From positions 62,001 through 126,000 of the forward strand of contig SSFR01000008.1 in assembly GCA_008015505.1 (NCBI GenBank): a stretch of 64,000 bases of DNA, written 5' to 3'. Origin of the DNA: Pedobacter sp. (GTDB taxonomy: Bacteria > Bacteroidota > Bacteroidia > Sphingobacteriales > Sphingobacteriaceae). Position numbers and translations under genes: made by a program. The notes beneath the pieces are model-generated. The model saw only the letters and a program-made list of their open reading frames with translations, ran no database searches and had not been told where the DNA came from. Below are positions 1 to 64,000 of this stretch, in pieces. Positions within the stretch are counted from its first letter, which is position 1. Every line of letters begins with the position of its first letter.

Positions 1-1
1 G

Positions 2-1045
2 TATAAACACATCAAACCCTTACTTTTCAAATTTGATCCCGAACAAATTCATGACCTTATTACTAAAGGGTTAAAGCAAATAAATGCCATTGGAGGAGTA
101 AAACATCTCATCAGAAAAAAATTTCAACTAAATGATCCGCGCCTAGAACGCCGACTTCTGGGACTACACTTTAAAAACCCGGTTGGACTAGCTGCGGGAT
201 TTGACAAAAATGCCACTTCAATAGCAGAGTTAGCTCAATTTGGTTTCGGTTTTATCGAGATAGGAACTGTTACCCCCCTACCCCAACCCGGCAATGAAAA
301 ACCCAGGCTATTTCGCCTGCCCTCTGATCAAGCACTAATCAATCGCATGGGATTTAACAACCAAGGAGTAGATGTGGTTGCTGATCGATTAAGTCACATT
401 AAGCGAAATGGATTGATCATTGGTGGGAATATTGGGAAAAACAAGTCTACCCCTAATGAACAGGCAGTTAATGATTACCTCATCTGTTTTAACCGACTAT
501 TTGATGTGGTAGACTATTTTGTAGTCAATGTGAGCTCGCCCAATACCCCGAATTTACGCGACTTGCAAGAAAAAGAGCCACTCAAACATCTCCTCCATAC
601 CTTACAAAGTCACAATAAAAAGAATTCAATTTCCCGGCCCATCCTGTTAAAAATAGCTCCCGATCTTAACCACTCACAACTAGATGATATTATTGAAATT
701 GTACAAGAAACTAAGATTGCAGGAATAATTGCCACCAATACCACCCTTTCTCATCAGGGACTAACTTCACCAAACGATTTAACAACACAGATGGGGGGAT
801 TAAGTGGCCTTCCGCTCAAGAACCGCTCTACAGAAGTCATCCGATATCTTTCCCAGCAATCAAATCACGCTTTTACTATCATTGGGGTGGGTGGTATTCA
901 TTCGCCCGAAGACGCACTCGAAAAATTAGAGGCTGGGGCTTCGCTTATCCAATTGTACACGGGCTTTATTTATGAGGGTCCGGGTTTAGTAAAACGGATC
1001 CTAAAAAAAATACTAAACAACATTTTAGAACAACCCAGCAACTAG
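2..1045 (+). CDS. pyrD: Dihydroorotate dehydrogenase (quinone), class 2; 5' end outside the window
   Basis: Oxidises dihydroorotate to orotate with FMN and quinone in pyrimidine synthesis, at the inner membrane. The frame is open from base 2, well before the first internal ATG at 347, so the gene is cut by the window edge and only a few N-terminal residues are missing. The N-terminal part reads FDPEQIHDL, the membrane-associated helix typical of class 2. Seen further on are the FMN/substrate motifs [17 protein letters not shown] with the class-2 catalytic Ser, LLKIAPD, IATNTT and the C-terminal phosphate-binding GVGGI and QLYTGF. Length and motif order match the family. Confidence 0.96.
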
Positions 1046-1080
1046 CTGGATACTAGGCGATATAAGCGTATATTTACGTC

Positions 1081-1350
1081 ATGAAAATTCGAGTAACTCT
1101 AACCAGTATCTTATTTCTCTCGATTCTATTTTGCTTCAATAAATCCCATGCGCAGTGTGCCATGTGTACATTAAATGCTGAAAACTCAGTGAAAAAAGGA
1201 AATACCCAAGGCAAAGGACTCAATACGGGTATTTTTTACCTTCTAGCTGCACCTTATCTGGCCGTGATGGGCGTGGGTTTCATTTGGTATAAAAGATACC
1301 GGAGCAGTAACGAAAGGACTTCTATTAAGCCTCCCAATTACCTGAATTAA
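1081..1350 (+). CDS. Small secreted or membrane protein of unknown function
   Basis: Encodes 89 residues. An N-terminal hydrophobic segment (about residues 8-24, ending SHAQ) looks like a signal peptide. It is followed by a CAMC pair of cysteines and a second hydrophobic segment (about 50-68) before a basic tail. This suggests a processed protein with a CxxC motif facing the periplasm and one membrane anchor. It lies 35 bp after pyrD and 39 bp before the DUF983 gene, so the three may be co-transcribed. A CxxC motif could mean metal or redox function, but no known family is recognised with confidence. Confidence 0.75.
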   Translation: MKIRVTLTSILFLSILFCFNKSHAQCAMCTLNAENSVKKGNTQGKGLNTGIFYLLAAPYLAVMGVGFIWYKRYRSSNERTSIKPPNYLN

Positions 1351-1389
1351 CATTTTACTAGCCACTTACACATAACCCTACGAAGTAAT

Positions 1390-1791
1390 ATGTCTGAGAT
1401 CACTAAAAATAAAGCCTTTCTAAAGGCATTATGTCCCCGTTGTCGTCGTGGGCATATTTTTTTGGGCCGAATGTATGGTTTAAAGCCTCAGAAAATGCAT
1501 GAGCGCTGCCCACACTGCTCAATGAAGTTTGAGGTAGAGCCTGGCTATTTTTATGCTGCTATGTATGTCAGCTATGCTTTAAATGTAGCTGAGGGCGTTA
1601 ACCTTGGTATTTTAACTTATTTAATTACTGGCAGTCTCGAATTTGATGATGTATGGCTATACCTGACAACTATCATTGGAGGCTGTTTGCTACTTGCTCC
1701 ATTTAATTTTAGATATTCCAGAGTGGTGCTCTTATACTGGTTGTCTCCTAAAGTTAAATATGATCCGCATTATAACAGTGACAAGGCTTGA
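1390..1791 (+). CDS. DUF983 family zinc-ribbon membrane protein
   Basis: Encodes 133 residues. Two CxxC pairs (CPRCRRG near residue 15 and CPHC near 40) form a zinc ribbon. GYFYAAMYVSYALN follows, a signature of DUF983, and then two hydrophobic helices (about 68-85 and 93-110). The family is a small inner-membrane protein common in Bacteroidota and Proteobacteria, with no established biochemical role. The short C-terminal tail is charged. Confidence 0.85.
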   Translation: MSEITKNKAFLKALCPRCRRGHIFLGRMYGLKPQKMHERCPHCSMKFEVEPGYFYAAMYVSYALNVAEGVNLGILTYLITGSLEFDDVWLYLTTIIGGCLLLAPFNFRYSRVVLLYWLSPKVKYDPHYNSDKA

Positions 1792-2301
1792 TATGGATGG
1801 GTTCTCCGTGCTATTTTCCTCAGATTTTGATACTTTTCATTAATCGCCAATTATAGAGCTTGTTTAGAGTTTATTTGATTTTATTCTTTTGGTTCTTTTT
1901 GGCTGCAATTTCGCCATAGAAGCCCACTATGACTCCAAAATCTGTCTCATTTCGCTCAAAAATAACCTGCAATAATTTCATAAAATAAACTCTAAACAAG
2001 CTCATAAATTCGCTGTCACAAAAACATTGAATTTTGCCTTGTCACTGGGATTACGCAAATCTTGACTAAATAAAAAGAATTAAGGTACTCAATCATTGGA
2101 TTACAATCAATTTGGTTATCTATCAGAGGAACTTTAGACTATCAATCTTTTAAGTACACAGTCCTCCGAAGTTCCCAGAAATAATTATTTAATCGAGCCC
2201 CAGAAGATGGTTTTGAACAGGAGTAGTATAGTCAACAATTTATATCACTCTATACTGATGGGCTTATGTAGAATTTAAAACTACTTCCCACAGTCTTGGT
2301 A
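1792..2301. other. Gene-free stretch holding a MITE-like element
   Basis: No convincing reading frame lies between the DUF983 gene and the fadD promoter. The stretch is AT-rich. Its only clear structure is the inverted-repeat element at 1856-2003; the rest shows nothing recognisable and may include decayed insertion-sequence DNA. Confidence 0.6.
1856..2003. repeat. MITE-like element with 21-bp perfect terminal inverted repeats
   Basis: The left end reads GAGCTTGTTTAGAGTTTAT plus TT (1856-1876), and the right end (1983-2003) is its exact reverse complement over 21 bp. The 148-bp element has no coding frame. ATA precedes the left end (1853-1855) and follows the right end (2004-2006), consistent with a 3-bp target duplication. 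This is the layout of a non-autonomous element mobilised by a transposase encoded elsewhere; IS5-like families make 2-4 bp duplications. The parent family is inferred, not shown. Confidence 0.75.
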
Positions 2302-2332
2302 TTTGTTATTCTTTCAATTACTTATAGATTTG
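2302..2332 (+). promoter_or_regulatory. Bacteroidota-type promoter for fadD
   Basis: TTTG at 2302-2305 and TAGATTTG at 2325-2332 are separated by 19 nt. This matches the Bacteroidota -33/-7 consensus (TTTG, about 19 nt, TAnnTTTG). Transcription would start near 2339, leaving a leader of about 54 nt before the ATG at 2393. Confidence 0.75.
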
Positions 2333-2392
2333 GCTCCATACCTATCGGGAACATAATTCTAACACAAAAAACATCTGTACTAAAAGAACTAT

Positions 2393-4174
2393 ATGACAAC
2401 TATAACGCGCGTTTTTGACCTACTCAAACATATCCAGGACAACTTTCAAAAAGATGATATTATCACCGGAAAACATACCGGGGAATGGATTAAATACTCT
2501 ACCAATCATTTTCTACAGCTAGTCGACCAAACAAGCTGCGGCCTAATCAAGCTGGGCATTAAAAAGGGCGACAAAGTAGCTATCATGTCTCCCAATCGAC
2601 CCGAATGGACCATCTGTGACTTTGCTATCGTCCAATTAGGGGCTGTACAGGTTCCTATGTACCCCACACTAGCTGAAAATGATATCCGCTTCATTCTGAA
2701 AGATGCTGATATCAAAATCGTTTTTGTTAATGACAAAATATTATTTGACAAACTCAATCATATCTTAAAAGACCTCCATCAAGAGCTTCAGCTTTTTCTC
2801 TTTGAAGAAATTTCTGGCCTACCCAATTGGAAAGATATTCTCCAACTTGGTCTAAAAAATAATAAGGCAAACTTACAATCCTATCGAGACCAAGTTAGCC
2901 CAGAAGACCTACTTACCTTGATTTATACTTCTGGAACAACCGGTACTCCAAAAGGGGTGATGCTTAGTCATCATAATCTGGTCTCCAATGTACTTGCCTC
3001 TTCGGAGCTGTTTCCAGAACACTTCTCTAGAGCACTAAGCTTTCTTCCACTATCACACATTTTCGAGCGAATGGTAATCTATCTTTATCTCTATCGAGGG
3101 GCATCCATTTATTTTGCAGAAAATATCGACACCATCGTTGCAGATATGAACGAAGTAAAACCACATGGATTCACTACCGTTCCCCGCCTATTGGAAAAAA
3201 TATACGATCGCATCGTTGCCAAGGGGAAAGAGCTTACGGGGATTAAACGTCATCTCTTCTTTTGGGCATTAAATCTTGGACTTCGATACGAACTAGAAGC
3301 AAAGAATGGCTGGTGGTATGAACTCCAGCTATGGCTAGCCAACAAGCTCGTATTCCCAAAATGGAGGGGGGCATTAGGCGGGAATATCATGGTACTGGTT
3401 TCAGGCGGAGCTGCTTTGCAGCCACGGTTAACACGAGTATTTTGGGCAGCAAAGATCCCAATTCTTGAAGGTTATGGATTAACCGAAACTTCCCCAGTAG
3501 TTGCTGCCAATGGATTGAAAAAAGGAGGTACCAAATTCACCACTGTTGGAAAAGTAATTCAAGGAGTGGAGGTTAAAATTGCCGAAGATGGCGAGATCCT
3601 ATGCAAAGGCCCCAATATAATGAAAGGCTATTACAAGCACCCTAGCCTAACAGCAGAAGCTCTTGACAGCGATGGATTCTTTCACACCGGCGATATTGGC
3701 GAGCTGGTAGATGGTATCTACCTGCGAATTACTGACCGAAAAAAAGAGATATTCAAAACAGCTGGAGGAAAATATATTGCTCCTCAAGCCATAGAAATCA
3801 AGTTTAAGGAATGTAGGTTTATCGAGCAGATTATGGTTTTTGGTGAAAATAGAAAATTTCCCGCTGCACTCATTGTCCCTGCTTTTGAGGCTCTAAAAGG
3901 CTGGTGTGCTGAGAAGAATATTCCCTACACAACCCCTGCCGAAATGATAGAAAACTCTACAGTAATTGATAAATATCAACGGGAGATAGATCGTTATAAT
4001 GAAGGATTTGGGAGGTGGGAACGCATTAAAAAATTCCAACTCTTAGCTCAAGAATGGAGTATTGATGGTGGTGAGCTAACTCCCAAGCTAAGTTTAAAAC
4101 GTAAAGTAATTCTTCAAAAAAATGCAGACCTTGTAGATAAGATTTATCTCGATGCGACGTATGTCAATAGTTAA
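2393..4174 (+). CDS. fadD: Long-chain fatty acid--CoA ligase (AMP-forming)
   Basis: Activates long-chain fatty acids to acyl-CoA through an acyl-adenylate, using ATP and CoA. The 593-residue protein belongs to the AMP-binding (ANL) superfamily. Visible are the phosphate-binding loop YTSGTTGTPKG (about 178-188), the adenine-binding GYGLTET (about 359-365), the ribose-binding Asp in HTGDIGE, and the hinge/catalytic Lys region DRKKEIFKTAGGKYIAPQ. The insert LPLSHIFERM is typical of the long-chain subgroup. The gene has its own consensus promoter and its 3' end overlaps ggt by 23 nt. Confidence 0.93.
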   Translation: MTTITRVFDLLKHIQDNFQKDDIITGKHTGEWIKYSTNHFLQLVDQTSCGLIKLGIKKGDKVAIMSPNRPEWTICDFAIVQLGAVQVPMYPTLAENDIRFILKDADIKIVFVNDKILFDKLNHILKDLHQELQLFLFEEISGLPNWKDILQLGLKNNKANLQSYRDQVSPEDLLTLIYTSGTTGTPKGVMLSHHNLVSNVLASSELFPEHFSRALSFLPLSHIFERMVIYLYLYRGASIYFAENIDTIVADMNEVKPHGFTTVPRLLEKIYDRIVAKGKELTGIKRHLFFWALNLGLRYELEAKNGWWYELQLWLANKLVFPKWRGALGGNIMVLVSGGAALQPRLTRVFWAAKIPILEGYGLTETSPVVAANGLKKGGTKFTTVGKVIQGVEVKIAEDGEILCKGPNIMKGYYKHPSLTAEALDSDGFFHTGDIGELVDGIYLRITDRKKEIFKTAGGKYIAPQAIEIKFKECRFIEQIMVFGENRKFPAALIVPAFEALKGWCAEKNIPYTTPAEMIENSTVIDKYQREIDRYNEGFGRWERIKKFQLLAQEWSIDGGELTPKLSLKRKVILQKNADLVDKIYLDATYVNS

Positions 4175-5891
4175 GAATCATTGGCTGACTTATTATACGA
4201 ATACATTTCGACTAACCGTCTGCTGTATTCTTCTTTTACTGCACTCAGGCTCTTGTGTCAATGGACAGTTAGAACAAGACAATCATACGTATAAAAACGG
4301 GATGGTTGTTTCTGCCCATCCACTAGCATCAAAAGTAGGCCTCGACATCCTAAAAAAAGGCGGGAATGCCATTGATGCTGCTGTAGCTGTTCAATTTGCC
4401 TTGGCTGTTGTATATCCCAATGCAGGTAATATTGGTGGTGGCGGTTTCCTGGTTTATCGTTCTAAAACTGGGGAAACAGCATCACTTGATTACCGCGAAA
4501 AAGCACCGTCAAAGGCAAGCCATGATATGTACCTAGATACACAAGGAAACCCACTTGTGGATAAAAGCCTATATGGTCATTTAGCTGCTGGTGTACCGGG
4601 AAGCGTTGATGGCATGATCCGTGCACACCAACGATATGGCAAATTAAGCTGGGACCAGCTCATTCAGCCCGCTATTAATTTGGCAAAGAATGGTTTTTCA
4701 ATTACAAGTAAACAAGCCTCGGAACTCAACCAGTATGCAAAAGATTTTAAGAGGTATAACCCAGGCAAATCATATCTACAAAAAACCAGCCAATGGACAG
4801 TTGGAGACATTTTAAAACAAAGTGACCTAGCTTACACCCTTGAATTGATTCGTGATCAAGAGCGTGCTGGATTTTATGGTGGTGAAACAGCTGAGCTCAT
4901 CATCGCAGAGATGAAATCAGGTGGAGGACTTATTAGTAAAGAAGATCTTGAAAACTATCAATCCGTTTGGCGAACCCCTATTTCAGCGACCTACAAAGAA
5001 TATACAATTACCACTATGCCCCCACCTTCTAGTGGTGGAGTGGCACTGATCCAACTGTTAAAATCGATTGAGCCCTATCCAGTGAAACGATGGGGGTATA
5101 ATTCCGACTCCACCATCCAACTCATCACAGAGGCAGAACGTAGGGTTTATGCCGATCGAGCCACATATTTAGGAGATCCTGACTTTTACCCTGTCCCACA
5201 AAAGCAATTATTAAACCAAAACTATATCCATTCCCGGATGAATGATTTTAGTTGGAATAATGCTACTCCAAGTTCAACTATCAAAGCTGGCATTCTCCCT
5301 GTCGATGAACGGGAACAGACTACTCATTTCTCAATTGTAGATCGCTGGGGAAATGCCGTTGCCGTTACAACCACCCTCAATGGCTCATATGGGTCCAAAG
5401 TATTTGTAAAAGGTGCTGGCTTCTTATTAAATAATGAAATGGATGATTTCTCTGTAAAACCAGGAGCACCTAATATGTATGGTCTGATAGGTGGAGAGGC
5501 CAATGCCATTGCACCCAATAAACGTATGCTTAGCTCCATGACCCCCTCCATTCTCGCCAAAAATGGGGAATTATTCATGGTGGTTGGCACTCCAGGTGGT
5601 TCAACCATTATTACGTCCGTATTTCAAACAATTATTGATGTCATTGAATTTAATAAGAGCATGCAAAATGCGGTTAATGCCAAACGCTTTCATCACCAAT
5701 GGCTACCTGACGAAATTTTTGTGGAGAAAGGCGCTATTGACAGTCTAACCAAAATCAAGCTCGAGCAAAAAGGGTACAAAATCACCCAGCGTGCCCCAAT
5801 CGGAAGAGTCGATGCCATCTTAAAAAATCAGTGGGGCTACTACGAAGGAGGCGCCGACCCTCGGGGTGATGATACCGCACTAGGGTGGTAA
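4152..5891 (+). CDS. ggt: Gamma-glutamyltranspeptidase / glutathione hydrolase
   Basis: Periplasmic N-terminal nucleophile hydrolase that removes or transfers the gamma-glutamyl group of glutathione. The 579-residue precursor has a hydrophobic N-terminal segment (about residues 20-38) for export. The large-subunit start is typical (MVVSAHPLASKVG, ILKKGGNAIDAAVA). Autocleavage is expected before the Thr in the QTTHFSIVD block, which starts the small subunit and matches the catalytic-Thr region of E. coli Ggt; the GSTI and GGGG-type motifs are also kept. Start is either 4152 or the ATG at 4161; both overlap fadD, suggesting translational coupling. Confidence 0.93.
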   Translation: MRRMSIVKNHWLTYYTNTFRLTVCCILLLLHSGSCVNGQLEQDNHTYKNGMVVSAHPLASKVGLDILKKGGNAIDAAVAVQFALAVVYPNAGNIGGGGFLVYRSKTGETASLDYREKAPSKASHDMYLDTQGNPLVDKSLYGHLAAGVPGSVDGMIRAHQRYGKLSWDQLIQPAINLAKNGFSITSKQASELNQYAKDFKRYNPGKSYLQKTSQWTVGDILKQSDLAYTLELIRDQERAGFYGGETAELIIAEMKSGGGLISKEDLENYQSVWRTPISATYKEYTITTMPPPSSGGVALIQLLKSIEPYPVKRWGYNSDSTIQLITEAERRVYADRATYLGDPDFYPVPQKQLLNQNYIHSRMNDFSWNNATPSSTIKAGILPVDEREQTTHFSIVDRWGNAVAVTTTLNGSYGSKVFVKGAGFLLNNEMDDFSVKPGAPNMYGLIGGEANAIAPNKRMLSSMTPSILAKNGELFMVVGTPGGSTIITSVFQTIIDVIEFNKSMQNAVNAKRFHHQWLPDEIFVEKGAIDSLTKIKLEQKGYKITQRAPIGRVDAILKNQWGYYEGGADPRGDDTALGW

Positions 5892-5913
5892 TTTGCTCAT
5901 GCAATAGCTTTAT

Positions 5914-6615
5914 ATGAAATCCGTTAGAGAATATTTTCAAGATTTTATTGCTTTATTTTTTCCTGAACTATGTGCTGCTTGTGGCATTAATCTGGTAAAA
6001 AATGAATCTAGTCTATGCACTACTTGCATTTTTCAGTTACCCCGTACGCACTTTCAGCTAGGTGCTGAAAATCCTCTTGCTCATGAACTCTGGGGGCGAT
6101 TCCCCTTTATTCATGCTGGAGCTTTCGTTTATTTTCGGAAAGGGAATAACGTTCAGCATATTATCCACCAACTGAAATACAATGGGCGGCACGATAGTGG
6201 CTTTAGAATGGGTGAACTATATGGTTTAGATCTAAAACACGCCCAACAAGGGTGGGATGTCGATTTAATTATCCCTGTCCCAATACACCCAAACAAAAAA
6301 GACCAGCGTGGATACAATCAAAGCGAGTGCATCGCATTAGGCCTTTCATCTGTCCTTAGAATTCCCGTTTCTACAAGCCATTTAATAAAACGGACGCATA
6401 CTTCCTCCCAAACCAAAAAATCAAGGCTTGAACGACAACAAAATCTAAAAGAAAGTTTTATTGTTCAAAATGGAGCCGAGCTCAAAGGTAAACACCTCCT
6501 ACTCATCGATGACGTCCTAACCACAGGTGCTACTTTAGAGGCTTGTGCAAAAGCACTAACCAAACTAGATCAGGTACATATCAGTATTGCCAGTATTGCA
6601 TTGGCCACTGAATAA
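5914..6615 (+). CDS. comF: ComF-family phosphoribosyltransferase-like protein
   Basis: Encodes 233 residues. A four-Cys zinc-finger N-terminus (CAACG, then CTTC) precedes a type I phosphoribosyltransferase fold with the PRPP-binding loop LLLIDDVLTTGAT (about 196-208). ComF proteins support DNA uptake in naturally competent bacteria; in non-competent relatives the role is unclear. The block PVPIHPNKKDQRGYNQSE is the usual ComF signature. It lies 22 nt after ggt and is the last gene of this plus-strand run, convergent with glyA. Confidence 0.88.
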   Translation: MKSVREYFQDFIALFFPELCAACGINLVKNESSLCTTCIFQLPRTHFQLGAENPLAHELWGRFPFIHAGAFVYFRKGNNVQHIIHQLKYNGRHDSGFRMGELYGLDLKHAQQGWDVDLIIPVPIHPNKKDQRGYNQSECIALGLSSVLRIPVSTSHLIKRTHTSSQTKKSRLERQQNLKESFIVQNGAELKGKHLLLIDDVLTTGATLEACAKALTKLDQVHISIASIALATE

Positions 6616-6663
6616 TTTTCTAAAAATGTTCACTTATTTTTAATTGACGAATTTCCAGTAAGA

Positions 6664-7935
6664 TCATTTATATAAAGGATAATTGGTCATCAGCTCATGA
6701 ACTTGATGACGAACTATTTTCAACCCTGCCTCATCATCTGGTTTTGTGATGACCTGGTCAATCAATCCAACAATCTTTTCCATGTCTTCTTCTTTCATGC
6801 CACGGGTAGTAATGGCCGCCGTACCTACACGAAATCCAGAAGTAACAAAGGGAGACTGATCATCAAAAGGAACCATATTCTTGTTGACCGTGATATCCAC
6901 TTTGCCCAAAGCAATCTCTACTGCCTTTCCCGTTCTATTTTTATTACGAAGATCAATCAACATCAAATGATTATCTGTCCCTCCTGAAATAATCTGATAC
7001 CCCCGACTGACAAAGGCATTAGCCATGGCTGCCGCATTTTGTTTCACCCGAATAACATAATTTCTATACTCCTCACTCAAAGCCTCACCAAAAGCAACGG
7101 CCTTAGCAGCAATAATATGCTCCAATGGCCCCCCCTGTGTGCCTGGGAAAACAGCCCCATCTAGCACAGAAGAAATCATCCGTAAATCACCCTTGGGTGT
7201 TCTCAAACCCAGTGTATTTTCAAAATCCTGCCCGATCATCACCATTCCTCCACGTGGGCCTCGCAGTGTTTTATGCGTAGTTGTAGTGACGATATGACAA
7301 TATGGAAATGGATTATTAAGTAAACCTTTAGCAATTAGGCCTGCAGGATGCGCAATATCAGCCAAAACAAGTGCACCTATTTGATCTGCTACACTACGAA
7401 TAAAGGCATAATCCCAATCCCGAGAATAGGCTGACGCACCACAAATAATCAACTTAGGCCTTTCTTTGAGGGCAATTTCTTCTAGCTTTTTATAATCGAC
7501 CCGCCCCGTTTCCCGATCAACACCATAGAAGTAAGGTTGAAAGTATTTGCCTGAGAAATTTACCGGAGAACCATGAGTCAAATGCCCCCCATGAGATAAA
7601 TCAAATCCCAAAATCTTATCCCCAGGCTTGAGCAAAGCTAAAAAAACAGCCACATTCGCTTGAGCACCAGCATGAGGTTGCACATTCGCCCAACTAGCTC
7701 CAAATAACTTTTTAGCCCGATCAATCGCTAAGCTTTCAATCTCATCAATCACCTCACAACCTCCATAATAACGCTTCCCAGGTAAACCCTCCGCATACTT
7801 ATTGGTCAGCACAGAACCAGCAGCCTCCATAACCTGTTTACTTGCAAAGTTTTCCGATGCGATTAGTTCAATACCTGTTTCTTGACGATTTAACTCTTTT
7901 TGGATGAGGTCGAATAGCTGCTGATCTCTGTTCAT
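6664..7935 (-). CDS. glyA: Serine hydroxymethyltransferase
   Basis: PLP enzyme that interconverts serine and glycine with tetrahydrofolate, supplying one-carbon units. The protein is 423 residues from the chosen start MNRDQQLF. An ATG at 7962 would add nine residues, but a consensus -7 element (7960-7967) lies across it, so 7935 is preferred. The PLP-lysine motif [14 protein letters not shown] is intact, as are [10 protein letters not shown] (tetramer/substrate loop), GAQANVAV and the [12 protein letters not shown] block. Standard family length. Confidence 0.96.
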
Positions 7936-7959
7936 TTGGAATAATTTTAAAGTGCCTCC

Positions 7960-7967
7960 CAAAAGTA
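7960..7967 (-). promoter_or_regulatory. Probable -7 promoter element for glyA
   Basis: On the minus strand this reads TACTTTTG, an exact TAnnTTTG. A TTG lies about 22 nt upstream, slightly beyond the usual spacing. The position gives a short leader to the ATG at 7935 and argues against the longer start at 7962. Confidence 0.5.
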
Positions 7968-8061
7968 CAGATTATCCACTTTTAAACGACAAGTACCAAA
8001 CGCCTAATAATATGCATAAAGACGATGAGCTTATTTAGCCCTAGAACATACAAATCAGCAT

Positions 8062-9090
8062 TTAAGTTCCAATGATCCAGGCTACCAGCGCTGGCATCTT
8101 ATTGTATTTGGCCTTCAATCTCACCAAAGAAGAAGCAGCTCCATAAATGACAATGAAGTGCCCTACATACAGTAAGTAAAACCCTTGCAAAGAAGCAATG
8201 GTTCCTAAGAGTGGGGCTGAGATCTGATGAATAAGAAATAGATGGAGTATATAGATTGCCAAACTTGAACGTCCAAGATGAACAAACAAATTATCCCATT
8301 GAAGATAGGAAGACAAGAATAAGATAACCATTGGGAATAAGAGCAAACACATTAACAAACCTGTATGTGCCTCATAAAACACCTCTGCATAGCCTTCTGC
8401 TGCTAAGTACATATTTGGCCTCGGTAACATAATTAGGAGCAGGCCCCCCAAAATCACCATACAAAATGCATGATTAAGGAAAAATTTTCCTTGGAAAAAG
8501 TTTTCATCCTTACTTAAAATGTATAGTTTGCCTATGAGGCTACCAAACAACATCACACCCATCCATGGAAATATTGGGAAATCCCCATTCAATAACCATT
8601 GCCTTACATAAGGATACGAAGCTTGCTCAGTCCACGTACGAAGATTAAAGTCGCTATATTCCCCAATAGGCATATAGCCAAAGTATCCCCGTGCAAATTC
8701 GGCAAAAACACATATGACCAAAATTATAGCATACTGTACATAAATATTTAATCGTAACGCGAGTATCACTAGTGGCATCGAAAAACCAATTAAATACAAC
8801 ACATCAAATGTTTGAAATGGATATATATGATGAATACCTATATCTACACCCACAGCCACAACAACAATAAATAACCCTCGCTTCAAAAAATAACTAAAAG
8901 AATGTTTGTTGTATCCTAGTGCAAGCATAAAACCCGAAATCATTATAAACATCGGTGCAGGCAATGAAAACAAAACACGCATCATAAATGGAAATTCACC
9001 TTGATAAAGGGGGGCAGCATTAGCCAAAATCATCAACATAATAGCCAAACCTCGCATTGTGTCAAACGTTTTATTACGCATTTTTTTCAT
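8062..9090 (-). CDS. Multipass membrane acyltransferase of the HGSNAT/DUF1624 type
   Basis: Encodes 342 residues with about nine to ten membrane helices. The N-terminus KTFDTMRGLAIMLMILANAAP resembles the first helix of heparan-alpha-glucosaminide N-acetyltransferase-like proteins, as do DVLYLIGFS and FPIFPWMGVMLFG. Such proteins transfer acyl groups across the inner membrane to sugars. Acyltransferase-3 proteins share the Arg-Gly start, so the exact family is not certain and the substrate is unknown. The gene stands alone between glyA and scpA, with about 190 bp of upstream sequence before scpA. Confidence 0.7.
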   Translation of the reverse strand: MKKMRNKTFDTMRGLAIMLMILANAAPLYQGEFPFMMRVLFSLPAPMFIMISGFMLALGYNKHSFSYFLKRGLFIVVVAVGVDIGIHHIYPFQTFDVLYLIGFSMPLVILALRLNIYVQYAIILVICVFAEFARGYFGYMPIGEYSDFNLRTWTEQASYPYVRQWLLNGDFPIFPWMGVMLFGSLIGKLYILSKDENFFQGKFFLNHAFCMVILGGLLLIMLPRPNMYLAAEGYAEVFYEAHTGLLMCLLLFPMVILFLSSYLQWDNLFVHLGRSSLAIYILHLFLIHQISAPLLGTIASLQGFYLLYVGHFIVIYGAASSLVRLKAKYNKMPALVAWIIGT

Positions 9091-9208
9091 GGAATTATAT
9101 GAGTAATTGAATCGCTCCTCTTCAATTCGGCAAAAGCGACAGTTGCCCCGCTTTCCTGCTTAAAGGAAGCCTTAGCTTCTACATTATTATGTGAAGACGG
9201 AAGAAATG

Positions 9209-9229
9209 ATAAATTATTGTATAATTTAT
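9209..9229. repeat. Perfect inverted repeat upstream of the acyltransferase gene
   Basis: ATAAATTAT (9209-9217) and its reverse complement (9221-9229) are separated by only TGT. It lies in the gap between scpA and the membrane acyltransferase. It could be an operator or a small AT-rich hairpin; no U-tract supports a terminator. Confidence 0.4.
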
Positions 9230-9281
9230 TCGCCGCAAACACTTCCTGCTATCATACTCAATAGTGAGTCTTTGGCTGGAT

Positions 9282-10031
9282 TCAAGAACGGTTATCTGCA
9301 ATCCAAAAATTATTAAATCCAAGACCAATCTGAATCGATATCAACTCCTGCTGCAACATCTCCAAGATGGCCAAGAAATTGTATACAAAATGAACTTTAT
9401 TCTCTGACTGTGCCAGCAAAGTCTTAAAATCTAATCTCTTATTAATCGCAATGAGCTGCGTAATAACTTTTTTTTGATTTTCAATGGTGTAGGGATATTG
9501 AATAATGGTATGAACAGGCTCATTCTCCCTCAACTCATACCGATTGATTACTTGATGATAAGTCCGCATGAGCTTGTACAAATCCACTGAGGCAAGCTCC
9601 TCAGCAAACACTGCTGTATGGGCAATAAGATTCATGTCATAGCCTATGTTACCCCTTCGCTCTTGCTGAAAGCGTTTATCTTCCAAATCTTTCAAACCTT
9701 CTGAGAGCTGTTTGAACTTTTTGTACTCAATCAGCTTTTGAATAAGGTCTTGCTTGGCATCTAATTCAGATTCTGATTCATTAGCTCCCGGATGAGGCAG
9801 AAGCATTTTGGCTTTGATCCGCATCAGCGTTGCCGCAACAAAAATAAATTCGCTAGCAATATCGATATTCAATACTGTGAGGTGATGAATATAGTCCAAA
9901 AATTCATCCGTTATCTTGGCAATGGCAATCTCATGGATATCTAACTCATCGCGCTCAATAAAGAACAACAACAAGTCGAAAGGGCCTTCAAACTGGGGTA
10001 GTTTGATTTCGAAACTATTTTGAGGTACCAT
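9282..10031 (-). CDS. scpA: Segregation and condensation protein A
   Basis: Kleisin subunit that bridges SMC heads with ScpB during chromosome segregation. The 249-residue protein begins with the family signature (FEIKLPQFEGPFDLLLFFIERDELDIHEI split across residues 7-36) and continues with ITDEFLDYI and FIFVAATLMRIKAKMLLP. The C-terminal winged-helix region, which would contact the SMC head, is present. Neighbours are unrelated, and no scpB is adjacent. Confidence 0.93.
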   Translation of the reverse strand: MVPQNSFEIKLPQFEGPFDLLLFFIERDELDIHEIAIAKITDEFLDYIHHLTVLNIDIASEFIFVAATLMRIKAKMLLPHPGANESESELDAKQDLIQKLIEYKKFKQLSEGLKDLEDKRFQQERRGNIGYDMNLIAHTAVFAEELASVDLYKLMRTYHQVINRYELRENEPVHTIIQYPYTIENQKKVITQLIAINKRLDFKTLLAQSENKVHFVYNFLAILEMLQQELISIQIGLGFNNFWIADNRS

Positions 10032-10127
10032 ATCAAAACAATATGTAGAGATAGCTGATCACGGATCAAAATCGATGGAGCCCTTTGCTCACCACAACAT
10101 AACTGATATACAGATTCTATTCCAACT

Positions 10128-11042
10128 CTAATTAGTTACACCCACTACATTGACCGTAAAGTCCAAACAAGAAAATGCCGGAACAGCTGCAAATGGCGCA
10201 TATACGTTAGGCCTAAGCGGATCTGGAAAACCATAACCAGATGCCGAGGGCAGAATCATACGCACACTGCCCCCCTGTTGTACTAATTGAAGAACCTCTT
10301 GCCAACCAGGAATTGTTGTATTAAGCCTAAAACTGATTCCCGCGCCCGGTAATGCCTGACTGAATACCGTTCCATTAAATAGTTGGCCTGTATATTCAAG
10401 GGTTACCGTTGAGGTGAGCGTAGCTGAAACCCCCGATCCTGGATTTATTATTTTATAATAAATCCCACTCGCTGTTCGCCCAATAAAACCCGTTAGATTA
10501 TTTGCCACCAAGTATTTCCGGATGGAAAAATCATCATACTGTGGCTGCTTCGTTTCGTCAAGTGTTGTTATCGTATAATCAAGTGATGCATTACTTGGAA
10601 TACCATTAAAACCATTTTTCCCATACGCATACCGGGATGGAAGCAGTATTCTAATTACTCCATTCCTTTTTTGCAGCTTTTCTCCAACAACAATGGCCAA
10701 ACTATCGGGCTTGAAATAACCCAAGAAGCTGGCATACCTGTTATTAGCACTAAAAGTATCTACACTAACGTACCTTCCATCTAGGGAACGTGCCGTATAA
10801 ATTAGAGGAATTTTATCTGAATATAGCATCACTGGCCCTGTCCCACTATTTAGCACTTGATAATAGATGCCTGTACTATTATAGGGCTGCATTGCACTAA
10901 GATTGTTCTGCTCAATATAGGCATGTATATTTCTATCGTCCACCACATCAATTGTATCATATTCCTTATTACAGCCAAAAACAGCTGTCAACAAAAGAAA
11001 TAAACCTAAGGTCCAGTTAGGAAAACTGTATTTCATCATCAT
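10128..11042 (-). CDS. FKBP-type peptidyl-prolyl isomerase lipoprotein with two FKBP domains
   Basis: Encodes 304 residues. The signal peptide ends in lipobox AVFGC (Cys about residue 24), so the protein should be lipid-anchored. Two related domains follow. The first (about 70-165) has ILLPSRYAYGKNG, and the second (about 200-302) has VTLEYTGQLFNGTVF and MILPSASGYG. These correspond to the hydrophobic pocket strands of FKBP isomerases. The first domain is more divergent (IPLIYTARSLDG) and may be inactive. This double-FKBP lipoprotein layout is common in Bacteroidota and probably assists folding of exported proteins. Confidence 0.85.
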   Translation of the reverse strand: MMMKYSFPNWTLGLFLLLTAVFGCNKEYDTIDVVDDRNIHAYIEQNNLSAMQPYNSTGIYYQVLNSGTGPVMLYSDKIPLIYTARSLDGRYVSVDTFSANNRYASFLGYFKPDSLAIVVGEKLQKRNGVIRILLPSRYAYGKNGFNGIPSNASLDYTITTLDETKQPQYDDFSIRKYLVANNLTGFIGRTASGIYYKIINPGSGVSATLTSTVTLEYTGQLFNGTVFSQALPGAGISFRLNTTIPGWQEVLQLVQQGGSVRMILPSASGYGFPDPLRPNVYAPFAAVPAFSCLDFTVNVVGVTN

Positions 11043-11116
11043 GTTATTAGCTTATTTAAAGCTCCCGCAGAAGCAGGACAAAGGTAATTGAATCTGGCAC
11101 AGGCTCATACTAGAAA

Positions 11117-12388
11117 TCAGGATTCTTGCTCCCAAATAATGGCTAACCGAATAATCGTTTCAACTGCTTTTTGCATATCCTGAACAGAAACCCATTCTTG
11201 TTTGCTATGGAAAGCATGTTCACCCGCAAAAATATTCGGACAAGGTAAGCCCATATAAGACAATCTAGAACCATCCGTACCCCCACGTATGCTTTGAAGT
11301 TTGGGGACTAAACCTACTTGCTCAATTGCCTTAAGCCCAAATGAAACCACCTGAGGATATTGATCCAATACCTTTTTCATGTTGCGATACTGCGCTGTTA
11401 CCTTAAACTCAAAAGTCGAATTAGGGTATCCTTGCATCACAGCCTCCACGATTGATTTTAATATTTGTTCGTGCTGCTTTAATCCTTCATCCACAAAATC
11501 ACGAATGATCAGATCGATACTAGCCTGCTCTACCGTTCCCTTGATGGCAATAGGATGGATAAAGCCCTCTTTCCCTTCCGTGTATTCTGGGGATAAACTC
11601 TCTTGAGGTAAAGCCGCTATAATTTCAGATGCTATTTTAATTGCACTTTCCATTTTGCCCTTAGCAAATCCGGGATGAGCACTGACCCCATGGATAACAA
11701 TCTCCACCCCATCGGCCGAAAAAGTCTCATTCTCGAGCGATCCACAGGTCTCACCATCAATCGTATAAGCAAAATCAGCTCCCAATTTTTGCAAATCAAT
11801 ATGATTAACACCCCTTCCAATCTCCTCATCAGGCGTGAACAGGATTTTTATCGTCCCATGCAAAACCTCGGGATGTGTCATGAAGAAATAAACAGCATCC
11901 ATAATCTCAGCCAACCCTGCCTTATTATCGGCACCCAACAGGGTTGTCCCACTCGCCGTAACCAAATCATTACCTATTTGCTGATTCAAATCAGGATGAT
12001 CTACCTGACGGATCACTTGTGTCGGATCATCAGGTAATACGATATCTTCACCCTGATAATTTCGGTGCACGATAGGTTTTACTCCTACTCCACTACAGTC
12101 GGGAGATGTATCCATATGTGAACAAAAGCAAATAACTGGTACTTTTTTACTCGTATTGGAAAGAATAGTACCATATACGTACCCAAATTCATCTAAATGA
12201 GCATCTACTACGCCCATTCCCTGAAGTTGTTGCACCAATAGTCTGCCCAGATTTTTCTGCTTATCTGTAGATGGGAAAGTAGATGAATGTGGATCGGATT
12301 GAGTATCGATCTGAACATATTCTAAGAATCGATCTAGAACTTTAGACGTATGTGTAACTATAGGCTGATTGTTTAAAATAGATTTCAT
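11117..12388 (-). CDS. pepT: Peptidase T (tripeptide aminopeptidase)
   Basis: Cytoplasmic M20-family zinc exopeptidase that removes the N-terminal residue of tripeptides. The 423-residue protein keeps the metal and catalytic motifs in order: SHMDTSPD (His and Asp), LLGADNKAGLAE (bridging Asp), DEEIGRG (catalytic and ligand Glu), VHPGFAKG-type dimerisation loop and the final EHAFHSKQEW with the C-terminal His ligand. RGGTDGSRLSYMGLPCPN is the PepT signature. The length is close to the usual 405-420. Confidence 0.94.
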   Translation of the reverse strand: MKSILNNQPIVTHTSKVLDRFLEYVQIDTQSDPHSSTFPSTDKQKNLGRLLVQQLQGMGVVDAHLDEFGYVYGTILSNTSKKVPVICFCSHMDTSPDCSGVGVKPIVHRNYQGEDIVLPDDPTQVIRQVDHPDLNQQIGNDLVTASGTTLLGADNKAGLAEIMDAVYFFMTHPEVLHGTIKILFTPDEEIGRGVNHIDLQKLGADFAYTIDGETCGSLENETFSADGVEIVIHGVSAHPGFAKGKMESAIKIASEIIAALPQESLSPEYTEGKEGFIHPIAIKGTVEQASIDLIIRDFVDEGLKQHEQILKSIVEAVMQGYPNSTFEFKVTAQYRNMKKVLDQYPQVVSFGLKAIEQVGLVPKLQSIRGGTDGSRLSYMGLPCPNIFAGEHAFHSKQEWVSVQDMQKAVETIIRLAIIWEQES

Positions 12389-12456
12389 ATTGCGGACTTA
12401 TCTAGAATTGACCTGATTCCTTTTAGTTACTATAATTTCATGAAATAAATTTTAAG

Positions 12457-13071
12457 CTACCCATGGATATGCTCTGTTTTCCCATAACGCTGAATCACGG
12501 CGGCTTCATAAGTCAAGAGTTCATCCCATCGCTTATCCACATCGATACCTTCCGCATATTGCTTAGCTAGTTTAATGAACAAAGTATAATGGCTAGCCTC
12601 GCTAATCATCAGCTCATAATAAAAATCGGCTAATTGTGGATCGTTGATGTGCTCCGACATCACCTTAAATCGCTCGCAACTCCGAGCCTCAATCATTGCC
12701 GAAATCAATAAACGATCAATCAATTGCTGCTCCCGACTACCGCCTTTGATCATGAATTGCAATAGCTCATTCACATAATGATCTTTACGTTCCCGACCTA
12801 AAGTATAACCGCGTTCGATTAGGATATCATGCACCCGCTTGAAATGATCCATCTCTTCCTGAACCAAAGCAACCATTTTTTGTACCAAATCCGTCAGATT
12901 TGGATTCTGAACAATTAGTGTAATGGCATTACTTGCTGCTTTTTGTTCACAAAAGGCATGATCCGTTAGGATTTCCTCAATATTACGCTCAACTACATTC
13001 TTTACCCATTGTGGATCAGTCGGCAGTTTGAGTTTCAACACCATCTTCTTTTTATCTAACTTCTCAACCAT
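12457..13071 (-). CDS. miaE: tRNA-(ms2io6A)-hydroxylase, MiaE-like
   Basis: Non-haem di-iron monooxygenase that hydroxylates the modified adenosine at tRNA position 37. Helical-bundle carboxylate and His ligands are visible: DHAFCEQKAAS (Glu), EEMDHFKRVH (Glu and ExxH), MIEARSCERF (Glu) and SEASHYTLF (ExxH). The track start at 13098 lies deep in nadD. The ATG at 13071 overlaps nadD by 8 nt and the one at 13044 follows it by 19 nt; either is plausible. It is translated directly after nadD. Confidence 0.88.
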   Translation of the reverse strand: MVEKLDKKKMVLKLKLPTDPQWVKNVVERNIEEILTDHAFCEQKAASNAITLIVQNPNLTDLVQKMVALVQEEMDHFKRVHDILIERGYTLGRERKDHYVNELLQFMIKGGSREQQLIDRLLISAMIEARSCERFKVMSEHINDPQLADFYYELMISEASHYTLFIKLAKQYAEGIDVDKRWDELLTYEAAVIQRYGKTEHIHG

Positions 13072-13636
13072 ACAAATTTTTACTTTCAATAAAATCAATC
13101 ACCGCATCTGGAACAAAAAATTGTACATTTTTCTTCTCTCGAATGGCTTTTCGAATGAATGTAGCAGATAGTTCCATCAATGGAGTTTGCGTCATGGTTA
13201 CCGCGGGATGCTTAGCAAGTTCTGTCTCGGTAAAACCAGGACGCGGATATACATAAATAGAATAATCCCTTAGGATGATCTCGTAGTTTTTCCATTTTTT
13301 TAGTGAATTCAAATTATCTGAACCCATAATTAGAACAAACTGATGTTCTGGATATTTTTCATGCAAATGCGTCAACGTATCGATCGTATATGAAGGCTGA
13401 GGGAGCCTCAATTCAATATCACTCACTTTAATATTTTTTGCATTTTCCGTGGCAATCCTAACCATTTCGAGCCGATCATAGGTATTAATCAGATCGCTCT
13501 TCTCCTTTAGGGGGTTATGTGGTGATACAACTAACCAAACTTGATCCAAAGCTGTATGACCAGCCATATAACCAGCAATAATTAGATGACCTGTATGAAT
13601 TGGATTAAACGAACCAAAAAACAAGCCTATACGCAT
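13064..13636 (-). CDS. nadD: Nicotinate-nucleotide adenylyltransferase
   Basis: Adenylylates nicotinate mononucleotide to deamido-NAD in NAD synthesis. The 190-residue protein has the nucleotidyltransferase signature GLFFGSFNPIHTGHL (about 4-18), the IMGSDN substrate loop and the ATP-binding LSATFIRKAI near the C-terminus. It overlaps the miaE start and is divergent from the M23 peptidase gene, with only 25 bp between them, so both promoters must lie within or very close to the opposite coding region. Confidence 0.94.
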   Translation of the reverse strand: MRIGLFFGSFNPIHTGHLIIAGYMAGHTALDQVWLVVSPHNPLKEKSDLINTYDRLEMVRIATENAKNIKVSDIELRLPQPSYTIDTLTHLHEKYPEHQFVLIMGSDNLNSLKKWKNYEIILRDYSIYVYPRPGFTETELAKHPAVTMTQTPLMELSATFIRKAIREKKNVQFFVPDAVIDFIESKNLYG

Positions 13637-13661
13637 GGGCTAGTAATTAATTGTTAATAAA

Positions 13662-15431
13662 TTGGCCGACATGTTTTGCACTAGTTACAGAGTACCAAGC
13701 ACTAAATATTTGCCCCAAATTTACTTTTTAATTTGGATGATGTTTCTATCTACTGGCTTACCTGCCCAAGTTACCACAACTACTAATAGGCCTTATCCTC
13801 AAAATTATTTTAGGCGCCCCCTTGATCTAAAGCCCAGCATCATTGGAACTTTTGGCGATCTAAGAAAAAACCACTTTCACTCGGGTTTGGACTATAGAAC
13901 TAACCAGCGAGAAGGCTATCCAGTTTATGCTGTTGCCGATGGTTTCATTTCGCGCATCAAGGTACAAATAGGTGGTTTTGGGAATGCATTATACATTGAT
14001 CATCCCAATGGCTACACCAGTGTATACGCCCATTTACAACGGTTTAATGAGCCTATTGCACATGAAATCAAAAACTGTCAATATCAGATACAATCTTTTG
14101 AAATTGATTTTCCACTTCTAAGCAATCAAATCCCAATAAAAAAAGGTGAGATCATCGGCTGGTCAGGCAATACAGGAAGCTCTAGTGGGCCACATTTACA
14201 CTTTGAAATACGCGATACCAAAACCGAAGAAATCATTAACCCTCAGCAATTTGGCCTAGCTCTCCCCGATCATACCAAACCTGAAATAGATGGCTTATAT
14301 AGCTATCAAATTGATAACAGTCCCTTTAACGACCGCACACCAAAGCATTTTTTTGCCACTAAAGGAACAAATGGCGCTTATCAGCTGGCACAATCATCTC
14401 CCATAATTATTAGCAAAGAAACTGGCTTTGGAATTATTGCTTATGACCGGCTATCTCCACTTGATAGTAAACACAATGTATATTCCATTCATTTACTAAT
14501 CGACGGGAAACCCATTTATGCTTCCCAATGGGAGCGCTTCTCCTTTGATCATTCCAAAGCAATCAACTCCTATATTGATTATCCTACATGGATTACCTCT
14601 GGAAGATGGATACAAAAGAGCTTCGTTGAGCCTGGGAATCCACTCTGCGTTTATAAAAACCTAATCAACAATGGCCTATTTTCTGCCACAGATGACCAAG
14701 TACATCTCGTTCAATACCTTGTTAAAGATATCCAAGGAAACACAAGCACATTAAACTTTAAGGTCAAATATGACTCAAAAGCTACTCGTACCAATCAAAC
14801 ACAGACTAACGATCCTCATTATTTTAACTATAACCAAGCCAATAACTTCAGCACTGCCGACATTAAAATATTCCTTCCAAAAGGAGCGCTTTATAGTGAC
14901 TTAAATTTCAACTATGCCGTTTCTCCGAAGCCCGCCTACGCCTTTTCCAATATTTATCATATCCATAATAAACTGACCCCACTAAATGATACCATTGGTC
15001 TTTGGATAAAATTGGACAATACCTGTCCAATGCATTTAAGAACGAAGACACTTATAGTGAATGACCAAAAAGTGGCACAACCTAGCTTTTATGGGGATGG
15101 ATATGTTAAGGCCACGCTAAAAACATTTGGCAATTTTTATATCACGATAGATACAATTGCCCCAAAGATTGTACCGATCAATATTTCTGAAGGGAAGTCA
15201 ATGACAGATATTCCTAGAATGGTATTCAAAATCACAGATAATCTATCAGGCATTAAAGAATTTATGGGTACAATTGATGGCAAGTGGATTCTCATGGAGT
15301 TTGACCCAAAGAGCTCCACCCTATGGCATACTTTTGACGATCGTACCACTGCTGGGAAGCACATATTTCAACTCATCGTGAAAGACAAAAAAACTAACGC
15401 AAGCACCTATCATACAATCTTTTTTCGATGA
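13662..15431 (+). CDS. M23-family metallopeptidase, secreted
   Basis: Encodes up to 589 residues. A hydrophobic export segment ends at about residue 36 (FLSTGLPAQ). The LytM-type zinc endopeptidase domain follows, with HFHSGLDYR (His and Asp ligands, about 68-76), YVYAHL-like SVYAHLQ and the catalytic GPHLHFEI (about 176-183). The C-terminal 350 residues are beta-rich and unassigned, and probably guide localisation or substrate binding. It likely cuts peptidoglycan cross-links in the periplasm. The start could also be the ATG at 13671 or 13737; the signal peptide is kept with the first two. Confidence 0.86.
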   Translation: MADMFCTSYRVPSTKYLPQIYFLIWMMFLSTGLPAQVTTTTNRPYPQNYFRRPLDLKPSIIGTFGDLRKNHFHSGLDYRTNQREGYPVYAVADGFISRIKVQIGGFGNALYIDHPNGYTSVYAHLQRFNEPIAHEIKNCQYQIQSFEIDFPLLSNQIPIKKGEIIGWSGNTGSSSGPHLHFEIRDTKTEEIINPQQFGLALPDHTKPEIDGLYSYQIDNSPFNDRTPKHFFATKGTNGAYQLAQSSPIIISKETGFGIIAYDRLSPLDSKHNVYSIHLLIDGKPIYASQWERFSFDHSKAINSYIDYPTWITSGRWIQKSFVEPGNPLCVYKNLINNGLFSATDDQVHLVQYLVKDIQGNTSTLNFKVKYDSKATRTNQTQTNDPHYFNYNQANNFSTADIKIFLPKGALYSDLNFNYAVSPKPAYAFSNIYHIHNKLTPLNDTIGLWIKLDNTCPMHLRTKTLIVNDQKVAQPSFYGDGYVKATLKTFGNFYITIDTIAPKIVPINISEGKSMTDIPRMVFKITDNLSGIKEFMGTIDGKWILMEFDPKSSTLWHTFDDRTTAGKHIFQLIVKDKKTNASTYHTIFFR

Positions 15432-15455
15432 GCCGACACTTTCTGAAAAACTATG

Positions 15456-15548
15456 TTAAAGCGCTTAAGACAAGGTCATATACATTTTTTTGCTAAAACC
15501 AAACTTATACTATACTTTTGCGATTGACATAATATAAAAAGCGCTTAA
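15456..15548. promoter_or_regulatory. Pair of AAGCGCTT palindromic sites around the ompA promoter
   Basis: The word AAAGCGCTTAA occurs at about 15458-15468 and again at about 15538-15548, 80 bp apart. Each contains the perfect palindrome AAGCGCTT. One copy lies upstream of the -33 element and the other just after the predicted transcription start. The layout suits a dimeric regulator binding two operators; no regulator is identified. Confidence 0.45.
15489..15520 (+). promoter_or_regulatory. Bacteroidota-type promoter for the OmpA-family gene
   Basis: TTTG at 15489-15492 and TACTTTTG at 15513-15520 are separated by 20 nt, fitting the -33/-7 consensus. The predicted start is near 15527, about 50 nt before the ATG at 15577. 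Confidence 0.75.
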
Positions 15549-15576
15549 TTTATCATTATCTTAAAAATAATCAGAC

Positions 15577-16953
15577 ATGAATTATTGTAAATTAATTAAG
15601 AGGGGTATTGCATTTTCTCTGGTGGCTTCATTTGGAATGACTGCCTCAAATGCACAAAATACTTCAAGCAAAGCAATAACTCCAGCAACTAAAGTGTTCG
15701 GTGGTCGCGCTCAATATAAGACCTGGAACATTGGGGTAAATGCTGGAGTATTAGCACCTGTTGTCCCCACAGGAACAAGTGGTACTAATAATTATACAAA
15801 CTGGGATCTCAATTTAGGCTATGGACTTACAATTCGCAAGCAATTAGCCCATTCTTTTGGTTTGGAATTGAGTGGTCTTCGTGGAACCTTTTCTGGCTCA
15901 AATAAAGATGCTTCTGGTGGCGTGCAAGATAATCTTAGCTCATATAAAACGAACTTAGATTGGGCTGCTAACTTAATGGGGGTAGTAAATGTTGCAACTA
16001 TTGATTTCCTAAGAAGAGAAAACAATGTTAATTTTTTATTAAAGGCTGGTTTTGGTGTGTCAGGCTACTCGAATAAGGCTGTAGATGCCAAAAACAACAC
16101 CATTGATAATGGTAATACAGTAACCAAGCAAATTCCTGTGGGTCTAGGGGTAAAATTCAAAATTTCTGATCGCATTAACTTTGACCTTGGCTACAACATG
16201 TACTTCCTCAACTCTGTTGATTTGGATGGCGGGGGCCACACAACTGCTTCTACATTAAGAGAAAGTGCCAAGGACAAGTATTCATATGGATATGGTGGTA
16301 TTGAGTTCGTTCTAGGCTCTAAGTCTAAACCTAATCTAGACTGGGTTAACCCTGTTGCAATGATGTACGACGAACTGAAAGATCCTTCTCTCAGAAAAGA
16401 ACTAGACTCATTAAAGAAGCATGTTGCTGAACAAGATAAACATGTAGCTGATCAGGATAAACTAATCGCTGACCAAGGCACTAAAATTGATGAATTATCA
16501 AAAGATAGCGATGGGGATGGCGTGCCGGATAAATTTGACAAATGTCCAAACACTCCAGCAGGAACTAAAGTAGACGGATCTGGCTGCCCAATATGCCCCA
16601 CTGGCTGTGAGCAGGCTGCTGCTGTAAGCAACGGAAACATTCAATTTGAGTTTGATTCTTCCGTATTGAAAACATCTTCTTTCCCTGCTTTAGATAAATT
16701 ATCTTCTGATATCAAATCTGGCGTTTACACTAAAATACGCCTGGAGGGTTTTGCCTCTATCGAGGGGACTCCAGAGTACAACATGCAACTATCTATAGAT
16801 AGAGCAAATTCTGTAAAAACCTATTTGGTAAATGCAGGTGTACCTTCATCCAAATTAACTGTTAAGGGCTTTGGCACTAAGCGTCCAATTGCCTCTAACG
16901 ACACAGAAGAAGGCCGTATTTTGAATCGTCGCGTGGAGATTAAGAAAAAGTAA
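15577..16953 (+). CDS. OmpA-family outer-membrane protein with thrombospondin type 3 motif
   Basis: Encodes 458 residues. A signal peptide (about 1-27, ending SNAQ) is followed by an N-terminal beta-barrel region (about 40-260). A short heptad-like linker comes next (KKHVAEQDKHVADQDKLIAD), then a Ca-binding thrombospondin-3 motif DSDGDGVPDKFDKCPN (about 310) and a C-terminal OmpA peptidoglycan-binding domain (about 350-458: FDSSVLK, LEGFAS, RANSVKTYLV, NRRVEI). It anchors the outer membrane to peptidoglycan. It has its own promoter and a strong terminator, so it is a single-gene, probably highly expressed unit. Confidence 0.92.
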   Translation: MNYCKLIKRGIAFSLVASFGMTASNAQNTSSKAITPATKVFGGRAQYKTWNIGVNAGVLAPVVPTGTSGTNNYTNWDLNLGYGLTIRKQLAHSFGLELSGLRGTFSGSNKDASGGVQDNLSSYKTNLDWAANLMGVVNVATIDFLRRENNVNFLLKAGFGVSGYSNKAVDAKNNTIDNGNTVTKQIPVGLGVKFKISDRINFDLGYNMYFLNSVDLDGGGHTTASTLRESAKDKYSYGYGGIEFVLGSKSKPNLDWVNPVAMMYDELKDPSLRKELDSLKKHVAEQDKHVADQDKLIADQGTKIDELSKDSDGDGVPDKFDKCPNTPAGTKVDGSGCPICPTGCEQAAAVSNGNIQFEFDSSVLKTSSFPALDKLSSDIKSGVYTKIRLEGFASIEGTPEYNMQLSIDRANSVKTYLVNAGVPSSKLTVKGFGTKRPIASNDTEEGRILNRRVEIKKK

Positions 16954-16975
16954 TAAATCAAATAAATTCTAAAAA

Positions 16976-17007
16976 AGAGCCTCGGCATATGTCGAGGCTC
17001 TTTTTTT
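16976..17007 (+). terminator. Rho-independent terminator of the OmpA-family gene
   Basis: AGAGCCTCG (16976-16984) pairs perfectly with CGAGGCTCT (16993-17001) around an 8-nt loop and runs into a T-tract at 17001-17007. It starts about 23 bp after the stop codon. Confidence 0.93.
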
Positions 17008-17323
17008 ATAATAAGCTGGTCTTAAAGTCTACTTTATAAAATTATAGCCAGACTTGTCTTTAGACTCTTCCGGAGATTTATTCTTCCTTGACAAAACTAA
17101 AGTTCCCTGTAATTCGTTAACAGAATACACTATTAACCATTTTTCTCAACTACTCACCCAAACATAGGTGCAAGCAAATCATCTTAAAACAAAAAAATAA
17201 ACAGAATCTTATCTTGAGGCACTGCTGAGAAAGCCATAAAAGAACGCCCACAGCGAAAATTTATATTAGAACCATTAAAAGCAAAGTGGTTCTCACTATA
17301 TATGATTAAGAATAAGTCAACAT
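17008..17323. other. Gene-free stretch between the OmpA gene and ridA
   Basis: AT-rich, with no convincing gene. A 7-bp perfect inverted repeat AGAACCA/TGGTTCT (17268-17274 and 17287-17293) lies 30 bp before ridA and could be an operator or leader hairpin. No exact TAnnTTTG promoter was found at a useful distance. Confidence 0.5.
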
Positions 17324-17704
17324 ATGAAAACAATAATAGAAACACCTTTAGCTCCAGCCCCCATTGGGCCTTATAGTCAAGCAGTAAAAGCTGGAAAGAT
17401 GCTTTTTATATCAGGTCAAATTGCAATTAACCCAACTACTAATGAACTCGCGAATGACGGTATTCAGGAAGAAACTATACGTGTAATGAAAAATATAGCA
17501 CAAATACTTGCTGAAGCAGGTTACCAGTTTTCAGATATAATCAAAACCACCATATTTTTAAGCGATATGGCACACTTCTCGGAAGTTAACGCTGTCTATG
17601 GTTCTTATTTCAAAGAAAATTTCCCCGCTAGAGAAACAGTTGCTGTATTAGGCCTTCCCAAAAATGTTCGTGTAGAAATTTCCGCTACTGCTTATAAAGA
17701 CTAA
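17324..17704 (+). CDS. ridA: RidA-family enamine/imine deaminase
   Basis: Trimeric cytoplasmic enzyme that hydrolyses reactive 2-aminoacrylate and other enamines released by PLP enzymes. The 126-residue protein carries the family features: APAPIGPYSQAVKAG at the N-terminus, FISGQIA, the substrate Arg in the C-terminal RVEISATAYK, and the expected length. It ends 3 nt before the first EamA transporter, which suggests one operon with it. Whether the transporters export related amino acids is only an inference from this pairing. Confidence 0.93.
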   Translation: MKTIIETPLAPAPIGPYSQAVKAGKMLFISGQIAINPTTNELANDGIQEETIRVMKNIAQILAEAGYQFSDIIKTTIFLSDMAHFSEVNAVYGSYFKENFPARETVAVLGLPKNVRVEISATAYKD

Positions 17705-17707
17705 ATC

Positions 17708-18670
17708 ATGAGTTCTGCGAATCTTAAACACTTTGCTGCAGCAGTAGGTGCCACAGCAATATGGGGAACATTCTCTATTCCTTTACGAAACCTAAAAGAA
17801 TACCCCCCTAATGAAGTTATTAACTATCGCCTTGGATTATCTCTTATTATTACTTGGCTGATTATTCTTCTATTTCGCAAAGATAAAATCCGACAGGATA
17901 TCTCTTATATAAAGTCTTTAAGTCGAAAAAATAGAATTAAGCTACTTAAGTTCATCTCTCTAGCAGGGTTGTTTCTGACAGGTAATTGGGTGTCGTTTCT
18001 CTATGCTGTCAATTATGTTAATCTAAAATCAGCAGCATTTGGCTATATGATATGCCCGCTCATTACTGCCATGGGAGGCTTTTTCCTCCTGAAAGAGCAC
18101 CTGTCAATAACTAAACTATCATCTATTGGGATTGCCCTCATTAGTGTTTTTCTTCTAGCTCATGGATCAATGTTAGATGTCTTATGGTCCATTTTTATCG
18201 CTGCTACCTATTCTTCCTATTTACTCCTCCAACGAGTTATTGTGGGTCTAGACAAACTAAATGTACTTGGGTTACAACTCATCTTATCAGCTCTTGTCAT
18301 TATTCCACTGTCTAGCTATTTCTTTGGAACAATCCCCCCTCCCACAGCAACTCACTTCTGGACTAACATCCTTGTCGTTGCTTTTCTTTTTACTGTAGTT
18401 CCTCTATTCCTAGTTTCTTATTCATTAATTGGAATTCCCTCATCCACTCTGGGAATCATCGTATACCTCAACCCCATCATTGCATTTAGTATTGCCTTTC
18501 TTTATTTTGAGGAAGAAATTAACCAAAATCAACTCATAGCCTATTCACTACTCCTAGCCTCTGTTTTTCTATTTAACTGGGGCTCTATTAGTATACTTTT
18601 CGATAAACAAAGCCTCACTCCCAACTTTACGGAGGGAGAAGGGCTGATCATAAGCGATCCTCAAACTTAA
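17708..18670 (+). CDS. EamA-type (DMT superfamily) transporter, copy 1
   Basis: Encodes 320 residues with ten predicted helices arranged as two five-helix EamA repeats. IWGTFSIPLRNLK opens the first, and SSTLGIIVYLNPIIAF near residue 245 is the end of the second. The family exports amino acids, vitamins or metabolites by proton or substrate exchange; no specific substrate can be read. The next gene encodes a close paralogue. It lies 3 nt after ridA. Confidence 0.88.
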   Translation: MSSANLKHFAAAVGATAIWGTFSIPLRNLKEYPPNEVINYRLGLSLIITWLIILLFRKDKIRQDISYIKSLSRKNRIKLLKFISLAGLFLTGNWVSFLYAVNYVNLKSAAFGYMICPLITAMGGFFLLKEHLSITKLSSIGIALISVFLLAHGSMLDVLWSIFIAATYSSYLLLQRVIVGLDKLNVLGLQLILSALVIIPLSSYFFGTIPPPTATHFWTNILVVAFLFTVVPLFLVSYSLIGIPSSTLGIIVYLNPIIAFSIAFLYFEEEINQNQLIAYSLLLASVFLFNWGSISILFDKQSLTPNFTEGEGLIISDPQT

Positions 18671-18773
18671 AAAGTTACTGTTTACTCTTTAGCACTCATT
18701 GCCGAGTAAACTTAGGAATGCACAGTTATTTTTTAAGTTTGTCATTAATAAAATCTGTAAGTGATCTAACATT

Positions 18774-19733
18774 TTGAATTCAAAAAAACTCAAATATTTT
18801 TTATCCGCACTAGGAGCTATGATCATCTGGGGAACTTTTTCTATTCCCTTGCGTCATATTAAAACATATTCTTCAGAACAAATTTTATCCTATCGCACAT
18901 TTATTTCTTTGCTAATTACCTGGGGGATTACCCTCTTATTCCGTAGGAAATATATTCATGCTGATTTAGCTTATCTCAAAACAGAAAGTACTATTAAACG
19001 TAAAAAAACACTCCTACTTGTTTTATTAGCAGGATTTTTACTCGGTGTCAATTGGCTTTCTTTTATTTATGCAATCAACCATATCAGTTTAAAATCAGGA
19101 GCATTCGCTTATATGATTTGTCCACTCATTACAGCAATGGGTGGTTTCTTGATCTTAAAAGAATCTCTATCTAAATTCAAGCTAATAGCCATTGGTATTG
19201 CTTCGATTAGCATATGGATATCTTCACTAGGATCATTCGAAGAGGTATTTTGGTCCATTATTATAGCTTCATCTTTTGCTTTCTACCTCATTACACAGCG
19301 CGTACTTATTAAGCTAGACAAACTCAACTTACTGAGTGCACAGCTTTTCATAATCAGCCTACTAATTCTTCCTTCATTTTTGCATCAAACTCAACTAATA
19401 CCTACGGAACTTCATTTCTGGACCACAATTGTGGGTATTTCAGTTGTGTTTACCGTCATTCCACTATTACTAAGTTCTTATGCATTGATCGGAGTGCCGT
19501 CATCCACTTTTGGCATCATGATCTATATAAATCCAATCATCGCATTTATTGTTGCTTTTGCATACTTTGATGAGGGAATCAAAAAAGATCAGCTATATTC
19601 CTACACACTATTACTGATAGCTGTAATTGTATTTAATTGGGATGTGATTAGTACTATTTTTGGTAATCAAAAAGCAAAAGAACCAGACACCTCAGCATCC
19701 ATTGACAACACAAAAATTACAAACCCCTATTGA
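18774..19733 (+). CDS. EamA-type (DMT superfamily) transporter, copy 2
   Basis: Encodes 319 residues and starts at TTG. The start is supported because KLKYFLSALGAMIIWGTFS aligns with the beginning of copy 1. Ten helices and the conserved SSTFGIMIYINPIIAF block are present. Conserved blocks shared with copy 1 (WGTFSIPLR, YMICPLITAMGGF, NPIIAF) show a tandem duplication that has diverged considerably. Its 3' end overlaps the start of recG in another frame. Confidence 0.87.
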   Translation: MNSKKLKYFLSALGAMIIWGTFSIPLRHIKTYSSEQILSYRTFISLLITWGITLLFRRKYIHADLAYLKTESTIKRKKTLLLVLLAGFLLGVNWLSFIYAINHISLKSGAFAYMICPLITAMGGFLILKESLSKFKLIAIGIASISIWISSLGSFEEVFWSIIIASSFAFYLITQRVLIKLDKLNLLSAQLFIISLLILPSFLHQTQLIPTELHFWTTIVGISVVFTVIPLLLSSYALIGVPSSTFGIMIYINPIIAFIVAFAYFDEGIKKDQLYSYTLLLIAVIVFNWDVISTIFGNQKAKEPDTSASIDNTKITNPY

Positions 19734-21807
19734 GTACCTCAAGGGTGTTGGTCCACAAAGAGCTAGCGTACTAAAAAAAGAACTTGATATTTTCACCTAT
19801 CAGGATTTACTACTACACTATCCTTTTCGATATATTGACCGAACCCATTTTTACAAAATCAAGGAACTACATCCAGATCTATCCTTCATTCAAATCATAG
19901 GTAGAGTTGTTTCTAAAGAAATTCTTGGAGATAAATATAAAAAACGCCTAGTTGTCCAACTAAAAGACGAAACAGGGACCATCGAACTCGTTTGGTTTCA
20001 AAGTATTGTTTGGGTAGAGAAATCACTCAAATCGGGTTCTGTCTATATAATATTTGGGCGGCCCAGTTTATTTAATGGTCGTGTATCTATTCCTCATCCT
20101 GAAATTGAATTGTATAACCCCAATGCCTCCAAACAAGGCAATTTAAGCTTACAGCCCGTTTATAATTCTACCGAAAAGCTCAAGCAATTCTCCTTGGACA
20201 CCAAAGGGATACAACGTCTACAAGCCTGCTTACTTGAATTAATTACTGAAGAATTAGAAGAAACTCTACCTGAGTACTTATTGGCTAAACACCAACTTAT
20301 CCCTCGAAAAGAAGCCTTATTAAATATCCATTTTCCGGAAAACAATCAGCTCCTAGCATCCGCCCAACATCGGTTAAAATTTGATGAATTCTTCTTTATT
20401 CAACTTAAATTACTCAAAAACAAACTTCTTCGAACCAAAAAGTTTAAGGGAGTCCAATTCACTACTGTCGGAGAGAAATTCACTAGTTTTTATAATAACC
20501 GACTACCGTTTGACCTAACAGAAGCACAAAAACGAGTCATCAAAGAAATACGAGCAAACACCCAAAATGGTGCTCAAATGAATCGTCTGCTTCAAGGTGA
20601 TGTAGGAAGTGGGAAAACAGTTGTAGCACTAATGAGTATGCTATTGGCCATCGATAATGGCTACCAGGCTTGTATCATGGCTCCAACTGAAATATTAGCG
20701 CAGCAACACTATGATTCGATCAAAAACTTAGCTGGAGATGATTTAATACAAATCGATTTACTCACCGGATCAACTAAGAAAAAAAAACGAAAAGAACTAC
20801 ATCAGCAATTAGAAAGTGGGACACTAAACATACTAGTGGGCACGCACGCCTTGATTGAAGATAGCGTCCAATTTCAAAACCTCGGCTTAGTGGTGATCGA
20901 TGAACAGCATCGTTTTGGCGTAGAGCAACGAGCCAAACTCTGGCAAAAAAATACCATCCCGCCACACATACTAGTCATGACAGCAACTCCTATCCCCCGC
21001 ACACTAGCCATGACCCTATATGGCGACCTAGACGTATCCATCATTAATGAACTGCCTGTTGGCCGAAAGCCGATCCAAACCATTCATCTCTATGAGAATC
21101 AACGCTTACGAATGTTTGGCTTTATTCGATCTGAAATAGCTAAAGGCCGACAAGTATACATTGTTTATCCACTCATCAAAGAGAGTGAAAAACTCGACCT
21201 ACTCCATTTAGAAGCGGGTATAGAGGTAATCACCCGTGAATTTCCTTTACCCGATTATCGAATCAGTATCGTACATGGGAAGCTTTCACCAACAGATAAA
21301 GCATTTGAAATGCAGCGTTTCATTAAAGGTGAAACACAAATCATGGTAGCCACCACAGTTATTGAAGTGGGTGTCAATGTACCTAATGCCAGTGTTATGA
21401 TTATTGAAAATGCGGAACGATTCGGACTATCTCAATTGCATCAACTCAGAGGACGTGTTGGCAGAGGCGCTGAACAATCTTTTTGTATTTTGATGTCTGG
21501 GAATAAGCTAAGCTCGGATGCCAAAGTGAGATTACAAACAATGGTTCGTACCGCTGATGGCTTCGAAATATCAGAAATTGATTTGCAACTCCGGGGGCCA
21601 GGAGATATGGAGGGAACTAGACAAAGTGGCATGCTTGATCTCAAACTAGCGGATCTAACAAAAGACCAACAACTTTTGCAAGAAGCCAGACAAAGTGTAA
21701 TCGACTTATTCAAACGTGATCCTGAACTTAATCAACCCGAAAACAAGATACTACAAGACTATTTCAATCAAAAAGAACGTGGAATTAGTTGGAATAAAAT
21801 TTCGTAA
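19702..21807 (+). CDS. recG: ATP-dependent DNA helicase RecG
   Basis: Remodels stalled replication forks and Holliday junctions. Seen are the N-terminal wedge-domain block TPIEYLKGVGPQRA, the Walker A LLQGDVGSGKT, the DEQH box VVIDEQHRFG, motif III VMTATPIPRTLA, motif VI HQLRGRVGRG and the RecG-specific TRQSG near the end. About 700 residues, as usual. No ATG is in place: the open frame begins at TTG 19660, but TTG 19702 gives an N-terminus (TTQKLQTPIEYL) closer to the family. Either overlaps the EamA gene, so translation is probably coupled. Confidence 0.93.
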   Translation: MTTQKLQTPIEYLKGVGPQRASVLKKELDIFTYQDLLLHYPFRYIDRTHFYKIKELHPDLSFIQIIGRVVSKEILGDKYKKRLVVQLKDETGTIELVWFQSIVWVEKSLKSGSVYIIFGRPSLFNGRVSIPHPEIELYNPNASKQGNLSLQPVYNSTEKLKQFSLDTKGIQRLQACLLELITEELEETLPEYLLAKHQLIPRKEALLNIHFPENNQLLASAQHRLKFDEFFFIQLKLLKNKLLRTKKFKGVQFTTVGEKFTSFYNNRLPFDLTEAQKRVIKEIRANTQNGAQMNRLLQGDVGSGKTVVALMSMLLAIDNGYQACIMAPTEILAQQHYDSIKNLAGDDLIQIDLLTGSTKKKKRKELHQQLESGTLNILVGTHALIEDSVQFQNLGLVVIDEQHRFGVEQRAKLWQKNTIPPHILVMTATPIPRTLAMTLYGDLDVSIINELPVGRKPIQTIHLYENQRLRMFGFIRSEIAKGRQVYIVYPLIKESEKLDLLHLEAGIEVITREFPLPDYRISIVHGKLSPTDKAFEMQRFIKGETQIMVATTVIEVGVNVPNASVMIIENAERFGLSQLHQLRGRVGRGAEQSFCILMSGNKLSSDAKVRLQTMVRTADGFEISEIDLQLRGPGDMEGTRQSGMLDLKLADLTKDQQLLQEARQSVIDLFKRDPELNQPENKILQDYFNQKERGISWNKIS

Positions 21808-21859
21808 TTGAAGACTAAAAAGAACAAAATCCAACAACTTTAAACAAGCCCCTACTAAC

Positions 21860-22864
21860 ATGGGACAACTAATCACCTATACTCCCAAACAAATCTCCGA
21901 GATAACCAATCCTCGACCAGGAGAAACCAAACTAGGCGAATGCTTACAAGTTTTGTCCAGTTTAGATGACTTAACCGCGGCCACCAAATTTGTTTTATTG
22001 GGATTACCAGAGGATATAGGCGTTCGGGCTAATTTGGGTACTGGGGGCGCACATACAGCATGGGAGACTAGTCTAAGGGCACTATTAACTATTCAAAGCA
22101 CAGATCGCCTCACTGGTCATGAGGTATCCTTATTAGGATACTTAGATCTCACCCCCGAAATGACCCTGGCTGATCTGTATGATTTGAAAACGGCCGAGGG
22201 GCTGAAATACATTCGCAATCTGGTTTCTTCCATCGACGAGCAAGTATACGACCTGATTAGACAAATCGTTCAAGCGGGAAAAATCCCCATTGTCGTTGGT
22301 GGTGGACATAACAATTCCTATCCTATTTTAAAAAGCCTGGCTAAACATCACATACAAGGAGTTCATACCATTAATATAGATGCCCATGCTGACTTTCGCG
22401 CACTAGAGGGCAGACATAGTGGAAATGGATTTAGCTATGCCATGCATGAGGGCTACCTAGCAAAATATGCCCTAATTGGTCTTCACGAGAATTACAATTC
22501 GCAACTCATTTTAGCACGCTTAAAGGAACACCCGGAACAGGTCTTTTACACCTTTTTTGAAGACTACCTCCGCAGAACAAGATCCTATCACAAAGATTTT
22601 GAACAGGCTTTACACTTCACAGCAGGCATTTGCGGACTAGAGATTGATATGGATTGCATAGCTGGTGCTTTAGCCAGTGCCGGTTCTTTAACAGGATTTA
22701 GCACTAATCAGGTTCGTGAAATGATTGCTCAAACCAAAGGCTACAAGCTAGCTTATTTTCATATCGCCGAAGGAGCACTCACTTTGACCGACGGCAGAAC
22801 AAACTCTTTAACTGGTAAACTAATTGCGACCCTAATCAGCGACTTTCTCAAAGCTCAATCTTAG
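21860..22864 (+). CDS. Arginase/agmatinase/formimidoylglutamase family hydrolase, probably formimidoylglutamase
   Basis: Encodes 334 residues of the ureohydrolase fold with a binuclear Mn centre. Metal ligands are in GGGHNNSYP (His), NIDAHADFR (Asp-His-Asp) and EIDMDC (two Asp). The Bacteroidota formimidoylglutamase branch has this length and the same N-terminal TYTPKQI-type start; that enzyme removes formamide from formimidoylglutamate in histidine breakdown. No other hut genes are adjacent, so arginase or agmatinase activity cannot be excluded. Confidence 0.78.
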   Translation: MGQLITYTPKQISEITNPRPGETKLGECLQVLSSLDDLTAATKFVLLGLPEDIGVRANLGTGGAHTAWETSLRALLTIQSTDRLTGHEVSLLGYLDLTPEMTLADLYDLKTAEGLKYIRNLVSSIDEQVYDLIRQIVQAGKIPIVVGGGHNNSYPILKSLAKHHIQGVHTINIDAHADFRALEGRHSGNGFSYAMHEGYLAKYALIGLHENYNSQLILARLKEHPEQVFYTFFEDYLRRTRSYHKDFEQALHFTAGICGLEIDMDCIAGALASAGSLTGFSTNQVREMIAQTKGYKLAYFHIAEGALTLTDGRTNSLTGKLIATLISDFLKAQS

Positions 22865-22871
22865 AGCTTAT

Positions 22872-23444
22872 TTAAAATGTCCAAATCTGATCGGGACAGA
22901 TACAGCTATCTAATTTCACATCCCAAGGATCTACATCGCTAATCTCATCTATTGGACCAAAAAAAGACAAACCCATTTTTTGCGTGTTAGGACGACACTG
23001 AGCTAAAAATCGATCATAAAAACCTTTTCCATAACCCACCCGGTTCCCCTTCTTATCAAAAGCAAGCAGGGGCACAAATACCAAATCTATTTGTTCATCG
23101 GGAATAAGTTCACCTTGGATGGGCTCTGGAATTCCCAATCGGTTCTTTTTTAGGATACTGGATTCTATTTCAAAACGTACATGCTCCATCTGTCTTGCTT
23201 TAAAATTAGTTCTAGGAACACATAGCTGTAATTCGGGATATTCTTTATGTAGATACTGAATCATAACCAAGGTATCCACCTCCTTAAATCCAGCAATTGG
23301 GAGGAAAATATGGATCATTTTATACTTGCCCCAATCTACTTGGACAACTTGTTTGATCAGCCGATCCTGAAGCACAACAAATTCATCGGGAGTTAAAGCC
23401 GTTCGCCTATCTAGATAAACCCGACGTAAAGCATCTTTATTCAT
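22872..23444 (-). CDS. 5-formyltetrahydrofolate cyclo-ligase
   Basis: Converts 5-formyl-THF to 5,10-methenyl-THF with ATP, recovering folate for one-carbon metabolism. About 190 residues. The C-terminal signature NRVGYGKGFYDRFL is intact, as is VFVPLLAFDKKGNR. The start MNKDALRRVY (23444) resembles the family better than the ATG three codons upstream. It lies 15 nt after the VOC gene on the same strand and is convergent with the arginase-family gene. Confidence 0.9.
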   Translation of the reverse strand: MNKDALRRVYLDRRTALTPDEFVVLQDRLIKQVVQVDWGKYKMIHIFLPIAGFKEVDTLVMIQYLHKEYPELQLCVPRTNFKARQMEHVRFEIESSILKKNRLGIPEPIQGELIPDEQIDLVFVPLLAFDKKGNRVGYGKGFYDRFLAQCRPNTQKMGLSFFGPIDEISDVDPWDVKLDSCICPDQIWTF

Positions 23445-23468
23445 GACAATCAAACAAACTTAAAAACA

Positions 23469-23876
23469 CTATAGCCAAACTTCCTTTAAGCCGTTAAACT
23501 GAATTAAATCAATTCGGTTTCCATAAAGGTCTTTAAACACGGCCACTTTTCCATAGCCTTCCACTCTAGGCTTTTCGGTAAAAACTATTCCCTTTGACAT
23601 AAACAATTCATAGTCCAAATCGAAATCATCAGTATACAAATAAAATAAGACTCTGCCACCAGCTTGTTTACCTACAAAATAGCTCTGCTCCTGGTTTTCA
23701 GCCTTAGATAGAAGGATTTCAGAGCCCATATCTCCAGGTGATTTCAGACGAATCCAACGCTTATCTGGAAGATGGGTATCTTCTACAACGGAAAAACCTA
23801 ATTTATCGCAGTAAAATTCGATGGCTTCTTCATAGGCTTTCACCAATAATGCGACATGAACAATACCGAGAATCAT
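23469..23876 (-). CDS. VOC-superfamily (glyoxalase-like) protein
   Basis: Encodes 135 residues in the paired beta-alpha-beta-beta-beta fold. The first metal His is in GIVHVALLV, and the second module ends with VAVFKDLYGNRIDLIQF. Metal-binding residues look mostly present, but the class (lyase, dioxygenase, binding protein) cannot be decided from sequence. It lies 19 bp downstream of the 3' half of the disrupted SHOCT gene, on the same strand. Confidence 0.82.
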   Translation of the reverse strand: MILGIVHVALLVKAYEEAIEFYCDKLGFSVVEDTHLPDKRWIRLKSPGDMGSEILLSKAENQEQSYFVGKQAGGRVLFYLYTDDFDLDYELFMSKGIVFTEKPRVEGYGKVAVFKDLYGNRIDLIQFNGLKEVWL

Positions 23877-23895
23877 GGATTAAAATGCTCGTCGA

Positions 23896-24184
23896 TCAGA
23901 GTTCATAAATAAGTCTAGCTTTAAAAGCCTTATACTGCCACTGATCAATCCTTCCACCATCAAATAATTTTTTCAATTTGCGTAATTCATCCGCCGCACT
24001 AACTTCTGGCAAGCCATCATTCAAAAGTCTTCGACTATATCCCCTATACTCTAACCTGGTAATAATACCTTCTTCTTCTAAAACTTTCATTTTAGCAAGC
24101 TCATCAGCGACACTCAAATTTGAATTACTTTTTCTACATCTACTTTCATTAGGCAAAAAGTCATCACATCCCCCCCCTAAAGCT
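23896..24184 (-). pseudogene. 3' half of a secreted SHOCT-domain protein gene split by the prophage
   Basis: This fragment encodes two SHOCT-type C-terminal repeats, SVADELAKMKVLEEEGIIT and SAADELRKLKKLFDGGRID, each followed by an aromatic and RLL/RLI ending. It lacks a credible start: only TTG codons lie upstream, inside the prophage end. Rejoined at the shared word to the fragment at 54463-54867, the frame runs straight through Arg-Gly-Ala-Leu into Gly-Gly-Gly-Cys-Asp-Asp, giving about 227 residues. SHOCT repeats are short helical oligomerisation motifs. Whether this half is still expressed from the phage-end TTG is unknown. Confidence 0.88.
24178..24184. repeat. Prophage target-site duplication, phage right end
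   Basis: TAAAGCT here matches TAAAGCT at 54466-54472. Mu-like transposition normally duplicates 5 bp; the seven shared bases include the duplication plus possible chance matches. Confidence 0.8.
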
Positions 24185-24190
24185 ATAATC

Positions 24191-24217
24191 GGCAAAACCA
24201 AAAGTGCAAAAAAATAC
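24191..24217 (+). promoter_or_regulatory. Right-end transposase-binding-type site
   Basis: The motif GCAAAACCAAAAGTGCAAAA, read inward from the right terminus, matches the left-terminal site at 54433-54460 in inverted orientation. By position it should be the R1-like site bound by the MuA-type transposase. Confidence 0.75.
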
Positions 24218-24326
24218 GCCCCAATTTTGAAGAAAAGTCCTTCAAATTCATCTAAAAATCAACAGGTATTTAAGGAGCAAAACAAGCCCCTTTAAACACC
24301 CTTTAAAAGGCTATAAAACATCCTAC

Positions 24327-25130
24327 TCAAATCGGATAATTCGCCGTCAAAACTTCCACTTTTCGCTTGAGGTATCCCGACTTACTATTGACGCTTATCC
24401 CCTTTTCTACACTCCAAGTATACCAACCATTTGTCTCAGTATACTTCGATAGCAACATCGATGGATAAGAAGACAACAAGAACTTACCCTTGATACCAGA
24501 CAAACATTTCAATAAATTCTCAAAATCCTGTTCACTATATCCATCATAATGGCCGCAGTCACTATTGAAATATGGTGGATCACAGTAAAAAAAGCTATGA
24601 GCAGCATCTCTACTTTGAATGATGTACAGTGCGTCAGCACACTCTATTTGACAGTTTTGTAATCGATACGCCATGTGCTCGGTGAAGCGATCTCTATTGT
24701 TGATGATCTTTTTAGTAGTCGTGTTTGTAGTTCTATCATATCCAAAACTTGAATCTAGTTGCGAACTGAAACTTTGGGTGCTCAAAACCCAAACTGACCA
24801 AGCTCGCTTAATCTCGTTAAATAGTTCGGGGTTATTGTAAATAACGCTTGCTTTCCGATGTAAATCGCGACTATGAAGCGTGATCCTGATTTCCTTCTCA
24901 AGGCTTACAAAGTCGTTTTGCACTACCTTGTAGAAATTGATGAGTTCACGGTTGGTATCATTCAAAACCTCAATTTTAGAAGCCTGCTTACTGAAAAACA
25001 CCGCAGCACCTCCTAAAAAAGGTTCAGCATACAGCGTGTGTTGCTCAGGAATTAATGACAGAATTTTAGTTGCTAGCTTTTGTTTGCCGCCGTAATAACT
25101 GATGGGCGTTTTTAAATTAACTGTAGACAT
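24327..25130 (-). CDS. Prophage D12-class adenine-N6 DNA methyltransferase (Dam-type)
   Basis: Encodes 267 residues. The AdoMet-binding motif is PISYYGGKQKLA with EPFLGGAAVFF (about 36-46), and the catalytic motif is CDPPYF (DPPY at about 184-187), as in Dam/DpnM enzymes. It is the last gene before the phage right end, the position where Mu has the modification gene mom. It probably protects phage DNA from host restriction. No paired nuclease gene is present, so it is an orphan methylase. GATC as target is likely for the family but not shown. Confidence 0.88.
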   Translation of the reverse strand: MSTVNLKTPISYYGGKQKLATKILSLIPEQHTLYAEPFLGGAAVFFSKQASKIEVLNDTNRELINFYKVVQNDFVSLEKEIRITLHSRDLHRKASVIYNNPELFNEIKRAWSVWVLSTQSFSSQLDSSFGYDRTTNTTTKKIINNRDRFTEHMAYRLQNCQIECADALYIIQSRDAAHSFFYCDPPYFNSDCGHYDGYSEQDFENLLKCLSGIKGKFLLSSYPSMLLSKYTETNGWYTWSVEKGISVNSKSGYLKRKVEVLTANYPI

Positions 25131-25193
25131 AGTGCTTGTGGGGCCAGAAATAGATACCCGGCTTTATAATTTTGGTGTTTATTGAAATTTAAT

Positions 25194-26066
25194 CTACGAC
25201 TGGACTTCATACCCTACATATTCGATGTAAGCCAGCGTATAATAGGGTGGCATATTATTGTGTGCTTTGTTCCCTCCTCCACGGGTTGTTGGATATGATG
25301 TAGTTTCAGTCAAAGACCATAAGCCTCTTCCATTTCCTTTCACATTATCCGAAGTACTCGTATATGAAGGAGTAGTATAGTGGTGAGTATGTTCAGGCAT
25401 TTGCTCTACTGTTAATGTAACCTCCTCTGCTCCATCTTTTTTACCAACCGCGTATTTACCTCCCGCACCCAAAATAAATCGATCTTTGAGTTTTTCGCAT
25501 AGTTGCCAGCCAGCTGGAATTGAGTCTATTGAACCACTCCAAGCTAAAATCATCCCTTTTACAAATTGGCCTTTTTCTAGTGTAGAAACACGGATTTTAA
25601 GTGTGTCATGAGCGGATTGCAATTCACTAGTCTGCTTAGCCATCTGTTCCTTATAGGCATCATGAGCAGATTGTAAATCGTCGATACATTTCTTTTGTTG
25701 CTGCAAATCACTTATTCGAGTCATCGAAGCAAAAGGAATAGATTCCAAGCCTGTGCCAAATATGGCCTGACGTGTAAAGTATACTTCATGTTCCGAGCCA
25801 TCTTCAAAATGAGCTGTTTTCGCGGTCCTAGTAACGATTACTGTGCTTTGTTTAAAGTCGCCCTTAAATGGTAGTACTTCGCCATTGATAACTACCCAGC
25901 CATCAGATACTTTGCCATTGGTTTCGACTACGCCACTGATAATGTAATTGTTTCCACCTAATGCAGTTAATGCTTTTATGGGGTCGATAAATCCATTTTG
26001 TAAAAAATTGAGTGTGTCCGTTTCTAAAGGGAAACCACCCGAGTGTGAAAAATCTATTATGTTCAT
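25194..26066 (-). CDS. Prophage tail-collar/fibre protein
   Basis: Encodes 290 residues. The N-terminal 120 residues are beta-rich. A coiled-coil stretch follows (about 130-170) with the repeated phrase LQSAHD. The C-terminal region opens with MILAWSGSIDSIPAGWQLCE and continues GGKYAVGKKDGAEEVTLTVEQMPEHTHHY, a typical phage tail-collar (fibre tip) domain. It should form the receptor-binding end of the tail. The start overlaps the upstream gene by 4 nt (ATGA). It is short for a fibre, with no invertible segment or assembly chaperone nearby. Confidence 0.82.
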   Translation of the reverse strand: MNIIDFSHSGGFPLETDTLNFLQNGFIDPIKALTALGGNNYIISGVVETNGKVSDGWVVINGEVLPFKGDFKQSTVIVTRTAKTAHFEDGSEHEVYFTRQAIFGTGLESIPFASMTRISDLQQQKKCIDDLQSAHDAYKEQMAKQTSELQSAHDTLKIRVSTLEKGQFVKGMILAWSGSIDSIPAGWQLCEKLKDRFILGAGGKYAVGKKDGAEEVTLTVEQMPEHTHHYTTPSYTSTSDNVKGNGRGLWSLTETTSYPTTRGGGNKAHNNMPPYYTLAYIEYVGYEVQS

Positions 26067-26536
26067 TCTTTGATTAGTTGATAACGTTTACCTGCCAGTT
26101 TATAATAATCTAATAAGGCCCGAAACTTAGCCATTGAGCTTTTATTTTCCCAAATGGGTATTTCTGATGGGATGTGGACTTGAAAATCCGCTCCTGTATC
26201 TCCATAGCTGAGATGATTGTATAGCTGTATTTTCTTTAAATATCGAGGCTTGTTTTCCTCCGTTTTAAAAACATACACCCAGTCATATTTACTACCATCA
26301 CTCATATAAATTCGCTTATTGGTGCTATCAAAGCTATCGTTTAACACTTTTTGGAGGTGCACTACCTGTCCATTGTGTTCTATTTTATAGTTGACTAGGG
26401 TGCGATATTTTAAGAACTCTATGTAGAGGCATTTTACTGGAGCAAGCAAGACGTTGAGCCAAGATAACATGAATGGCTTTCGAAGCGAAGATGGCAAAAG
26501 CGTAGCAATGAGTCGTCGATAATCTAATTGAAACAT
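26063..26536 (-). CDS. Prophage baseplate/tail protein, gp48-like position
   Basis: Encodes 157 residues without a family recognised by motif. It sits between the baseplate J gene and the tail-collar gene, where Mu carries gp48 and related baseplate-to-fibre connectors. The protein is rich in Tyr and Lys (DYRRLIATLLPSSLRKP start) and has no signal or membrane segment. Overlaps on both sides show it belongs to the tail operon. The function is inferred from position only. Confidence 0.6.
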   Translation of the reverse strand: MFQLDYRRLIATLLPSSLRKPFMLSWLNVLLAPVKCLYIEFLKYRTLVNYKIEHNGQVVHLQKVLNDSFDSTNKRIYMSDGSKYDWVYVFKTEENKPRYLKKIQLYNHLSYGDTGADFQVHIPSEIPIWENKSSMAKFRALLDYYKLAGKRYQLIKE

Positions 26537-26550
26537 AACAAATATTTTAT

Positions 26551-27402
26551 TTAATCTTTATAATCGGGAGCTATATAATTAATTGTTAAGTCTTTGTTGT
26601 CAATTCGCAAGTATCCAGCATCGGGTTCATAGCGAACATCAATCAATTGATCTTCACGATTTCCATAAGTGGCTGATGCACGAACTATTTGAGGAATGAT
26701 TACACCAGCAGTTTGTTGTAATCGATCAGTTAAAGTGGCTAACACAAACTCTCCATTAAAAGGTAAGTTTTGCAAATAGGCTTGAATCGTATTATTTACT
26801 GGTTTGATAGTCGCGTCATCCAAGCGTCCACCGTTACCATCAAGCACCAGAGGATCATAATAAATATTGATGTCCATTTTTAGCCGATCGGGCGGTAACG
26901 AGTCCACAACCAGTTTAACTCCTGCATCCTTAATCAGATGCATATATCGTTTAAAAGGTGTCAACTCATCAGGTGAAACTCGTGAAAGTGCTTGTAGTTC
27001 GCCATTTGTTTCTTTAGCAGCTTTGATACGCACCCATCCCATCTTTCTATTTTCTTCTACGGCCACATGTTTAATGATGCGACTCTTGGCTATTTCATCT
27101 GCACTGGCACCCGAATTATCGTAACGATCACTTTCAGGCATCAATTCTTTACCAAACTGAAAGGCTCTGGCTTTGGCTCGATACCAACGTAAATTATGCG
27201 GCTTTTTACTTAAAATTAGGTCATCCACCTCTTTTTTGTGTAGCTCGAATAGTGTTTCCAGCGTCCAAATAGCCGTTGCGGTGACATATGTCCATACACG
27301 CCAGATGGCCGTTTTGCTATCACTATTTAAAGATTTCAGCTCTGGGTTATTTCCCTTTTCAGTTATGATTTGTGCTTGTATTTCTGCTATTGTACGTGCC
27401 AT
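26551..27402 (-). CDS. Prophage baseplate J-like protein (Mu gp47-like)
   Basis: Encodes 283 residues. The N-terminal helical part (AEIQAQIITEKG) and later the block DVRYEPDAGYLRI near the C-terminus are in the places expected for baseplate J proteins, which form the wedge of contractile tails. The middle section includes DINIYYDPLVLDGNGG and a domain with AYLQNLPFNGEFVLATLTDRLQQ, resembling the C-terminal half of gpJ/gp47. It follows gp46-like and LysM genes in the usual order. Confidence 0.75.
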   Translation of the reverse strand: MARTIAEIQAQIITEKGNNPELKSLNSDSKTAIWRVWTYVTATAIWTLETLFELHKKEVDDLILSKKPHNLRWYRAKARAFQFGKELMPESDRYDNSGASADEIAKSRIIKHVAVEENRKMGWVRIKAAKETNGELQALSRVSPDELTPFKRYMHLIKDAGVKLVVDSLPPDRLKMDINIYYDPLVLDGNGGRLDDATIKPVNNTIQAYLQNLPFNGEFVLATLTDRLQQTAGVIIPQIVRASATYGNREDQLIDVRYEPDAGYLRIDNKDLTINYIAPDYKD

Positions 27403-27446
27403 TTTTTTAATTATCTATTGTAAGCGATTTTCCAAACTGCATATAA

Positions 27447-27701
27447 TCAAATTCCATCCAACATATTGAAGCCTGTGCAGGGTGTGATATTTCGATTAGC
27501 TATAGCCCGCAAAACATATTTGTTGATCTGTTCTGATTTTGTAATTTTCGGTAAGGAAATTATATGTCCAGCGCGCAATTCATCGGTTAAGCCTAAGCCC
27601 GAATGTGCGGCTATTTCAAAAGCTGATTCTATCGATCCAAAGTTGTGGATGGCGATATCAAATAATGTTTGTCCTTCTTGTACTTTATATTCGTTTTGCA
27701 T
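27447..27701 (-). CDS. Prophage LysM-domain tail protein
   Basis: Encodes 84 residues, nearly all one LysM module: YKVQEGQTLFDIAIHNFGSI, then LRAGHIISLP. LysM modules bind N-acetylglucosamine in peptidoglycan; small LysM tail proteins occur near the baseplate or hub of contractile tails. It overlaps the gp46-like gene by 17 nt. Confidence 0.82.
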   Translation of the reverse strand: MQNEYKVQEGQTLFDIAIHNFGSIESAFEIAAHSGLGLTDELRAGHIISLPKITKSEQINKYVLRAIANRNITPCTGFNMLDGI

Positions 27702-27969
27702 CGATGATTAATCCTGTTTCAGTGATTTGTAAGTTGTCTAGTTTAAAGCCGTCGGCTTCCAGCTGTACGGCGATGGTTCGTTTGATAAAGCCATCGATGA
27801 GCCCATGTTGTGATAAAGTGAGACCCACGCCTGTTTCTGGATTTTCTTTCCATTCGGCTGGCATACTGGTCAATAGTAATTGAATATGTTGTTGATCGCT
27901 ATCGGCCAATAACCAATCGCCATATTCGATCAATAAATCGTTATCCTCATTTAATAAAAAGTCCTTCAT
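27685..27969 (-). CDS. Prophage baseplate wedge protein, gp46/gpW/gp25-like
   Basis: Encodes 94 residues. The start DFLLNEDNDLLIEYGDWLLADSD followed by a segment about a right-handed repeat (QHIQLLLTSMPAEWKENPETGVGL) is typical of the Mu gp46 / gp25-like family that forms the baseplate wedge. It lies between gpV-like and gpJ-like genes, the canonical Mu order. Confidence 0.8.
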   Translation of the reverse strand: MKDFLLNEDNDLLIEYGDWLLADSDQQHIQLLLTSMPAEWKENPETGVGLTLSQHGLIDGFIKRTIAVQLEADGFKLDNLQITETGLIIDAKRI

Positions 27970-27976
27970 TGTTAAG

Positions 27977-28612
27977 TTAATCTTTTAAAAGGCTGTTAAA
28001 TTTTGTTTGAATGGCTGTAAAAGTCGCTGCATTCATTGGTGGGCCTGTAAGGCCACCAGTCGGAGACGATGTGACAGTTATGGCTGCAATCGCCTCCAAC
28101 AATTCATCTATCAGCTTTTTAAGGCTTTGAGCTTCTGTTTTAAGTTGAAAACCACCTTGAGTAATGGAAAACTTTACTTTCCCTTTTTCAAGATTCAATC
28201 CAGCTTGATCGATTACAAACTTTACATCGTCTTTTTTGAGATTCAACTTGTCCTTATCAATCAAAAACTCCATCTCCTCATTCTTGAGCAGTAACGCATC
28301 TTTATCCACCGAAAATTCCATCTTATCAATGGCCAGTTTCAACAAATCCACTTCGCTCACATTGCAAATACAAGCATGATGCTTATTGATAAAAACCACC
28401 AGTACTTTGCTGTCTTCGGCTGGATAGAAGCATAAGCCTGTACCTTCCACATCGGCTTGAAATGGAATATCGAACAACTCAGCCGTACCATCTACCGGAA
28501 TGACGTCGCAGCGTTTATTTTCCTTATCGACCCGATGTACGGTGCATACTTTGGCGTAAGGTTGTTCGCCTGTATCATTTAGCTTTTGTAGTGTTTTGAT
28601 GATTTGCGTCAT
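27977..28612 (-). CDS. Prophage baseplate spike protein, gp45/gpV-like
   Basis: Encodes 211 residues. The N-terminal OB-fold-like region (about 20-90: VHRVDKENKRCDVIPV, PFQADVEGTGLCFYPAEDSKVLVVF) resembles gpV/gp45. Residues about 95-160 contain at least four short repeats with the pattern MEFxVDKDxLxLK, as expected for a triple-stranded beta-helix that makes the membrane-piercing spike. The C-terminus is helical, with a Gly/Pro/Thr linker. It overlaps the hub gene by 4 nt. Confidence 0.83.
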   Translation of the reverse strand: MTQIIKTLQKLNDTGEQPYAKVCTVHRVDKENKRCDVIPVDGTAELFDIPFQADVEGTGLCFYPAEDSKVLVVFINKHHACICNVSEVDLLKLAIDKMEFSVDKDALLLKNEEMEFLIDKDKLNLKKDDVKFVIDQAGLNLEKGKVKFSITQGGFQLKTEAQSLKKLIDELLEAIAAITVTSSPTGGLTGPPMNAATFTAIQTKFNSLLKD

Positions 28613-29670
28613 TTTTTGTCTTCTGTTTTTATCGTTGGCCCTAATTCAATTTTTTGTCGGTATCCACCTGTTCCAAAATTCACTTCCACCTTTTTGATCA
28701 AATAATTACCCTGTTTGCCATCACTTGGTTCTAAATGGGCCGTGTCGCATTTATTGACCATCGGCTCACCAAACGTTTCGAAGCTGCCTCGATGACCCGT
28801 GTATTTATACTTTCTAAGCGCTTTTTCGGCGAATACTTTTAAGGTATCGCGATTCACATTGTAAGCGAATACCTGAATTTCTTCACCGTCTTTATCACCC
28901 ATTTCGAGTTCGCTGCGTACGTTGTTGCGACTTACCGATGTGGCCTTTACTTTCATTTTGATATCTTCCACACGGCGGTATTCTAATTCTTCGTTGATGA
29001 TATTTTTACCGTGGACAAAAGATTCTTTCTTTTTTGCATCGAAAGGGTATTCATAGCCCACATACAATACCGATTTCATTTTTTCTGGGTCTGCTACATC
29101 TGGTATCAGTCGGAAATATGCCTTAAAACCCCGTTCGCGTTTCATTTCATTGAGCTCCTCGGCAACGGTTGGTCTGGTAATACGATACGGGCCTAAATCA
29201 ATATCATCATCAATTAATTTGTATTCCACACCTGTACCTTCCAACAAAAAACCAATCAGTTGTTTTAATTTGATTTCTTTAAACCCTTTTTGTTTGGCTG
29301 GTGATAGTTTGAGCAAAAACATACCATCTTCACATGCTATTTTAATAGGCACTTGGGTATCCACATTGCGCACGTAACCCGAAAAACGAGTTTTTAGATC
29401 ACCATCATAACCCAGTCTCACCGTAATTTTATCACCTCTTTTAATAGGGACTCCTTCCATAGGCTCTGGCTCGACTTTATTTTTTCGAGGTCGAGGATAT
29501 CGTTGCCAACTAATCTTTTTGGGTAGCTCGATCACGCAGGTATCGGTTAAGTTGCCCGTATCTTCCACAATCACACAGCTTGAAAGTGCATTGAAAACCC
29601 ATTTTTGTCCTCCTTTATCATTCTCCGAAGGAGCGCTAATGATCGTTACTTCACATCCTAATTTCAGCAT
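28609..29670 (-). CDS. Prophage tail hub protein, gpP/gpD-like
   Basis: Encodes 353 residues. The N-terminal GDKITVRLGYDGDLKTRFSGYV, FKEIKLKQLIGFLLEG and VAEELNEMKRERGFKAYF motifs are those of Mu gpP and P2 gpD hub proteins, which form the ring above the spike. The C-terminus ends with FGTGGYRQKIELG. It precedes the gpV-like spike gene, consistent with hub-spike coupling. Confidence 0.82.
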   Translation of the reverse strand: MLKLGCEVTIISAPSENDKGGQKWVFNALSSCVIVEDTGNLTDTCVIELPKKISWQRYPRPRKNKVEPEPMEGVPIKRGDKITVRLGYDGDLKTRFSGYVRNVDTQVPIKIACEDGMFLLKLSPAKQKGFKEIKLKQLIGFLLEGTGVEYKLIDDDIDLGPYRITRPTVAEELNEMKRERGFKAYFRLIPDVADPEKMKSVLYVGYEYPFDAKKKESFVHGKNIINEELEYRRVEDIKMKVKATSVSRNNVRSELEMGDKDGEEIQVFAYNVNRDTLKVFAEKALRKYKYTGHRGSFETFGEPMVNKCDTAHLEPSDGKQGNYLIKKVEVNFGTGGYRQKIELGPTIKTEDKK

Positions 29671-29673
29671 GAC

Positions 29674-30222
29674 TTAACCTTGTTGGAGTTTAATTTCATA
29701 AGGTGTATCACTCAAACAGCATACAGTAAATGTTTGTCGGTTGCTGTGCGTCTCTTGATTAAAACCATAGCTTTTCACCACCAGATTGCGGATGTTAAAT
29801 AGATCTAGGAAGTCGCTAGCCACTTCAATCATATCATTCATTTGGATGATGTCCATTAACTTTTTGAGTTCGTCTTTTGGATAATCATCACATTCAGAAG
29901 TAAGTGCTGCAGCAATTTCTACTTGAAAATCGCCATCATTGATGTATTCTTTGATGGTTCCATTACGTCCTTGCAAGGCTGTTTGTACAATATTCTTTTC
30001 CATCGTAACCAAACAGATACATTCTCTGAGCACCATGCTTTGCCCGTTGCAACACAAGCTGAGTTCGGTAAGCGTAGGCACAGCTAACCAGTCGTTTTTC
30101 TCAAATTCAGATACTTCAGGCAAATTGGTACTCAACGGCCGTCGATATAATCCTGGTGCAAAGGGCAAAAAGGTGCGCATCACCACGCTGCTGGTGGTTA
30201 ACAAGGTGTTTATTGGGATCAT
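29674..30222 (-). CDS. Prophage tail protein of unknown family (DUF6046-like)
   Basis: Encodes 182 residues. It lies directly between the tape measure gene and the hub gene, the place of Mu gpN (DNA circularisation/tail protein). The block GRNGTIKEYINDGDFQVEI followed by a Lys-rich helix and NIRNLVVKSYGFNQET resembles a Bacteroidota phage tail family (DUF6046 in my recollection), but identity is not certain. Confidence 0.6.
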   Translation of the reverse strand: MIPINTLLTTSSVVMRTFLPFAPGLYRRPLSTNLPEVSEFEKNDWLAVPTLTELSLCCNGQSMVLRECICLVTMEKNIVQTALQGRNGTIKEYINDGDFQVEIAAALTSECDDYPKDELKKLMDIIQMNDMIEVASDFLDLFNIRNLVVKSYGFNQETHSNRQTFTVCCLSDTPYEIKLQQG

Positions 30223-30225
30223 GAT

Positions 30226-32610
30226 TTAGGTTGCTAGATTGTAATCGTTTACGGCAAGTAAAAGTGCTTCCGATACGGCGTCTTTAATACGTTCTTTACT
30301 TTCGGGTAAGCGTTCTACTTTGACGATAATGGTTTCCACTAATTTGTTGATGGTGAGACTGCGATTGCCGCTACTACGACTACTGTCTGAAGCTACGCCT
30401 AGTTTATCTGATTTAGACTGCGTATTTTTGGCCGAAGTTGCTGCGGCAGCTCCTAAATTGCTTAATTTGTTTTTTGCCTTATCTAACTTGGTATTATCAT
30501 TAGGGGCTTTTGGAGCTTCTTCCTTCGATGACGTTTTTCCCAACTTAGTCTCCACAAATCGCTGATAAGCCGCCGACTCATTAAAACCAGAAAGTTGAGC
30601 ATCAATTAAACCTCTTAGCTTAGACCACCTATCCTTAGTGATTAATGTTTTCAATTCTGGATCAGTAGCCAACTGGCGGTAGACTTCATCAATTTGTAGA
30701 TTAGATGCACCTGAAAGCAGTCCTGGTTGATATTTACCAGATTTAACCATGCCTTCGGTTATTGTACTAACAGCTGTAAAGAGCTTTGCGATATTCTTAT
30801 CACTCCCCCCTTTTTCAAATAGTACATCCGATATTTCTTTTTCCTTTTCCGTAACTTTTTTGACAAAAGCCTCTTTCTGTGTTTTCTCCGCTGAAAGTAT
30901 AATCGTTCGCTCAAGCTCATCGTTCGCTTTGCGTCGGGCTTTTTCGATGTCTTTTTCACTAGCGGCTTCCAATTTTTGATAATCTAACAATCCTGGATAA
31001 CGCGCATTCATCTCTTCGATTAGTTCCTTTCGTCGTTGTGATGCAGGATTGGTGCGCTGTAGCTGATCAAATAAATCATTAAGTCCCCTTTTTTCAACCA
31101 GTATTTGACTGTTCAGTTGATTAGACACTGTTTTTGCCATATCCTGATTTTTGGTATAGGCGGAGTAGGCTGTCGTTGCTGCAATCACTCCAGCTGTCAA
31201 CAAAAGAACTGCTCGAATAATAGCTCCTATGGGGTTCGCTGCCATTACTACGTTAAACACACGTTGTATGCCTGTCCATACTTTGGTAGCCATGGATGCT
31301 CCTGAGGTTGCTGATGCGTTTAGGCCTGTGGCGACTGTGTCTGCTTGGATAGCGGTTGTTTTTGTAAAAAGGCTTTTAGTGGCGTTCCAAACAGTAGTTA
31401 TGTATCGGCCACCAATAGTTTTAAACACATTTAAGCTAGAGGTCATTTGCCCTATTCCACTTGCCGCCAACATGGTAGCCTGAAATAAGGGGAGTGCATT
31501 TTGTGTTAAATTAAACAACCTGATTTTGAAATCATCAAAAATAGCTGTCACACGATTCATGCGTTCTTGATAAGATCCCATCACTACCTTAGCCTGATCG
31601 AAGGCAGTATTAGTACCCTGTATTTTGGTATTGTAATCATCAATCGCCTCACTGCCATTTATCAAAGCAATGGCTGCTGCAGCATTTTCTTTGCCAAATA
31701 GTTTAGTGATTAAAGCGGTATCATTGATAATTGGTTTTAATGCATTTAGCCGTGTCGTTAGTGGAATAGATTTATCTCCTAACTGAGCAATGCTTACACC
31801 AGCAGCTTCTAGCTCTGCTTTAGTCTGTTTCGGTAAAAAACGACCTTCACTTAAGGTACTCAGTGTATTGCGCAGAGCGACGCCACCTTCGGACCCTTTT
31901 TTACCTGCTTTATCTAAAACTTGTATAGCTGCATTAGTTTCCGAAAAGGTAACACCTGTGGTTTTAGCCACCATACCTACTTGCTCCAAAGCTGATTTAA
32001 TTTGAGGCAATTCGGCTGAGCCCTCTTTGGCAGCAGCAGCCATCACATTCATCATGTCAGCCATGGTCTTGCTCGCCTGCATTGGATCATCCAAGCTGAC
32101 ACCATATTGGTTCATGGCCGTCGTGAGGACTTCAGTTGCAGCAACTGTATTGCCCCCCATTGTCTTGGATAATATATTCACATGGTTACCCATCTCCTTC
32201 AATGCGCCTGAATTTTTTGCTATATCGGGCGATAATTGAGAAAGCAAGAGCTTATAACTCTCTACATTTTGAGCAGCATCTGTACCAAAAGATTTTGCAC
32301 TGGCACGTGCAGCATCGCTGATTTCACCTAAGGCTTTACCTGTTAAGCCTGTAATAGCTGAAAGGTCAGCCATTGATGAATTTAGAGCAATGCCTGGCTG
32401 TATCGCTCCATCTAAAGCAGACTTTAAATTACGGATGCCTTCAAATAATTGATTTGCGGACAATAATTTCTTCCAAGAATCCCCAAAATTTACAGTCATT
32501 TTTTGAGTACTCGCTGTTACTTGAGTGATATGCTGATTTAATGTGCCAAAAAAATTGATCGGCTTTACACTCAAATCAATACTGTACTGCAATCTATTGT
32601 TGTTATTCAT
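30226..32610 (-). CDS. Prophage tail tape measure protein
   Basis: Sets tail length and is ejected with the DNA. About 794 residues from the ATG at 32610 (MNNNNRLQYS); an ATG at 32637 would add nine residues and is less likely. The N-terminal half has the TP901-type core (SMADLSAITGLTGKALGEISDAARAS, NQYGVSLDDPMQASKTMADMMNVMA, GGVALRNTLSTL), then two hydrophobic stretches near residue 400 and residues 460-500, then long helical coiled-coil with Lys/Glu. Length relative to the contractile sheath is consistent with a short Mu-like tail. Confidence 0.9.
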   Translation of the reverse strand: MNNNNRLQYSIDLSVKPINFFGTLNQHITQVTASTQKMTVNFGDSWKKLLSANQLFEGIRNLKSALDGAIQPGIALNSSMADLSAITGLTGKALGEISDAARASAKSFGTDAAQNVESYKLLLSQLSPDIAKNSGALKEMGNHVNILSKTMGGNTVAATEVLTTAMNQYGVSLDDPMQASKTMADMMNVMAAAAKEGSAELPQIKSALEQVGMVAKTTGVTFSETNAAIQVLDKAGKKGSEGGVALRNTLSTLSEGRFLPKQTKAELEAAGVSIAQLGDKSIPLTTRLNALKPIINDTALITKLFGKENAAAAIALINGSEAIDDYNTKIQGTNTAFDQAKVVMGSYQERMNRVTAIFDDFKIRLFNLTQNALPLFQATMLAASGIGQMTSSLNVFKTIGGRYITTVWNATKSLFTKTTAIQADTVATGLNASATSGASMATKVWTGIQRVFNVVMAANPIGAIIRAVLLLTAGVIAATTAYSAYTKNQDMAKTVSNQLNSQILVEKRGLNDLFDQLQRTNPASQRRKELIEEMNARYPGLLDYQKLEAASEKDIEKARRKANDELERTIILSAEKTQKEAFVKKVTEKEKEISDVLFEKGGSDKNIAKLFTAVSTITEGMVKSGKYQPGLLSGASNLQIDEVYRQLATDPELKTLITKDRWSKLRGLIDAQLSGFNESAAYQRFVETKLGKTSSKEEAPKAPNDNTKLDKAKNKLSNLGAAAATSAKNTQSKSDKLGVASDSSRSSGNRSLTINKLVETIIVKVERLPESKERIKDAVSEALLLAVNDYNLAT

Positions 32611-32626
32611 TATTATATTATATTTG
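32597..32626 (+). promoter_or_regulatory. Consensus promoter for the plus-strand small gene inside the tail operon
   Basis: TTG at 32597-32599 and TATATTTG at 32619-32626 are separated by exactly 19 nt. The -33 element overlaps the start of the tape measure gene on the other strand. Predicted transcription start is near 32633, 13 nt before the ATG at 32646. Confidence 0.7.
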
Positions 32627-32645
32627 GCAATTAACACATTACCCC

Positions 32646-32852
32646 ATGGAGGAAATTATTGCGTATTTGGCACTTTTAATAGGTCTTGTCTTTGGAGTTG
32701 CATGCTGGTGTTTTCTTGAAAGTATAGGAACAGAATCTAGCTGTGGTTGTGACTGCCCTTGCAACTGTAGTAACAAACAAAATGTCAACCAACCAAAATA
32801 CACTGCCTATACTATCATAGATGGCAAAAACACATCCTCCACCAAGCTTTAA
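32646..32852 (+). CDS. Small membrane-anchored Cys-rich protein, prophage moron candidate
   Basis: Encodes 68 residues. One hydrophobic helix (about 4-24) ends in cysteines, followed by a Cys-rich segment (CGCDCPCNC) and a polar tail. It is on the plus strand between two minus-strand tail genes and has its own near-perfect promoter, so it could be expressed in the lysogen when the late genes are silent. The N-terminus is acidic (MEE), which is unusual for a signal peptide. No family is recognised. Alternatives are an anti-phage or superinfection-exclusion protein, or a chance frame; the promoter favours a gene. Confidence 0.6.
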   Translation: MEEIIAYLALLIGLVFGVACWCFLESIGTESSCGCDCPCNCSNKQNVNQPKYTAYTIIDGKNTSSTKL

Positions 32853-32858
32853 CAAACA

Positions 32859-33373
32859 TTATTCCTCATCCGCCCTAAACAACTTTACCATCATTTCCGC
32901 CTGATTTCGCAAACGCCAGCTTTCCAGCCAATGCGCTTTGGCGTATAAATCAGCCCACTCAGACAGTTGCAATTTTGTAGGATTGATACCGAATTGTGCC
33001 ATAATTAATGCAGTACCCTGTCCTATAAAATTGTCTTCTGATTCGAGTAGGCTTATAAGTTTTTTGAGATGGTGCTCAAGGAATTCATCCGTTCGCCAAT
33101 CGCTTTAATGACTTGGAGCTTTAGTAGCGCTCGTTTTTCGATGGCAGCATCTTTTGCTAATACACAATTATCATATAAAGCTATTGAAGCCTTCATCTCA
33201 TCTGATTTTCCAATGGTTGCTGATGCTTGAATGACGTCCATACTTGGTTCTTTGCATACCGCTTTGTACTCGCCAGCTTCATCAACCACACTTACTAAAA
33301 ATAGTGCGCCATGTTTAGTCTTTAGTTCATTGATTTGATCGGGCGTTAAGCCACATATTAATTCATTTTCCAT
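32859..33373 (-). CDS. Tail assembly chaperone, long form made by -1 frameshift
   Basis: The upstream frame ends at 33053, but a classic slippery heptamer A AAA AAC lies at 33059-33065 (minus strand), two codons before the stop. A -1 shift continues the protein for 66 residues to a stop at 32859, passing through SLLESEDNFIGQG, QFGINPTKLQLSEWADLYAKA and LRNQAEMMVK. This extension would otherwise have no start codon. Tail chaperones of Mu and lambda (gpG/gpGT, gp41/gp42) are made by this kind of shift, with the long form binding the tape measure protein. The two forms would be 106 and about 171 residues. Confidence 0.85.
33053..33373 (-). CDS. Tail assembly chaperone, short form (Mu gp41-like)
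   Basis: Encodes 106 residues: MENELICGLTPDQINELK at the start, then CKEPSMDVIQASATIGKSDE and a helical C-terminus ending STISKNL. It lies between the tail tube and tape measure genes, the fixed position for chaperones of this class. The untranslated leader carries short repeats (see 33371-33508). Confidence 0.8.
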   Translation of the reverse strand: MENELICGLTPDQINELKTKHGALFLVSVVDEAGEYKAVCKEPSMDVIQASATIGKSDEMKASIALYDNCVLAKDAAIEKRALLKLQVIKAIGERMNSLSTISKNL

Positions 33374-33508
33374 ACTATGATTCTTGTGATTTTTAACTGT
33401 GATTTCTATGATTTTTAACTATAACTTCTGGTGTGACTAGCCATGATTGATATGAATGCATTTTTTAAACTTCGCATCACATCAATCACAGCCAATCACA
33501 AAAACCGT
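33371..33508. repeat. AATCA-type interspersed repeats upstream of the tail chaperone
   Basis: On the minus strand the leader has about four AATCAYA units at 11-12 bp spacing (33371-33420), and an inverted set lies at 33477-33508. The final 15 bases before the ATG, AAGAATCATAGTATG, are identical to those before the gene starting at 43810 on the other strand. Arrays of this kind are common in Bacteroidota intergenic regions. Confidence 0.6.
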
Positions 33509-33510
33509 GG

Positions 33511-33945
33511 TTACTTATTCCAAACAATATTCGAAACCAACAACTCCAGTTCCACTTGATTTTTCATATCACCCTCTTTCCAATCACGACTTTGCTTTTT
33601 GAATTCACAATTTTTAAGCACATCACGAATGATAGGGCCACTTTCAGGCTGGTACGTTACGGTGATGGTAAATGGTGCCAAACGGTGCAATTGGCCATCT
33701 CGAGCTGTGGCAGCTAAAGCCACTACTGTTTCTACTGAAAGGGTAATCGATGCCGAAGCCTTTACTCGACCATACCCACGCGCTACCGGATAACGACCTG
33801 CTCCATATACGTCTTCCTTTTCCTGATCTTCTTCATATTTTATTGCCGTAATACCTGTTACCGGTAATGCACCCACTGTTACAATAATGTCGCCCCAGCC
33901 GTACGAACGACCGTTAATTAAAGGGCTTGCTTCTAATGCTGCCAT
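33511..33945 (-). CDS. Prophage tail tube protein (Mu gpM-like)
   Basis: Encodes 144 residues, mostly beta-strand. SYGWGDIIVTVGALPVTGITAIKY at the start and the strands EEDQEKEDVYGAG and ASASITLSVE match the small tube proteins of Mu-like tails. It lies immediately downstream of the sheath gene, separated by 2 nt, the standard pairing in contractile tails. Confidence 0.78.
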   Translation of the reverse strand: MAALEASPLINGRSYGWGDIIVTVGALPVTGITAIKYEEDQEKEDVYGAGRYPVARGYGRVKASASITLSVETVVALAATARDGQLHRLAPFTITVTYQPESGPIIRDVLKNCEFKKQSRDWKEGDMKNQVELELLVSNIVWNK

Positions 33946-33947
33946 GT

Positions 33948-35147
33948 CTATTCTTCTATTTTAAGTGTAAAACCAATACTTACTTTAATTTCGCGCAACA
34001 CACCTACTGGAATCAGCTTCACCACTACCGCTAGTTTGGAAGTGCCTAATACCGATTGGTTCGGGTCAATAATTACTTTGAAACCACTCAACTCGCCATC
34101 GCGTTCCATGCGAACAAGGGTGTCTTCGGCTAGGGTTTCTAAAAAGGTGATGTTGCCTACCGATATTTTTCCTGTGCTGGCATCCACGCGGATCGGGCCA
34201 CTCAGGTGAGGCAATAAGGCTTTGTAAATTCCGCGTACTGCTTTGTCGATCGTTCTGTTATTTTCGATGTAACCGTAATCACTTTCTGGCTTGTCCGCAG
34301 TGAAACTATCGTTCCAATAGCTACCTGCTTGCCCTACATGTTTGCATAAAAACAAATACCGTTTTCGATTAATTGCATCCTGTTCAGTAGGTGTCAATTC
34401 ACTCATCAAGGTGCCATCTACTAAAGCAGCTACGTCTAATTCTTTAGCTAGGTTTTGAGGAATTCTACCCATTGATGCCCCAGTATAAGTTGTACTTACC
34501 ATGTTTTGCTTTTCAACCCAAGCAATACTTTCGTGCACTTTGGCGCGTGCAATGGCACCCATGCAGGCTCCAATAGCAGTAATGACAGGTTTTTCGGCAC
34601 CTCCTTTTTGTAGATGAGCACCTAAACCTCCACCGTCTTGAGCAATGCATATTGACACGCGAGGATGTGCATTGTCTCCTAAATTGGGTAGAGCCTTCAA
34701 CTCTTCCGTCGTTAAACGATAAGCAATCACGGCCGATAATGGCATATTCATGGCCGCTAAATCTTCACATGCTTTGTTTAAGTTTTCGATATGAACGGTA
34801 TTCTTATGACCAGCCCATACACCCACCTGACGAATCGCGCCAGCAGCCTGTTGTTGCATGCTTTTTACTTCTTCAAACTTTCCATCATATTTGCTATCAG
34901 CCACCGCACGTACTAACAATCGGCTACCCGCTGCCACACGGAAAAACTCGGCAATGTGATAGTACGCAATCGGCGTTTTAGCCATTGATACTTTGTTTCG
35001 TTCCGCGTCTTCCAAACTGTATACGTCTAGCTGTTCGGGTAAATGAGTAGCCTCGGCCCCGTAAAATAGCAAGGCCGATACATGATCCTCGCCTTCAACT
35101 CGACGGTTTAAGCCGCCTTGTTCTCTTTGAAATGTGATTCCGTTCAT
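33948..35147 (-). CDS. Prophage contractile tail sheath protein (DUF2586-type)
   Basis: Encodes 399 residues. The protein forms the contractile outer sheath around the tube. It has the N-terminal domain with FYGAEATHLPE, the middle domain SAVIAYRL...PRVSICIAQDGGG and the C-terminal domain with GDSFTADKPESDYGYIENNRTIDKA-like content (WNDSFTADKPES, YIENNRTIDKAVRG, PHLSGPI). This is the pattern of DUF2586 sheaths of Bacteroidota transposable phages rather than Mu gpL itself. A contractile (myovirus) tail follows. Confidence 0.8.
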   Translation of the reverse strand: MNGITFQREQGGLNRRVEGEDHVSALLFYGAEATHLPEQLDVYSLEDAERNKVSMAKTPIAYYHIAEFFRVAAGSRLLVRAVADSKYDGKFEEVKSMQQQAAGAIRQVGVWAGHKNTVHIENLNKACEDLAAMNMPLSAVIAYRLTTEELKALPNLGDNAHPRVSICIAQDGGGLGAHLQKGGAEKPVITAIGACMGAIARAKVHESIAWVEKQNMVSTTYTGASMGRIPQNLAKELDVAALVDGTLMSELTPTEQDAINRKRYLFLCKHVGQAGSYWNDSFTADKPESDYGYIENNRTIDKAVRGIYKALLPHLSGPIRVDASTGKISVGNITFLETLAEDTLVRMERDGELSGFKVIIDPNQSVLGTSKLAVVVKLIPVGVLREIKVSIGFTLKIEE

Positions 35148-35177
35148 TGATTTTTATTTTGTTTTTATTTTCCTAAT

Positions 35178-35660
35178 TCAGGCAATTTTATTTCTGATTA
35201 ATAGCAGAACTAGCCCACCCGTCAAGCCGATTAATAATACCCTTCCCAACCATAGCTGCACTTGTTGCCAAGCACTCAAAGCTTTCTCTGTGGGCACAAA
35301 TACGGTTTCCTTTAACATATCGGTGATGTGCGTGTCTTTTAGTTTTAGGTAAATACTCATGCTGTCGCAAAGACAATCCACTTTCAAAACCTGATCTTTG
35401 ATATGCACCTTCGGTGCTTTGACTCTTTTGCCAGTTTGCACATTTAGTACTTCTTTAATCACTGGATTACCGGTATCATTGACACCCAGTGTTGCCTGAA
35501 AGCTCGATCTATCCGCAGGAATCGCTACCACAGTATCGCGAATAGTCTCCTTAACAAAGGTTTTGCTTTCGCGATGAGGTGTGGGCGATTTAAGTGTTCG
35601 ACAGCTACTGGCCAAAAGGGCTGACAACGCTATCATAATGAGGCTATATTTTATTTTCAT
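35178..35660 (-). CDS. u-spanin-like lipoprotein of the lysis cassette
   Basis: Encodes 160 residues. The N-terminus is a lipoprotein signal ending LLASSC (Cys about 20), which targets the outer membrane. The C-terminus is a single membrane helix (about 136-156) ending NKIA, which would sit in the inner membrane. The middle is polar with beta-prone sequence. A lipoprotein at one end and an inner-membrane helix at the other is the layout of unimolecular spanins (as in T1 gp11), which fuse the two membranes at the end of lysis. It overlaps the preceding lysis gene by 17 nt. Confidence 0.65.
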   Translation of the reverse strand: MKIKYSLIMIALSALLASSCRTLKSPTPHRESKTFVKETIRDTVVAIPADRSSFQATLGVNDTGNPVIKEVLNVQTGKRVKAPKVHIKDQVLKVDCLCDSMSIYLKLKDTHITDMLKETVFVPTEKALSAWQQVQLWLGRVLLIGLTGGLVLLLIRNKIA

Positions 35661-35955
35661 ATTTCTTTAACAATTCTTGATACAACATCCGCTCGTTCTC
35701 AAAAGCCACTTTTAAAGCATGCAGCTCCTGTTTTAGCTTAATGTTTTCGGCCATTTGATTGTCCAGAGCGATGATCACCTCGTTAAGACGATTGGTCAAA
35801 CGCTCCATATTGTTCAACTCCACAACTACCTCTTTCTCCTCATTGTCGATTTCCACACCTTTCGTTTCGGCGTTGGTACGACGTCGGCCAAGAAACCAAC
35901 CCACTAGGCCAGTTGTGCTAGCCGTAGCTAGTACGCAGCTCACTAGCTCATTCAT
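35644..35955 (-). CDS. Lysis-cassette protein with membrane helix and coiled coil
   Basis: Encodes 103 residues from the ATG at 35955 (MNELVSCVLA); the ATG at 35976 would overlap the endolysin. An N-terminal membrane helix (about 4-22) is followed by GRRRTNAE and a long coiled coil (about 40-100: EEKEVVVELNNMERLTNRL, then IKLKQELHALKVAFE). It may be a holin-like or antiholin protein or a membrane-anchored regulator of lysis. Position between endolysin and u-spanin supports a lysis role. Confidence 0.6.
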   Translation of the reverse strand: MNELVSCVLATASTTGLVGWFLGRRRTNAETKGVEIDNEEKEVVVELNNMERLTNRLNEVIIALDNQMAENIKLKQELHALKVAFENERMLYQELLKKYENKI

Positions 35956-35956
35956 G

Positions 35957-36445
35957 TTAGAGTTCCACATAAACACGTCCCGTTTTTTTTACCTGCTCGG
36001 CGAGCCAAGCAGTCGTTTTACCAAATGTTTTTTGGAAATGAGGCATGTCTATTTTGCCTTTTGTCCAGCGGCCGCCCCATTGCCAACCGTGACTCTCAAA
36101 CACTTTTACACATTCCATCCAATCAGCTAAGCCATCGCCATCATAATCTTTGAGTGTATCCCAGCTGATAGTTTTACCATCAATCAGTAAACAGATATCC
36201 ACTGCCAAACCATAATTGTGATACGATTTACCACCCTCCGCCCAAGTCACCTTGTTACCTGGCGTAGTTCGTCCTTGCGCATACAGTACGTTCTGTTCGG
36301 CTATCGAGCGAAAGGTGTTTGTAAATCGTACTTGTGCTTTTCCTGTAAGACAGCGGCAGATTTGGATGTATATTTCTTTGGCCTCTAAGCATAGTTTTGG
36401 ATGTAGCGTTTCGATACGGCTTAGGGTTATTTTATCCAGAACCAT
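35957..36445 (-). CDS. Prophage M15-family peptidase endolysin
   Basis: Encodes 162 residues from the ATG at 36445 (MVLDKITLSRIE). The longer frame from 36631 would overlap the capsid gene and its N-terminus is not plausible. Zinc ligands are SYHNYGLAVDI (HxxxxxxD) and the terminal DMPHFQ. The family (L-alanyl-D-glutamate or D,D-carboxypeptidase type) cuts peptidoglycan peptides. No signal peptide is visible, so it would need a holin. Confidence 0.85.
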   Translation of the reverse strand: MVLDKITLSRIETLHPKLCLEAKEIYIQICRCLTGKAQVRFTNTFRSIAEQNVLYAQGRTTPGNKVTWAEGGKSYHNYGLAVDICLLIDGKTISWDTLKDYDGDGLADWMECVKVFESHGWQWGGRWTKGKIDMPHFQKTFGKTTAWLAEQVKKTGRVYVEL

Positions 36446-36446
36446 C

Positions 36447-37328
36447 TCACTTACCACTAATAATTGCCCCCAAATACATTTGCTTCTTTGGAAGTACCAG
36501 AGAATAATGGCGGAAATTGATCTCATTTTCCTGCATCCGTGGGTTGGTTTTGGCTTCCGAGAAATACACTTTAGTTTCGCCGCTTGCCTTAGCGATGTAG
36601 GGTGCGTAAAAAGAAACACTTGCCTGCACATCCTTTGCTGTGGGTGCTACGCCAAAAGCCTTCTTCGTTTTAGCTTCCTGATCATAATACGGTGCTGCAC
36701 CATATTCATACACATCAAAACCGTACAAACCAGCAATGCGACCACTTTGATAATTATAATACTGCTTCTCAAAATTTTGATCTAGCAACAACAAATCGTG
36801 GATATGATCCGCACACAATACTAAGCGTCGACCCACCATAGGCACATCCATCAAGTCATATGCCTTTTTAAGTCGGATAATATCACTTCTGGTTAGTGAC
36901 TTTCGTTCATCTACATCTGGACCGGTGGTTATAAGCACAGGTGTTTCCGGGGTATGTTTTGCTGGCGCAATAGCATGCAAAGCCTTTTTAAATTTCTCCT
37001 TAGTGATGGCTCCCGCATGCATATCACGGGTTATACTCATACGGTCGGATGCGTTTGCGTGTAACTCGTCATCGGTAATTATGGTTACTTCAGTTTGGTA
37101 TTTATCAAGTGATAAACCGATGTCTTCATTCGGTAAAGTGGAAGTAGGCAATGGATAAGTACTATTATTGATCAGCACTTTCGGTTCCACGCCCATGTAA
37201 GCCATGTGAATCACATTGTTTGTCGCGTAACGACTATAATCCGGCAGGCCGTCTAAAAAGGTTGCTTGCTCTAGAGAAGACACTTTGCGAAGGACTTCGC
37301 CAGTCCATATTTCGGTTTTTATTGACAT
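36447..37328 (-). CDS. Prophage major capsid protein
   Basis: Encodes 293 residues. It follows the protease/scaffold gene and precedes the lysis genes. Blocks such as DELHANASDRMSITRDMHAGAITKEK and RLVLCADHIHDLLLLDQ, with a GLYGFDVYEYG strand, fit an HK97-fold major head protein. Size is close to Mu gpT (about 305). No close Mu similarity can be confirmed by eye. Confidence 0.75.
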   Translation of the reverse strand: MSIKTEIWTGEVLRKVSSLEQATFLDGLPDYSRYATNNVIHMAYMGVEPKVLINNSTYPLPTSTLPNEDIGLSLDKYQTEVTIITDDELHANASDRMSITRDMHAGAITKEKFKKALHAIAPAKHTPETPVLITTGPDVDERKSLTRSDIIRLKKAYDLMDVPMVGRRLVLCADHIHDLLLLDQNFEKQYYNYQSGRIAGLYGFDVYEYGAAPYYDQEAKTKKAFGVAPTAKDVQASVSFYAPYIAKASGETKVYFSEAKTNPRMQENEINFRHYSLVLPKKQMYLGAIISGK

Positions 37329-37358
37329 TGTTTTTGTGTTTTAATGAATGTTTCAGAC

Positions 37359-38213
37359 TTAATACCTCGGCTCAAACCCATAATGCCCATAAAAAAGCTG
37401 TTCATACCACTCCTTATGCTCCTTACGGTAAGCCTCAAATTCCTGTTCCGGAAGCTTCGTCAGTTTTTCCCAGGTCATGTCCTGTTTGGTTTTTTGGGCG
37501 ATGGTTTGCTCTTGTAGGTCCTTCATTAAGTCGCGCAGGCGAGGCTCTTTGGAAGACGATTTTCCACTGGCTGATAGTGCAGCAATTTTTCGATCGATGG
37601 CATCTAGGCGTACTAGAATGGGGTCTGTTGTTTCAGCATCTAAGTCTTCTAGCGCCGCTAGTTGTTCTAGGATATCTTCATCCGCAGCCGTCTCGGGCAA
37701 GTCGAAGGAGTCAAAAGCAGGTTTCATGTTTAATTTTTTTTGGTTCTTGATTTTGGGGAGTATATGTTCTATGTCTTCGGTAGCTACACCATTCAAGCGC
37801 AAGGCATTTCTATTGCCGGGGATGCCGCAAATGCTGAGTTCTAATAATTCAGACCGGGTAACGGTTGGCCTAGTTTGGCCAGCGAGTACAACAGTTGCAT
37901 CGGTACTAGTTTCCAGCACATCAATCCCCACAGAGCAGGCATTTAAAAAGCCTCGCTCAGCTTTCTTTTGTACAGCTAAGGCTTGCTCGTCTTCCGTGTC
38001 GAAGTCGATGTCGAGCGTGATCGTGCCGTCTGGTTCATGACGTAAATCTTTACCCTTACCAATTGGCAAATTGTACGTGCCGTGATTGTAAAACACTACT
38101 GGATTTTTCTCGAATGATGTAGTACTCATTCCTCTAGAAAGGATGCGGTACCCATACCTGTTTACACTCTCGTCGCTGATGATAAATCGCATATTATGGC
38201 CGTTTGTTGGCAC
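37359..38213 (-). CDS. Prophage head maturation protease with C-terminal scaffold
   Basis: Encodes 284 residues. The protease domain (about 8-150) has VVFYNHGTYNLPIGKG with a His and ACSVGIDV with the catalytic Ser, as in herpes/HK97-type prohead proteases. The C-terminal half (about 163-284) is helical and charged, with LVRLDAIDRKIAAL coiled coil, and looks like a scaffold. An ATG at 37727 (MKPAFDSFDL) could start a separate scaffold, as Mu makes gpZ from within gpI. Start is 38213 or the ATG at 38192. Confidence 0.78.
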   Translation of the reverse strand: MPTNGHNMRFIISDESVNRYGYRILSRGMSTTSFEKNPVVFYNHGTYNLPIGKGKDLRHEPDGTITLDIDFDTEDEQALAVQKKAERGFLNACSVGIDVLETSTDATVVLAGQTRPTVTRSELLELSICGIPGNRNALRLNGVATEDIEHILPKIKNQKKLNMKPAFDSFDLPETAADEDILEQLAALEDLDAETTDPILVRLDAIDRKIAALSASGKSSSKEPRLRDLMKDLQEQTIAQKTKQDMTWEKLTKLPEQEFEAYRKEHKEWYEQLFYGHYGFEPRY

Positions 38214-38329
38214 AAAGATTAACCCTTGGTTTGGAATAAAAAATTAAACATATCACATTGATACACAATTGTATAAGGTTTATACTTTTGCTTTTTGAAG
38301 TCATTTTTTGTTCTAAGTTTTGCACCTAA
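38214..38329. promoter_or_regulatory. Divergent intergenic region between protease/capsid and terminase operons
   Basis: 116 bp between two divergently transcribed head operons. On the plus strand TACTTTTG (38283-38290) matches the -7 consensus, with TTG at 38258-38260, 22 nt upstream. On the minus strand TATGTTTA is a near match. It also contains the palindrome ACAATTGT. Late promoters for both operons probably lie here; an unknown activator may be needed because the spacings are not ideal. Confidence 0.5.
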
Positions 38330-38770
38330 ATGAGCACAAACAAAGACAAGAAAATCCTCGCCCAAGAGTTATTCATTAGCGGCGCACACACCCGAAAAAG
38401 CATCAGTGAAATGGTGGGTGTCACCGAGAAGACTTTACGCAAATGGATCGAGGAAGGCGACTGGGAAAAGATGAAAGACCTCAAGAGTGTAACCCGCTCG
38501 CAGCTCTTGCGGGACAGCTACGCCCAGCTTAAAGCGGTCAACAAAAAGATCGCCAGCTTGGGTGGCGTGCCTACCAAAGAATTGTACGACGCCAAATCCA
38601 TCATCGGCAAAGAAATCGAGCGCCTGGGCGAACATGCTATTGCGGTTTATATCGAATGTTTCAGTGAGTTTACTGGTTGGCTGCTGCGAAATCATCCCAA
38701 AGAAAGTCGGCTGTTTGGTAACCTGATGCTAGAGTTTTTGGAAGCTAAGCAACGAGAGCACAGTAGATAG
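38330..38770 (+). CDS. Prophage small terminase subunit-like (DUF1804/Mu gp27-like)
   Basis: Encodes 146 residues. An N-terminal helix-turn-helix (about 16-45: HTRKSISEMVGVTEKTLRKWIE) is followed by a helical oligomerisation region and a C-terminal helix. It is immediately upstream of the large terminase gene. It should recognise packaging sites on phage DNA; Mu-like phages package headful from the left end. Confidence 0.82.
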   Translation: MSTNKDKKILAQELFISGAHTRKSISEMVGVTEKTLRKWIEEGDWEKMKDLKSVTRSQLLRDSYAQLKAVNKKIASLGGVPTKELYDAKSIIGKEIERLGEHAIAVYIECFSEFTGWLLRNHPKESRLFGNLMLEFLEAKQREHSR

Positions 38771-38841
38771 TTTTTAAACACCTTTTAAACGCTCACCTAA
38801 ACACACCAAATAAACCACATGATGTCTAACACCCCTAGAGA

Positions 38842-40359
38842 ATGATTAGTCGTATAAAAGATCAAAAAGCATTAGACCGTTACCGGCACCTGATCAAAAG
38901 TATTTCAGAGGATAATGCCGTCAACCCATTCGAAACCCAAGCTGAGCAAAATTTGCGTATCGATCGCGCCAAAAGAGACTACGGTTTTTTTATCCACACC
39001 TATTTTAAACGCTATGCTTCATCACCTTCGGCTAATTTTCATCTCCAAACTGCTAAAAAGGTCAGAAACAACAGACACATTAAATTACTGCTGGCTTGGG
39101 GACGAGGTTTAGCCAAATCGACCCATCTCAATATTTTACTGCCCCTTTGGTTATGGATCAATGATGATTTAAAGGTGATGCTCTTGGTCGGTCAAAACCA
39201 AGAAAAGGCTTGTATCCTACTTTCAGACTTACAGGCCGAGTTTGAAGCAAATCAATTACTGGCACACGATTTTGGTAATCAACAAAGTATCGGAAGTTGG
39301 GAAGAAGGTCGTTTCATCACTAAAAATGATTGCGCGTTTTTTGCTATCGGTATGGGCCAAAGTCCGCGTGGATTGCGTCACCGTCAATTCAGACCAGATT
39401 ACATTGTGGCGGATGACCTAGACACTAAAGAAGTATGTCGCAACCCAAAACGCCTACGCGAATACGCCAACTGGATTTGCGAGGACCTGCTCGGCACACT
39501 CGACGAACGTGGTAGCCGTTTTGTGCAGGTGAATAACATTTTCGCGCCTCAAACCATTTTAACATATATCCGTGATCACAAAAAAGGTTTTCAGTTTATC
39601 CAGCAAAATGCGACGGACACCACACTCAACCCACTTTGGCCCGAAAAATATAGTAAAGTCTTTTACCAAAACCAGCTCGATGCCATGGGACCACTTTCTT
39701 TTCAGGCCGAGTATAACAACGCACCTTATTTGGAGGGTAATATCTTCAAACCAGAAGCCATCCAGTGGTGCGCCATTCCCCGCCTAGATCATTTCGAGCA
39801 TATCGTCGGTTACTGGGATGTGGCTTATTCCGATGCCAAAACCGCCGATTTCAATGCCATCAAAGTATGGGGCTTGAAAGAGGGGAAATTTTACCAGATC
39901 AAAGCGATGGTACAACAATGCAAAATGGAAATCGCGATCAAATGGATGTTCGATTATACGGTTGATTTGCCCCAATCGGTACGTATCAATTGGTATTTCG
40001 AAAGTCAATTTTGGAACGATGCCCTTAAAATGGTGTACAAAGAAGTAGCAAGTAAACACGAACACTCCATTAGTTTAATCCAAGCTGAACGGCCCAAAGG
40101 GAATAAGTTCGATCGTATTCTCGCCATGCTACCTTTTTATCAACAAGGGCGCATTTATTATAACCAAGCCGAGCGTGCCAATGGCGATATGCAAGTAGGT
40201 ATCGCTCAATTATTGGCCATCGAACCGGGTTATAAATCACATGATGATAGTCCCGATGCAGATGCTGCTGCACTGGATTTACTGAATAAATATCAGCGTG
40301 GGGCAGCTTTTAAACCGCGGGTGGGACAATACAAAAACTTTTCAACTAGAAGAATATGA
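38842..40359 (+). CDS. Prophage large terminase subunit (TerL, Mu gp28-like)
   Basis: Encodes 505 residues. The ATPase N-terminal part has LLLAWGRGLAKSTHL (Walker A variant, about 77-91) and DYIVADDLDTKE (Walker B). The nuclease half begins with VGYWDVAYSDAKTADFNA and ends with the acidic DDSPDADAAAL, both resembling the RNase H-fold nuclease Asp residues. It drives DNA into proheads and cuts it. It overlaps the gp36-like gene by 4 nt (ATGA). Confidence 0.9.
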   Translation: MISRIKDQKALDRYRHLIKSISEDNAVNPFETQAEQNLRIDRAKRDYGFFIHTYFKRYASSPSANFHLQTAKKVRNNRHIKLLLAWGRGLAKSTHLNILLPLWLWINDDLKVMLLVGQNQEKACILLSDLQAEFEANQLLAHDFGNQQSIGSWEEGRFITKNDCAFFAIGMGQSPRGLRHRQFRPDYIVADDLDTKEVCRNPKRLREYANWICEDLLGTLDERGSRFVQVNNIFAPQTILTYIRDHKKGFQFIQQNATDTTLNPLWPEKYSKVFYQNQLDAMGPLSFQAEYNNAPYLEGNIFKPEAIQWCAIPRLDHFEHIVGYWDVAYSDAKTADFNAIKVWGLKEGKFYQIKAMVQQCKMEIAIKWMFDYTVDLPQSVRINWYFESQFWNDALKMVYKEVASKHEHSISLIQAERPKGNKFDRILAMLPFYQQGRIYYNQAERANGDMQVGIAQLLAIEPGYKSHDDSPDADAAALDLLNKYQRGAAFKPRVGQYKNFSTRRI

Positions 40360-40769
40360 TTACACGTGACGACTACTTACCCCAAATCAAGCAGAACAAC
40401 CTCGAATCGATGATACAGGCCAATCCAGCCATCTTAACTAGTGCTGAAGTCATGGCTCAGGATACATTGAAAAGTTATCTGTTTGATCGATATGATACGG
40501 CCAAAATATTTGCTGCTACAGACACTGAACGCAATATGCATCTTGTACAATGTGGGGTCAACTTGGTCTTGCATTTGATTTATCAGCGCTTGCCTAATCA
40601 CCGTATCGCTCCTCACGTGGAAGCAGCCTACAATGAAACGATTAACTTTTTAGAACGAGTAGCCGATGGTAAAAATGGCTTGGATTTGCCGCGACGAACG
40701 AATCCGAAGACAGGAGAAAGCCAACACACATTCCGCTGGGGAAGCCAAACAAAACGAAGCTTAATTTAA
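40356..40769 (+). CDS. Prophage head-tail connector, DUF1320 (Mu gp36-like)
   Basis: Encodes 137 residues. MITRDDYLPQIKQNNLESMI at the start and the central DTLKSYLFDRYDTAKIFAATD-type motif match DUF1320 proteins. They bridge portal and tail in Mu-like phages. The C-terminal tail GLDLPRRTNPKTGESQHTFRWGS is a loose extension. Start overlaps the terminase by 4 nt. Confidence 0.8.
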   Translation: MITRDDYLPQIKQNNLESMIQANPAILTSAEVMAQDTLKSYLFDRYDTAKIFAATDTERNMHLVQCGVNLVLHLIYQRLPNHRIAPHVEAAYNETINFLERVADGKNGLDLPRRTNPKTGESQHTFRWGSQTKRSLI

Positions 40770-40775
40770 ACCAAC

Positions 40776-43145
40776 ATGCGATTAACTAACTACATCACCC
40801 AACTATTTCGCGGCAGCAAAACAGCAGAACCTTTGTACAAACTTGTGAAAATGGATAAGCAAAACCGTTTATCCTATCAGCTCAAGCGTACCAACACGCC
40901 AATGGCTAAGGCCGAAATGAGCCTTTGGAAACGAGCCGTTGAAAGTGCTTCCGACCCCGAGCAGCCCAATCGAACTGACCTGTATGCGCTCTATCAGCTA
41001 GCCATCAGTGATGCGCATTTGTTCAGTCAAATCAATAGTCGTAAAATCAAAACATTAGGTGCACCATTTAGCGTAATTAAAGGCAATTCACCGAATAAAG
41101 ACCTAGTCGAATTGCTTAAAAGACCTTGGTTTGGCGATTTTATGAACCTTACGTTGGATAGTTTGTTTTACGGCCACTCCTTAATCGAGTTTGGCCAGCT
41201 GGTGGATGGCCATTTTCAAGAAGTCCATTTAATCGACCGCAATTTAGTCATCCCTGAAAAGGGTTTAGTTGTTGCCAAAGTGGGCGATGATAAAGGTATA
41301 CCCTTTCGAGAACCTCCATTTAACGAATATCTGATTGAAGTTGGCTTATCCGATCATCTTGGACTATTAAAAGATGCTGTACCCGAAGTCATCTGGAAAC
41401 GTAACGCCCGGTCTGATTGGTCGGTACGTTCCGAAAAGTTTGGGATGCCCGTCGTAGTCATTCGCACGGCTAGCACCGATGCCAGAGAGTTAGATGCCAA
41501 AGAAATGATGGCCGCTAATATCGGCAGTAATGGCTACGCAATTTTACATACGGACGATCAGGTGGAGTTCCATGAAAGTCAACATTCAGATGCGTATCAA
41601 GTGTATCTAGAACAAGCCAAACTATGTGACGAACAGCTTTCAAAGCTCATTTTAGGTCAAACAGGCGTATCAGACAAAAAGAGTTTCGTAGGGGCTGCAG
41701 AAGTGCACGAACGACTGATGAACGAATACATTGAACGTGATATGCGTTGGCTCGAAAATATTGTCAATTACCAACTATTCCCATTCTTGATATCTAAAGG
41801 GTATTCCCTTGGTGATGCTCGCTTTGCTTTTGATCAACCCGACGCCGAAGCCAAACAGCTTGGAGGTGCTGGCGCAAAAAAGCTGAGTTCGCTTGGCAGA
41901 CTGAGCTGGATGAATGCCATCGAAAACTTAGCCATACCGAATGCGAGCACTGATAAACGTCTAACCGAAATAGCTGCAGCTATTCATTCAGGAAATTTAC
42001 CCAAAGAAACCATATCACCTGAGCTTGCACTTAACAACGGAGATTCACTTTGGGAGCGCATCAAGGCTAATTTTAAAAAGATGGGTTCTGTTGATAAAAC
42101 ACCAGAAAATGAAAGCTGGTTACGTTTACAACAAAACAATGTATATGCCTTTGGTGCAGCCAAAAGTTTTGCTCAAATGCAGGAAATGCGGGCTGTGGTG
42201 CACGATCAAAATGGGGTACAACGTCCTTTCTATGAGTTTTACAAGCGTGTCAAAAGTATTGATGAATGCTATAATCAACATTACGCTCAAGCGGAATATC
42301 AGGCGGTAGTACGCGGTACCATTATGGGACAAAAATGGCTAGAAATACAAGAGCAAAAAGATGTATTTCCATGGCTAAAGTACCAAACCAAGGCCGACAA
42401 TCGCGTACGTGCTGAGCATGATCGCTTGAATGGCATTGTTCTCCCAGCAGATGATCCCTTTTGGTCGCAATATTATCCACCCAATGGTTGGCGTTGCCGG
42501 TGTTCGGTCAAACCGCTCACGGATGCACAACTAGAAAAACAAAACCTCAGGCCCGCTGACTCTGATCTAGCTCAACAAGCCGCCAAGAAGGAAGTAAAAG
42601 ACGATTACTGGAAACACAATACCGGCATGAGCGAGCTGTTTGATCGCAAGGGAACTCCTTATTTTAAAGCCATGCCTGGCGAAGGTGAGTCGCCGTTAAA
42701 AGCTGTACAAAACTACGGCATGACCACCGTGGAGCATATTTACGAACGCCATGGCAGCAAATTTCCCAGTGCATTGGGCTTTGAAAGTGAAGACGATTTT
42801 AAAACATTTTGGAGTCAGAAAGCGGATTCAAACGGAGAAATCAAACTACAGGATAGTACAGGACTTACGCTTACTTTTTCTAAAGCCTTGCGCAAGCAGA
42901 CCATTGAAAATGGGAACTGGAATGTAGCCAAATCAGCAGTTGTGTTGTTAAAAAATGCCAATGAAATATGGGGGGCTTTGGACCCAGAACAAAGCTTATT
43001 TAGAAAATACATTGGCTATTATCAAACGGGACCACTGGTGCTGCTAGCAGATCAAAATGGCGTAGTGCATAGTTTTTATAACTGGGAGAAATCGCTGACC
43101 GATTTGGAAAAACTAAGAGAAGGCCTATTAATCAAAAGACGATGA
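40776..43145 (+). CDS. Prophage portal (DUF935) fused to MuF head morphogenesis and a C-terminal toxin-like domain
   Basis: Encodes 789 residues with three parts. Residues about 1-430 are a DUF935 (Mu gp29-like) portal: YQLAISDAHLFSQINSRK, LFYGHSLIEFG. Residues about 500-620 are the Mu gp30/SPP1 gp7 head-morphogenesis domain, with EHDRLNGIVLPADDPFW and PPNGWRCRC. Residues about 642-789 are a separate domain (VEHIYERHGSKFP, VVLLKNANEIWGA, FRKYIGYY) resembling the phage RelE/Barnase/EndoU-like nuclease domains often attached to MuF. In Mu these are separate genes. It overlaps the next gene by 4 nt. Confidence 0.8.
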   Translation: MRLTNYITQLFRGSKTAEPLYKLVKMDKQNRLSYQLKRTNTPMAKAEMSLWKRAVESASDPEQPNRTDLYALYQLAISDAHLFSQINSRKIKTLGAPFSVIKGNSPNKDLVELLKRPWFGDFMNLTLDSLFYGHSLIEFGQLVDGHFQEVHLIDRNLVIPEKGLVVAKVGDDKGIPFREPPFNEYLIEVGLSDHLGLLKDAVPEVIWKRNARSDWSVRSEKFGMPVVVIRTASTDARELDAKEMMAANIGSNGYAILHTDDQVEFHESQHSDAYQVYLEQAKLCDEQLSKLILGQTGVSDKKSFVGAAEVHERLMNEYIERDMRWLENIVNYQLFPFLISKGYSLGDARFAFDQPDAEAKQLGGAGAKKLSSLGRLSWMNAIENLAIPNASTDKRLTEIAAAIHSGNLPKETISPELALNNGDSLWERIKANFKKMGSVDKTPENESWLRLQQNNVYAFGAAKSFAQMQEMRAVVHDQNGVQRPFYEFYKRVKSIDECYNQHYAQAEYQAVVRGTIMGQKWLEIQEQKDVFPWLKYQTKADNRVRAEHDRLNGIVLPADDPFWSQYYPPNGWRCRCSVKPLTDAQLEKQNLRPADSDLAQQAAKKEVKDDYWKHNTGMSELFDRKGTPYFKAMPGEGESPLKAVQNYGMTTVEHIYERHGSKFPSALGFESEDDFKTFWSQKADSNGEIKLQDSTGLTLTFSKALRKQTIENGNWNVAKSAVVLLKNANEIWGALDPEQSLFRKYIGYYQTGPLVLLADQNGVVHSFYNWEKSLTDLEKLREGLLIKRR

Positions 43146-43753
43146 ACAAGCTACACATCAAACACAGTGGCCTGTCTTTAAACGACTTTGAAAAGAAGCT
43201 TAAACAGGTTTTAAATGCCATGCCAACCGTGATTGGCCAAGCAGCTGTAACACATTTTCAGGAAAACATAACCAAGCGTCAAGGTGTACCAGCCGGTGGC
43301 TCTTTACAACGTTTCAAAAATCGGGTGTTTGAAGGCAGTCGTCGCAGGGGTGTTTTGAATGATACGGGCAATCTGGTGGATAGTATCAAAATGATCAGTC
43401 GGAGCTCTAGCAGCGTAAATGTGGGTATTCGCACCTCTGAAATTCCCTATGCGGAATTGCATCAGCAGGGTGGTAAAATACCTATCACCGACAAGATGCG
43501 TAAGTTTTTCTGGGCACAATACTATCAGCACGCCTCCTCAGCTGGACGCAGCAGAGGTAAACGATCAGTCTCCACCAATCAGGAAGCTAGTTTCTGGAAA
43601 GCAATGGCTTTAAAAAAAGCAAATATGGCAATTAATATCCCCAAGCGTCAATTTATGGATGTGACGCCAGATTTGGAAAAGGCGATTTTGAGGGTTATAA
43701 AAACAGAAATGGGGACTGTGATTGGTGTGATTTTTATGATTCTCTTGACCTAA
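43142..43753 (+). CDS. Prophage virion morphogenesis protein (Mu gpG-like)
   Basis: Encodes 203 residues. The N-terminal DFEKKLKQVLNAMP, the middle LNDTGNLVDSI and the conserved YAELHQQGGKIPITDKMRKFF place it in the phage virion morphogenesis family. The last residues (GTVIGVIFMILLT) are hydrophobic and coded by DNA resembling the AATCA-type repeat, so the original C-terminus may have been replaced. It acts in joining heads to tails. Confidence 0.82.
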   Translation: MNKLHIKHSGLSLNDFEKKLKQVLNAMPTVIGQAAVTHFQENITKRQGVPAGGSLQRFKNRVFEGSRRRGVLNDTGNLVDSIKMISRSSSSVNVGIRTSEIPYAELHQQGGKIPITDKMRKFFWAQYYQHASSAGRSRGKRSVSTNQEASFWKAMALKKANMAINIPKRQFMDVTPDLEKAILRVIKTEMGTVIGVIFMILLT

Positions 43754-43812
43754 ACTACCAATTCTCAGCTAAAAATCATTTCAATCTTATAAATCAAAAG
43801 AATCATAGTATG
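43714..43812 (+). repeat. AATCA/TGATT-type repeats at the end of the gpG-like gene and before the next start
   Basis: TGTGATTGGTGTGATT followed by TTTATGATTC (43719-43735) ends the gpG-like gene, and a leader with AATCATT, AAATCA and AGAATCATAG (43770-43809) precedes the ATG at 43810. The last 15 bases equal those before the tail chaperone start on the other strand. Confidence 0.6.
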
Positions 43813-44295
43813 TTATCACTCGCTTACAAAGCCATTAAAAAACGTTTAAATGACGCTATCCCAGAAGTTTCGGGGCGCATTCATTGGTATAATAGTCTGC
43901 TGGCCGACGACCAGGCTGAGCCCGTGTTTCAAACGCCTACACTCTTCATTGAATTTGGTGAAACCTCACTTTACGAACTGAAGGGCTATCCAAACAAGTT
44001 ACAAGGTGGCCGACTGTCGTTCAGCATTCACTGTATCGAGCAATTCAACTATGATGATGATGCGGTGCTCAATGTACTCTCAATTGCTGATAAAGTTTAC
44101 AGAGCCCTACATAAGCGGGATTTCAGAGTGTCGGAATTGCCTGAGTTTTCATCATTGCAAGGCACTGATAAAGACTGGCTATTGCTCTCTACCATCATAC
44201 GAACTGCCGTATCAGCCGACCATAGGCATATTAATTTGACGGATAGTATTGTTAGGTTTAGTTGTGAGGTGGTAGATACGCTCTCAAAATATTGA
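43810..44295 (+). CDS. Prophage tail terminator-like protein (Mu gp37-like position)
   Basis: Encodes 161 residues. LSLAYKAIKKRLNDAIPEV at the start followed by beta-rich sequence (FQTPTLFIEFGETS, GGRLSFSIHCIEQF) resembles the small tail terminator/connector family that caps the tail. Position after gpG agrees. The name is by position and general pattern, not by motif. Confidence 0.65.
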   Translation: MLSLAYKAIKKRLNDAIPEVSGRIHWYNSLLADDQAEPVFQTPTLFIEFGETSLYELKGYPNKLQGGRLSFSIHCIEQFNYDDDAVLNVLSIADKVYRALHKRDFRVSELPEFSSLQGTDKDWLLLSTIIRTAVSADHRHINLTDSIVRFSCEVVDTLSKY

Positions 44296-44303
44296 ATGCT
44301 AGA

Positions 44304-44341
44304 AAAGCATGTTAGTGTCTTTATGAAATCCAACATGCTTT
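44304..44341. terminator. 10-bp perfect hairpin between convergent genes
   Basis: AAAGCATGTT (44304-44313) and AACATGCTTT (44332-44341) are perfect complements across an 18-nt loop, between the convergent genes ending at 44295 and 44349. A U-tract is weak on both strands, so it may act as a bidirectional terminator or an mRNA end-protecting stem. Confidence 0.45.
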
Positions 44342-44348
44342 CAAGCTT

Positions 44349-44594
44349 TCAGTTGATTTTTAAATCATTTAAGAGATTTTTAAGCATACGTAAAAAGAGC
44401 AACGGCTTTTTTAGTTGGGAGTCTTCATCAGCGCCATCGATAACGAGATCTACAATAATATACATCATCTTTTCAAAATCATCTGGTTCAATCCCCGTCA
44501 TTTGACAAGAAATTAAAAAACAAGATAAATCAGTCTGTGTTAATTGAATTGTTCTACTGTTTGATGCAATTTGTGTTTTTTTAGACGTTAACAT
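44349..44594 (-). CDS. Small hypothetical protein
   Basis: Encodes 81 residues: start MLTSKKTQIASNSRTIQ, then TGIEPDDFEKMMYIIVDLVIDGAD and a helical end. It is acidic in the middle and helical; no family is recognised. It lies just downstream of the cargo operon on the same strand. The frame is longer and more protein-like than the overlapping plus-strand frame, but evidence is thin. Confidence 0.45.
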   Translation of the reverse strand: MLTSKKTQIASNSRTIQLTQTDLSCFLISCQMTGIEPDDFEKMMYIIVDLVIDGADEDSQLKKPLLFLRMLKNLLNDLKIN

Positions 44595-44734
44595 ACGATT
44601 AATTTATAGTGAATTATTTCTGCTAAAGTAGAATGATTTGAGCCAGGAATAATCATGCTTGGACACCAAAAATGTGATTTTACGTATATTTTACGTGTTT
44701 TTTATTTTTTAAATTAATTTATTTTATTTTTTAA

Positions 44735-45802
44735 TTAAAATTTATCTATGTTTTCCGGCATCATATTTAATTTTTTCATGAGTTTTGCTCTCATTGAACT
44801 ATCATCTTTGTCTTTTTTGATATCAGCTTTTGAATATATAGTTGTCATGTGACTCTCAATTGTTCTGGTTGATCTTCCAAATTGAGCAGCTATTTCTTTG
44901 TTCTGGAGCCCCAATCGAACTTGCTTTACTACCCTAATTTCAGCAGGGGAAAATTTATATAGTTGGCAATTGAATTCAAATACAAGCGTCGGATCGGTAT
45001 TGTTCTGTTTTAATGCGTTTAATGCTTTTTTGAAAGCATATCGTTGTTCCTCTTTTTCTTTTTCTAAACATGCAATGCCCTTTTCTTTATCAGAAAGATT
45101 TGTTTTAAGCCGATCTCGTTCATTATCCTCTTCTCTAGTTCTTTTTACTATTTGTCGAATAAATAACACATTTAGTATGAAGAAACCGGTGTTGAGAGAA
45201 ATATCGATCACCCACTGAGGTTGCCCTAACCCAATACCATTAAATGGAGCCGACATCCACGGTACAATAGCCATTAAAAGAAGCAACCTTTCTTGAAAGG
45301 CCATTTTGTTTTTATCTTTTCTGTATTGTGAGAATGTCGACTTGGTTACATGGGTTATCATTGTTATTCCATAAAAGAATGGAATGACATACACATACTT
45401 TCTGGCCTCCATTATATCTTGATTTATCGGATAAATTAACCCATAAACGAAAATAACAGGTACGATAAGAAATAAAAAACCATAAGTCCCATGTGGTTTT
45501 AGCTGACGTAATCCCAGTGTTTTATACCAATACAATGGAAAATAGGACGCGACAATATATCCAAAACCCTGGCCTAAGAAATTTTGTAAGAGTAATGATA
45601 TCGGCCAATCAGGGTTGGGGATTTGGAAGGCTCCTTCAACAGTGTTTCGAAGGATAACTAATACTAAAAGGATTAACTGCCATAATCGTTGTTTCTCCCT
45701 AGGTCGTTTTAAATATTCGACATACTGAACAACTAACAGGAATAATTCAAATAAAACAATGAAGAATGTTACAAGATGAAAAGGAACGCCATAAATGGAC
45801 AT
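44735..45802 (-). CDS. Membrane-anchored LuxR-type regulator, prophage cargo
   Basis: Encodes 355 residues. The N-terminal 215 residues hold about seven membrane helices (first at about 8-30). A coiled-coil linker follows (about 225-270), then a C-terminal LuxR-type helix-turn-helix (about 285-335: YKFSPAEIRVVKQVRLGLQNKEIAAQFGRSTRTIESHM). The layout indicates a membrane sensor whose DNA-binding domain stays tethered. It is the last gene of a three-gene operon with SDR and GNAT genes. The signal sensed is unknown. Such regulators are not part of core Mu-like phage. Confidence 0.8.
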   Translation of the reverse strand: MSIYGVPFHLVTFFIVLFELFLLVVQYVEYLKRPREKQRLWQLILLVLVILRNTVEGAFQIPNPDWPISLLLQNFLGQGFGYIVASYFPLYWYKTLGLRQLKPHGTYGFLFLIVPVIFVYGLIYPINQDIMEARKYVYVIPFFYGITMITHVTKSTFSQYRKDKNKMAFQERLLLLMAIVPWMSAPFNGIGLGQPQWVIDISLNTGFFILNVLFIRQIVKRTREEDNERDRLKTNLSDKEKGIACLEKEKEEQRYAFKKALNALKQNNTDPTLVFEFNCQLYKFSPAEIRVVKQVRLGLQNKEIAAQFGRSTRTIESHMTTIYSKADIKKDKDDSSMRAKLMKKLNMMPENIDKF

Positions 45803-45811
45803 GCAAACTTT

Positions 45812-46387
45812 TTAGGCGGGTATATCTTTTTTGAGAAAAAACACTTTGCAGTTTAAGTCGGCTTCTTGATAAACGGTAAATCCAAGTTTTTTGTACCACT
45901 CTACATTTTGTGGAATAACAGCTTCAAAGTAAAGTGGCCTTTGTTGTGAAAAACTATATTGAGTCACTTTTTCCATCAAAATACTGCCTAATCCTTTTTG
46001 TTGATACTCAGGAACAACAGCAATTTGCCAGAGATAGGAAATTGGGGTTTTTGGACGTATTTTTTTTCGAGCGATCTCTGCAAATAAAACACTTTTCAAT
46101 TTTCGCAAGCCAATACACTGAACAATAATTTTGAAATCTATTATTATAGACTTGAGACCTTTCCTTTTTTCAGGATAAAGAATCAAAGCACATGATTTTT
46201 TATCCTGAGACAAAAAAACTTCACCGAATGCAAAACAAAGTTCAAAAATATATTCTACCAACTTAGCAAGTCGGTATTCCCTTTTTGCATCTTGCTTGAT
46301 GATTAAATTGGGCCCCTTATTATCTGCATAAGCCCTTGTCAAAATACCTACTACTGTACTTTTCTCGCTGTATTCTGCTTTATACAT
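45812..46387 (-). CDS. GNAT-family N-acetyltransferase, prophage cargo
   Basis: Encodes 191 residues. The acetyl-CoA-binding segment is visible (VVPEYQQKGLGSILMEKV, about 133-150), with a conserved LGFTVY end. An N-terminal extension of about 85 residues precedes the GNAT core. Substrate is unknown. It lies 9 nt from genes on both sides, in one operon. Base composition is visibly more AT-rich than the structural genes of the prophage. Confidence 0.82.
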   Translation of the reverse strand: MYKAEYSEKSTVVGILTRAYADNKGPNLIIKQDAKREYRLAKLVEYIFELCFAFGEVFLSQDKKSCALILYPEKRKGLKSIIIDFKIIVQCIGLRKLKSVLFAEIARKKIRPKTPISYLWQIAVVPEYQQKGLGSILMEKVTQYSFSQQRPLYFEAVIPQNVEWYKKLGFTVYQEADLNCKVFFLKKDIPA

Positions 46388-46396
46388 AGTATTTAT

Positions 46397-47212
46397 TTAT
46401 GTGATTAGTGGGTCTTTTTCTTTGGTAAAATGATTATAGAGTAATTTATCTAACCAGGCTGGGAATATTTTATCTAAAAACACCATAAGTTTAGCTTGAG
46501 CTGTTATAACTAAGGTACGTTTACGTTGCTCAATGGCGTCTACTAATAATTCGGCAGTTCTTTCTGCAGTCATCATTTTTCCTTCCTCCATACTAGTATC
46601 GCCCTGCGGAGTCCCATCTTTTACTAGGGCTGTGTAACGAATGTTAGATGCCGTAAATCCAGGAGCAGCAATTAAGACATGTAATCCTGTTTTTAGATTT
46701 TCTATTCTTAACGCTTCCAAAAATCCATTCAAGGCAAATTTAGACGCTGAGTAACCGGTTCGTCCAGGGAAGCCATGATATGCAGCTCCAGAGGATATAC
46801 CAACAACAGACCCTTTGCTTTTCAATAGTTCGGGTAGTGCGTATTTTGTACAGTATACTGTACCCCAAAAATTAACATCCATTAATTTTCGTAAAACAAC
46901 CAAATCCAAATCTTTAAACAACGCTCGCATAGAAATACCTGCATTATTTACCAAAACATCAATGGTTTTGAAAGTAGAAATAGCTTCTTTGATTAAATTT
47001 TGACATTCATTTTCTTTTGAAACATCACATTGAACAGCAATGGCTTTGATTCTAAAGCGTGCTTCTAGGTCTTTAGCGATTTCACAAAGAGTAGTGTATT
47101 GTCTTGCAGCAAGTACAAGGTTTGCGCCCTTCTCGGCAAATTCTTCGGCAGATGCTTTGCCGATACCTGACGATGCGCCCGTTATAATGATTGTTTTATT
47201 TTTAAAATGCAT
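46397..47212 (-). CDS. Short-chain dehydrogenase/reductase, prophage cargo
   Basis: Encodes 271 residues. The classical SDR motifs are complete: TGASSGIGKA (cofactor, about 11-20), CDVS, NNAGIS, GISSGAAYHG with the catalytic Ser and YSASK (Tyr and Lys, about 153-157). The C-terminal helix is hydrophobic and might bind a membrane or lipid. NADP or NAD cannot be decided. It is the first gene of the cargo operon, followed at 9 nt by the GNAT gene. Confidence 0.88.
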   Translation of the reverse strand: MHFKNKTIIITGASSGIGKASAEEFAEKGANLVLAARQYTTLCEIAKDLEARFRIKAIAVQCDVSKENECQNLIKEAISTFKTIDVLVNNAGISMRALFKDLDLVVLRKLMDVNFWGTVYCTKYALPELLKSKGSVVGISSGAAYHGFPGRTGYSASKFALNGFLEALRIENLKTGLHVLIAAPGFTASNIRYTALVKDGTPQGDTSMEEGKMMTAERTAELLVDAIEQRKRTLVITAQAKLMVFLDKIFPAWLDKLLYNHFTKEKDPLIT

Positions 47213-47353
47213 AATGCGGTAAAAATAGCCTTAAATGGCTAAAAAGGAACATTTTTAGAAAATTATACATGCGATTAAAAAAAATATCATTAAATGGATT
47301 TTTATTTTTTATTTAGACAAAAAATATCAAATACTGAGAAGGAAGCAGGCTAA

Positions 47354-47590
47354 TTAAAAAAGTGTATACTGCCTCGGGTCCACAGGCTTCTGTCTTTCCG
47401 CTAATTCGCGCAGTTCCTTTTTGTAATTAGTGTTTAAATAGCGGTAAAAAGTACAGCGGCTAATGTAAAAACAGGGATAGATTACATTTTGATACGTACG
47501 AATCATCGGTACGTCGGGCTTACGCATTTGTTCGTATAGCTCACATACAGCTTTGACTTTTAGAAGATGGTTTTTTCTCGTATATGCCAT
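47354..47590 (-). CDS. Small HTH-like prophage protein, possible middle/late regulator
   Basis: Encodes 78 residues. YTRKNHLLKVKAVCELYEQMR is followed by a helix-turn-helix-like segment (FYISRCTFYRYLNTNYKKEL, about 42-61). It is the last gene of the early run, where Mu has its middle regulator Mor. No family is recognised, so a role in switching to late genes is inference from position and the HTH-like pattern only. Confidence 0.5.
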   Translation of the reverse strand: MAYTRKNHLLKVKAVCELYEQMRKPDVPMIRTYQNVIYPCFYISRCTFYRYLNTNYKKELRELAERQKPVDPRQYTLF

Positions 47591-47603
47591 TTACTTGTAT
47601 TTA

Positions 47604-48227
47604 TTAGACATCCTTGATCCACGTTTCAACAATGCCTACTCGTGCTTTTTTGTATCCCTGTGCACGTAAATGTTTCCAATAGGCCTGTAACTCTTCATTG
47701 GTTTTGCATTCTTGTTCGCGTGTTTTGCTGTACCCATTGGGGAAATGCCATTTGGCAGCTGCCGAATCATTCTTGGATACGATTATCCATTGGAGCAACT
47801 CATTAATTCTGGTAACTAAGCCACTGATGTTTTTTGGTGAAGCCCACCATTCATTACATTCAAAATAAGCAGCTACAATTTTCTCAAAATCATCCTCATG
47901 GGTCAACGGAAACTGCTTTAGTAAGGCGCCCTCTTTGCCGCTTACCAGATAACTATTACCATATTTCTGTTTATAAGCCTTGCAAAACAAAGCCACTCGT
48001 TGCCCGCCACTTTTTGCATTATAAGAAACTAAATCCAATCCTATCGCAGCATAATCAAGCGCATTCACATTACTGAAATTGAATTGTAGCACCCGTTTGA
48101 TTTCAGCTTCCTGAATTGCATTCAAAGGCTTTTTAAATTCGTTTACAAAGCTTTTTAAAACCCCGTTTTCATAAACTAGAATTAAAGAGCCTTGTAACTT
48201 TTTAGATGAGAGTATTAGTTTTCTCAT
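47604..48227 (-). CDS. Early prophage protein of unknown function
   Basis: Encodes 207 residues. The start MRKLILSSKKLQGSLILVY is followed by a region rich in aromatic residues and FPNGYSKTREQECKTNEELQAYW near the C-terminus. No catalytic motif, signal or membrane segment. It lies between the Gam-like gene and the small HTH-like gene on the early strand. Other Bacteroidota phages carry similar genes in my recollection, but no function is known. Confidence 0.6.
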   Translation of the reverse strand: MRKLILSSKKLQGSLILVYENGVLKSFVNEFKKPLNAIQEAEIKRVLQFNFSNVNALDYAAIGLDLVSYNAKSGGQRVALFCKAYKQKYGNSYLVSGKEGALLKQFPLTHEDDFEKIVAAYFECNEWWASPKNISGLVTRINELLQWIIVSKNDSAAAKWHFPNGYSKTREQECKTNEELQAYWKHLRAQGYKKARVGIVETWIKDV

Positions 48228-48357
48228 TTGTTTATTTGCTTTTTAAAGGAATTCGGGAGATCGCTGCGCTTAGTTTTCCATAGTTTTAGTATTGTATTGA
48301 GAATAGCGTAGCGTACGGCCTGTATCAATACGCAATACGCTATTCTCAATACTGTTT

Positions 48358-48786
48358 TTATGCTGCCTTTACCGCCAAAATTTCCTTGATTTCTGCACTA
48401 TAATCGACACATCCCATAAGCTGATGGAGTATCGAACTTTTGCTACCAGCTACTTCCTTATCAGTAAATTTTACTTCAACCAGCTCGCCGAAGCCTTCAT
48501 CTATGAGCCGTTCCAGCCATTTCAGGGTCACTTTTTCTTTGGCAAATTCTGCTTTAAGTTGTGTTCTTCGCTCAATTTTGACCCCATTCGACAGAGTTAA
48601 TACATTGCCCTGAAACTGGTCGTTGTTTTGCTGAGCATAGGCCACCAGTAGCGCTTTATAGCGATCTACATTCACCTTGGCTTCCTTCATTTTGTCGTTA
48701 AACTGCACGTACAAGGCTGTCAGTTCGTCGATGGTGAGCTCTTGAGCCTTGCTCAATCCACTCTGATTTTTACTAGTTTTTATCAT
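48358..48786 (-). CDS. Gam-like host-nuclease inhibitor candidate
   Basis: Encodes 142 residues, with helical halves: AQELTIDELTALYVQFNDKMKEAKVNVDRYKALLVAYAQ and a C-terminal KWLERLIDEGFGELVE. The central GNVLTLSNGVKIERRTQ matches the strand of Gam-type proteins, which bind and protect dsDNA ends. In Mu, gam follows A and B in the early operon, as here after several small genes. Identification is tentative. Confidence 0.55.
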   Translation of the reverse strand: MIKTSKNQSGLSKAQELTIDELTALYVQFNDKMKEAKVNVDRYKALLVAYAQQNNDQFQGNVLTLSNGVKIERRTQLKAEFAKEKVTLKWLERLIDEGFGELVEVKFTDKEVAGSKSSILHQLMGCVDYSAEIKEILAVKAA

Positions 48787-48796
48787 GTTTTAGTTT

Positions 48797-49243
48797 CTAC
48801 AATTGTTTATCTACTGCATCGATATCGGTCACACGCATTTTTTCTGCTTTTTTAATCAAGCTGATTAATTCTTGTTGCGTGTAATCGTTAAACCGCCTTT
48901 TAATATTTACATTATCGACGGTTGCGCCCTGTTTTTCTGCCCAAGCTTTCGCAGCTCGCACCCCATCACGACCCGCACAATGAAATTGAGCGATGATGGC
49001 CCTACGCATTGTGTTTCTTGCTATCTCATCTTTTGAATAATCCTTCCTGCCTTGGGCCTGTCGGAAGGCACTTTTTTGGTTAAGCTGATCAATCAAGTCC
49101 TTCAATTCTGCTTCACTTAACTCCCTCAGCGACGTAGTACGACCACCTGTAAATTCAAATACCACCTCTTCTTTGCTAGCCGTGTTGCCGCACTTCACCG
49201 ATGTGTTATACGAGGCGTAAAAACGAGCATATTGATTCATCAT
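48797..49243 (-). CDS. Early prophage protein, gp16/GemA-like C-terminus
   Basis: Encodes 148 residues. The central HCAGRDGVRAAKAWAEKQGA and C-terminal NDYTQQELISLIKKAEKMR resemble the C-terminal region of Mu gp16/GemA-like (DUF1018) proteins, though an early-gene position with unknown role is all that can be said with safety. The start FYASYNTSVKCGN is unlike GemA. Ten nucleotides separate it from the Gam-like gene. Confidence 0.5.
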   Translation of the reverse strand: MMNQYARFYASYNTSVKCGNTASKEEVVFEFTGGRTTSLRELSEAELKDLIDQLNQKSAFRQAQGRKDYSKDEIARNTMRRAIIAQFHCAGRDGVRAAKAWAEKQGATVDNVNIKRRFNDYTQQELISLIKKAEKMRVTDIDAVDKQL

Positions 49244-49313
49244 TAGTTGATTTTATTTGGAACCCAGCTGCAGCTACGAACTGCAGCAAAGGCGCGTGCG
49301 CTGGGTTTATGGT

Positions 49314-49616
49314 TTATAATTTGGGTTCAATTTGTGCCATCAAGCGGCGGGCAACATTGGTTTCATAAAACCAGCCTTCTTCCACCCAATAGGTATTGAA
49401 GTGCCATTTGAAGGCAATACATTCTTTGCTGTTTAGGGTGATATCGCTATTTTTTCGATATCGAGTTTTTAGACGTTTATCCATTTTTAGAAAAATGTCG
49501 CAAAGCAATTCTTGAGCGATTGCCTCCAGATCATTTTCAGGCACCTCGCCAATTACATTGTGCTCGAAATAATTGAACATCGCTTGTAGTTGTTCGTCGT
49601 TTAGTTTGAGTTTCAT
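49314..49616 (-). CDS. Small early prophage protein of unknown function
   Basis: Encodes 100 residues: MKLKLNDEQLQAMFNYFEHN, then AQELLCDIFLKMDKRLKTRYRK and FKWHFNTYWVEEGWFYETN. Helical with a Trp-rich C-terminus. It starts 4 nt after the preceding gene ends, so it is part of the early operon. No family is recognised. Confidence 0.6.
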   Translation of the reverse strand: MKLKLNDEQLQAMFNYFEHNVIGEVPENDLEAIAQELLCDIFLKMDKRLKTRYRKNSDITLNSKECIAFKWHFNTYWVEEGWFYETNVARRLMAQIEPKL

Positions 49617-49620
49617 TGGA

Positions 49621-50019
49621 TTATTGATAAACGATGTGTAAAAATGCTTTCTGCCTGATTCCCAATTCCAGCATGCCTAACTTTGTATTGAAATAGTTTA
49701 AATCATAAAAATTGGCTCCCATTTGCACTAAATCACGATCGTCTCTGGCAAATTCTACTTTCCACCAAGTCCAAAAATTTCGTTTTGGATCAGTTAAAAT
49801 TTCCTGGCAATCTTTTGTATTTTGAACCAATCGTTCCACAAATTGGCAGCCTGTTTCAAACAAAACCGAGCATCTTTTTGCTTCTGTAATGCACGCTAGT
49901 TCGCAAATCAATTGCTTGGCAGCCATCAGTTCAGCAGCTTGCTTTTGTGTGTGGCTATTCTGTTTTATGTAGCCATCTCGATTGGATTGGCAGGTGCTTT
50001 TTTCGACGATAGATTTCAT
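49621..50019 (-). CDS. Early prophage protein of unknown function
   Basis: Encodes 132 residues. Helical, with several Cys (ICELACITEAKRCSVLFETGCQ) and FWTWWKVEFARDDRDLVQMGANFYDLNYF. It follows the MuB-type ATPase by 12 nt. No family is recognised; the position is that of small accessory early genes in Mu-like phages. Confidence 0.6.
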   Translation of the reverse strand: MKSIVEKSTCQSNRDGYIKQNSHTQKQAAELMAAKQLICELACITEAKRCSVLFETGCQFVERLVQNTKDCQEILTDPKRNFWTWWKVEFARDDRDLVQMGANFYDLNYFNTKLGMLELGIRQKAFLHIVYQ

Positions 50020-50031
50020 TTTAAATAGGTA

Positions 50032-50964
50032 TTAATTGTTATTTAAAGATGCTTGAATACGTAAACCAATAATCCTGTTGTACACAAAGCGCAATGATTT
50101 GCCTGTTTCGATCACTTCGCTTTGCACATTTTTAATGACTTTGATATCGCTGATACCATTGGTTTCCATTACATTTTTAACCATTTCTTTAACGTATAGG
50201 GTACGATCTCCTTCAAGTTCAGGAATACATTTTCTAAAATTGGATTGGAATCGATCAAATACCTCATGATAACCTTGTACATCCCGGCGGCGGCGGTTCA
50301 GCATGACCTTTCTAAGGCCGTTTGAACCAATCAAATACATGCCGCAGGTGTATTCCAAGTGATTGTAAATTCGTTTAAGCACCATAATGGCATCCGCATT
50401 TTTGCAGATTTCGCCCGCCTCATCAAAAATTAACAACGGCTTGTTCATACTGCCTAGGGCGAATAGGGCGTCGGCTAACATGTCATCGTAGGTCCCTGCT
50501 GTACTGGCACCAACCGTTGTAGCAATTGTGCGGATTAATCGATTTTTATTGCTAAAGTCCGAGCAGTCGATATAGAATGTGTTCGGATGGTTTCGGGCAA
50601 ACTCCTTGGCGGCATAAGTTTTACCAAAACCAGCCTCGTCTACCAGCATTCGGCATTGGGATTGATTTTTACATAAGCTTAGGTGGGTGAAAATGTGCTT
50701 GAACATACTTGTTTCGGCCGTGTTCCAGGCTTGTGTCTCGTTCTTGTGAAAGCCAACTACGCGAGCAAGCCGAATCCATTTTTCTGAGCCAATCAGACTT
50801 GGGTTTTGTTTCCATTTGTCGCCTTTTAAATTACTCATGTCGGCAGGCCCAAAACCGATCGATCTGGCAAATTTGCTGGCCGAACTAAAGCCTTTGCGCT
50901 CCATGAGCGTAAACACCAGTGTGCTTATTTTTTCTTGATCTTCAGTTGTAAATAAATTGTCCAT
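50032..50964 (-). CDS. MuB-like AAA ATPase, target-DNA delivery factor
   Basis: Encodes 310 residues. An N-terminal HTH-like segment (about 25-50: FSSASKFARSIGFGPADMSNLKGD) precedes the ATPase: Walker A VDEAGFGKT (about 108-116), Walker B LLIFDEAGE (about 177-185), sensor RIYNHLEY and IGSNGLRK. MuB-type proteins polymerise on target DNA and stimulate the transposase. It lies 10 nt after the transposase gene, as MuA-MuB do. Confidence 0.9.
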   Translation of the reverse strand: MDNLFTTEDQEKISTLVFTLMERKGFSSASKFARSIGFGPADMSNLKGDKWKQNPSLIGSEKWIRLARVVGFHKNETQAWNTAETSMFKHIFTHLSLCKNQSQCRMLVDEAGFGKTYAAKEFARNHPNTFYIDCSDFSNKNRLIRTIATTVGASTAGTYDDMLADALFALGSMNKPLLIFDEAGEICKNADAIMVLKRIYNHLEYTCGMYLIGSNGLRKVMLNRRRRDVQGYHEVFDRFQSNFRKCIPELEGDRTLYVKEMVKNVMETNGISDIKVIKNVQSEVIETGKSLRFVYNRIIGLRIQASLNNN

Positions 50965-50974
50965 TTTATTTGTT

Positions 50975-53170
50975 TTAAGCGTTAAAGAAATCGTTAAAAG
51001 CTACTTGTTCGGGCGTTAAAGCCATTTTTATGACAGGATGCGTCTTTGGTTTTTTTGTAATTACTCGCTCCATTATTTGCTCAGCCAAACACATTTCCAT
51101 TTCCTCGTTATACTCATCTTTAATTGCCTTGCCTCGGTGCAAACGATGGCCATACTTCATTACATCCGCACTTTCGATGACCGAATCACGCATTGTATCC
51201 GCCGCTGAAATCATTTTTTCTTTGCGCTGCAAGTGTTTTCCCAGTGCTTTATTGCTGATATCAGTCGCCTCAAAGGCACTTTTTGCAGCTAATTCGGCAC
51301 GTTTAGCCGTCAAAATATAAGCTCCTTCGGGTGTGTAGATATCTGCTGCATTCTCATCCCAGCAAACCATCACTTTTGCGGCAGATCGATAGCCCAATCG
51401 CTCGCTGATGGTATGAATATTCATGTCGTAATCAGGAATTTCGAATTTGAACTGGGCAATATGGCCACCCTGCTGCACCTGATTCACATTAACGAAACCA
51501 CGCATGTGACTCAAATCAACTTCCGTACGATTGCCAAAAGCATGACGCAGTGCTCGTGGTTCAAGTAGCTTACATTTGGGATTTTTATTCTCAAAACGCT
51601 GGATAGGCGTCAATTGATCGGCACCCCAAGGCGTATGGTTATACTTTTCGATGGCTTCGAGTACCTGTAAATGAGTTTCTTCCATCGATGGTAACTCGCT
51701 CGGTTTTGGAAAATAATCAGGGTTTGTATTGTTGTTGATATCGTGCGCATGAAAGCCACTATACAGCCAGTTATTATTGCCACGGCACATATTTGTGAGC
51801 ATTTTTACATGCATCTCGGCAGGGTTTTCTTGAGAGTTACCTGGTTTAATATTTCTTACCTTTTTGAAAATCAGGTTTAGGGATGATTTAACGTCAGCTA
51901 CGGTAAAAGCGGATCCATTATCGCTCAAAAACTCCAAGGCTTCCACATTTCCAGCTGTTTTGATCGCCATTTTTAGAGCCTGCTTCACTAAATCTGGAGT
52001 TTCAGAAGTTCCAAAAGCATAACCAATAATCATTCTGCTGGCCACATCCGTAATCCGAACCAAGTACAAAGTAGCTTGCTTAAGCAACGTTTTATTCGTT
52101 TTGCGATCTGTGTGCATATAGCTATAGGCCAGCTTTGTACCGGAACCATCACCCACCCACATCGTATTGGCGTATTGCACCAAATGAGCGGGCACATAAG
52201 GCTTGTAATTATCATTGAAATGTTTGTCGCCGTCGCGCTCCTTACTCATTAAAGCCTTATTATCGAAACGATTCAAGTACTGGCAAAAAGTGCGATGACT
52301 CACTGCATGTAAACCATATTGCTCTAAAGCGGGTTTGTAATCATTGGTGTACAAATCGATTTTACTGCGTTTGTTGGCATTGAATGGATTCATCCAGCTT
52401 TCGTACATGATGGCCTCATGTGCGTCAAACTTCATAACCTCGCCCGTTTCGGGATGCACAATTTGGAACGTACCCACCAAACGTGCGTAATCATTTCCGT
52501 ATCTGGCACTTACCAAATAATCTAGTTGTTTGGCGGTGCTTTTTGGGAAGCCTGCTATTTTATTGCGCAAGGCAGCAGGTTTACTAATCTTTAACCCTTC
52601 CAATTCAAGCGGAGCGATGATTTTACTAAAGCAATCAAATAAATCTTCTTTCTTGTTGAACCATTTTTTGAAGCGATTTTCTTCTATCAGTTCTGTAATC
52701 AGGCGACAAAAACCCAATCCTAATACCAATTGTTCCGCTTTTTGCTGACTAAAACTGGGTTCACAATCGAACATATAATAGTGCATATCACATGGGCTAA
52801 CCTTCTGTTGAGCCATACTAGTAAACTCATTCGTTAGCTCTACTACATTTGGCTTGTCGGCCTCCATTGCTAGTTTGATCAATTCATCTTCGCTGGGTAG
52901 CATACTTTTGTAAAAACAGGGTTTCCTATCAGGAATATTGGCATAGGCGTAATAGAAAGCATTATTGATGCGTGCCCAGCGCCATGCTTTGCCGCTGTCG
53001 GGGAGGATGGCCAAGTTTCGAGAGCTTAATGGGACACTATCTCTATACAATGGCCGAATACGAACACGTAAGTACTCTGACTTTATATCGCACATTTGCA
53101 TCAAATAACTTTCATTAAGCCAAATTGTGTGCTTATTTCCATATTGTTTGATGAGGATAGGATGTGCCAT
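50975..53170 (-). CDS. MuA-like DDE transposase
   Basis: Encodes 731 residues. The catalytic core carries D341 (WVGDGSGT), D417 (LSDNGSAF) and E452 (NPAEMHVK), so the last two are 35 apart as in a D,D-35-E active site. N-terminal DNA-binding domains (about 1-300) include HRTFCQYLNRF. A Mu-type C-terminal beta-barrel and tail follow (about 560-731). The gene starts 6 nt after the small HTH gene and is the second early gene. It should cut and join the prophage ends at the sites listed at 24191 and 54123-54460. Confidence 0.93.
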   Translation of the reverse strand: MAHPILIKQYGNKHTIWLNESYLMQMCDIKSEYLRVRIRPLYRDSVPLSSRNLAILPDSGKAWRWARINNAFYYAYANIPDRKPCFYKSMLPSEDELIKLAMEADKPNVVELTNEFTSMAQQKVSPCDMHYYMFDCEPSFSQQKAEQLVLGLGFCRLITELIEENRFKKWFNKKEDLFDCFSKIIAPLELEGLKISKPAALRNKIAGFPKSTAKQLDYLVSARYGNDYARLVGTFQIVHPETGEVMKFDAHEAIMYESWMNPFNANKRSKIDLYTNDYKPALEQYGLHAVSHRTFCQYLNRFDNKALMSKERDGDKHFNDNYKPYVPAHLVQYANTMWVGDGSGTKLAYSYMHTDRKTNKTLLKQATLYLVRITDVASRMIIGYAFGTSETPDLVKQALKMAIKTAGNVEALEFLSDNGSAFTVADVKSSLNLIFKKVRNIKPGNSQENPAEMHVKMLTNMCRGNNNWLYSGFHAHDINNNTNPDYFPKPSELPSMEETHLQVLEAIEKYNHTPWGADQLTPIQRFENKNPKCKLLEPRALRHAFGNRTEVDLSHMRGFVNVNQVQQGGHIAQFKFEIPDYDMNIHTISERLGYRSAAKVMVCWDENAADIYTPEGAYILTAKRAELAAKSAFEATDISNKALGKHLQRKEKMISAADTMRDSVIESADVMKYGHRLHRGKAIKDEYNEEMEMCLAEQIMERVITKKPKTHPVIKMALTPEQVAFNDFFNA

Positions 53171-53176
53171 ACTGTT

Positions 53177-53398
53177 TTAATTCAAAAAGCTTCGGTTTAT
53201 CTTTTTTACTTCTTGCTCTTTTTTTAACATCTCCCTAATTCTAATTACCCGGGTTAATAGCGCTACCACTTCTGAATGGTGTTTACTCCCAATTCTTGTT
53301 AATGCTGTCCGTGTATTACTTTCACTAATTTCTAATATCTCTGCTACGGTTATAATATCACCTCTACGTCTCTTCTGATTTATCTCTTGCAATTCCAT
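53177..53398 (-). CDS. Small HTH-like early prophage protein (Ner-like position)
   Basis: Encodes 73 residues from the ATG at 53398 (MELQEINQKRRRGD). The longer frame from 53554 would overlap the repressor gene. ITVAEILEISESNTRTALTRIG (about 16-37) looks like a helix-turn-helix. It is divergent from the repressor and first in the early operon, where Mu has the negative regulator Ner. Function is by analogy. Confidence 0.65.
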   Translation of the reverse strand: MELQEINQKRRRGDIITVAEILEISESNTRTALTRIGSKHHSEVVALLTRVIRIREMLKKEQEVKKINRSFLN

Positions 53399-53464
53399 AA
53401 CTATTACTTTACTTTGCTTAGTTAACAGCACAAATGTAAAATATATTTCACAAAAATTATCGAT
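53399..53464. promoter_or_regulatory. Divergent control region between early operon and repressor
   Basis: 66 bp with a TACATTTG -7 element on the minus strand (53431-53438) that would drive the early operon, starting about 26 nt before the ATG at 53398. A good -33 element is not evident at the usual distance. TTTGTG occurs twice on the minus strand flanking the AT-rich centre. The repressor promoter must also lie here. Confidence 0.5.
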
Positions 53465-54112
53465 ATGTCTAAAATAATTCACAGAATAAAGCAGGCGATT
53501 GATTTTAAGGGTATCGGGGTTCGAGAATTCTGTAATATGATTGGCGTATCTCATGGATTTTTGACTAAAGAAAGGGAGATTGGGAACGAAAAGGTGTCAA
53601 AGATAATTGACATTCTACCGGAAATAGACCCTATTTGGCTTTTAACAGGAAAGGGTGAAATGTTAGCTACGGCACAAAAAAAGGAGGGTAACACTTATGC
53701 CACACCTTCCATGAAGCCTAAAGAAGGCATTCCATTACTTCCTATCGAAGCTTTAGCAAATATGGATTCCGAGGATATTTTAATCCTTCAATATGATTGC
53801 GAATATTTTGTAATTCCCACTTTTAAGGGAGCGGATTTTCTTATAGCAGTTAGAGGGGAAAGCATGTCTCCAAAATACAATAATGGAGATATTGTAGCTT
53901 GCCAGAAGTTACCATTGGATAGTTTTTTTCAGTGGAATCATATCTATATGTTGTATACAGAGCAAGGTCCGCTTATTAAGCGGGTAAAAAAGAGTGGTAA
54001 AGAGGGCTACATATCTGTGGTATCTGATAATCTAGATTATGAACCTTTCGAGTTGGCAAGAAACCATATTAAGTTATTAGCAATTGTACTTGGTGTTATC
54101 CACTTGGAATAA
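53465..54112 (+). CDS. Prophage repressor with S24 (LexA-like) peptidase domain
   Basis: Encodes 215 residues. The N-terminal HTH (about 16-50) is followed by a S24 domain with the Ser-Lys dyad: GESMSPKY (Ser133) and GPLIKRV (Lys172). It binds operators to keep lysogeny. It is divergent from the early operon. The typical Ala-Gly or Cys-Gly autocleavage site is not obvious in the linker (PIEALANMDSED), so damage-induced cleavage is not certain. Confidence 0.88.
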   Translation: MSKIIHRIKQAIDFKGIGVREFCNMIGVSHGFLTKEREIGNEKVSKIIDILPEIDPIWLLTGKGEMLATAQKKEGNTYATPSMKPKEGIPLLPIEALANMDSEDILILQYDCEYFVIPTFKGADFLIAVRGESMSPKYNNGDIVACQKLPLDSFFQWNHIYMLYTEQGPLIKRVKKSGKEGYISVVSDNLDYEPFELARNHIKLLAIVLGVIHLE

Positions 54113-62399: not shown

Positions 62400-62978
62400 A
62401 TGAAGAATATCTACTTCCGAATTTTCTTATCCATCATCGTTCTTATTGGGCTGTCCCTTGGGCCAAGATGGGGCTATGCCATTCAACAAAAAATACTGCC
62501 CTCTACAGATAGCACAAAAAGAGCAAAAAATATTTCTGATACACGCATCAACAAACCCGTTGACTTGGGCATTAACAAAGAGCTAAAATTGATGTTCGCC
62601 TCTTTTGGCTCCATAGCGAATAACTTATTTAGTTCAGGGGGCTCCTCACAAACAAATCGCGCTATGGATATACCATCCTCTATGAGCAGTAATGAGGATG
62701 ACAAAGTTTTAAACAATGTGGTCGTATACCCAAATCCAGTATACATCTCCGAACAATTAAATATAACTTATCGTATAAGTAAAGACACCAATATAACGAT
62801 CAAACTTATGGATGTCTTGGGAAATGAAATATATACCTTCCTGCCTGCAGAACATGTGACTGTTGGAGAATGGACAAATTCTTTCCCTATCCCATCACGG
62901 CTTAATAGTGGCATGTCCTATTTTGTACAAATCATAGCGGGGAAAGATGTGGTAGTCAAGCGTATTTCGGTGATATAA
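62400..62978 (+). CDS. Secreted protein with T9SS type A sorting domain
   Basis: Encodes 192 residues from the ATG at 62400 (MKNIYFRIF). The frame opens at 62352, but the signal peptide and the AGGAGG start support 62400. Signal peptide about 1-27 ends WGYA. The last 85 residues form a T9SS sorting domain: VVVYPNPVYISEQLNI, IKLMDVLGNEIYTF, GMSYFVQIIAGKDVVVKRISV. The remaining roughly 80 residues between them are low-complexity and lack a catalytic domain, so the cargo part is small. Confidence 0.82.
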   Translation: MKNIYFRIFLSIIVLIGLSLGPRWGYAIQQKILPSTDSTKRAKNISDTRINKPVDLGINKELKLMFASFGSIANNLFSSGGSSQTNRAMDIPSSMSSNEDDKVLNNVVVYPNPVYISEQLNITYRISKDTNITIKLMDVLGNEIYTFLPAEHVTVGEWTNSFPIPSRLNSGMSYFVQIIAGKDVVVKRISVI

Positions 62979-63020
62979 TCCCGATATTGCGCCTTCATTT
63001 CTAAATCACATTCAAAATCC

Positions 63021-63635
63021 ATGAAGATTATTGCCGTAGGACGCAATTACGCTGCACATGCCAGTGAGCTAAACAATCCTATCCCGACCACACCAATCAT
63101 TTTTATGAAGCCAGATACAGCTCTGTTAAAGGATGGAAGCCCTTTTTATCATCCAAGTTTTTCAAATAATATCCATCATGAAATTGAAATCGTCTTGAAA
63201 ATAGCCAAAGAAGGCAAACATATCGCCGAAAAATTTGCTCATAATTATTTTGATGAGATTACACTTGGAATCGATTTTACGGCCCGCGATATTCAACAAA
63301 AATGCAAAGAAAATGGATGGCCCTGGGAACTGGCCAAATCCTTCGACTGCTCTGCACCTATAGGCCATTTTATCTCTAAAAAGAAATTCTCCAACTTATA
63401 TGAAGATCTACCATTTCGACTCGATGTCAATCAACAAATCAAACAACAAGGGAACACCCAAAATCTAATTTTTTCATTTGAGTACCTGATTTCATTTGTA
63501 TCCCAATACATCACGCTGAAAAAAGGAGATTTATTATTTACTGGTACTCCTGAAGGTGTTGGCAAGATCAACATTGGGGATCATCTACAGGGATATCTAG
63601 CCAATGAAAAATTACTCGATTTGCATATTCGATAA
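63021..63635 (+). CDS. Fumarylacetoacetate hydrolase-family protein
   Basis: Encodes 204 residues. MKIIAVGRNYAAHASEL and then PIIFMKPDTALL, HHEIEIVLKIAKEG (with two metal Glu), DFTARDIQQ and the C-terminal DLLFTGTPEGVGKINIGD are the FAH family motifs. Members hydrolyse or decarboxylate acylpyruvates and related diketones, or act as oxaloacetate tautomerase/decarboxylase. The short YcgM-like form here is compatible with several of these. Confidence 0.88.
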   Translation: MKIIAVGRNYAAHASELNNPIPTTPIIFMKPDTALLKDGSPFYHPSFSNNIHHEIEIVLKIAKEGKHIAEKFAHNYFDEITLGIDFTARDIQQKCKENGWPWELAKSFDCSAPIGHFISKKKFSNLYEDLPFRLDVNQQIKQQGNTQNLIFSFEYLISFVSQYITLKKGDLLFTGTPEGVGKINIGDHLQGYLANEKLLDLHIR

Positions 63636-63669
63636 TGGCTAATTAAAGCCTATAAGCAGTACAGGATTA

Positions 63670-64000
63670 TCACTTAGCGCTTATTTCCCCAAAAGTGGCA
63701 GTATTTAGGCCAAAAGCAGCCTTGGTCTTCAAATAGGTATAACCCACAATGAGCAGTGTCATTCCTCCTCCAAATAGCACAGAAGGAACGACTCCCATTA
63801 GCCGAGCAGAAACCCCCGACTCAAATGCACCTAGTTCATTAGATGAGCCAATAAACATTGAGCTGACAGCAGAAACACGCCCTCGCATCCCTTCAGGTGT
63901 TAAAAGCTGTAAGATGTTAGTACGAATAATCACGCTGACGCTATCAAAAGCCCCCTCACAAAACAGAAAAGCAAGAGAGAGATAGAAATTCCTTGAAAGT
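63670..64000 (-). CDS. MFS transporter, 3' part; continues beyond the window
   Basis: The frame stays open to the window edge through [25 protein letters not shown], so the annotated GTG at 63933 is internal. It shows the end of an MFS protein: [36 protein letters not shown] and a final helix. RGRV-type loops with [12 protein letters not shown] are typical of MFS_3 exporters. Specificity cannot be read from this part. Confidence 0.82.

Follow-up and report, generated by a model that had tools for sequence, protein, structure and literature searches.

The window, i.e. the whole 64,000-nucleotide stretch of Pedobacter DNA that was analysed, contains a prophage with Mu-like head genes (Portal_Mu and a Mu F-like protein). 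A preliminary description made from the letters alone had placed the gene studied here between the tail tube and the tape measure, and the Pfam and PHROG matches of its neighbours bear this position out. The same order of tube, chaperone and tape measure is present in the records of Winoviridae phages. The features of the locus are as follows.

33948..35147, minus strand: tail sheath (DUF2586; PF10758, 7.6e-45; PHROG 907 tail sheath, 2.4e-40)
33511..33945, minus strand: tail tube-like protein, the upstream neighbour (PHROG 4579 tail protein, 1.2e-21)
33053..33373, minus strand: 0-frame open reading frame of 106 residues, putative gpG-like tail assembly chaperone in its short form (direct reading, AlphaFold2, structure matches, PHROG 19076)
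33059..33065, minus strand: slippery heptamer A AAA AAC in the phase X XXY YYZ, with A_AAN at the equivalent place in 110 of 121 relatives
33053..33055, minus strand: 0-frame stop TAA, one sense codon past the heptamer, the slip-to-stop distance being equal in 110 of 121 relatives
32859..33059, minus strand: putative -1 frame extension (gpT-like), 66 codons plus stop (open frame, homologues in relatives, dN/dS, AlphaFold2)
32952..33053, minus strand: RNA structure predicted to stimulate the shift, which lies within the extension and begins 5 nt past the heptamer (folding and family arm-swap)
33053-33044 with 32961-32952, minus strand: predicted basal 10-bp stem of this structure (folding)
30226..32637, minus strand: tape measure protein, the downstream neighbour (PF10145, 2.7e-22; PHROG 28, 6.1e-30)

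Reading frames and protein products

Direct reading of the 106-codon frame (33373..33053) gives the terminus tcA AAA AAC tta TAA, in accordance with the heptamer and its frame as first described (33065-33059). The heptamer had been set two codons before the stop; it is near the stop indeed, but a single sense codon (TTA) separates it from the TAA. No stop interrupts the -1 frame between 33104 and 32861-32859, where it ends, and from the slip (CTT) it comprises 66 codons; the product fused by a -1 slip at the heptamer is computed at 171 residues; both lengths had been anticipated. The statement that the extension has no start of its own holds near the junction but not further in, where ATG codons occur at 33002, 32894 and 32891, the first of them 19 codons into the extension and not kept as ATG in the aligned relatives. 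The 194-bp gap said to be otherwise devoid of genes turned out to be the extension itself (33052-32859), and a further 221 bp separate it from the tape-measure frame, whose listed GTG start is at 32637. The intervening stretch carries an opposite-strand ORF of 68 residues (32646-32852, plus strand), whose N-terminal half is hydrophobic and which also has a Cys-rich stretch.

No fitting chaperone model was found for the short product in Pfam or NCBIfam, and low sequence similarity is a known trait of tail assembly chaperone families (PMC5009743). The short product belongs to PHROG 19076, a family of unknown function that accounts for 56 of 57 members. Its AlphaFold2 model, built from 57 sequences, is confident (pLDDT 92.6), and VIA-align matched it to RBSTP2171 (3fgx, Z = 9.5), HK97 gp13 (2ob9, Z = 6.5) and YqbN (3klu, Z = 5.9), the next unrelated row having Z = 3.7; 3fgx was also matched by sequence profile (E = 3.4e-5). 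The middling scores to 2ob9 and 3klu are supportive of a chaperone fold in the modelled short product rather than conclusive. The extension is modelled as helical (pLDDT 89.3); no similarity to a named T domain was detectable and the fold search gave weak matches only.

The window has 123 stop-to-stop frames that reach 80 codons or more; 7 of them have an in-phase canonical heptamer near the stop, and such a heptamer followed by a long -1 extension is found only in the chaperone ORF and in an antisense T run (37748). The decisive evidence for the putative frameshift site is its conservation, rather than such single-site odds.

Conservation of the two-frame arrangement

The 2.34-Mb genome holds three more prophage copies (contigs C3, C13 and C16) in which both halves stand in a -1 relation. 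These siblings and one IMG/VR phage have, at an equal distance from the stop, a slip site that reads either A AAA AAC or A AAA AAA, and the extensions are homologous. Taken together, contigs C3, C9, C13 and C16 of this assembly (G000) represent four related prophage copies of the chaperone gene in one genome.

Bacteroidota genomes and IMG/VR were scanned with profiles and patterns for further relatives; Bacteroidota here designates the named hosts and the genomes searched, rather than each host of the IMG/VR contigs. The 146 processed loci were reduced to 128 by the removal of identical regions and to 121 by dropping seven truncated or ill-placed ones; they make up 70 clusters at 70% identity and 33 clusters at 50%. 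At the outset, three things in related phages had been named as signs against a programmed shift, namely a missing heptamer, a -1 frame interrupted by stop codons and an extension with its own start; the relatives point the other way on each count. The slip site stays in place, some loci keeping only A_AAN: the pattern A_AAN-NNN-stop was found in 110 of the 121 distinct loci and in 62 of the 70 clusters at 70% identity. In 120 of the 121 loci the -1 extension runs for 40 codons or more without a stop, and its protein is homologous, a count to be read knowing that the A2 viral scan is biased toward loci that keep the extension, because it searched with two patterns of which one was a T motif (A1 and A3 relied on the first half only). 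Any ATG in the -1 frame between the upstream stop and 18 codons past the slip is present in only 22 of the 121. The remaining 8 of the 70 cluster representatives have no A_AAN at the usual slip-to-stop distance; in L144, L146, L149, L154 and L157 the -1 extension is open, yet A_AAN is absent at that distance.

The slip sites are of two kinds, a tandem A AAA AAN and a tetramer-only kind, e.g. G GAA AAG, G GTA AAG or C GTA AAG. In the latter, the P-site codons nearly all end in A (Val GTA in 29/29 against a background of 33%, Glu GAA in 24/26, Ala GCA in 3/3; backgrounds for the three amino acids 28-66%), which means that the slip tetramer itself is under synonymous selection. In close pairs, dN/dS ranges from 0 to 0.24 in the extension and from 0 to 0.13 in the first half, and it is 0.24-0.26 for the extension of the window compared with siblings C3 and C16. 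These ratios indicate that the extension is under purifying selection. The fourfold-site difference amounts to about 0.49-0.60 over most of the first half and 0.42 in its last eight codons. In the extension it is 0.19-0.37 for the initial 35 codons and 0.51 beyond them; the depressed synonymous change coincides with the region of the predicted RNA structure.

Two other readings of the split can be weighed against these data. One is that a frameshift mutation or an assembly error has broken a single ORF, since the split falls in a homopolymer, which is prone to indels and errors. Yet the split is equal and equally placed in 110 of 121 distinct loci, isolate phages included, and both halves are under purifying selection; conservation refutes this reading, whose probability is negligible. 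The other is that the extension is a separate gene with its own start, translated by reinitiation or coupling. It would find such a start in the ATG at 33002 of the -1 frame, and GenBank gives an internal start of this kind in lotta8-1 (gp39). Nevertheless, the -1 frame of the window has no ATG, GTG or TTG from the upstream stop (33104) to 33002, the tested interval has any ATG in few relatives (the 22 mentioned above), the homology begins right at the slip and the slip tetramer is under synonymous selection. The placement of the predicted RNA structure at frameshift spacing also speaks against a separate gene, which we regard as very improbable.

RNA signals around the slip site

A stem some 5-8 nt past the heptamer, as in dnaX-type signals, is predicted in the window, where a stretch of 129 nt folds at -38 kcal/mol (z = -4.1), a value equalled by 1 of 200 shuffles. 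A 98-nt fold missed the basal stem of the window, whose partner sits 104-113 nt from the first heptamer base. Across the 70 representatives, downstream folding beats synonymous shuffles that preserve the -1 protein, with z = -8 (+13 to +53) and z = -13 (+31 to +91), though these z values ignore shared ancestry and the control positions of an arm-swap comparison are the better yardstick. The 5' arm begins 5-7 nt past the heptamer in most representatives and pairs either locally or with a partner at a distance of roughly 75-100 nt. RNAalifold found no consensus structure in 47 gapped sequences (A4 alignment), perhaps because the partner arm varies between lineages, and the arm-swap test was therefore used instead: the segment +12 to +24 pairs much better with its own downstream sequence than with those of other representatives (z = -14.7), against z = 0 to -4.9 at six control positions. 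Covariation in the named long-range helix is moderate (16 double-change cells against 7.6 expected, reached in 0 of 500 shuffles), and 77% of its cells are paired against 26-47% when it is slid. An apparent association of weaker slip sites with stronger structures vanished once GC was allowed for.

Upstream of the slip site, complementarity to the anti-SD is far stronger in the 8-mers whose last base lies 4-7 nt ahead of the heptamer than in synonymous shuffles (averages of about -4.1 and -2.6 kcal/mol, respectively; z near -7.5), and no position between -60 and -9 falls below z = -4. By cluster, the SD-like element is supported with Wilcoxon p = 5.8e-6 at 70% identity (n = 70) and 8.8e-4 at 50% (n = 33). 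SD tetramers occur at 41% of the slip sites of cluster representatives, against 1% of the chaperone starts and 8% of the other starts of the same loci, and the last base of the SD-like core (GAGG) mostly lies 7 nt ahead of the slip site. In the window copy the element is absent (best value -1.9 kcal/mol), and so is the SD part of a dnaX-type signal, whereas siblings C3, C13 and C16 have GGAGGG upstream of the slip site; the frameshift rate of the window copy may be low for that reason. The 16S rRNA was not found in the G000 assembly, so that its anti-SD could not be read. Actual pairing of the SD-like element with downstream mRNA was considered and rejected (own-versus-swapped z = 0.0, offset -27). 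In the siblings (L008, L010 and L011, respectively from C3, C13 and C16), the upstream GGAGGG is complementary to a CCTCCC a short way downstream. The latter pairs with a second GGGGAGG as well, which makes a two-hairpin switch around the slip site possible.

Bacteroidia generally ignore the SD and yet commonly retain an SD-containing frameshift site in prfB (McNutt et al. 2021, PMC8710568), which makes it plausible, though unproved, that another recoding site draws on the anti-SD as well; beyond prfB, the literature examined holds no other example of an SD at a recoding site in SD-ignoring Bacteroidia. We lean slightly towards the view that these phages of Bacteroidota, whose hosts hide the anti-SD and whose starts lack an SD, have a selected SD-like element at the chaperone slip site. 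If it pairs with rRNA, ribosomes paused in elongation by the stem would expose their anti-SD, which would be exploited for -1 frameshifting.

The signals bear on a further alternative, in which the long form arises because RNA polymerase, not the ribosome, slips on the A run. The window does have a run of six A. Many relatives have just three or four (GGTAAAG, GGAAAAG), fewer than the 8-9 usual for transcriptional slippage, which argues against this process in those relatives, and the A_AAN phase, the RNA structure and the SD-like element point to the ribosome; transcriptional slippage is thus extremely improbable.

Proposed mechanism and known systems

The preliminary description had proposed a programmed -1 frameshift in the tail assembly chaperone, and both the conservation in relatives and the predicted fold argue for it. 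We estimate at roughly 94% the probability that this chaperone gene of a Mu-like prophage makes two proteins via programmed -1 ribosomal frameshifting; what we infer from sequence is the slippage itself, how often it happens and what G and GT do. Most ribosomes would read through to the TAA (33055-33053) and release the short form of 106 residues (G). A minority, stalled by the stable RNA structure 5 nt downstream, would slip by -1 on A AAA AAC and make the GT protein of 171 residues, the T part of which would form a domain of helices. If lambda is a guide, the tape measure protein may be coated by G and GT, with T bringing in the tube subunits.

The slip site of lambda is G GGA AAG, whereas that of the prophage family is A AAA AAC or A_AAN, with a fixed one-codon distance to the stop and a long structured downstream RNA. 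The Pedobacter prophage has no sequence match to a named chaperone family. As in lambda gpG/gpGT (Xu, Hendrix and Duda 2004; PMC5009743), its gene is flanked by those for the tube and the tape measure, and it would give a short product and a long one by a -1 shift shortly before the short ORF ends. Mu-like head genes bring the prophage close to phage Mu, but the tail genes of Mu use a -2 shift (PMC5009743) where the proposed shift of the prophage is -1, and no named Pfam chaperone model was matched. The predicted fold of the short product resembles those of HK97 gp13 (2ob9), YqbN (3klu) and RBSTP2171 (3fgx), with an identity of only 8-19%.

In E. coli dnaX, an SD lies about 10 nt upstream of the slip site and a hairpin 6 nt downstream (PMC11162774, PMC5600365). 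The relatives similarly have an SD-like element ahead of A AAA AAG or A AAA AAC and a stem behind it, but their SD-like core mostly stands closer to the slip, the stem is often long-range, their hosts rarely use the SD and the window copy is without the SD-like part. Bacteroidia prfB (PMC8710568) also shows an SD-like sequence where recoding takes place, in a phylum whose anti-SD is hidden; there, the shift is +1, at a stop codon and in a host gene, whereas in the chaperone it would be -1, at A_AAN and in a phage gene.

The gpG/gpGT kind of gene is already known; the lineage, the long RNA element and the SD-like element of the relatives are new as far as the examined material shows. A function can be proposed for the unlabelled family PHROG 19076. 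In the Winoviridae phages examined (Peternella_1, lotta8-1 and FPSV-S1), A AAA AAG stands one codon before the stop and the second half, the extension, is unannotated or assigned an internal start; the examined publications on these and related phages do not mention a chaperone or a tail frameshift. The family also offers more than 100 natural variants of one frameshift signal, slip sites with only the A_AAN tetramer included, and its SD-like element raises the testable question of whether Bacteroidia ribosomes that ignore the SD in initiation can use their anti-SD in elongation.

A different arrangement is seen in genus g29 (Bacteroidota), where a short chaperone and a single-frame long form are two separate genes about 8 kb apart, e.g. 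at 4578-4922 and 12179-12649 (minus strand) of locus L199 (G509:C1:2368500-2384500). The same holds for L031-L035 and L042-L046, which lack the two-frame arrangement and do not belong to the 121 loci. A tape-measure-sized frame was not seen in the sheath/tube/baseplate cluster of g29, which possibly encodes a contractile particle instead of a phage.
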